Source: Candidatus Aquidulcis sp. (GTDB taxonomy: Bacteria > Chloroflexota > Anaerolineae > Anaerolineales > E44-bin32). Taken from it: 36,024 nucleotides of DNA. Below are positions 1 through 36,024 of the stretch, piece by piece (within the stretch, counting starts at the first letter, position 1; each line of letters opens with the position of its first letter). The translations under genes and the position numbers were made by a program. The DNA lies in contig DYJB01000009.1 of NCBI GenBank assembly GCA_020723365.1, positions 1-36,024 of the forward strand. The letters run 5' to 3'. The notes under the pieces are model-generated. The model ran no database searches. It saw only the letters and a program-made list of their open reading frames with translations, and was not told where the DNA came from.

Positions 1-240
<240 letters not shown>

Positions 241-380
241 TGATGCGGAGAACTGGGCGTTCTTCTACAAGCGGACAGCGATCCGCGGTCAGCCAACTGC
301 TGAACGCTGAACGCTGACGGCTGCCAGCTTGATCTGCGCTAATCGGTTGAACAACCGAATACCTGACGTTGTGAAAACGT

Positions 381-500
381 CCCTTGGTGATTAGAGCGGC
401 GGGGGTACACCCGGTCCCATTCCGAACCCGGTCGTTAAGCCCGCTAGCGCCGATGGTACTTGGCCGGCGACGGCCTGGGAGAGTAGGCCATCGCCAAGGG
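381..500 (+). rRNA. 5S ribosomal RNA
   Basis: CCCTTGGTGATTAGAGCGG...CCCATTCCGAACCCGGTCGTTAAGC...CATCGCCAAGGG. The terminal helix pairs and the 5S core CCGAAC is present. Confidence 0.95.
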
Positions 501-937
501 ACTTTTCGATTCCACGCGGGCCTGCACCCAATCCCCACCGCCCTCGCCCCGCCGCGAGGGCGCGTGTGCGTTTCCCTGCCGACCTCCACCCACTCTACGC
601 CTCTGCCCCTCGGCGCCTGGAAAGGGGAAGGTTCCTGTGCGATCGGCCCGCGCCCACCGTGCCCCGGAGCCGCGGGGACTGGCCAGCAGGCCGCCGCCTT
701 CGTGCTTCCTCTCGGCATTCGAAGTTGCGGACCGCCGCCGGAGCGTCCTTCCGACCCGGCGGTGCTTCCATGGGGGAGGCGCGCCCCCGCGGGGACAAGC
801 CCCTCGGCACGCTGGACGGGCATACAATGGGCCGGGAGCATCCCCGGCGTGACCCTGACGGAAGCAGCGCGGACCGGCCGACCGGCGATCCGTTCCAGGC
901 ACATGGCCGGAGGCCCCGACCCGACGGTCCCGTAGAG

Positions 938-2392
938 ATGAAGCGCACACTCGATTCCCTTCTGCCCTTTGCGGTTGTGACCGCCTTCGCGCTGGTCGTC
1001 CTGCTCTTCCTGCCCTTCCGTTTCAAGTTCGAGTTCGACACCGACGAGGGGATCCAGCTGATGAAGGCGTTCCTCTATCTGAAGGGCCATGCCCTGCAGA
1101 CGGAGATCTTCAGCGATCAGCCTCCGTTCTTCACCCTCGTCCTGTCCCTGCTGTTCCAGCTTCTGGGGCCCAAGGTGATCGTCGGGCGCCTGGCGACCCT
1201 GGCGTTCGCCTGCCTGCTCCTCACTTGCGCCGCGCTCTACATCAGGCTGTTCTATGGACGCACGCACTTCCTGGTGGCCTTGCTCTTTCTGATCACGCTC
1301 CCGGGTTTCCCGGAATTGAGTGTCTCGGCCATGATCGGCCTGCCTTCGCTGTCGTTGGCGATGGCCTCGCTCCTGTTGCTGGGCTTGTGGCACAGAAGCA
1401 GGCAGACGGGGTGGCTGCTGCTGTCGGCGCTCGGGCTGGCCTTCTCGGTGCTGACCAAGGCCTTCTCGCTCATCCTGGTGCCGGTCTTCGCCCTGGCCAT
1501 CCTGGCCCACGAAATCGGCCGACGTTCCGGGGAGAAGCCATCCCTGCGCCTCCTGCGGCCCGCAGCCGCCTGGCTGATGGTCACGCTCGGAGGGGCCCTC
1601 ATCCTGCTGCTCGCCATCCTCGGCCCGCAGGGTTGGGACCAGCTGGTCCGCGTTCACCTGGCGGCGCAGGACGAAACGTTCCTGGCCCGCAGAGCCAGTG
1701 ATGCCCTTTGGGCGGCCTGGCCTCTGCTCGTGCTGGCAGCCATCGGAGCCGGGCGTGCTCTGCTCCGTCGGTCGTGGAGTGATCTGATCCTGGCAGGCTG
1801 GTTTGCCCTGGGCCTGGCAGCCCTGTTCATCAATCAGCCTTCCTGGTACCACCAGCATATTCTGGCGACCCTGCCGGCCGCCATGCTGGCCGGCATCACC
1901 GTGGCAGAGGCCGTGGAGGCTGTGCGGGTGCGAGGGCTGAGCCGCCTCGGCCGGGAGCGAGGATTGGCCTTCGGCCTGCTCGTGATCGTCTTCGCCGCAG
2001 GCTTCGCCGGCTTTCGCATCCGCGGCCACCTGGATGCCTACAAGCCAGGCCTGCCGAACATCGTGGACGACATCGAGCTGAAGGTTCGCGAGTACGAGGT
2101 GCTCGCCGCGCTGGAGGACGCCGATCCTCAGGGCGGCCTGATGGTGACCGATCGGCCGATGTTCGCCTTCCGGGCAGGACGCGAGGTCCCATCCGAATTG
2201 GCTGTCTTCTCCAACAAACGCTTGACGACGGGCTTGCTTGCCGAGGACCAGGTGATCGCGGCCATTCGGGCTTACGCACCGAAAGTGGTGCTCCTTGCCC
2301 GGTTCGAGCTGCCGCAGGTCCGAGCGCACCTCGAACAGGGCTACGAGCTGGTCTATGCCTACTACCCCTTCCGGCTGTACGTCCGTCCGTGA
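938..2392 (+). CDS. Membrane glycosyltransferase, GT39/ArnT-PMT-like (multi-TM)
   Basis: ORF 566..2392; likely start ATG 938 (MKRTLDSLLPFAVVTAFALVVLLFLPFRFKFEFDTDEGIQLMKAFLYLKGHALQTEIFSDQPPFF). Acidic 'DTDEG' motif in the first luminal loop and many TM segments. Confidence 0.8.
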   Translation: MKRTLDSLLPFAVVTAFALVVLLFLPFRFKFEFDTDEGIQLMKAFLYLKGHALQTEIFSDQPPFFTLVLSLLFQLLGPKVIVGRLATLAFACLLLTCAALYIRLFYGRTHFLVALLFLITLPGFPELSVSAMIGLPSLSLAMASLLLLGLWHRSRQTGWLLLSALGLAFSVLTKAFSLILVPVFALAILAHEIGRRSGEKPSLRLLRPAAAWLMVTLGGALILLLAILGPQGWDQLVRVHLAAQDETFLARRASDALWAAWPLLVLAAIGAGRALLRRSWSDLILAGWFALGLAALFINQPSWYHQHILATLPAAMLAGITVAEAVEAVRVRGLSRLGRERGLAFGLLVIVFAAGFAGFRIRGHLDAYKPGLPNIVDDIELKVREYEVLAALEDADPQGGLMVTDRPMFAFRAGREVPSELAVFSNKRLTTGLLAEDQVIAAIRAYAPKVVLLARFELPQVRAHLEQGYELVYAYYPFRLYVRP

Positions 2393-2516
2393 TGGACGGG
2401 GCCGATAGCCTGCAGGGCCGGCCATGGCGCCGGGCGTCGCTGCCCGGGGGTGTGCGCCCCGATGGCGGGCGAGCGGAGGCGTGCCTTCGTGCACGGACCG
2501 AGCCCGCGCGGTGCGA

Positions 2517-3173
2517 TCACGCGCCCGCCCGTTCCTTGAGCAGTTCGATCAGCGGATCGAGCAGCGCCAGGCTGAAACGATCCCCTTGCCGCCCGGCCGG
2601 GCGGCTCGCCTGGAGCGTGGCGATCACCTGAGGATCGAGCCCTTCAGCCGTCGCGCCAGGCCCCGCACCCTGCCCCATCCCTTGTCCGGGGACGAACCCG
2701 CCGGCCGGGCCGCTGCCGGAGGGGAGGTCTCCTCCCAGCCCGGCACGCTCGCCAACCGCCGCGCCGAACGGGGTAACGCCGAGTTCATCCATCAGGCTCG
2801 ACATGTCCTCAGGGCTCAGGTTCAGTGCGGCGATGGCGTCGTGCTGCTCATCGGGCAGGGCCTGGCTGATCTGCGTCTGGATCGCCTCGAGCTCGGCTGC
2901 CGCCGTCGTATCGCTCTCGAGCAAACTGCGGTACGCCTGCCACAGCGGCAGGAGCGTCTTCGCCTGAGTCGTGTCGACCGCCAGGTCCGTGTCCTCCAGC
3001 CTGAACAGGCCAACGATGTTCTGGACCATCGGAGAGAGCGCAGCCTGTGGGACGGAACCCTGACCCGCAGGTGCAGCGCCCGCATCCGTACTCCCGGCCG
3101 CACTCTCCACGCTCCCGCCGCAGGCGGAGAGCACAAAGACAATCGTCAATCCGAGCACCACAATCTTCTTCAT
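2517..3173 (-). CDS. Putative lipoprotein, last gene of a MacAB-type operon
   Basis: MKKIVVLGLTIVFVLSACGGS lipobox (LSAC). Start is ATG 3173 or the adjacent GTG 3176, with an upstream GGAG. Located 44-47 nt downstream of the permease stop. Confidence 0.8.
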   Translation of the reverse strand: MKKIVVLGLTIVFVLSACGGSVESAAGSTDAGAAPAGQGSVPQAALSPMVQNIVGLFRLEDTDLAVDTTQAKTLLPLWQAYRSLLESDTTAAAELEAIQTQISQALPDEQHDAIAALNLSPEDMSSLMDELGVTPFGAAVGERAGLGGDLPSGSGPAGGFVPGQGMGQGAGPGATAEGLDPQVIATLQASRPAGRQGDRFSLALLDPLIELLKERAGA

Positions 3174-3220
3174 CACGCTTCATCTCCATGGGTTCGGCGT
3201 GCCAGCGCCGGGGATGAGGT

Positions 3221-4450
3221 CTACTCGTGCCGCAGCGCCTCGATCGGGTCGAGCCGTGCGGCGCGATTGGCGGGGTAGAAGCCGAAGAACCCGCCCACCG
3301 CAGCCGCGGAGGCAAAGGCCAGAATGATCGATTCCGGGACGACCACGGTGGGCATCTCGCTGAAGACGCCGAAAAGCCAGGCTCCACCGACCCCGGCCAC
3401 GACGCCGACCGCTCCGCCCACCAGGCTCAGGAGCAGCGATTCGGTCAGGAACTGCCAGCGGATGTCGCTCGGGCTGGCCCCCACCGCCTGTCGGATGCCG
3501 ATCTCGCGCGTGCGCTCGGTGACGCTGACCAGCATGATGTTCATGATGCCGATGCCGCCGACGATCAACGACACGCCTGCCACCCAGGAGAGCAGCGAGC
3601 GGAAAGCGGCTGTTGTCGATTCGCGGGTATTGATGATGTCGTCCTGGGTGGTGACCGTGAAGTCCAGCGCCTCAAGGGAGACTTCGTGGCGCTTGCTGAG
3701 CAGCAACTTGATCTGAAGGATGGTCTCGTTGAGATCCTGGTCTTCGGCGACGGCGATGGTGATGGCGCGAACCCGATCCCCGACGATGCGGCTGAACTGC
3801 GCCGGCGTGAACTTCTGAAACACCACCGTAATCGGCGTGTAGAGCCGGCTGTCGAAGTCGGTCCCGCCGACGCTGCCCTTGGGCGCCGTGACGCCGACGA
3901 CGGTTAGTTTGGTCGTGCCGGCCGTCACCGTCTGGCCGATCGGATCGCTCTCGCCGAAAAGCTCCTCCGCCAGACCGGCGCCCAGGACAGCGACCTTCGC
4001 CTTGCGTTGGACCTCGGCCTCCAGAAGGAAGCGGCCGGACTGCAGGTTCACATCTCGCACGGTGGGAAAGGCCGGTGTCGTCCCGAGGATCTCCACTTCG
4101 TCCAGGCTGACGCTTCCGGCGCGCAGGCTGGCACTGGCGCCCTGTTCGACGATCACGCCCTCCACGCCGCGAATGCCTTCGTGGAGTGCGGCGGCGTCGT
4201 CGTAGACGAGCCCGCCGCTGGACATTCCTTCGCCCGGACCGCCGCGTGAGAACGAGGCGGTGACAAAAACCAGATTGCTGCCCAGGCCGGTGATCTGCTC
4301 CTCAATGGCCGCCTCGGTGCCGGCGCTGATCGCCACCATCACGATCACCGAGGCCGTGCCGATGATGATGCCCAGCATGGTCAGGAACGAGCGCAGCTTG
4401 TTCTTGCGGATGCTCTCCCAGGCCGTTCGCAGGAACTCGCGCGGGATCAT
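3221..4450 (-). CDS. ABC transporter permease, MacB/FtsX family
   Basis: [60 protein letters not shown]-terminal [36 protein letters not shown]. Confidence 0.95.
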
Positions 4451-5184
4451 GCCGCCGCCCCGGCGATCGTCTTCTCGACCGAGGCGCCGTTGGCCACGTC
4501 GGCCTGCACCCGGCCGTCGTGCATGGTGAGCACGCGGTCGGCGCGCGAGGCCAGCGCCGCCTCATGCGTCACCATGACGATGGTGCGGCCGGCGGCGTGC
4601 AGGCCGTGCAGCAATGCCATGATCTCCTCGCCGGACCGGCTGTCGAGATTCCCGGTGGGCTCGTCGGCCAGGATCAGGCTCGGGTCGTTGACCAGCGCCC
4701 GGGCAATGGCGACCCGCTGCTGCTGCCCTCCGGACAGTTCGTGCGGCTGGTGGTGGCCTCGCGCGGTCAGCCCGACGAGATCAAGCATCGTGCCGGCGAG
4801 GGCCAAGCGCGCCTCGGGCGTCCGGGGACGCTGGCGGTCGTACAGCATCGGCAGCATGACGTTGTGCAGCGCGCTGGTCCGGCCCAGCAGGTTGTAGGAC
4901 TGGAATACGAAACCCAACCGGCGGTTGCGCAGCAAGGCGAGCTGAGCCTTGTCGAGGCTGCCCACGTCTTCCCCGTCGAGGCGGTACGTTCCTTCCGTCG
5001 GCCGGTCGAGGCAGCCAAGGATGTTCATGAGCGTGCTCTTGCCGGAACCGGACGGGCCCATGATGGCCACGAACTCGCCGCGCTCGATGTTCAGGCTGAC
5101 GTGCTCGAGCGCCAGCACGACGCCGTCGCCAACGCCGTAGCGCTTGGACAAGCCCCGAAGTTCGATCAGCGGTCGGGACATCAT
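4447..5184 (-). CDS. ABC transporter ATP-binding protein, MacB/LolD-type
   Basis: Walker [10 protein letters not shown], signature [15 protein letters not shown], Walker [13 protein letters not shown]. 4-nt overlaps with neighbours. Confidence 0.97.
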
Positions 5185-6704
5185 TCGCCTGTCTCCACCA
5201 GGCCGGTGGAGACGACCTCGCCTGCCCGCAGGCCGGACGTGATCTCCGCCCAGGTCAGGTCCCGCAGCCCGACCTTCACCGGGCGAAGCTCGAGACTGCC
5301 GTCGGATGACACGACGAACACGGCAAAGGAATCCGTGTCGATCTCGCGCAACGCTTCCACAGGCACCAGCAGGGCGTTTTCAGCGCGCCCGGCAACCAGG
5401 TCCACGGTGGCGTTCAGTCCGACGGGCATCCGGCTCAGGTCCTGGGGGTTGTCGCCGTCCAGGACGGCAACTGCGTGGAGTAGGCCGGCGTTTTGGGATT
5501 GCGTCAGGCTCGGGTCGACCCGCACCAGCCGCCCGGTGAAGACGTCGTCGGGCAAAGCGTCGAAGACCACCTCGACCTCATTGCCCACGATGACCTTGTC
5601 CAGGTCCGTTTCGTCGAAGTAGGTATCCAGCGTGGCCAGGTTCAAGTCGGCCAGGGTGATGAAGGCGCCGGAGACCGAAGCCCCAACCTCGGCTCGAACC
5701 TCCATGACGGTTCCGGCGAACGGGGCGACGACCGTGGCCGACCTGAGATTGGTTTCTGCCTGGGCGAGATCAACTTCGGCCTTGGAAACCCTCAGTTCCG
5801 CCGCGGTGAGTTCGTCGGGGTTCAGCCCGTCCACCAGGCGCTTCGCCTCGAGCTCGGCCAGCGTGAGCCTGGCCTCGGCAATGGCCACATTCGCTTCGAG
5901 TTCCAATTGCTGGGTCTCCGTGGGATGACCCGTGTACCAGTTGAGGCTTGCCAGCGCCGACTGATACTGCTGCACGGCGGCGGCGTAGTCCAGATAGGCC
6001 TGCGCCTTGCGTTCCCCATCGCTGCTGGGAGCGGAGTCATATACGCCCTTGGCGCGGTCGACGTTGTCCTGCGCCACGGCGAGCTTGGCCTGCGCGGCCT
6101 TCAGCGTCGTGCTGCTGGCCCGATAGCCCGCCTGCTGGTATTGCCAGGCCGACTGGGCGTCGGCCAGCGCTTCTTGAGCCTCGGCCACCGCCAGCTTGGC
6201 TTGCGCCTGGGCCAAGGGTGCCTGGTCCTTCAGCGTCTGGAGGGCCAACCGGGCGGCAGAGAGGTCGAGCTTGGCCTGGGTGACGGCAGCCTCAAGCGTC
6301 TCACGGTCCGCTTGTTCGGCGAGGACGTCGCCGGCGTCGACCGCATCGCCCGGCTCGACGCTCAGTGATGCAATCGTCCCCTGGGTCCCAAACCCCAGCT
6401 CGACGCTGGCCCCGACGATCAGCGTCCCCGAGCCGCTGGCCGTCAGGCTCAGGCTGCCGGTTCGGACCGTCGCCGTCTGGAGGGTGGGGGTTTCCTCCGC
6501 CGCAGCCTGCGCCGACTGGCTCAAGCCTCGGAAAGCCAACCCGCCACCCACCAGCACCAGCAGCGCCGCCGCGGCAACACCCCAGCGGCGCTTCCCGATC
6601 CAGATGTGCTCCGACCAACCGATGCGCGCGGCTCGCCACATCGCGAGCACCGTGGACGGTAAGCGGCGGATGGCGCTCCGCATCGGGCCAGGAGTTCTGT
6701 TCAC
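5181..6704 (-). CDS. Efflux transporter periplasmic-adaptor-like (HlyD/MacA family)
   Basis: Single N-terminal TM, long coiled-coil, lipoyl-like halves (GTIASLSVEPGDAVDAGDVLAEQ...VVAPFAGTVMEVRAEVGASVSG). Start GTG 6704, or a downstream ATG giving MRSAIRR. Confidence 0.93.
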   Translation of the reverse strand: MNRTPGPMRSAIRRLPSTVLAMWRAARIGWSEHIWIGKRRWGVAAAALLVLVGGGLAFRGLSQSAQAAAEETPTLQTATVRTGSLSLTASGSGTLIVGASVELGFGTQGTIASLSVEPGDAVDAGDVLAEQADRETLEAAVTQAKLDLSAARLALQTLKDQAPLAQAQAKLAVAEAQEALADAQSAWQYQQAGYRASSTTLKAAQAKLAVAQDNVDRAKGVYDSAPSSDGERKAQAYLDYAAAVQQYQSALASLNWYTGHPTETQQLELEANVAIAEARLTLAELEAKRLVDGLNPDELTAAELRVSKAEVDLAQAETNLRSATVVAPFAGTVMEVRAEVGASVSGAFITLADLNLATLDTYFDETDLDKVIVGNEVEVVFDALPDDVFTGRLVRVDPSLTQSQNAGLLHAVAVLDGDNPQDLSRMPVGLNATVDLVAGRAENALLVPVEALREIDTDSFAVFVVSSDGSLELRPVKVGLRDLTWAEITSGLRAGEVVSTGLVETGE

Positions 6705-7016
6705 AACGACCCCCGATCAGGCTGTTTCGTCTTCCGAGCCTGACGATAGGAGGATCCTGTCGCGAACCCGGGGAGATATCGTGTGGAAAGTGTGAAGCCT
6801 GCCTGGCGGATGGAGGGGTGGAGGCGGGCCGGCTTCCCGTCCACGCGCGCGGCTCGCCCTGGCGGCCTCCCAGGGCAAGGCGGCGACCGGGCCGGCCAAG
6901 CAGGCCCATCGGGTGCGGGCCCGAGTGCGCCGAATCGCGCCCCGCCGGGCTGGCATGCGTCAGTTGCATTGCCTGTCGGCCCGAGGGAGAATCTGGGTAT
7001 CCAATCCGGAGGGGCG

Positions 7017-8255
7017 ATGCCTGAACCGAACGGCATGATCACGCACGTCGAGGACATCGGCTGGGAGAACCGCCTGGCTGCCCGCGCCCGGCGGATGCAG
7101 AGTTCGGTGATCCGGGAACTGCTCAAGCTGACGTCGCAGCCGGACATCATCTCCTTCGCCGGCGGGCTGCCGGCGCCGGACTTCTTCCCCATCCGCGAGG
7201 TGCAGGAGGCCTGCCGCTACATCCTGCAGCACCACGGGCCCATCGCCCTGCAGTACAGCCCCACCGAAGGCTACCAGCCGCTCAAGGAGTGGCTGGCTGA
7301 GACGATGTCCAAGTACGGCATCTGGGTGGAATCCGACAACATCATGATGGTCAACGGCTCCCAGCAGGCGCTGGATCTGGTGGGCAAGCTGTTCGTCGAC
7401 CCGGACACCTGTGTCGTCTGCAGCCGTCCGACCTACCTGGGCGCCATCCAGGCCTGGGATGCCTACGAGGCTCGCTACTGCACCGTCCCGATGGATGAGG
7501 ACGGGATGATCGTCGAGGAGCTTCCGGCGCTTCTCGACAAGGGCAAGCATCGGCCGCGCTTCGTCTACGTGCTGCCCAACTTCCACAACCCGGCCGGCAC
7601 TACGCTCTCGCAGTCGCGCCGCGAGCAGCTGGCGGAGATCGCTCGACGTTACGACCTGGTGATCATTGAGGACGATCCCTACGGCGAGCTGCGCTTCGAG
7701 GGGGCGGATCTGACGCCCCTCTTCCGCCTGGCGCCCGAGCGCACCATCTACCTGAGCACCTTCTCTAAGACGCTTGCCCCGGGTTTCCGTCTGGCATGGG
7801 TGGTGGCGCCCAAGCCGATCATCACGCGCCTGGTGCAGGCCAAGCAAGGGGCCGATCTGAACACCGGGGCCTTCATCCAGATGGTGGCCAACGATGTCTG
7901 CCAGCGAGGCATCCTGCGACAGCACGTTCGCCGGTTGCGCAACGTTTACCGTTCACGCCGCGACGCCATGGTCGACGCGTTGCAGGAGCACATGCCCGGC
8001 GGCGTGACCTGGACGGTGCCCCAGGGCGGGCTGTTCCTGTGGGTGCGCACCTCGGATCAGATCGACACGCGCGAGTTCATGAAGACGGCCATCGCCGCCA
8101 AAGTGGCTTTCGTGCCGGGCTTTGCCTTCTACCCTGGCGAGCAGGGCGGCGAGCACTCGATGCGCATGAACTTCTCCTACTGCAACGAGGAGACGATCAA
8201 CGAGGGCATCTACCGCCTGGGGGTGGCCATGAAGAAGGAGCTCGCCGGCGCGTAG
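7017..8255 (+). CDS. PLP-dependent aminotransferase, class I/II (2-aminoadipate/LysN-like)
   Basis: ORF 6783..8255; likely start ATG 7017 after GGAGGGG. Motifs: ISFAGGLPAPDFFP, VYVLPNFHNPAGTTLS, EDDPYGELRF, YLSTFSKTLAPGFRLAWV (PLP Lys). Confidence 0.93.
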   Translation: MPEPNGMITHVEDIGWENRLAARARRMQSSVIRELLKLTSQPDIISFAGGLPAPDFFPIREVQEACRYILQHHGPIALQYSPTEGYQPLKEWLAETMSKYGIWVESDNIMMVNGSQQALDLVGKLFVDPDTCVVCSRPTYLGAIQAWDAYEARYCTVPMDEDGMIVEELPALLDKGKHRPRFVYVLPNFHNPAGTTLSQSRREQLAEIARRYDLVIIEDDPYGELRFEGADLTPLFRLAPERTIYLSTFSKTLAPGFRLAWVVAPKPIITRLVQAKQGADLNTGAFIQMVANDVCQRGILRQHVRRLRNVYRSRRDAMVDALQEHMPGGVTWTVPQGGLFLWVRTSDQIDTREFMKTAIAAKVAFVPGFAFYPGEQGGEHSMRMNFSYCNEETINEGIYRLGVAMKKELAGA

Positions 8256-8315
8256 CGCGGAACCCGGCGCGGCGGGGAGCAACGCCCCGTCGGAAGCACG
8301 CAGCGAGGAATCGGC

Positions 8316-8344
8316 ACGGGGGCGGGCCCCAAACCCGCCCCCGT
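8316..8344 (+). terminator. Probable terminator hairpin downstream of the aminotransferase
   Basis: ACGGGGGCGGG-CCCCAAA-CCCGCCCCCGT, 11-bp perfect stem. Confidence 0.65.
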
Positions 8345-8805
8345 TCATTGCCCGGTCAAGGACCCCTTGCCCCGGGAGCGGAGCAGGACATACCCTCGGG
8401 ACGGAATCGAGAGGGGCACCGATAGTCGGAAGGCGGCCGAGTCGCTCCGCAGGCTCGACGCCCCACCAGGACGGCTCTGGCTGACCCAGGACTTGCGCTG
8501 AGTCGGGTGTCTCAATGGGCCGCCCGGGTGAAGACCTCACGGCCGGCTGTCGCGGGCCGCACAGCCGCACCCCGGCGCCAGCGGGTGCGTCCGAGTGCTC
8601 CTGGGTCCCGAGCGCTCTCACCCTCCTTGACATGAATACCCCGTATGCGTGGCGCCTGACCCGTCAGGAGGGCCGCATATGGCCATGCCGGGAGCGGCTT
8701 CGGCGTCCAGCCGGTCCCGAGCCCCCATCCGGCATACCTCGTGCAACAGCAAGAAGGCCGGAGTCGCCCGGGGTCTGGGTGCGATCTCTCAAAGGGAGAT
8801 GCGGG

Positions 8806-9252
8806 GTGGAGACGACCTACTGTCTGGCGTGTGCCGCCGCCGGGGTGGCCAAGAGAACGCACGCGCGCGTGGGCCAACGCCTGACGCGGCCGTACGTCAT
8901 CGTGGTGGTCGATGACGAGCCCGACTTCTGCGCGGTGGTCAGCGAGCTGCTGCGCAGCCAAAACATGGTCGTGCACAAGGCCTTCAGTGCCACGGAGGCG
9001 CTGGTGCTGATGTCCGAGGTCCAGCCGGACCTGGTGCTAACGGATGTGATGATGCCGGAAATCAACGGTCTTGAGCTCATCCGGCGGCTGCGCGCCGATC
9101 CCCTGCTTGGACAGGTGCCGACGGTCGTCGTCAGCGCCCTCGTCAAGCGCGAGGAACGCGAGGCCGCCATGGACGCAGGCGCAGATGCCTTCATACCCAA
9201 GCCGTTCTCGGTGCGCGAACTGCGGGAGACGATCGCCGCCTACCTGCACTGA
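8806..9252 (+). CDS. Response regulator, single REC domain
   Basis: YVIVVVDDEPDFCAVVSELLRSQN...PDLVLTDVMMPEINGLELIRRLR...VVVSALVKREEREAAMDAGADAFIPKPFSVRELRETI. GTG 8806 after AAAGGGAG is a candidate start. Confidence 0.88.
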   Translation: METTYCLACAAAGVAKRTHARVGQRLTRPYVIVVVDDEPDFCAVVSELLRSQNMVVHKAFSATEALVLMSEVQPDLVLTDVMMPEINGLELIRRLRADPLLGQVPTVVVSALVKREEREAAMDAGADAFIPKPFSVRELRETIAAYLH

Positions 9253-9277
9253 CGCGCCCGAGCCCCAGGTGCGAATC

Positions 9278-9300
9278 GCGCCGCCGCAGGGCGGCGCTTT
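9278..9300. terminator. Terminator hairpin between convergent genes
   Basis: GCGCCGCC-GCAG-GGCGGCGC-TTT, 8-bp stem, between the response regulator (+) and the FGE-like gene (-). Confidence 0.6.
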
Positions 9301-9310
9301 GCGTTTCCTC

Positions 9311-10363
9311 TCAGGGTGCGGCGGCGGAGGCAGACAGGGCGCAGCGGAAGCCCAGGTCGCTGCGCGTGCTGTCCGGAGCCTGGTAGTGCCGGTTGGCCGA
9401 GCGGGCGTAGACCAGGGAGCGAACATGCACACCGTCGGACCACGAAGCGCCGCGTACGACGCGCCACGTGCCATCCTGCGGGCCGGCCGGATTGCGCAAG
9501 GGGGACTCCCGATAGGCCGCAGCAGCGTACCAGTCGGCGGTCCACTCCCAGACGTTGCCGGCCATGTCGAGCGCCTGAAAAGGACTGGCGCCTTTGGGGT
9601 AGCTGCCGACCGGCGCCGTCTCCGCATAGCCGTCGTCGATGTTCGGAACGTGCCAGCTGAACGCGCAGCGCTCGTCGCAGAAGTTGAGTTTCTCCGGATC
9701 CGCTACGCCGATCCACTCCCAGGGGAAGCGGCGGGCATCGGTGCCCCGGGAGGCCTTTTCCCATTCGGCTTCCGTCGGCAGCCGGCGGCCGGCCCAGGTG
9801 CAGTAGGCCGATGCCTGGTCCCAGCTGACGTTGACAACCGGGTAGTCGTCGTAGGCCGGGTCGCCGAAGTAGGGGTGGGGTGAGTAGGGGGCGAAGGCCG
9901 ACGGGGGCGGGGTGCAGGCGCCGGCTTGCACGCAGGTGGCATACATGCCGTTGGTGACTTCCGTCTGATCGATCCAGTAGCCGTCCAGGAAGACGCGCCG
10001 CAGCGGGATCTCGTCGGGCTCGGCGTAGGCGTCGTCGGCGCCTGAGCCCATCCAGAATCCACCCTCCGGGATGCCGAGCAGAGTCATGCCGTCGGAAGGT
10101 GATACCCAGGTCAGGCGCTCGGCGCGCAGCACGGGCAGGGGTCCGGAATCGACGGGCGTGCGCGTGGGCCGCGGAGCGGGCGTTGGCGTGACGTCTGGCG
10201 TGATCCAGTGCAGGGGCCGGGTGGCCAGCACGAAGGGCGTCGGCGTCGTCGTCGGCGCGGGGGCCTGGGGCGTGGCCGCCACCGCCGGGGGCGAGGCCGG
10301 GGCGCAGCCCGCCAGCACGCCGCTCAGGGCGGCGATCAGGAGGATCGGTCGCCGGGTGTCCAT
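9311..10363 (-). CDS. Formylglycine-generating-enzyme/sulfatase-modifying-factor (SUMF1) fold lipoprotein
   Basis: Lipobox MDTRRPILLIAALSGVLAGCAP. Motifs: EGGFWMGSGADDAYAEPDEIPLRRVFLDGYWIDQTEVTNGMYATCV, RLPTEAEWEKASRG, DMAGNVWEWTADWY, VRGASW, GFRCA. Confidence 0.92.
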   Translation of the reverse strand: MDTRRPILLIAALSGVLAGCAPASPPAVAATPQAPAPTTTPTPFVLATRPLHWITPDVTPTPAPRPTRTPVDSGPLPVLRAERLTWVSPSDGMTLLGIPEGGFWMGSGADDAYAEPDEIPLRRVFLDGYWIDQTEVTNGMYATCVQAGACTPPPSAFAPYSPHPYFGDPAYDDYPVVNVSWDQASAYCTWAGRRLPTEAEWEKASRGTDARRFPWEWIGVADPEKLNFCDERCAFSWHVPNIDDGYAETAPVGSYPKGASPFQALDMAGNVWEWTADWYAAAAYRESPLRNPAGPQDGTWRVVRGASWSDGVHVRSLVYARSANRHYQAPDSTRSDLGFRCALSASAAAP

Positions 10364-10458
10364 GCTGTGGGGGCAGAGTGTAGCACCATGTGCGCCGTGT
10401 CCGCGGCCCAGCAGACCTGAGCTTGCCCCGCGCGCGAGGCGGTAGTAGGATGCGCAGC

Positions 10459-10887
10459 ATGGGCCGCACATACCGGAGCGCGCACACCACTCGCCGGCTC
10501 CTCCTCCTCCTTCTTCTCCTTGGCGATGCGCTTGTCGTACTCCTGACGTCGCTGGCCGGGTTCGCGCAGCACGGGGAGCTGATGACGGCCGGCGCGGGCC
10601 GTGTGGCGGCGACGGCTGTGCCCTTCACCCTGGCCTGGTTGCTGACAGCGCTGTGGCTCGGGTGCTTCGATCTTGATCGAATGGCGCGCCTGTCGTACCT
10701 GTGGCGCGTGCCCGCCGCTGCCGTGTTGGCCGCCCCCCTCGGTGCTGTGCTGCGCGGCCTGTGGCTGCAAGCGCCGGTCCTCCCGATCTTCGCCGTCGTC
10801 ATGGCGGCCGTCCTGGGCGCCGCCATGCTGGCGTGGCGCGTGCTGGCCGCCAGGCTGCTGCGGTTCTCGATTCCCGCGGCGGGCTGA
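10459..10887 (+). CDS. DUF3054-like small integral membrane protein
   Basis: ORF 10390..10887; start ATG 10459 or 10450. Pattern LGDALVVLLTSLAGFAQHGE...TAVPFTLAWLLTALWLGCFD...RGLWLQAPVLPIFAVV. Confidence 0.75.
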   Translation: MGRTYRSAHTTRRLLLLLLLLGDALVVLLTSLAGFAQHGELMTAGAGRVAATAVPFTLAWLLTALWLGCFDLDRMARLSYLWRVPAAAVLAAPLGAVLRGLWLQAPVLPIFAVVMAAVLGAAMLAWRVLAARLLRFSIPAAG

Positions 10888-11037
10888 ATCGACTTCGTTC
10901 CGCGCCACACCCGTACGTGCCCGGCTACCTTGAGGCAGCGATATCGCCCAAGGGGCCAAGCGCCTGCGCGCCAGTGTCTGCATGGCCGCCGCCCGGCGGC
11001 GGCGTGACCGCCGGAGGAGAGGAGACGAACAGCGCCC

Positions 11038-12312
11038 ATGGCCTCTCACGGCGCGGACATCGGCCTGCTGACCTACGGCACACGCGGCGACGTTGAACCG
11101 TTCCTGGCGCTAGCGGCCGCATTGCAGCGCGCCGGCCACCGCCCGCGCCTGGCGGCGCCCGGCACGTATGCCTCGCTGGCCGCCGCCCACCGGATACCGT
11201 TCCATCCACTCCCGGGCGACCTGCCGGCCCTGGCGCACGACATGGTCACGCGGGCTGGCACCAACGGCCTGCGCACCGTGCTGGAGATCGCACGCTTCAT
11301 CGAGCCGCTGGCCGTCCAGGCCTTCCGCTCGATGCATGCCTGGTCAGCCGGCGCCGACCTAATCGTCCATTCCTTCCTGACGACGCGGGCAGGCTTCGAA
11401 CTGGCGCAGGAACGCGGCATCCCGTCGCTCTCGGCGCAGTTCTTTCCGGCCTTCGCTCCGACGGCGGCGTTTCCAGCCCCCATCTTTCCGGACCTGCCCC
11501 TGGGAGGCCTGTACCGCCGGTTGACGCACGAGTTCGTCGTGCAGATCTTCCGGCGCGGGGGCGACTTGATCTACCGCCGTGTGCGCCGTGCCGATCCGTC
11601 GCTGCCGCGCCTGGGGCCCTGGCCTTTCCAGGCCGAACCGGCCTTCCGGCCGCTGATCCTGTTCGCCTTCAGCCGGCACGTAGTCCCTGCCGCGCCGGAG
11701 TGGTCGGGGATCGCCGATGTGACGGGCTACTGGCTGCCGGGGATCCCTCCCGGGTGGTCACCACCGCTCGAGCTACAACGCTTTCTGGACGGCGAGCCGC
11801 CGGTGTACATCGGCCTGGGCAGCGGCAGCGCCGCCGGACGAGGCGCCTGGGTCGACGTCGCCGCAGCGGCACTGCAGCGGCTCGGAGCCCGCGGCGTGCT
11901 CGACCTGGGGGCTGGCGATCACCCGGGGCCGCGCCTGCCGTCGTCGATCCTGCCTGTGCGCGACCTCGCGCATGCCTGGTTGTTCCCCCGCATGGCCGCG
12001 CTCGTGCATCACGGCGGGGCGGGGACGACCGGCGCCGGGCTCACCGCCGGCAAGCCCACGGTTGTGATCCCCACGTCCTCGGACCAACCCTTCTGGGGGC
12101 GGCGTGTGCACGCCCTCGGCGTCGGGCCGGCGCCGATCCCCATCCGCCGTCTGACCGCAGAGGCCCTGACACGCGCCCTGGCCACCGTCCTGAGCGACAC
12201 GGGTGTGCGTGCTCGGGCTATCGAACTGGGAAAACAGCTGCGCGCCGAAGATGGCGTCGGGGCCGCCGTCGATCGAATCGTCAGCTTCCTGGGAAGCCAA
12301 CCCACCACCTGA
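11038..12312 (+). CDS. Glycosyltransferase, GT1/MGT (sterol-glucosyltransferase-like)
   Basis: GLLTYGTRGDVEPFLALAAALQRAGHRPRLAAP...VYIGLGSGSA...LVHHGGAGTTGAGLTAGKPTVVIPTSSDQPFWGRRVHALGVGPAPIP. Strong upstream GGAGGAGAGGAG. Confidence 0.92.
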   Translation: MASHGADIGLLTYGTRGDVEPFLALAAALQRAGHRPRLAAPGTYASLAAAHRIPFHPLPGDLPALAHDMVTRAGTNGLRTVLEIARFIEPLAVQAFRSMHAWSAGADLIVHSFLTTRAGFELAQERGIPSLSAQFFPAFAPTAAFPAPIFPDLPLGGLYRRLTHEFVVQIFRRGGDLIYRRVRRADPSLPRLGPWPFQAEPAFRPLILFAFSRHVVPAAPEWSGIADVTGYWLPGIPPGWSPPLELQRFLDGEPPVYIGLGSGSAAGRGAWVDVAAAALQRLGARGVLDLGAGDHPGPRLPSSILPVRDLAHAWLFPRMAALVHHGGAGTTGAGLTAGKPTVVIPTSSDQPFWGRRVHALGVGPAPIPIRRLTAEALTRALATVLSDTGVRARAIELGKQLRAEDGVGAAVDRIVSFLGSQPTT

Positions 12313-12338
12313 CAGGTGGCGTTGCCACCTGTCAGGTG
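12306..12338. terminator. Perfect inverted repeat overlapping the glycosyltransferase stop codon
   Basis: CACCTGACAGGTGGC-GTT-GCCACCTGTCAGGTG, 15-bp perfect arms; the TGA stop (12310-12312) lies in the left arm. Confidence 0.7.
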
Positions 12339-12466
12339 ATGGATCTCGGGTGTGCGCTTGCCGTCTCAGCCTGGTGTTCGCCGCGTGTGGGGCCGGACAC
12401 GCGCACCGGCTCCGTGTACTGAGCTCGGCGGTGCGGGGTGTGAGTTGCAGGAGGAGGGCGAAACGC

Positions 12467-12940
12467 ATGAAGATCAGCGTCACGTCAACCATCCACATCG
12501 ACCGCTCACCCGAGGAGATCATGGCCGTAATCCTCGATCCGGCGCAGGCCGTCCACTGGACGTCGGACCTCGAACGCTTCGAGGTCGTCTCGGGGGAGCC
12601 GGGCGACGTGGGCTCGATGGCGCGGCTGCACTACCGCGAGGGCGGGCGTGCCTATGTCATGGACGACACGCTGCTCGAGGCCGATCCCCTGCGCCGCTAC
12701 GTATCCCAGGTCAGCGGGGAGGCGCTGAGCGCGCTAGTTGAGACCAGCCTCGCTCGTGAGCAGGGTGGCGGCACGCGGGTCGCCGTTCGCTGGACCGGCG
12801 AAGGCAAGCCGCTCTTCCTCCGCCTGCTGCTGCCGTTGATGCGCCGGTCGATCGCCCGCCAGGCACAGGCGGACCTTGTGAAGCTCAAGCGCCTGGTCGA
12901 AGCCCGAGGCGTGGGGGAGGCTGCTCCACCCACGACGTGA
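12467..12940 (+). CDS. SRPBCC (START/Bet v1-like) family protein
   Basis: MKISVTSTIHIDRSPEEIMAVILDPAQAVHWTSDLERFEVVSGEPGDVGSMARLHY; upstream GGAGGAGGG. Confidence 0.8.
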   Translation: MKISVTSTIHIDRSPEEIMAVILDPAQAVHWTSDLERFEVVSGEPGDVGSMARLHYREGGRAYVMDDTLLEADPLRRYVSQVSGEALSALVETSLAREQGGGTRVAVRWTGEGKPLFLRLLLPLMRRSIARQAQADLVKLKRLVEARGVGEAAPPTT

Positions 12941-12974
12941 CACGTGCCGCCGGCACGGGTCACGTCGTGGGTGG
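12926..12974. terminator. Long inverted repeat overlapping the SRPBCC stop codon
   Basis: CCACCCACGACGTGACACGTGCCG-C-CGGCACGGGTCACGTCGTGGGTGG, 24-bp arms with one mismatch; TGA 12938-12940 in the left arm. Confidence 0.7.
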
Positions 12975-12985
12975 CCTTCGTCTTC

Positions 12986-13014
12986 TTGCCATCCCCGAAT
13001 CGCCGCGCTATGAT
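12986..13014 (+). promoter_or_regulatory. Candidate promoter of the ECF sigma gene (TTGCCA-N17-TATGAT), apparently leaderless
   Basis: TTGCCA 12986-12991, 17-nt spacer, TATGAT 13009-13014, ATG at 13023 (8 nt after the -10). Confidence 0.55.
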
Positions 13015-13022
13015 GAACGCCT

Positions 13023-13637
13023 ATGGATGAAGCGGAACTGCTGCGCCAGGCGCAGCACGGGGATCTGGACGCCTTCAACACCGTCGTGCTGGCGCACCAG
13101 ACGCGCGCCTACAACGTCGCCCTGCGCGTCCTGGGCGACGGTGAGGCGGCCGCCGACGCCACCCAGGACGCCTTCATTTCAGCCTACCGCAACCTGCGCT
13201 CCTATCGCGGCGGTTCGTTCCGCGCCTGGCTGCTGCGCATCGTCACCAATGCCTGCTATGACGAACTCCGCCGACGCAAGCGCCGGCCGGCCACCTCGCT
13301 GGAGGAGCTGGCGCCCGAGACCGAGGACGGCGAACCGGAGGTCGAGGCCTGGCTGGCCACTCGGGCCGATGGTCCGGAGCGGCTGAGCGAACGCGGAGAG
13401 CTCGTGGCAGCCATCCAGGATTGCCTCGACCGGCTGCCGGACGAGTTCCGCATCGTGGCCGTCCTGGCGGATGTGCAGGGATGCGGCTACGACGAAGTGG
13501 CACAGGCGATCGGTAAGCCTCTGGGGACGGTCAAGAGCCGCCTGGCGAGAGCCCGGGCCCGGCTGCGGGACTGCCTGCAGCGGCACGGGGAACTCCTGCC
13601 GGCGGCGTTTCGTCTACAGGGTGAGGTCCCATCATGA
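13023..13637 (+). CDS. ECF-family RNA polymerase sigma factor (RpoE-like)
   Basis: DEAELLRQAQHGDLDAFNTVVLAHQTRAYNVALRVLGDGEAAADATQDAFISAYRNLRSYRGGSFRAWLLRIVTNACYDELRRRKRR...VLADVQGCGYDEVAQAIGKPLGTVKSRLARARARLRD. Confidence 0.96.
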   Translation: MDEAELLRQAQHGDLDAFNTVVLAHQTRAYNVALRVLGDGEAAADATQDAFISAYRNLRSYRGGSFRAWLLRIVTNACYDELRRRKRRPATSLEELAPETEDGEPEVEAWLATRADGPERLSERGELVAAIQDCLDRLPDEFRIVAVLADVQGCGYDEVAQAIGKPLGTVKSRLARARARLRDCLQRHGELLPAAFRLQGEVPS

Positions 13638-14602
13638 CCCGCCTGAACCGCCTCCCGCCGCGCGACCTGGAAGCCCTGTCGGCCTACGCCGACGGACGGC
13701 TGTCGCCGGCCGAGCGCCAGGCCCTGGATGCCCGGCTGGGGAGCGACACGGAGCTTCGCGCCGCGCTGGACCAGATCCGGGCGACAGCCTCTCTCCTGCG
13801 TGCGCTCCCGAGTATCCGCCCCCCGCGTTCCTTCGTCCTGTCTCCCGAGATGGCCGGCGTGCGCCGCCGCGGCCTGGGCTACCCCGCGCTCCAGCTGGCG
13901 ACCGCCATGGCAACGCTTGGGTTCATCGTCACCCTGGGCGTCGATCTGTTCTCGTTCTCGGTTGCGCCGTCAGCATTGCGTGCCGCCGCGCCGGCCGAGG
14001 AAATGGCGCTCGAGGCTCCTGCCGCGCAGGCCCTGCCCCCCAGCGATGCGGCAGGGGCGGCCGTGCCCGAAGCCGGGGCAGCCATGGAGGCGGTGTCGAC
14101 CCCCGAGCCTGGGGCCCAGGCGCAGATGGACGCTCTGCAGGCCACACTCCCCCCAGCCCCGACAGCCACGGCGCCTCTGGCGCCGACCGAGAGTGCAGAC
14201 CGGGCGGCGCCTGCTCTCGAGGCCGGCAGCTTGACGGCTGCCCCGACGGCCGAGGGTGCCTCGCCGCCTCCGACGGTTGAGAGCGGCGCGATGACCGCCC
14301 CCGCCTGCGAGGCCTGCGGAGGCGAGCAGCCGCTGCCGCCCGAGACGCAGTCTGAGAAGACCGCCGGCGAGCAGGCAACGCCCTCCGCCGAGGCGTCGAT
14401 CGAATCATCCGCCGCACTCGGCGTGGAAGGCGAAACCGTGACCCCGGAGGCCTACGCACTGCAGGCGCCGCCTCCCTTGGAGCCTGCGCCTGAGCTCCCT
14501 CCGGCGGGCCTCCCCTGGCTGCGCTGGGTGGAGATCGCATTGGCGTCGACGGCGATCCTGCTGGCCGGCCTGACCATCTGGGCGCGCGCCAAATCGCAAT
14601 GA
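13634..14602 (+). CDS. Putative anti-sigma factor, membrane protein with two predicted TMs
   Basis: Overlaps the sigma gene by ATGA. N-terminal RDLEALSAYADGRLSPAERQALDARLGSDTELRAALDQI; TM ~LATAMATLGFIVTLGVDLFSF; Pro/Ala/Glu-rich loop; C-terminal [24 protein letters not shown]. Confidence 0.8.
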   Translation: MTRLNRLPPRDLEALSAYADGRLSPAERQALDARLGSDTELRAALDQIRATASLLRALPSIRPPRSFVLSPEMAGVRRRGLGYPALQLATAMATLGFIVTLGVDLFSFSVAPSALRAAAPAEEMALEAPAAQALPPSDAAGAAVPEAGAAMEAVSTPEPGAQAQMDALQATLPPAPTATAPLAPTESADRAAPALEAGSLTAAPTAEGASPPPTVESGAMTAPACEACGGEQPLPPETQSEKTAGEQATPSAEASIESSAALGVEGETVTPEAYALQAPPPLEPAPELPPAGLPWLRWVEIALASTAILLAGLTIWARAKSQ

Positions 14603-15114
14603 GCGAAGCCCTCCCGGCCATCCACTGCCTGCGCTGCGGGATGCGCATGGAGTCCCGGCAGGCCTATGGAGGCTTGCGCCCCGTCTGTCCGGCATGCGGC
14701 CACGTGCACTTTGAGGATCCCAAGGTGGCGGCGGCAGCGCTGGTCGAGCGCGATGGGCGCCTGCTGCTGGTGCGCCGGGCCAACAACCCGGCCCGCGGTC
14801 AGTGGACGCTGCCGGCCGGCTTCGTCGACGCCGATGAGGACCCGCAAGCGGCCGCCGCCCGTGAGTGCTTGGAGGAAACCGGCCTGGAAGTGCGCGTCAC
14901 CCGCCTGCTGGATGTGATCGCCGGGCGGGAGCACCCGCGCGGCGCCTCGATCGTCATCGTCTACCTGGCCGAAGCCGCGGGTGGAGAATTGAAGGCCGGC
15001 GATGACGCCGATGAGGTGGCCTTCTTCCCGGCCGACGGGCTCCCGGCGCTCGCTTTCCGCGCCACGCGCCAGGCGGTCCAGCGCTGGGCGGACGGCCGCC
15101 GGTCGATGCTATAA
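14599..15114 (+). CDS. NUDIX hydrolase with N-terminal zinc ribbon
   Basis: [29 protein letters not shown] zinc ribbon. Nudix box [25 protein letters not shown]. Confidence 0.92.
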
Positions 15115-15115
15115 T
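15107..15115 (+). promoter_or_regulatory. Candidate extended -10 (TGC-TATAAT) upstream of trmD
   Basis: TGCTATAAT at 15107-15115 overlapping the NUDIX stop codon; no good -35. Confidence 0.45.
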
Positions 15116-15191
15116 CGCCCGACGTTCAGGTCCCGACGCTCCCGGACGCACTCCCGTCCGCCGACCCCACGTCGCGACCCCAACGACCCCA

Positions 15192-15953
15192 ATGCGGTTC
15201 GATGTCTTCACGCTGATCCCCGACGCCGTCCAGGCCTACCTATCGTCGAGCATCCTCGGCCGGGCGCAGGCGCGCGGCACGATCCGGATCGAGCTCCACA
15301 ACCTGCGTCAGTACACGCATGACCGCCATCGCACGACGGACGACATGCCCTACGGGGGCGGCGGCGGGATGGTGATGAAGCCTGAGCCGGTCTTCGAGGC
15401 GGTGGAAAACGTCCTGGGCCCGGACCTTGGATCGGTCCCGGTCATCCTCCTTACGCCGCAAGGGCACGTCTTCGATCAACGTCTGGCAGCCGGCCTGGCG
15501 GCCTACCCACGCCTGGCGCTGCTGTGCGGGCGCTACGAGGGTGTGGACGAGCGCATTCGGCAGCATCTGGCCTCGCTCGAGATCTCGATCGGCGACTACG
15601 TCCTGACGGGCGGCGAGATCCCGGCTCTGGCCATCATCGACGCTGTCGCTCGCCTGCTCCCCGGCGTGCTGGGTGATGAAGGGGCCGCCGCCGATGACTC
15701 GCACGCCACCGGCCTGCTCGAGTATCCTCACTACACGCGTCCGGCCGACTTCCGCGGCTGGAGCGTTCCCGAAGTGCTGACCAGCGGGGATCACGCCCGC
15801 GTCGCCGCCTGGCGGCGCGAGCAGAGCCTGCGCCGCACGCTCGAGCGCCGGCCGGACCTGATCGCGCACGCCCCCCTGTCGGCCAGCGATCGGCAGGTCC
15901 TCGCCCGCCTGGCCGCCGAGACGCGCACCAAGCCCACCGATGCACGTGACTAG
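15192..15953 (+). CDS. trmD: tRNA (guanine-N1-)-methyltransferase
   Basis: [72 protein letters not shown]...[13 protein letters not shown]...[15 protein letters not shown]. Confidence 0.97.
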
Positions 15954-15963
15954 GAGCGTTCGC

Positions 15964-17907
15964 ATGCGGCAGCGCATTCGCCCGGTTGGATTCATCCTCC
16001 TGCTCTCTGCCCTGGCGGCCGTGTCGTGCGGCATCCCCTCCGGGGCGGTGCCGCCGCTTACGCTGGCCCCCACGGGCGGCGCCGCAGCCACCGCGCCTCT
16101 GCCCACCCCTGTTCCGGAGCCGGAGACGCTGATCGTGTGCACCGCCGAGGAGCCGGCGTCCCTCTTCCTCTACTCGGCGCGCGGCGCCTCCACCGAGGCC
16201 GTGTTCGCCGCCCTGTACGACGGGCCGGTGGACGCTGCCTCGTTCTCGCTTCAGCCCGTCCTGCTCAGCAAGCTCCCCAGCCAGGCCGACGGCGATATCG
16301 TTCTCGAGCCGGTCGCCGTGCGGACGGGCGAGGTGTTCTTCGACCCGTTGACGCTGGCGCCGCGCAATCTGACCTACAACGACTCCTACCTGCCCTCCGG
16401 GTGCACCAGCCGCGACTGCCTGCGCGTCTTCCAGGGCGGCGAGGTGACGATGGATCGCATGCGGGTGGAGTTCAAGCTCCAGCCGGCGCGCTTCTGGTCC
16501 GACGGACAGCCGCTCACGGCCGGTGACTCGGTCTTTGCCTACGAGGTCGACAGCCGGCCGGAGACGCCTTCGTCGAAGTTCCTCGTCGATCGCACGGCGG
16601 CCTATGAAGCGCTCGATGACCTGACGCTGCGATGGACGGGCATCCCGGGCTACCTGGACGGCGGCGCACCGGGGAACGTGTGGACGCCCCTGCCACGGCA
16701 CCTGCTGGACGGTGTCCCGGCAGCCGAACTGCCGACGACCGACCTGGCCGCCCGCACGCCTTTAGGGTGGGGCGCCTACGCCATTGAGAAGTGGACGCCG
16801 GGGCGGGAGCTTGTGTTGGAGCGCAATGCGTACTTCGTCTCCGCCGAGGGTGCGGCGCCCGCCTTCGATCGCCTCGTCTATCGCTTCCTTCAGCCGGGAC
16901 TGCGCCAGGGAATGCAGCAGCTGCTCACCGGAGAATGCGATGTGCTCGACGAGTCGCTGGCGCTGAGCACCGGCTCCGGTGAAGACTACAACGAGTCGCT
17001 CCTGGCGATGCTCGATCTGCAGGAGCAGGGCCTGCTGCAGGTCGTGTCGACGCCCGGGGTGCTGGTCGAGCAGCTGACCTTCAACGTGCGCGCCGGCCAG
17101 CGCGACAACCCGCTGGCGCAGCCGGGCGTGCGCATGGCCGTGGCGATGTGCCTCGACCGGGGGGCGCTGGCCCAGGCCACCTGGCGCGGGCTGGCGGGCG
17201 TGGCGACGACCTACCTTCCTCCCGCGCATCCGCTGGCGGACCCCGATGGCGCCACGCCGGTGACGGATCGCGAGGCGGCCCGCCAGCTGCTGCAGCAGGC
17301 CGGGTGGGTGACCGACAGCGAGTCCCCGTCTGCTCCGCGGATCGCCGCAGGTGCCGCCGGCGCCCTGGCCGGCGCCCCGCTCGAATTCACACTGAGCGTT
17401 GCCTCGGGTGGTCTTGATGAACTGGCAGCAAGTGAGATCCAGCGCCAGCTCTCCGAGTGCGGCATTCGAGTCGTCCTGGATACCGTGCCGGTGGAATCGC
17501 TGGGCGCGCCTTTCCCGGAGGGTCCGGTCTTTGGCGCCGGCTTCGAGTCGGTGCTGTGGGCATGGCCGACGTGGTCGCTACCGCCCTGTGAGCTCTTCCT
17601 CACCTCCGAGATCCCCTCGCAGGCGTCCCCCAACGGCGTGAATGCCTCCGGCTTCAGCTCGGCCGCCTATGACCGTGCCTGCTCGACGCTGCTCTTCTCG
17701 GGAGGGTGGGGGACGGCAGCGAGTCAGGCTGCCGCCGACACGCAGGCGCTGTTGGCCGAAGGCCTTCCGGCGCTGCCGCTCTTTGCCCGGCCGCGCCTGC
17801 TGCTGGCCGCGCCGGAGGTGTGCGGGCTCACGCCGGACCCAGCCATCCCAAGCCTGCTGTGGGCCATCGAGAAGGTGACCCGTGAGGAAGGCTGCTCCGG
17901 AGGATGA
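15964..17907 (+). CDS. ABC transporter substrate-binding protein, family 5 (peptide type), lipoprotein
   Basis: MRQRIRPVGFILLLSALAAVSCGIPSG lipobox. SBP_bac_5-like body (LTFNVRAGQRDNPLAQPGVRMAVAMCLDRGALAQ). An alternative start at 15940 overlaps trmD. Confidence 0.88.
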   Translation: MRQRIRPVGFILLLSALAAVSCGIPSGAVPPLTLAPTGGAAATAPLPTPVPEPETLIVCTAEEPASLFLYSARGASTEAVFAALYDGPVDAASFSLQPVLLSKLPSQADGDIVLEPVAVRTGEVFFDPLTLAPRNLTYNDSYLPSGCTSRDCLRVFQGGEVTMDRMRVEFKLQPARFWSDGQPLTAGDSVFAYEVDSRPETPSSKFLVDRTAAYEALDDLTLRWTGIPGYLDGGAPGNVWTPLPRHLLDGVPAAELPTTDLAARTPLGWGAYAIEKWTPGRELVLERNAYFVSAEGAAPAFDRLVYRFLQPGLRQGMQQLLTGECDVLDESLALSTGSGEDYNESLLAMLDLQEQGLLQVVSTPGVLVEQLTFNVRAGQRDNPLAQPGVRMAVAMCLDRGALAQATWRGLAGVATTYLPPAHPLADPDGATPVTDREAARQLLQQAGWVTDSESPSAPRIAAGAAGALAGAPLEFTLSVASGGLDELAASEIQRQLSECGIRVVLDTVPVESLGAPFPEGPVFGAGFESVLWAWPTWSLPPCELFLTSEIPSQASPNGVNASGFSSAAYDRACSTLLFSGGWGTAASQAAADTQALLAEGLPALPLFARPRLLLAAPEVCGLTPDPAIPSLLWAIEKVTREEGCSGG

Positions 17908-17963
17908 GATAGCACAGTTGTTCCGGGGGCTGGCTGGCGTAGTCCACCCGGCCCGGGCGTTGT

Positions 17964-17991
17964 TTGACCCTGGAAGTGAATGGGGTATAAT
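17964..17991 (+). promoter_or_regulatory. Candidate sigma70-type promoter for the opp ATPase operon
   Basis: TTGACC 17964-17969, 16-nt spacer, TATAAT 17986-17991; the next gene starts ~170 nt downstream. Confidence 0.6.
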
Positions 17992-18161
17992 CCCAAAGAA
18001 CGGGCCGGGTCGAAGGCTGGCTTGGGGGCGAGCCGTCGCAAATCGACGCTCGCCCCATGTCGCCAGCGACCGGCAGGCAGTGGCGGCCAACCGTTCGGCT
18101 TTCCACTCCTCGACCGCCTGACGAAGCGACGTCCGCGACTACAGGTCTCAGGAGACTGGCA

Positions 18162-19150
18162 TTGGCGCCCAAAGTTCTCGAAGTCAAGGACCTGGCGACA
18201 CAATTCAAGACCCGCGATGGGATCGTGCATGCTGTCAACGGCGTCTCGTTCGAGCTGCAGGAGGGTGAGACGCTCGGGATCGTAGGCGAGAGCGCCTGCG
18301 GCAAGACCGTGACGGTCCTTTCGATTCTGGGGCTCATCCCCTCGCCTCCCGGCAAGGTTGTAAGCGGATCGGCGCACTACCTGGGCAAGGACCTGCTGAC
18401 CATGTCGGATGAGGAGATCCGCTTCATCCGCGGGGCGCAGATCAGCATGGTCTTTCAGGATCCGATGACGTCGTTCAATCCGGTGCTCACCATCGGGCGG
18501 CAGGTGGCGGAGCCGATCGAGATCCATCAAGGCGTGAGCCGCAAGGAAGCCCTCGAGCGTGCCGGCGAACTGCTGGCCCTGGTCGGCATCCCCAATGCCA
18601 AGGAACGCCTATCGGACTATCCGCATCAGTTCTCGGGCGGTATGCGCCAGCGGGCGATGATCGCCATGGCGCTGGCCTGCTCGCCGACGGTGCTGGTGGC
18701 GGATGAACCGACCACGGCTCTCGACGTCACCATCCAGGCCCAGATCCTCGACATCGTCAAGCGGCTGCGCGATCAGCTGGGCATGGCCATCATCTGGATC
18801 ACGCACGACCTGGGCATCATCGCCGGGCTGGCGCAGCGAGTGAACGTGATGTATGGCGGCTTCATCGTGGAGGAAGCGCCGGTCAAGGAGCTCTACGCCC
18901 ACCCGCAGCACCCGTACACCATCGGCCTGCTGGGCAGTCTGCCGAGGCTGGATGCTTCGACGCACACCCGCCTGGTGTCGATCGACGGCGTGCCGCCGGT
19001 CCTGATGAAGAAGCCAACCTCGTGTCCGTTCGCGCCGCGCTGCCCGTTCGTCATGGATCGTTGCCTGCAGGAGAACCCCCCGCTGCTCTCCTTCGACACC
19101 CACCATCGGGTCGCCTGCTGGGTGGATCCCAAGACGGGAGGGGCGCGCGC

Positions 19151-19154
<4 letters not shown>
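18162..19154 (+). CDS. Oligopeptide/dipeptide ABC transporter ATP-binding protein (OppD/DppD), copy 1
   Basis: ORF 18057..19154; likely TTG start 18162 after [18 protein letters not shown] Walker [36 protein letters not shown]-terminal [14 protein letters not shown]. Confidence 0.95.
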
Positions 19155-20134
<980 letters not shown>

Positions 20135-20232
20135 GTCCGCTGGACGAAGGGAGGTGATCGCCGGGCAGGTGCCTTAGGAAGCCGAACCGCATGCGTTGAC
20201 AAACTGCGCTCAATTCGTAAGGAGGAGGAACC

Positions 20233-22038
20233 ATGCGTTCCAAGGGATTGGCCGTTATCGGCCTTTTGGTGGCAGCCAGCATGATTCTGGCGGCCTGCGG
20301 CACGGCGACCCCCGAGACCGTCATCCAGACGGTGGTGGTCGAAGGGACGCCGATGGTGGTTGAGGTTACGGCGGCCGCACCCGCTGGCCCGAAGATGGTC
20401 ACGGGCAGCTTCGGCCCCGGCGACGTGCCGACGATCGACCCCGGCCTGTCGACGGATACCTCGTCGACCACAATCGTGAACGCCACGACGATCGGGCTGA
20501 GCTACCTGTACGAGTCGGACGCCACGCTGCACCCCGGCGCGGCCCAGTCGTGGGACATCTCCGAGGACGGCCTGGTCTACACCTTCAAGCTGTTCGACAA
20601 CATCCCGTGGGTCAAGTGGGATGGCTCGCAGGTGGTCAAGGTTCAGACCTGCCCGGACGAAGCCGGCGCCACCAAGGACCGGATGCTCACGGCCTACGAC
20701 TTCGAGTACGGCATCAAGCGCGCCCTGTCGCCTGAGCTGGCCTCGGACTACGCCTATGTGCTCGGCTTCGCCATCAAGGGAGCCAATGAGTACAACGCCG
20801 GCGAGGCCACCGCGGATGAGGTGGGCGTCAAGGCCATCGACGACACCACGCTCGAGGTGACCTTCCTCGAGGACGCCGCCTACAACATCAACATCATCGG
20901 CCTGTGGACGGCGCACGCCGTGCCCAAGTGGCTGATCGAGGGCGATGACTGCACCGAGGCCCGCGGCGACCGCTGGACCGAGCCCGGCTTCTTCCAGGGC
21001 TACGGACCGTTCACGCTCAAGGAATGGGTGCACGACTCGTACATCACCATCGTCAAGAACCCGTTCTGGCCGGGCACCCCGGACATCCCGATGCCCAAGC
21101 TGGACGAGGTCAAGCACCTGATGCTGGATGAGGTCGCCGAGTTCGCCGAGTACGAGGCGGGCAACGTCGACTTCTCGCACGTGCCGCTGGCGGACATCGA
21201 GCGCGTCAAGGCCGATCCGGTTCTCTCGGCCGAGTACCGCAGCGCGCCGAACCTGTGCACCTACTACTACGGCTTCAACACCAAGGCCCCGTTCGTCGAT
21301 GACGTGCGCGTGCGCAAGGCCCTCTCGATGGCGATCGACCGCCAGGGCCTGATCGACAACGTCCTCAAGGCGGGCCAGGAGCCGGCGCAGTGGTTCTCGC
21401 GCCCCGGCCTGGTGGCGGCCCCGACCATGGCCGACTACCCGGATCTGGGCATCAAGTACGATGCGGCGGGCGCCAAGGCCCTGATCGACGAGTACCTGGC
21501 GGAGAAGGGCATCACCGCCGCCGACGTGGACATCACCCTGATGTTCAACACCTCGTCCGGCCACCAGAAGATCGCCGAGGCCATCCAGCAGATGTGGAAG
21601 ACCAACCTGGGCCTCGACATCAAGGTGACCAACCAGGAGTGGAAGGTCTTCCTCGAGACCATCCGCGACCCGGTGGCGACGCCGCAGATCTACCGGCTCG
21701 GCTGGTGCGTCGACTACCCGGATGCGAACAACTTCATCCGGGAGGTCTTCATCGAGGGCGGCTCGGCCAACATCAAGGGCGGCGGCGGCATCTCCTGGGG
21801 TGCCGGCGATCCTGAGTACGACGCCTGGGCGCAGCTGCTTCTCGACGCGGCCAAGGAACGGGATCCTCAGAAGCGCACCGATATGTACGCGCAGGCTGAG
21901 GAAGTCCTGGTCGACACCTATGCCGCCATCGCGCCGATCTACTGGTACACGTCGTCCGGCGTGACCAAGCCGTACGTCACCCGCTCGTATGCCGTCACCG
22001 GGCACAATGAGTTCGTGACCTGGGACGTCAGCAAGTAA
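20233..22038 (+). CDS. Oligopeptide ABC transporter substrate-binding protein (family 5), lipoprotein
   Basis: MRSKGLAVIGLLVAASMILAACGTATPETVIQTVVVEGTP; SBP_bac_5 features (VRVRKALSMAIDRQGLIDNV). RBS AAGGAGGAGG. Confidence 0.96.
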   Translation: MRSKGLAVIGLLVAASMILAACGTATPETVIQTVVVEGTPMVVEVTAAAPAGPKMVTGSFGPGDVPTIDPGLSTDTSSTTIVNATTIGLSYLYESDATLHPGAAQSWDISEDGLVYTFKLFDNIPWVKWDGSQVVKVQTCPDEAGATKDRMLTAYDFEYGIKRALSPELASDYAYVLGFAIKGANEYNAGEATADEVGVKAIDDTTLEVTFLEDAAYNINIIGLWTAHAVPKWLIEGDDCTEARGDRWTEPGFFQGYGPFTLKEWVHDSYITIVKNPFWPGTPDIPMPKLDEVKHLMLDEVAEFAEYEAGNVDFSHVPLADIERVKADPVLSAEYRSAPNLCTYYYGFNTKAPFVDDVRVRKALSMAIDRQGLIDNVLKAGQEPAQWFSRPGLVAAPTMADYPDLGIKYDAAGAKALIDEYLAEKGITAADVDITLMFNTSSGHQKIAEAIQQMWKTNLGLDIKVTNQEWKVFLETIRDPVATPQIYRLGWCVDYPDANNFIREVFIEGGSANIKGGGGISWGAGDPEYDAWAQLLLDAAKERDPQKRTDMYAQAEEVLVDTYAAIAPIYWYTSSGVTKPYVTRSYAVTGHNEFVTWDVSK

Positions 22039-22052
22039 GTTCGTTCGACCGT

Positions 22053-22082
22053 CCTGGGGGAGGGCGCCCGCCCTCCCCCAGG
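22053..22082 (+). terminator. Strong intra-operon hairpin between SBP and permease genes
   Basis: CCTGGGGGAGGGCG-CC-CGCCCTCCCCCAGG, 14-bp perfect arms. Confidence 0.65.
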
Positions 22083-22162
22083 GCAGCCCGCCTGCGGAGC
22101 GGCGCCCCGTCGTGGACGCCGCTCCGGAGCCGGGCTGCACCTCAGGCTCGAGGAGCAAGGGT

Positions 22163-23245
22163 ATGGGGCGCTACTTCGTCCGCCGCCTGCTGTGGATGAT
22201 GCTGGTCCTGTTCGTCGTCTCGGCCATCACCTTCGGGCTGATGCACGCCGTTCCCGGCGGGCCGTTCTCCCGCGAGAAGGCGCTGCCCCAGGAAATCCTG
22301 GACAACCTCAACGCCCGCTACCATCTTGATGAGCCGCTGGTGGTGCAGTACGCCCGCTACCTGTACGACGTCATGATCCCGCGCTTCAGCCTGCTGGAAA
22401 AGGACCCCGACGGGGGCTACATCAAGCCGATACCGTCGCTGGTGGACGACTTCGTCATTCGTTTCAACATCGGCGCCGTCGAGTTCAAGTGGATGAACTT
22501 CGGCCCGTCGTATGCCTCGCGCAGCCGAACCGTGAACGATGTCTTCAAGCAGCAGCTGCCGGTTTCCTTCCAGCTGGGCATGATGTCGCTGGGCTTTGCC
22601 CTCTTGCTGGGCGTGCCCATGGGCATCCTGGCCGCCCTCAAGCAGAATACGATCTGGGACTACCTGGGCATGAGCGTGGCCATCTTTGGCGTCTCCGTGC
22701 CGGTCATCGTCCTGGGGCCCATCCTGGTGTGGATTTTCGGCGTGTCGCTCAAATGGCTCCCGCCCACGGGCTGGGGCTCCCAGCCGCCGTACGTCCTGGG
22801 GTTGTTCCCCTCCAACCTGGGGCCGGAGTTCTTCAAGTACGCCATCATGCCGTCGGTCGCTCTGGGCCTTGTGTCGTCGGCCTCCATTGCCCGGCTGACG
22901 CGCGCCAGCCTGCTGCAGGTCATCCGGGAGGACTACATCCGGACGGCCCGGGCCAAGGGATTGATGGAACGCCTGGTCATCACCCGCCATGCGCTCAAGA
23001 ATTCGCTCATCCCGGTGGTGACCATCCTGGGCCCGCTCTTCGCCGCCCTGGTGACCGGCACCTTCATCACCGAGCAGATCTTCGGCATCCCCGGCATGGG
23101 CAAGTACTTCGTCACCAGCATCACCAACCGCGACTACCCGGTCATCATGGGCACCATCCTGCTCTACGCCATCCTGCTCGTGGTCGCCAACGTCTTCGTC
23201 GACTTGATGTACGCCTACCTTGACCCTCGCATCCGCTACGACTAG
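22163..23245 (+). CDS. Oligopeptide ABC transporter permease (OppB/DppB)
   Basis: MGRYFVRRLLWMMLVLFVVSAITFGLMHAVPGGPF...EDYIRTARAKGLMERLVITRHALKNSLIPVVTILG...FGIPGMGKYFVTSITNRDYPVIMG. Confidence 0.97.
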   Translation: MGRYFVRRLLWMMLVLFVVSAITFGLMHAVPGGPFSREKALPQEILDNLNARYHLDEPLVVQYARYLYDVMIPRFSLLEKDPDGGYIKPIPSLVDDFVIRFNIGAVEFKWMNFGPSYASRSRTVNDVFKQQLPVSFQLGMMSLGFALLLGVPMGILAALKQNTIWDYLGMSVAIFGVSVPVIVLGPILVWIFGVSLKWLPPTGWGSQPPYVLGLFPSNLGPEFFKYAIMPSVALGLVSSASIARLTRASLLQVIREDYIRTARAKGLMERLVITRHALKNSLIPVVTILGPLFAALVTGTFITEQIFGIPGMGKYFVTSITNRDYPVIMGTILLYAILLVVANVFVDLMYAYLDPRIRYD

Positions 23246-23260
23246 CGGCAGGAGACTGGC

Positions 23261-24283
23261 ATGTCGGCACAAACGGGAGTTCTCAAGGCGGGCGCCGGCG
23301 GAATGCCGCTAACGATGAAGCGCGAAAGCCTGACGGCCGACGCCTTCCGCCGGCTGATCCGCAACCGGGCCGCGGTGGTGGGCGGGCTCATCGTCCTGCT
23401 CCTGGCCCTGATCGCCATTTTCGCCGGGCAGATCGCCCCCAAGTCGTATGAAGTCCAGGTCCTGATCGACAACAACAAGGTCCCGGCCTGGATGGTGTCC
23501 CTCTTCTCCAGCATGGCGCCGTACGCCAAGACGACGACGGACTACCTGCTGGGCGCCGACTACGTCGGAAGGGATCTGTTCAGCCGGCTGGTCTACGGCT
23601 CGCGCGTCTCGCTTTCGGTCGCCTTCATCGGCCCGATCATCAGCCTGCTGATCGGCGTCGTCTACGGCAGCATCTCGGGCTTCTTCGGCGGCCGGGCCGA
23701 CAACCTGATGATGCGCATCGTCGACGTGCTCTACGCCTTCCCGACTCTGCTGTTCGTCATTCTGCTGATGGCCTTCTTCCGTTCGACCTTCGCCAAGCCC
23801 GACCCCGGATCGTTCGCCTATGGCTTGAGCCAACTTGACGCCCGCATGGGCGGCATGCTCTTCATCTTCATGGGCATCGGCTTCACGGCCTGGGAGACGA
23901 TGGCGCGGTTGACGCGTGGGCAGGTGCTTTCGGTGCGGGAGAAGGAGTTCGTTGAGGCGGCGCGCACGGTGGGCGCCGGCAATGGGCGCATCATGTTCCG
24001 CCACATTCTGCCCAACATCGTCGGCCCGCTCGTGGTCTTCGAATCGCTGTCCATTCCCACCTACATCACCTTCGAGGCCTTCCTGTCGTACATCGGCCTG
24101 GGGGTGAACCCGCCCACGCCGTCGTGGGGTTCGATGATCGCCGAGGGCGGTTCGGTCATCCGCACCTACCCCAACCAGGCGGTCTTCCCGGCCCTGGCGT
24201 TGGCCATCACCATGTTCGCCTTCAACTTCCTGGGGGATGGCCTGCGCGACGCGCTCGACCCCCGCCTGCGAGGCACACAGTAG
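23261..24283 (+). CDS. Oligopeptide ABC transporter permease (OppC/DppC)
   Basis: LLGADYVGRDLFSRLVYGSRVSLSVAFIGP...EFVEAARTVGAGNGRIMFRHILPNIVGPLVV...FLGDGLRDALDPRLRG. Confidence 0.97.
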   Translation: MSAQTGVLKAGAGGMPLTMKRESLTADAFRRLIRNRAAVVGGLIVLLLALIAIFAGQIAPKSYEVQVLIDNNKVPAWMVSLFSSMAPYAKTTTDYLLGADYVGRDLFSRLVYGSRVSLSVAFIGPIISLLIGVVYGSISGFFGGRADNLMMRIVDVLYAFPTLLFVILLMAFFRSTFAKPDPGSFAYGLSQLDARMGGMLFIFMGIGFTAWETMARLTRGQVLSVREKEFVEAARTVGAGNGRIMFRHILPNIVGPLVVFESLSIPTYITFEAFLSYIGLGVNPPTPSWGSMIAEGGSVIRTYPNQAVFPALALAITMFAFNFLGDGLRDALDPRLRGTQ

Positions 24284-24305
24284 CCCGGCAGCTGGCGCTG
24301 ACCCG

Positions 24306-24334
24306 ACACACGCCCCCCGCCCGGGGGCGTGTGT
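24306..24334 (+). terminator. Hairpin after the permease gene, directly abutting a -10-like TATAAT
   Basis: ACACACGCCCCC-CGCCC-GGGGGCGTGTGT, 12-bp perfect stem; the last T is the first base of TATAAT (24334-24339). Confidence 0.6.
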
Positions 24335-24385
24335 ATAATGCCTGCAGCCCGTGCCGGAATGCGCGTGTGGGAGAGATGGACCACC

Positions 24386-25111
24386 ATGGCTGATCGACAT
24401 CGAACCCGAGCCCGTCTCTTCACCCTGGTCGGCGCGGCGCTGGTCTTGCTGGCCACGACGGCGGCCGCCTTCACGGGGTCGGTGAGCTCGCGCCGCTTGG
24501 CCCAGGGCGATCCCCGCCTCGAGCAGCTCCAGGCCGGCTGGGAGGTCTATCGCATCTGGTGCTCGGCCTGCCACGCCTACTCGGGTGAGGGCTTGACGCC
24601 CGCCTGGATCAGCACCTGGGCCCCCGATGATCAGAACTGCTGGCAGTCGAAGTGCCACTCTCTCAACCACCCGGACGACGGCTTCTTCCTGCCGCACTTC
24701 ATCCCGGCCGTAGTCGGGAAGGGCGTCCTGGATCACTTCGGCGACGGACCGACGCTATACGGCTACGTCTCGACACTGATGCCTTACCAGGAGCCCGGCG
24801 TGCTCTCCCAGGACCAGTACTACGCCGTCCTGGCGCAAGTGCTTAGCATGAACGGGATCGACTACGGCGTGGAGCCGTTGGGTCCGGAGACCATCGGCGC
24901 CGTTGCGTTGGGTGGTCCGCCGGCTTCCGTCCTCCCCGCCGCACCGACGGTCGAGGCGCCGGAGGGGCACTCCATGCCGCCCGCCGCCGCAGCAAACCCG
25001 CCCGCCGGGCCCCGGCCCGCGGCCTGGCTGGCCGGATTGCTGATCAGCCTGGGCCTGGCCTCCGTCGCCTCGGTGGCGGTCGCCGTCGAGAGCCGCTCGA
25101 GTCGAGAGTAA
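24386..25111 (+). CDS. Membrane-anchored/secreted c-type cytochrome-like protein
   Basis: N-terminal TM/signal (ARLFTLVGAALVLLATTAAAF), CSACH heme c motif, CWQSKCH second motif, C-terminal TM (AAWLAGLLISLGLASVASVAVAV). An upstream in-frame start at 24329 is also possible. Confidence 0.82.
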   Translation: MADRHRTRARLFTLVGAALVLLATTAAAFTGSVSSRRLAQGDPRLEQLQAGWEVYRIWCSACHAYSGEGLTPAWISTWAPDDQNCWQSKCHSLNHPDDGFFLPHFIPAVVGKGVLDHFGDGPTLYGYVSTLMPYQEPGVLSQDQYYAVLAQVLSMNGIDYGVEPLGPETIGAVALGGPPASVLPAAPTVEAPEGHSMPPAAAANPPAGPRPAAWLAGLLISLGLASVASVAVAVESRSSRE

Positions 25112-25115
25112 TCCC

Positions 25116-26171
25116 ATGCCGCCTGAATCCCACGGCCCAGCCAGCGACGTGACCTCCGGCAGCCCCACGCTGCTCGAGGTTCAGGACCTACGCACGTACT
25201 TCTTCACCGAGGACGGTGTCGTCAAGGCCGTCGACGGCGTGGACTTCGAAGTGCGCCGTGGCGAGATCTTCGGGCTGGTAGGCGAGTCCGGATGCGGCAA
25301 GAGCGTCACCGCCATGTCGATCCTGCAGCTGATCGATCCGCCAGGCCAGATCGCCGGGGGCAGGATCGTCTTCGACGGACTCTCGCTGCTCGAGCTTCCC
25401 GAGAACCAGATGGTGGATCTGCGCGGCAGCCGGATCTCGATGATCTTCCAACAGCCGCAATCCAGCCTCAATCCGGTGTTCAGCATCGGCAGCCAGGTGG
25501 GCGAGGTGCTGCAGCTCCACCAGCAGATGAACCGCGAGCAGTCGTGGAAGCGCGCCGTCGAGCTGCTGCGCATGGTGGGGATCCCCGATCCGGAAGGCCG
25601 CGCCAAGGCCTATCCGCACGAGATGTCGGGCGGGCAGGCGCAGCGCGTGATGATCGCCATGGCGCTGGCCCTCAACCCGCAGCTGCTCATCGCCGATGAG
25701 CCGACGACGGCCCTGGACGTGACCATCCAGGCCCAGATTCTCGACCTGATGCGGGACCTGAGCTCACGCTGGAACACGTCCGTGATCCTGATCACGCACG
25801 ACCTGGGCGTGGTCGCAGAGATGGCTCAGCGCGTGGCGGTGATGTACGCCGGTCGCATTGTTGAGCAGGCCCCGGTGAGGACGCTCTTCGATCACGCCCT
25901 GCACCCGTACACGCAGGGGCTGATCGCCTCCATCCCGGTCCTGGGCAAGGTCGCCGATCGGCTGGAGGTCATCCCGGGTTCGGTCCCCAATCTGATCGAC
26001 CTGCCGCCCGGATGCCGGTTCGCGGCACGCTGCCAGGCCCGCCTCAAGCACGCCCTCACCATCTGCACCGAGAGCGAGCCGGACCTTGAGGATGTGGGTC
26101 AGGGGCACCGCGTGCGCTGCTGGCTGTACCAGAGTCGCGGAGATCACCGCGCCCCGCTGAACGCCGACTAG
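25116..26171 (+). CDS. Oligopeptide/dipeptide ABC transporter ATP-binding protein (OppD/DppD), copy 2
   Basis: [61 protein letters not shown]-terminal Cys motif. Confidence 0.96.
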
Positions 26172-26199
26172 GCGGCGGGGCAGGAGCGCAGGCGGACGC

Positions 26200-27195
26200 A
26201 TGAGCGAGTCAGTCTTCGGCAGCAACGGTCACAAGACGTTGATCCGGGTGGAGCATCTGACCAAGCACTTCCCCGTTCGCGGTGGTGTGCTTCAGCGAAT
26301 CCAGGCCTGGGTTCAGGCGGTCGACGACGTCAGCTTCGAGATTCGCGAGGGTGAGACGCTCGGGTTGGTAGGCGAATCCGGATGCGGCAAGACGACCGTC
26401 GGCCGCACGATGCTGCGCCTGCTCGAGCCGACGGGCGGAAACGTCACCTTCGACGGCGTCGATGTCTTCCAGCTGCGCGGCAACGAACTGAAGGCCATGC
26501 GCCGCAACATGCAGATCATCTTCCAGGATCCCTACTCGTCGCTCGATCCGCGCATGCCGGTCGGAGAATCGGTGGGGGAAGGGCTGCGCATCCATCGCAT
26601 CGGCACGCCGACGGAGCGCCGGAGGATCGTGCAGGACATGCTGCGCAAGGTTGGGCTGGAGGAGTATCACGCCCGCCGCTATCCGCATGAGTTCTCCGGC
26701 GGCCAGCGACAGCGCATCGGCATCGCCCGGGCGCTGGCCCTGCGGCCGCGCTTCATCGTCGCCGACGAGCCGGTCTCGGCCCTGGATGTCTCGATCCAGT
26801 CGCAGGTGCTCAACATCCTGCGCGACCTGCAGGCCGAGTTCAATCTGACCTACCTGTTCATCGCCCACAACATGAGCGTGGTCGAGCACATCTCCGACCG
26901 GGTGGCGGTCATGTACCTGGGCAAGGTGGTGGAGCTGGCCGGGCGCGGCGAGCTCTTCGCCAACCCGCTGCATCCGTACACCCAGGCGCTGATGTCGGCC
27001 ATTCCGATCCCTGATCCGCACCTGCGCAAGCAGCGCATCCTGCTGCCGGGCGACGTCCCCAGCCCGCTCAACCCTCCCAAAGGCTGCCGCTTCCACCCGC
27101 GCTGCCCGGTGGCGATGGATCACTGCGCCGTGCAGGAGCCGCGCTTCCAGGACGTCAGCCCAGGCCACGCGGTCGCCTGCTGGCGCGTGGCGTAG
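26200..27195 (+). CDS. Oligopeptide/dipeptide ABC transporter ATP-binding protein (OppF/DppF), copy 2
   Basis: [60 protein letters not shown]-terminal [15 protein letters not shown]. Confidence 0.96.
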
Positions 27196-27324
27196 CGCGC
27201 GGCGAGGCATATCCCCGTTAGACTCCCGAATCGGCCCGAGCCCGCTGCGAGGCGCCCTTGGGGACAGCGCCCTCGCGCAGAGAGACGCGGGCATGGCGTG
27301 GATGCGCGCGAGCAGGTACCTTTC

Positions 27325-27406
27325 GCCCCCCCTCACCCTCGTCTTCTCCCCACGGGGGAGGGTGCCATGCTCCCTCTCCCGCAGGGAGACGGTGAGGTGA
27401 GGGGGC
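27325..27406. repeat. Intergenic inverted-repeat element (REP/MITE-like candidate)
   Basis: Imperfect terminal inverted repeats CGCCCCCCCTCACC...GGTGAGGGGGCG enclosing nested hairpins (CTCCCCACGGGGGAG and CTCCCTCTCCCGCAGGGAG). Confidence 0.55.
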
Positions 27407-27605
27407 GGAGTCCCGCACGGCGCTCAACCCGGGGCCCTACCCCTCAAGGCGCGACGTTGGGATCCATCCGGCCGGGGATGCGGGGATGCCGCAGGGCTTG
27501 GGGCGGGTCTCCAGGCGCCTCCCGGCTCAGCCTGCGGCACGGCGCGCTGTCTCCGATCGACGGGGTCAACTGGCCCCTCCAGCCCGCTGTGCTAGAATCC
27601 CTCGC

Positions 27606-28646
27606 ATGACCGCCCCGCGCATCCTGCTGGTCGACGACCAGCGCCAGGTCAGCCGCATGTTGCGCGCCAGCCTGGAGCTCTCCGGACAGGACTACAACGT
27701 CGCCGATGTCGCCTCGGCCGAAGAGGCGTTGATCGAGCTTGCCCGCGGCCCGATCGACTTGCTGGTGACCGACCTGCGCTTGCCGGGAATGTCGGGACTG
27801 GAACTGCTGGCGAAGGTGCGGCTGCAGAATCCGAAGGCGCGGGCGATCCTGATTACCGGCGCTCCCACGGACGAGATCGCCGCTGAGGCAACGGCGTTGG
27901 GCGTCATTGCCTTCCTGCGCAAGCCGCTGGGCACGAGCTTCTTCCTGGAAGCCGTGGCGCGGGCCCTTGAGGCCGGCGTGGCGGCGATCGAGCCGGAGGA
28001 GGCCGTCGAAGAGGAGCGGCCGCGCATCGCCGAGCGGCTGGCGGAACTCCGCCGCGAACTGGGGGCGGAGGCCGCCTTCCTGGTGGGCGACAACGGGCGT
28101 GTGCTGGCACGGGCGGGCGACCTGGTGAACCTTGACCTGGACGCCACACTGCCGCCGCTGATGGCCGCCTTCTCGGCCGGGTTGAAGGTCAGCCAGTTGA
28201 TGGGCGCCTCGATACCGGGCAACCTGCAGTACTTCAGCGGCCCGTCGTACGACTTCTACATGACCAACGTCGGGGCGGCCTACTGCCTGCTGATGGCCTT
28301 CACGGCCAAGCCCGAGGCGGGTCAGATGGGCGCCGTGGTCCACTTTGGCCGGCGCGCGGCCAGTGACCTGCTGGCGGCCCTCTCCAGCCTGGGAGTCATC
28401 GAGCCGAATGCCAAGGCAGAGGCACCCCTGCCGCCGGCGCCGCCTCCGATGGAGCCCGTGCGTGAGGTTTCGGCACGCGAGCTGGCCTCGGCGGCGCGCA
28501 AAGTGGGCCGCAAGGATGTCGAGTCGTATTGGGACGATGCCGTCGCCGACGCCAAGGACTTGAACCCGGCCGAGGGCGACGCGCTATCGTACGAGCAGGC
28601 CCGCCGCCTGGGATTGCTACCGGAGGACCCGGAGCCGAAAGGCTGA
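27606..28646 (+). CDS. Response regulator (REC) fused to a Roadblock/LC7-like domain
   Basis: RILLVDDQRQVSRMLRASLELSGQDYNVADVASAEEALIELARGPIDLLVTDLRLPGMSGLELL REC. C-terminal GAEAAFLVGDNGRVLARAGDL...LPPLMAAFSAGLKVSQLMG...YDFYMTNVGAAYCLLMAF resembles Roadblock/LC7. Confidence 0.85.
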   Translation: MTAPRILLVDDQRQVSRMLRASLELSGQDYNVADVASAEEALIELARGPIDLLVTDLRLPGMSGLELLAKVRLQNPKARAILITGAPTDEIAAEATALGVIAFLRKPLGTSFFLEAVARALEAGVAAIEPEEAVEEERPRIAERLAELRRELGAEAAFLVGDNGRVLARAGDLVNLDLDATLPPLMAAFSAGLKVSQLMGASIPGNLQYFSGPSYDFYMTNVGAAYCLLMAFTAKPEAGQMGAVVHFGRRAASDLLAALSSLGVIEPNAKAEAPLPPAPPPMEPVREVSARELASAARKVGRKDVESYWDDAVADAKDLNPAEGDALSYEQARRLGLLPEDPEPKG

Positions 28647-28697
28647 GCGCTCCCCCATGTTAGAATGGCGACGCCCTCGGCCCTCGCCGAGGGACCC

Positions 28698-28768
28698 TGG
28701 GGCGTAGTGCAATGGCAGCACACCGGACTTTGGATCCGTGGATCTAGGTTCGAATCCTGGCGCCCCAG
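28698..28768 (+). tRNA. tRNA-Gln (anticodon TTG)
   Basis: TGGGGCGTAGTGCAATGGCAGCACACCGGACTTTGGATCCGTGGATCTAGGTTCGAATCCTGGCGCCCCAG. Acceptor stem TGGGGCG/CGCCCCA pairs, GGTTCGAATCC T-arm, CT-TTG-GA anticodon loop; CCA not encoded. Confidence 0.93.
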
Positions 28769-28860
28769 CCTGACGAGTCGCTCCCCCACGCTGTGTGCAT
28801 CTCCGCCCTCGCATCCCAGGTCCGTCGCCCCGCCGGGATCGTCCCTGCAAGGAGCAACCC

Positions 28861-30228
28861 ATGACGCAAGACGTCGCCGCGGTCGTCCTGGCCGCCGGGC
28901 TTGGAACGCGAATGAAGTCCGAGACTCCCAAGGTGCTGCACGAATTGGGCGGCCGGCCGCTGCTGCAGTGGGCCGTCGACGCCGCCCAGCAAGCCGTCGC
29001 CGGTGGGCGCGTGGTGGTGGTCATCGGCGAGGAAGCTCGCCAGGCAGCCGAGCAACTCCTGCATGGGCAGGCATCCTTCGCCCTCCAGGCGGAACGGCTG
29101 GGGACCGCCCATGCCACGCTGCAGGCGCGTCAGCCGGTTTCCGGGGCGGATCGGATCCTGGTGACCAGCGCCGACATGCCCTTGCTGCGCCCGGAGACGC
29201 TGCGGGCATTGATCGATACGCAGCGCCGCAACACGGGCCCGATGACGCTGCTGACGGCGCACAGCGAGACGCCGCGCGGCTTCGGACGCCTGGTGCGGAA
29301 CGAGGCCGGGGATGTCGCCGCCATCGTCGAGGAAGCTCACACCACTCCCGAGCAGCGGCTCATCCGCGAGGTCAATGTCGGCGCCTACTGCTTCCGCGCC
29401 GACTGGCTGTGGACGTCCTTGGTGGAGCTGCCGCTCTCGCCCAAGGGTGAGTACTACCTGACAGACCTGGTGGAGCGGGCCGTAGGTGGAGGCCTGGGCG
29501 TCTCGGTCGTCACGACCGACGATGCCGATGAGGTAATCGGCATCAATACCCGCGACCACCTGGCGGAGGCGGAGACGGCGCTGCGCGGGCGCATCAACCG
29601 CGGCTGGATGCTGGCCGGCGTGACGTTGCAGGATCCGGCCACCACCTACATCGGCCCGCAGGTCAGCCTGGGCGCGGACACCGTCGTGCTGGCGAATACG
29701 CATCTCGAGGGGAAGACGACCGTCGGCCGCCGCTGCCGCCTCGGCCCGGGAACGATCATCCGCGACTCGCAGCTGGGCGATGGCTGCGCCGTGGAGCTCT
29801 CGGTGCTGGAGGGCGCGACCCTCGACGACGACGTGGAGATGGGCCCGTTCGCTCACCTGCGGCCGGGCGCGCATCTGATGCGCGGCGTGCACATGGGGAA
29901 CTTCGGCGAGGTCAAGGACAGCACGCTGGGCCCCGGGACGAAGATGGGGCACTTCGCCTACGTCGGCAATGCCGAGATCGGCGCCGACGTCAATATCGGC
30001 GCCGGCACGATCACCTGCAATTACGATGGCGAGAAGAAGAATCCAACGACGATCGAGGATGGCGCCTTCATCGGCAGCGACACAATGCTGGTGGCGCCGG
30101 TGCGGGTCGGCAAGCGGGCCCGGACCGGCGCAGGCGCCGTGGTAACCCGTGATGTCCCCGAGGATTCCGTGGTGGTCGGCATGCCGGCGCGGGCGATCCG
30201 CCGGCGGAAGGTGCGCGATGGCGAGTGA
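28861..30228 (+). CDS. glmU: Bifunctional UDP-N-acetylglucosamine pyrophosphorylase / glucosamine-1-phosphate N-acetyltransferase
   Basis: VAAVVLAAGLGTRMKSETPKVLHELGGRPLLQW; left-handed beta-helix C-terminus with GAGTITCNYDGEKKNPTTIEDGAFIGSDTMLVAPV. Confidence 0.97.
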   Translation: MTQDVAAVVLAAGLGTRMKSETPKVLHELGGRPLLQWAVDAAQQAVAGGRVVVVIGEEARQAAEQLLHGQASFALQAERLGTAHATLQARQPVSGADRILVTSADMPLLRPETLRALIDTQRRNTGPMTLLTAHSETPRGFGRLVRNEAGDVAAIVEEAHTTPEQRLIREVNVGAYCFRADWLWTSLVELPLSPKGEYYLTDLVERAVGGGLGVSVVTTDDADEVIGINTRDHLAEAETALRGRINRGWMLAGVTLQDPATTYIGPQVSLGADTVVLANTHLEGKTTVGRRCRLGPGTIIRDSQLGDGCAVELSVLEGATLDDDVEMGPFAHLRPGAHLMRGVHMGNFGEVKDSTLGPGTKMGHFAYVGNAEIGADVNIGAGTITCNYDGEKKNPTTIEDGAFIGSDTMLVAPVRVGKRARTGAGAVVTRDVPEDSVVVGMPARAIRRRKVRDGE

Positions 30229-31510
30229 GCTGGCGCTGGTTCTGCTGGCCCTGCTGGCCTTTGGGCTGGCCCTCGGGCGCAGTGCGCTGGTGAACAGCCA
30301 CGCCGCCCGGCTGCGGGCCCTGCATGAAGGCGGAGAGAGGCGGGCCGGCTGGGCGCTGCGTGTGGCCGACGACGCCACGCGCCTGATCCTGGCCGCCGCA
30401 CTCGGGCAGAACCTCCTGCGCCTGCTGGTGCTGGGGATCGCGCTGGCCGCCTTCGGGGGCAGCCCGCCAGCGACCGGGCAGGACTGGGTGCGCTGGTTCG
30501 GCGTGCTGGTCCTGGCGGGACTGGCGCTGGCGCTGATCGAGACGCTGGGCGACATGGCCGGACACGGGAGCCCCGAGCGCTGGGCGCTGCGGCTGGTGCC
30601 GGTGATGGGGCCCCTGATCGCGGTGCTGGCCCCTGCAGCCGGGCTATTGCGCCGGCTTCCGACGCTGGGCGCGCTGCCGCAGGTGGGCGGGCGGCCCCAG
30701 CTGGTCACCGAAGAGGAGATCAAGACGCTGGTTGATGCCGGCGAGGAGGGCGGGGCGATTGAGGAAGAGGAGAAGGAGATGATCTTCTCCATCTTCCAGC
30801 TCGGCGACACGCTGGCGCGCGAGGTCATGGTGCCGCGCATCGACATCGTCGGCTTCGAGGCCGGGATGCCGCTGTCGGAAGCTGCCCGAACGCTGATCGC
30901 CACCGGACATTCGCGCGCCCCGGTCTATACCGGCACGATCGATAACGTCATCGGGCTGCTCTACGCCAAGGACGTGCTCGCCGCCTGGCAGGCCGGCGCC
31001 CAGGACAAGCGCGTGCGCGAGGTCATGCGGCCGGCCATTTTCGTTCCGGAGGCCAAGAAGGTCGATGACCTGCTGCAGGAAATGCAGGCCAGCCGGGTGC
31101 AGATGGTCCTGGTCGTCGACGAGTACGGTGGGACGGCCGGGCTGGTGACGCTCGAGGACATCGTCGAGGAGATCGTGGGCGAGATCCAGGACGAGTACGA
31201 CCTGGCGGAGGAGATGCCCTACCACGAACTACCGGACGGGAGCTTCCGCTTCAATGGCGGCATCGACCTGGATGACGTCAACGAACTGACCGGGGCGCGG
31301 CTCTCCAAGGAGGCCGGCGAGACCCTCGGCGGGCTGATCTACAGCCTGTCCGGGCGCGTCCCCGCCGCCGGTGACATTCTTGAAACGGGCGGGCTGAGGC
31401 TGGAGGTCGAGCAGGTGACCGGCCGTAGGATCCGCAAGGTGCATGCGACTCGCAGCGAGGCCGGCGCGGGGACGGAGGCGGACGATGATCACGCAAGCGC
31501 AGCGCAGTGA
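30218..31510 (+). CDS. CNNM/hemolysin-C family protein with CBS pair and CorC/HlyC domain
   Basis: MIFSIFQLGDTLAREVMVPRIDIVGFEAGMPLSEAARTLIATGHSRAPVYTGTIDNVIGLLYAKDVL...VLVVDEYGGTAGLVTLEDIVEEIVGEIQDEYD. Overlaps glmU by 11 nt. Confidence 0.93.
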   Translation: MASELALVLLALLAFGLALGRSALVNSHAARLRALHEGGERRAGWALRVADDATRLILAAALGQNLLRLLVLGIALAAFGGSPPATGQDWVRWFGVLVLAGLALALIETLGDMAGHGSPERWALRLVPVMGPLIAVLAPAAGLLRRLPTLGALPQVGGRPQLVTEEEIKTLVDAGEEGGAIEEEEKEMIFSIFQLGDTLAREVMVPRIDIVGFEAGMPLSEAARTLIATGHSRAPVYTGTIDNVIGLLYAKDVLAAWQAGAQDKRVREVMRPAIFVPEAKKVDDLLQEMQASRVQMVLVVDEYGGTAGLVTLEDIVEEIVGEIQDEYDLAEEMPYHELPDGSFRFNGGIDLDDVNELTGARLSKEAGETLGGLIYSLSGRVPAAGDILETGGLRLEVEQVTGRRIRKVHATRSEAGAGTEADDDHASAAQ

Positions 31511-31895
31511 GCTCGTGGCCCGGGCGAGCGAGGCCCGCCAGAACGCCTACGCTCCGTACTCGAACTACCGCGTCGGCGCAGCGCTCCTGGCCGAATCGGG
31601 CGAGATCTACACGGGCGTCAACGTCGAGAACGCTGTCTACCCGACCGGCACCTGCGCCGAGCGCACGGCGATCTTCAAGGCCGTCTCCGAAGGCGAACGG
31701 ACCTTCACGGCCATCGCCGTCGTGACCGAGAACGGCGGCACGCCATGCGGTTCCTGCCGGCAGATGTTGGCCGAGTTCGGGCTCGATACCCTGGTGCTCA
31801 TCGCCGATGCCGGCGGGCGGGTCGTCAGCGAGACGAATGTGCGCGCCTTGCTGCCGCAGGCATTCGGGGCAGCGGATCTCCCGGCCCGGGGCTGA
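31485..31895 (+). CDS. cdd: Cytidine deaminase
   Basis: ARQNAYAPYSNYRVGAALLAESGEIYTGVNVENAVYPTGTCAERTAIFKAVSEG...TPCGSCRQMLAEF. Confidence 0.96.
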   Translation: MITQAQRSELVARASEARQNAYAPYSNYRVGAALLAESGEIYTGVNVENAVYPTGTCAERTAIFKAVSEGERTFTAIAVVTENGGTPCGSCRQMLAEFGLDTLVLIADAGGRVVSETNVRALLPQAFGAADLPARG

Positions 31896-31927
31896 GCGCC
31901 GTCCCTGTATACTCACATCGGAAGATC

Positions 31928-31955
31928 CGGCCGGGACCCATCTGGGTCCCGGCCG
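31928..31955. terminator. Bidirectional terminator-like hairpin between convergent cdd and the secreted-protein gene
   Basis: CGGCCGGGACCCA-TC-TGGGTCCCGGCCG, 13-bp perfect arms. Confidence 0.65.
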
Positions 31956-31983
31956 TGGGATTCTACCGACCGCTGGCTGGGGG

Positions 31984-34452
31984 CTACGGGTAGTCCTGGT
32001 CCGGCTGCCAGATCAGCGAGGTCTTTCCGCAGCTGCTGCTGACGAAGAAGGTCGCCATCCCCTGCTTGAAGAGCTCTTCCCAGGCGTGCTTGCGGTCTTC
32101 GCTGTAGGGGAAGTTGACGAAGTCATTGTAGGGAGCAAAGACGATCGGGATCTCGAGTGTTTCGCCTGCCGCAAGGGCAGGGACCATGAACGTGCGGTAG
32201 TCGAACAGCCCGTAGGTCGTGTTGGTCATGAGCGGCTTCGATAGCTTCCAGAACATCGGCACCGGCCCCGTGAGACCGGGTCCTTCCACGCGGGCGCTGG
32301 CGCTGACCGTGCCCTTGCCGGTACACACCGGCGTCCCGGAGAATTTCGGGTTGGGTGAGATGCGCAGCGTCAACATCGGCATCTGGTACTCGCCGTCGGG
32401 GTCGGGCTTCACCGGGACGCCATTCGGTACGTAGCTCACGGATTCCGACAGCGCCTTCTGCGCTTCCAGCAACCCCGCCTGCAAGCCTTCCTTGAACTTG
32501 GCCTCGACCGTCTTCTGCCACTGCGCCTTGGCTTCCTCCAGCGCGATTCCGGTGAGCAGGCTCCCGTTGGCGGCCTTCGTCACCTCCTCCGGGATGCCGA
32601 CCTGCATGGCGGCCTGCTGCGCCAGGTAGTCCATGCCTTGGTTGACCAGCTGATCGAAGTTGGGGATGCTGGGGGGAATACCCATCGACGCCAGCGCGCC
32701 GTCGAGGATCGTCCCGAGGCACTGCTTGCCGCACAGCTCGCCCGGCACGAACTTGGCCACCAGGTTGACGACTTCAGCCTTCAGGTCGCTGTAGGCCTGA
32801 CTGATCCAGTTCAGCGCCCCGGTGGCGTAACTCCAAGCCTTCTCCAGCCAGCTCTTCTCCTCAGGCTTGGGCTGGCAGAACTTGTCGCCCACGTTGTATG
32901 TGATCTTCTGATCGAATGGGTAGGTGATGGTCGTCTGCTTGGTTACCAGGTAGCAGCCGGAGTGTCCGTTGTCAGGCGGATTGAAGGTCTTGTAGGAGAT
33001 GATCTCGATCAGGTAGGGCGATTCGATCTTGATCGTGGGCGTCGGCGTCGGGCATCCCGGGGCCGATGGGTCGTTCAAACAGTTGAGGTTGGGAACCTCG
33101 AGGTACCCGCCCCCTCCTGCAGTCCAGTCCATGCGCACGGCGTTGGAGGCCGGGCTGACTTGCGCTTCGCCGACGACCGGCAGGATGCGGAAGTAGAAGC
33201 CGGTGACCGGGAAGAGGTTCCCGCCGGGCGGCAGGAATGTCACCGGGTTGAAAGGCTCCTGGAGGACAGCCTGGGAGCCGATGGAGACGACTGCGCCGGG
33301 AGAGCCGGCGGGCGCCGGCGTCGCCGTGGCGGCGTTGAAGAACGGGATCTGGCTCGGTGCGGTGGTGATGTCTCCCTGGGTGACGCTGCCGGGCGGCAGC
33401 GGAGGGTTGACCGGCGTCAGATCGATGGAGAAGACGCAGTTGGCGCAGGTGACCGGCCACGAGGCGATCAGCCCGTCCGGCGCCAGCGCATCCGCCTCGC
33501 TTCCGGTCGGGAAGGGCAAGGCCGAAGCCTGGAGCACACCCGCCGTTGCGCCGGGGTAGGTAGTCTCCCACTTGAGGACGAACTTGAGGTCGGCGAGCGA
33601 CCCGGACGTGGACACGAGCGTAGCCCATTCGCCGAGATTGATCTCACCCGTCACGGGCGGGGAGCTGATCCGCGTTGAACCCCACAGGTTGGTCGTCCAG
33701 GGAGGCTGGTAGCTGATCGACAGCCCGGAGCCGACCACCCACAGATCGCTTGTCCGGGTCGACGTCGTCTGGCAGTAGCGATCCCACAGGCGGGTGCGGA
33801 CCTCGAACACGGATCCTGGCACGGCCGCGGGCAAGTCGAACAGATAGGCGCCCGGTGCGTCCCCCTGTCGCGCCGCCGTTCGCAGCGCAGGCCCGGTCCG
33901 CATCAGGACGTTGGAACCGAACATGACCTTCTGCCAACGCATCGGAACGAACTCGAGCTCGATAGTTTCCGGCGCCGACCGGCAGCCGGGGATGGTGAGC
34001 GATCCCGGCACCGACGAGGTCACCGGCCGAGGCGCGGAGGGAGCGGGGCGCGTCGGGGAGGGACCGGAGCCGCCGCCCGATGAGCCGCCGTCGAAACGGA
34101 AGCGGGCGGAGGCCGACATGTCGCCATCGGGACAGAAGGCCGTGACCTTGACCGTGCGGTTCTGCCCGGCCGATCCGGTGACATAGAACTCGCCGTCCAG
34201 GCTGCCGTCGCGGCCGATCGATCCCGAGCCGGCGGCGTCACCACCAACCTCGACGCCGCCGCCTGGACACCATCCGTTTCCGCTGAACGATCCGCTGGCC
34301 GCCGGGGGCGGGCCGCTACTGGGACTCAGGCTGAGGGAGGGCCCGTCCGACTGAGCCCGGGCTTCCGGCGCGGGGACCCACGCTGCGGCGAGAACGGCGA
34401 CCAGCAGCAGTGCGTGAACCAGGCGAACGCGGATCTGAAGAAGCATGATCAC
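31984..34452 (-). CDS. Large secreted multi-domain protein of unknown function
   Basis: 822-aa ORF with signal peptide (LVHALLLVAVLAAAWVPAPEARAQ); RBS GGAGGTGTGATC before ATG. Ig-like N-terminal domain, Gly/Ser/Pro linker, FnIII-like segments, amphipathic helical module. Confidence 0.85.
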   Translation of the reverse strand: MIMLLQIRVRLVHALLLVAVLAAAWVPAPEARAQSDGPSLSLSPSSGPPPAASGSFSGNGWCPGGGVEVGGDAAGSGSIGRDGSLDGEFYVTGSAGQNRTVKVTAFCPDGDMSASARFRFDGGSSGGGSGPSPTRPAPSAPRPVTSSVPGSLTIPGCRSAPETIELEFVPMRWQKVMFGSNVLMRTGPALRTAARQGDAPGAYLFDLPAAVPGSVFEVRTRLWDRYCQTTSTRTSDLWVVGSGLSISYQPPWTTNLWGSTRISSPPVTGEINLGEWATLVSTSGSLADLKFVLKWETTYPGATAGVLQASALPFPTGSEADALAPDGLIASWPVTCANCVFSIDLTPVNPPLPPGSVTQGDITTAPSQIPFFNAATATPAPAGSPGAVVSIGSQAVLQEPFNPVTFLPPGGNLFPVTGFYFRILPVVGEAQVSPASNAVRMDWTAGGGGYLEVPNLNCLNDPSAPGCPTPTPTIKIESPYLIEIISYKTFNPPDNGHSGCYLVTKQTTITYPFDQKITYNVGDKFCQPKPEEKSWLEKAWSYATGALNWISQAYSDLKAEVVNLVAKFVPGELCGKQCLGTILDGALASMGIPPSIPNFDQLVNQGMDYLAQQAAMQVGIPEEVTKAANGSLLTGIALEEAKAQWQKTVEAKFKEGLQAGLLEAQKALSESVSYVPNGVPVKPDPDGEYQMPMLTLRISPNPKFSGTPVCTGKGTVSASARVEGPGLTGPVPMFWKLSKPLMTNTTYGLFDYRTFMVPALAAGETLEIPIVFAPYNDFVNFPYSEDRKHAWEELFKQGMATFFVSSSCGKTSLIWQPDQDYP

Positions 34453-34623
34453 ACCTCCCGGCGCATGGACGAGGGTTTCGAATGCGGGCGGATTCGGCGG
34501 AGTTGGGGACAGTAGCGGAGCGCGGGCACCGTGCCGCGCACGGCGAGGCCGCAGGATGGGACGAAGTCAGCGTGCCTGGGGGGCGTCGGCCCCATCCCAT
34601 GGGTCCTTGTGGAGATAATGGGC

Positions 34624-34629
34624 ATTATA
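34624..34629 (-). promoter_or_regulatory. Candidate -10 (TATAAT on minus strand) for the secreted-protein gene
   Basis: ATTATA on the plus strand in an AT-richer pocket; no convincing -35; implies a ~165-nt leader. Confidence 0.35.
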
Positions 34630-34763
34630 CGCCCAATTTCTCCACTAGTTGCGAGTGCGGGATCGACTTGGGGGGACGCGTGGGATGGCGTCATCCGCCT
34701 GTCCTGCGACGACGGCGTGGATTCCGGTCGAGGGCTCGGGCATCAGGCGAGACGAATGCCCGC

Positions 34764-34772
34764 TGGTATAAT
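34764..34772 (+). promoter_or_regulatory. Candidate extended -10 (TGG-TATAAT) of recO, 7 nt before the ATG
   Basis: TGGTATAATCCCGCGCATG, with no Shine-Dalgarno. Confidence 0.6.
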
Positions 34773-34779
34773 CCCGCGC

Positions 34780-35562
34780 ATGCCGAGCCGCGAGCGCCTC
34801 TACCGGACGGAAGCGGTCGTCTTGCGCCGGGGGGAATTCGGAGAGGCGGATCGCATCCTCACCGCCTACAGCCCGGAGCACGGCAAGCTGCGACTGGTGG
34901 CCAAAGGCGTGCGCAAAGCGCGCTCGCGCAAAGCCGGGCATCTCGAGCCTTTCACCCGCGTGGAGCTGCAGATCGCCCGCGGCCACGACCTGGACGTCAT
35001 CACCCAGGCGACGGCGCTCGATCTGCACCCGGGATTGCGCCAGGACCTGGAGCGTTTCGGCCACGCTGCCTACGTGGTCGAGCTGATGGATCGCTTCACC
35101 GTACAGGAAGGTGATGCCCGCGGGCTGTACCGGTTGCTGGTCGATACGCTTGAGCGGCTGGATGAGCCGTCCCAACCGGCGGCGGTCGTAGACTACTACC
35201 AGCTTCGCCTGCTCGACCTGCTCGGCTACCGCCCCGAGCTGTTCCGCTGCCTGGGCTGCGGCGCCGAGGTACGGCCTGCCGACCAATTCTTCTCGGCCGC
35301 CGCCGGCGGCGTCCTGTGCCCGGACTGTGGACGGCGTCGTCCGGAGGCGCGCCGCCTGTCCCTGGCCGCCCTCAAGGTGCTGCGACACTACCAGCGCAGC
35401 GCCTTCGCCAGCGCCATGGCGCCGCACGTGCGCTTCGAGGTGCTGGATGAGGCCGGGCTGGTGCTGGAAGCCTATGTGAGCTACCTGCTGGAGCGCCGCC
35501 TGCAGGCGCCCGTGTTCCTGCGCCAGGTCCGCCATCTCGAAGCTCAGGCGGCCGCAAAATGA
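34780..35562 (+). CDS. recO: DNA repair protein RecO
   Basis: [68 protein letters not shown]...[12 protein letters not shown]...GGVLCPDC. Confidence 0.93.
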
Positions 35563-35596
35563 CCCGGCTGGCAGGCCGGCCTCGGAGAGAGTGCTC

Positions 35597-36024
35597 TTGT
35601 CCAAACCGCCCCTGACCTTCCAGGATGTCATCCTCAACCTGCAGCAGTTCTGGAGCCGGCAGGGTTGTGTGCTTTGGCAGCCCTACCACACCGAGGTGGG
35701 AGCCGGCACGATGAACCCGGCCACCTCGCTGCGCGTGCTCGGCCCCGAGCCGTGGAACGTGGCGTACGTCGAGCCCTCCACCCGTCCGACGGACGGACGC
35801 TATGGCGAGAATCCCAACCGCTGGCAGCACTACTACCAGTTCCAGGTGATGCTCAAACCCGACCCGGGCAACCCCCAGGAGATCTACCTTCAGTCGCTCG
35901 TCGCCCTCGGCATCGACCCGGCCCGGCACGACATCCGCTTCGTGGAAGACAATTGGGCTTCGCCGGCTTTGGGCGCCTGGGGCCTGGGGTGGGAGGTCTG
36001 GCTCGACGGCCAGGAGATCACGCA
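35597..36024 (+). CDS. glyQ: Glycine--tRNA ligase alpha subunit, 5' part (runs off the window)
   Basis: Translation from TTG 35597: [108 protein letters not shown]. Not in the supplied ORF track. Confidence 0.95.

What the first reader, a model, noticed from the sequence alone, without database searches (positions are those of the whole stretch)
31984..34452. 822-aa secreted multi-domain protein with no recognised family
Signal peptide, small Cys-containing Ig-like domain (PSLSLSPSSGPPPAASGSFSGNGWCPGGGVEVGG...TAFCPDG), flexible Gly/Ser/Pro linker, FnIII-like segments (FYFRILPVVGEAQVSPASNAVRMDW), a helical module and a C-terminal beta domain ending ...SSSCGKTSLIWQPDQDYP. There is no anchor or sortase signal, and it is monocistronic between housekeeping genes. 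It could be a surface adhesin, secreted toxin or matrix protein.
Basis: partly seen in the sequence, partly recalled or inferred. Interest (0 to 1): 0.6.

Follow-up and report, generated by a model that had tools for sequence, protein, structure and literature searches.

The report
Secreted surface protein, undescribed core domain
This is a real gene for a large secreted protein that belongs to an undescribed family of cell-surface proteins scattered across anaerobic bacteria and a few archaea; its job is probably structural or adhesive, but that has not been tested.

Summary
The minus-strand ORF at 31984-34452 is a real gene (better start ATG 34446, 820 aa) with a signal peptide, a Cys-Ig-like domain, a linker, Ig/Fn3-like β domains, a helical module and a C-terminal β domain. 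It matches no Pfam, NCBIfam or PDB sequence, and structure search finds only generic Ig/Fn3 beads.

It is not an orphan. The full architecture recurs in Chloroflexota MAGs (31-35% identity). The C-terminal ~340-aa core, which holds a helical module with a G-[IVL]-P-P-[ST]-[LI]-P-N motif, occurs in about 68 loci: Chloroflexota, Bacillota, Caldisericota/Cryosericota, Patescibacteria, Methanomicrobiales and others. In relatives the core carries interchangeable N-terminal anchors (SLH, LysM, lipobox, uncleaved TM, Tat-lipobox). This makes a surface-displayed structural or binding protein the best reading.

The distribution is patchy: 3/27 genomes of the family and about 1% of the class. The gene sits as an extra in a conserved cdd-recO spacer that is about 125 bp long in the same-genus genome.

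A toxin or enzyme role has no positive support, and the ligand is unknown. "Adhesin or matrix" is plausible. "Toxin" is not supported.

The parts
31984..34446 (-). whole gene from the preferred ATG (820 aa plus stop); the GTG at 34452 adds 2 codons
   Evidence: ORF; ribosome-binding site 34454-34459 with 7-nt spacing to ATG; homologues
34454..34459 (-). ribosome-binding site GGGAGG
   Evidence: sequence
34354..34446 (-). signal peptide, residues 1-31 (MLLQIRVRLVHALLLVAVLAAAWVPAPEARA|QS), no lipobox Cys
   Evidence: sequence; cleavable-type signals in L043, L044, L045, L047
34087..34344 (-). N-terminal Ig-like beta-sandwich, residues 35-120, with Cys60/Cys105
   Evidence: AlphaFold pLDDT >90; aligned in L043-L047 with the cysteines largely kept
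34006..34086 (-). Gly/Ser/Pro linker, residues 121-147 (longer Pro/Thr linkers in relatives)
   Evidence: pLDDT 33-44; alignment
33736..34005 (-). beta domain A, residues 148-237
   Evidence: shared with L043-L047
33118..33681 (-). Fn3-like beta domain B, residues 256-443 (LQASALPF...FYFRILP...SNAV), with a disordered insert 354-413 (33208-33387)
   Evidence: duplicated in tandem in most Bacillota relatives; Q306 and R420 nearly invariant
32896..33015 (-). beta segment, residues 478-517 (YLIEIISYKTFNPPDNGHSGCYLVTK...), start of the conserved core
32434..32856 (-). helical module, residues 531-671
   Evidence: no PDB or BFVD fold match to it
32647..32682 (-). signature motif GIPPSIPNFDQL, residues 589-600
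   Evidence: its invariance is partly by construction of the scan pattern
31987..32424 (-). C-terminal beta domain, residues 675-820 (...VPALAAGETLEIPIVF...)
   Evidence: conserved in the family
31929..31954 (.). 11-bp perfect G+C hairpin between the convergent stops of cdd and this gene; likely shared terminator (no U-tract)
   Evidence: z = -4.8; one search finds no canonical terminator
31443..31895 (+). neighbour: cytidine deaminase (cdd)
   Evidence: Pfam PF00383
34780..35562 (+). neighbour: recO, with TATAAT at 34767-34772, 7 nt before the ATG
   Evidence: Pfam RecO_N and RecO_C; promoter and start conserved in the same-genus genome

Best explanation
The protein is exported through Sec by its N-terminal signal and stays on or near the cell surface as an extended string of Ig/Fn3-like beta domains that carries one conserved helical module near the C-terminus. 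Relatives attach the same core to different surface anchors: SLH domains in Bacillota and Caldisericota/Cryosericota, LysM/Big_7, lipobox or uncleaved N-terminal TM in Anaerolineae. The window subfamily lacks these and has a disulfide-type Ig domain plus flexible linker in that position. The N-terminus is therefore probably the retention or ligand-contact module, and the conserved C-terminal core is the functional part, acting by binding (self-assembly in the envelope layer, or contact with polymer or partner cells) and not by catalysis. Shown: gene, export signal, domain layout, shared core, anchor swapping in relatives, patchy distribution. Inferred: surface retention of this member, and the structural/adhesive role.
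For: Full-length homologues with signal peptide and the same order of domains. Core shared by about 68 loci; single-sequence phmmer hits 59 of them at E 1e-8 to 1e-94 with no hit to reversed sequences. Anchors in relatives: SLH in 22 of 57 N-terminal segments, LysM in 6, Big_7 in 7; lipobox in at least 12, Tat plus lipobox in L105. The best fold matches of the whole model are mostly Ig/Fn3 bead proteins, among them S-layer proteins (8cka, SbsC 4uj7), a biofilm-associated protein (7dm0) and ICAM. No enzyme or toxin family. Conserved positions outside the search pattern look mostly structural (Q306, R420, G520, N546, S549, Y552, K556, G617, P619, P756).
Against: The window protein itself has no anchor, so it may be released. 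Foldseek similarity to Ig/Fn3 proteins is generic and says little about function. The helical module resembles nothing known, so an activity cannot be excluded. No ligand-binding motif was found. No proteomic data.
Confidence: 0.6

Rival explanations
1. Secreted toxin or antagonistic effector: the beta-domain string delivers or displays the helical module, which is the active, perhaps membrane-acting, part.
For: A conserved helical module of unknown fold on variable N-termini across phyla; patchy, transfer-like distribution.
Against: No toxin family match. No conserved small immunity-type neighbour: the only recurrent neighbour is a Big_7/SH3 lipoprotein in Anaerolineae. The C-terminal core is the most conserved part, whereas polymorphic toxins usually vary at the C-terminus.
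Confidence: 0.1
2. Extracellular enzyme or accessory protein for polymer degradation, with the Ig/Fn3 domains as spacers or carbohydrate-binding parts.
For: Weak Foldseek matches to a bacterial sialidase with Ig-like linker domain (2ber, 1w8o); one relative (L105) adds a C-terminal beta-helix; Fn3/Ig linkers are common in secreted enzymes (general knowledge).
Against: No catalytic family in any of 61 members; no recurrent polymer-utilisation neighbours; no conserved acidic or His set.
Confidence: 0.15
3. Partner protein of a surface complex: in Anaerolineae the core protein works with the Big_7/SH3 lipoprotein encoded directly downstream, and the window gene is a stand-alone variant.
For: 12 Anaerolineae-type loci have this lipoprotein directly downstream in the same orientation (domains).
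Against: Not present beside the window gene or its closest relatives L043-L047. Whether G000 encodes it elsewhere was not searched directly.
Confidence: 0.15

Closest known systems
Uncharacterised homologues in Chloroflexota MAGs (L043 SJ520, L044 PR.017, L045 CHL9, L047 FeB_14)
   Same: Signal peptide, Cys-Ig domain, Pro-rich linker, beta domains, helical GIPPS[LI]PN module and C-terminal beta domain over the full length; 33-35% identity, about 39% in the last 343 aa
   Different: Longer Pro/Thr linkers; different genomic neighbours
SLH-anchored proteins of Bacillota and Cryosericota with the same core (e.g. Sedimentibacter saalensis L099, Cryosericum hinesii L081)
   Same: Fn3-like domain, helical module and C-terminal beta domain
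   Different: SLH anchor and usually two Fn3-like copies; the window protein has neither
LysM/Big_7 proteins of Anaerolineae (L012, L013, L015)
   Same: Same core, surface-type N-terminus
   Different: Big_7 and (in L012, weakly L013) LysM at the N-terminus and a downstream Big_7/SH3 lipoprotein gene; absent here
Ig/Fn3 bead proteins with solved structures: S-layer SbsC (4uj7), D. radiodurans HPI S-layer (8cka), Biofilm associated protein C region (7dm0)
   Same: Generic Ig/Fn3 beta-sandwich strings
   Different: No sequence relationship, low TM-scores, no counterpart of the helical module

Membership tests
GIPPSLPN-core family defined here (undescribed) | Profile match over beta segment + helical module + C-terminal beta domain | tested here: met
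   A4 profile hits the window at E 2e-76 (the window is one of its 61 rows); independently, phmmer from the window protein alone hits 59 of 68 loci and no reversed sequence
GIPPSLPN-core family defined here (undescribed) | Surface anchor at the N-terminus (SLH, LysM, lipobox or TM) | tested here: not met
   Window protein has only a cleavable-type signal; also true of L043, L044, L045, L047. Not needed for core membership, but retention is then inferred
S-layer protein with SLH anchor | SLH repeats (PF00395) | tested here: not met
   No Pfam match in the window protein
S-layer protein with SLH anchor | Forms the surface lattice, high abundance | not testable with these tools
   Needs proteomics or cryo-EM
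Sortase-anchored adhesin | LPXTG plus C-terminal TM | tested here: not met
   Protein ends ...TSLIWQPDQDYP; no hydrophobic tail
Fibronectin type III / bacterial Ig domain families | Match to Pfam Fn3, Big_x, CARDB or IPT/TIG models | tested here: not met
   None at E<=1 (only DUF7148 at E 0.24, below its cut-off); the fold alone is Ig-like
Polymorphic toxin | Recognisable C-terminal toxin domain and adjacent immunity gene | tested here: not met
   No family match; neighbours are cdd and recO
Phage-borne protein | Homologues in phage or viral contigs | tested here: not met
   No relative in viral contigs or phages; no plasmid match either; no consistent PHROG

The most novel reading that the evidence does not exclude
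The helical GIPPS[LI]PN module with its flanking beta domain is an undescribed, horizontally spread functional domain (perhaps a cell-cell contact or membrane-acting device) that bacteria and some methanogenic archaea of anaerobic communities display on interchangeable surface anchors.
Probability: 0.15. Interest if true: 0.6.

Novelty: new variant of a known kind. Interest (0 to 1): 0.4.

Why it matters
It defines a domain family absent from Pfam, NCBIfam and PDB that is present in named strains (Sedimentibacter saalensis DSM 13558, Cryosericum hinesii SMC3), so its role could be tested outside the uncultured window organism. If it mediates contact or envelope assembly, it may explain part of how anaerobic consortium members, including methanogens, build their surfaces.

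Tried and rejected
Single-sequence genome-contig scan: no relatives; solved by using an alignment. Weak genome-search hits in G185, G130, G335, G288, G091 and G148 (E 5e-4 to 5e-3) were set aside; the four read (G185, G148, G130, G288) are unrelated proteins or antisense frames (bactofilin-like, HypF-like, antisense, FtsX-like). A2 hits limited to profile positions 5-110 reflect a domain of the LysM lineage and were not counted as the window family. Reversed-sequence hits of the small starting profile (rev_L044, 1.4e-10) are probably due to the Pro/Thr linkers. Foldseek of the C-terminal core against PDB and BFVD: nothing meaningful (best PDB hit E 9e-4 with TM 0.12). Phage, plasmid and viral origin: no matches. 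Conserved genomic neighbourhood beyond the Anaerolineae lipoprotein: none. Literature: no relevant paper found. A first synteny run used wrong frames for two neighbour genes and was repeated.

Full report
Observation. The ORF is real and complete. The likely start is ATG 34446, 7 nt after GGGAGG. Codon-position GC (0.60/0.53/0.855) matches its neighbours. The gene is convergent with cdd and divergent from recO; the other neighbours are a CorC/CNNM-type membrane protein, GlmU and GlyQ (GlyQ named from its sequence). An 11-bp perfect hairpin separates it from cdd. No sigma-70 or terminator consensus was found by the scan.

Domain layout. The AlphaFold2 model of the whole protein (63-row alignment) has mean pLDDT 69.7 and pTM 0.46: individual domains are credible, their arrangement is not. 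Elements: signal helix; beta-sandwich 39-118 with Cys60/Cys105; linker; beta domains; a disordered insert at 354-413; beta segment 478-517; helices 533-564, 574-587, 597-616, 620-628 and 634-669; C-terminal beta domain. A second model of residues 478-820 has pLDDT 76 and pTM 0.68.

Family. No Pfam, NCBIfam or PDB sequence match. A first search found three Chloroflexota proteins of 881-1035 aa that share residues ~160-820. An alignment of these (A2) then found 68 loci. All are recovered by an iterated profile. From the window protein alone, phmmer hits 59 of the 68 at E 1e-8 to 1e-94 and none of the reversed sequences. Six loci (L043-L048) align over the full window protein or nearly so, including the N-terminal Cys-Ig domain (L046 is truncated at its start). 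In the tree the window protein forms a 99* clade with L043-L047. No Pfam, NCBIfam or PHROG family is matched by more than one of the 61 core members, and then only weakly; a profile search of PDB gives nothing below E 0.1.

Caveat on the motif. The scan pattern was G[IVL]PP[SET][LI]P[NT][FLY][DE], so the motif's invariance among these loci is by construction. A relative in the same taxonomic family, found without that pattern (G007, L038), has a degenerate form, GAPADIPDLNEL. Conservation at Q306, R420, G520, N546, S549, Y552, K556, G617, P619 and P756 does not depend on the pattern.

Anchors. Of 57 N-terminal segments of relatives, 22 have SLH, 6 LysM and 7 Big_7. At least 12 have a lipobox, one of them (L105) with a Tat motif. 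Others have cleavable-type signals (window, L043, L044, L045, L047) or uncleaved-looking TM helices. The core is thus repeatedly coupled to surface-retention modules. In the window subfamily the corresponding place is taken by the Cys-Ig domain and linker; that this retains the protein is inference.

Context and distribution. In 12 Anaerolineae-type loci the next gene is a Big_7/SH3 lipoprotein; elsewhere there is no recurrent neighbour. The core is rare: 4 of 298 genomes of the class and 3 of 301 of the phylum sample; in the window's family, 3 of 27 (G000, G017, G007). The order glmU-corC-cdd-recO-glyQ is conserved in relatives. In the same-genus genome the cdd-recO spacer is about 125 bp and holds no such gene; in the window it is about 2.9 kb. 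In G014 and G008 the same spacer holds a different reverse-strand gene. So this is an accessory gene at a permissive spot; gain here versus loss in the sister cannot be told from one comparison. The host is Chloroflexota: the window's family includes G017, whose contig matches in length (75,439 bases) the record of an Anaerolineales MAG (L107, isolate Zod_Metabat.534).

Transfer. Bacillota and Chloroflexota members are largely grouped in the tree, while Pseudomonadota, Bacteroidota and archaeal rows are scattered, many on long branches. MAG labels are unreliable: L048 (labelled Phycisphaerales) scores identically to L047. Transfer is likely but not proved.

Fold comparison. The full-length model matches mainly Ig/Fn3 bead proteins, with TM-scores normalised to the query of 0.13 or less. 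The core has no useful PDB or BFVD match.

Verdict. A surface-displayed modular protein with an undescribed core domain. Structural/adhesive binding is the best reading (0.6); an enzyme accessory, a surface-complex partner and a toxin are rivals. The kind of protein is familiar; the core family is not described in the libraries searched. The literature search found nothing, though that library is open-access only.

Noticed in passing
window 34767-34786: recO appears to start at ATG 34780 with a TATAAT only 7 nt upstream (34767-34772), conserved in the same-genus genome, which suggests a leaderless transcript; the GTG at 34531 listed for the ORF is then not the start.
   Followed up: partly
L012:5375-6787, L013:7253-8113, L015:7640-8809(-) and similar loci: A Big_7 lipoprotein, with an SH3 domain in several, lies directly downstream of the LysM-type core protein in 12 Anaerolineae-type loci: a conserved pair of unknown function.
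   Followed up: partly
L035 (G000:C323), L036 (G000:C182): The window's genome also encodes two TM-anchored Big_7/LysM/FnIII-like proteins of about 830 aa that share a domain with the LysM lineage but lack the helical core.
   Followed up: no
L137 4750-7060, L141 5150-7530: The cdd-recO spacer in G014 and G008 holds a reverse-strand gene for a membrane protein with a sulfatase-like C-terminal part, so this spacer tolerates insertions.
   Followed up: no
L048 vs L047: A contig labelled Phycisphaerales carries a protein scoring identically to that of a Dehalococcoidia MAG; the bin label is doubtful.
   Followed up: no
window 28698-28770: tRNA-Gln (TTG) between a response-regulator gene and glmU.
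   Followed up: no
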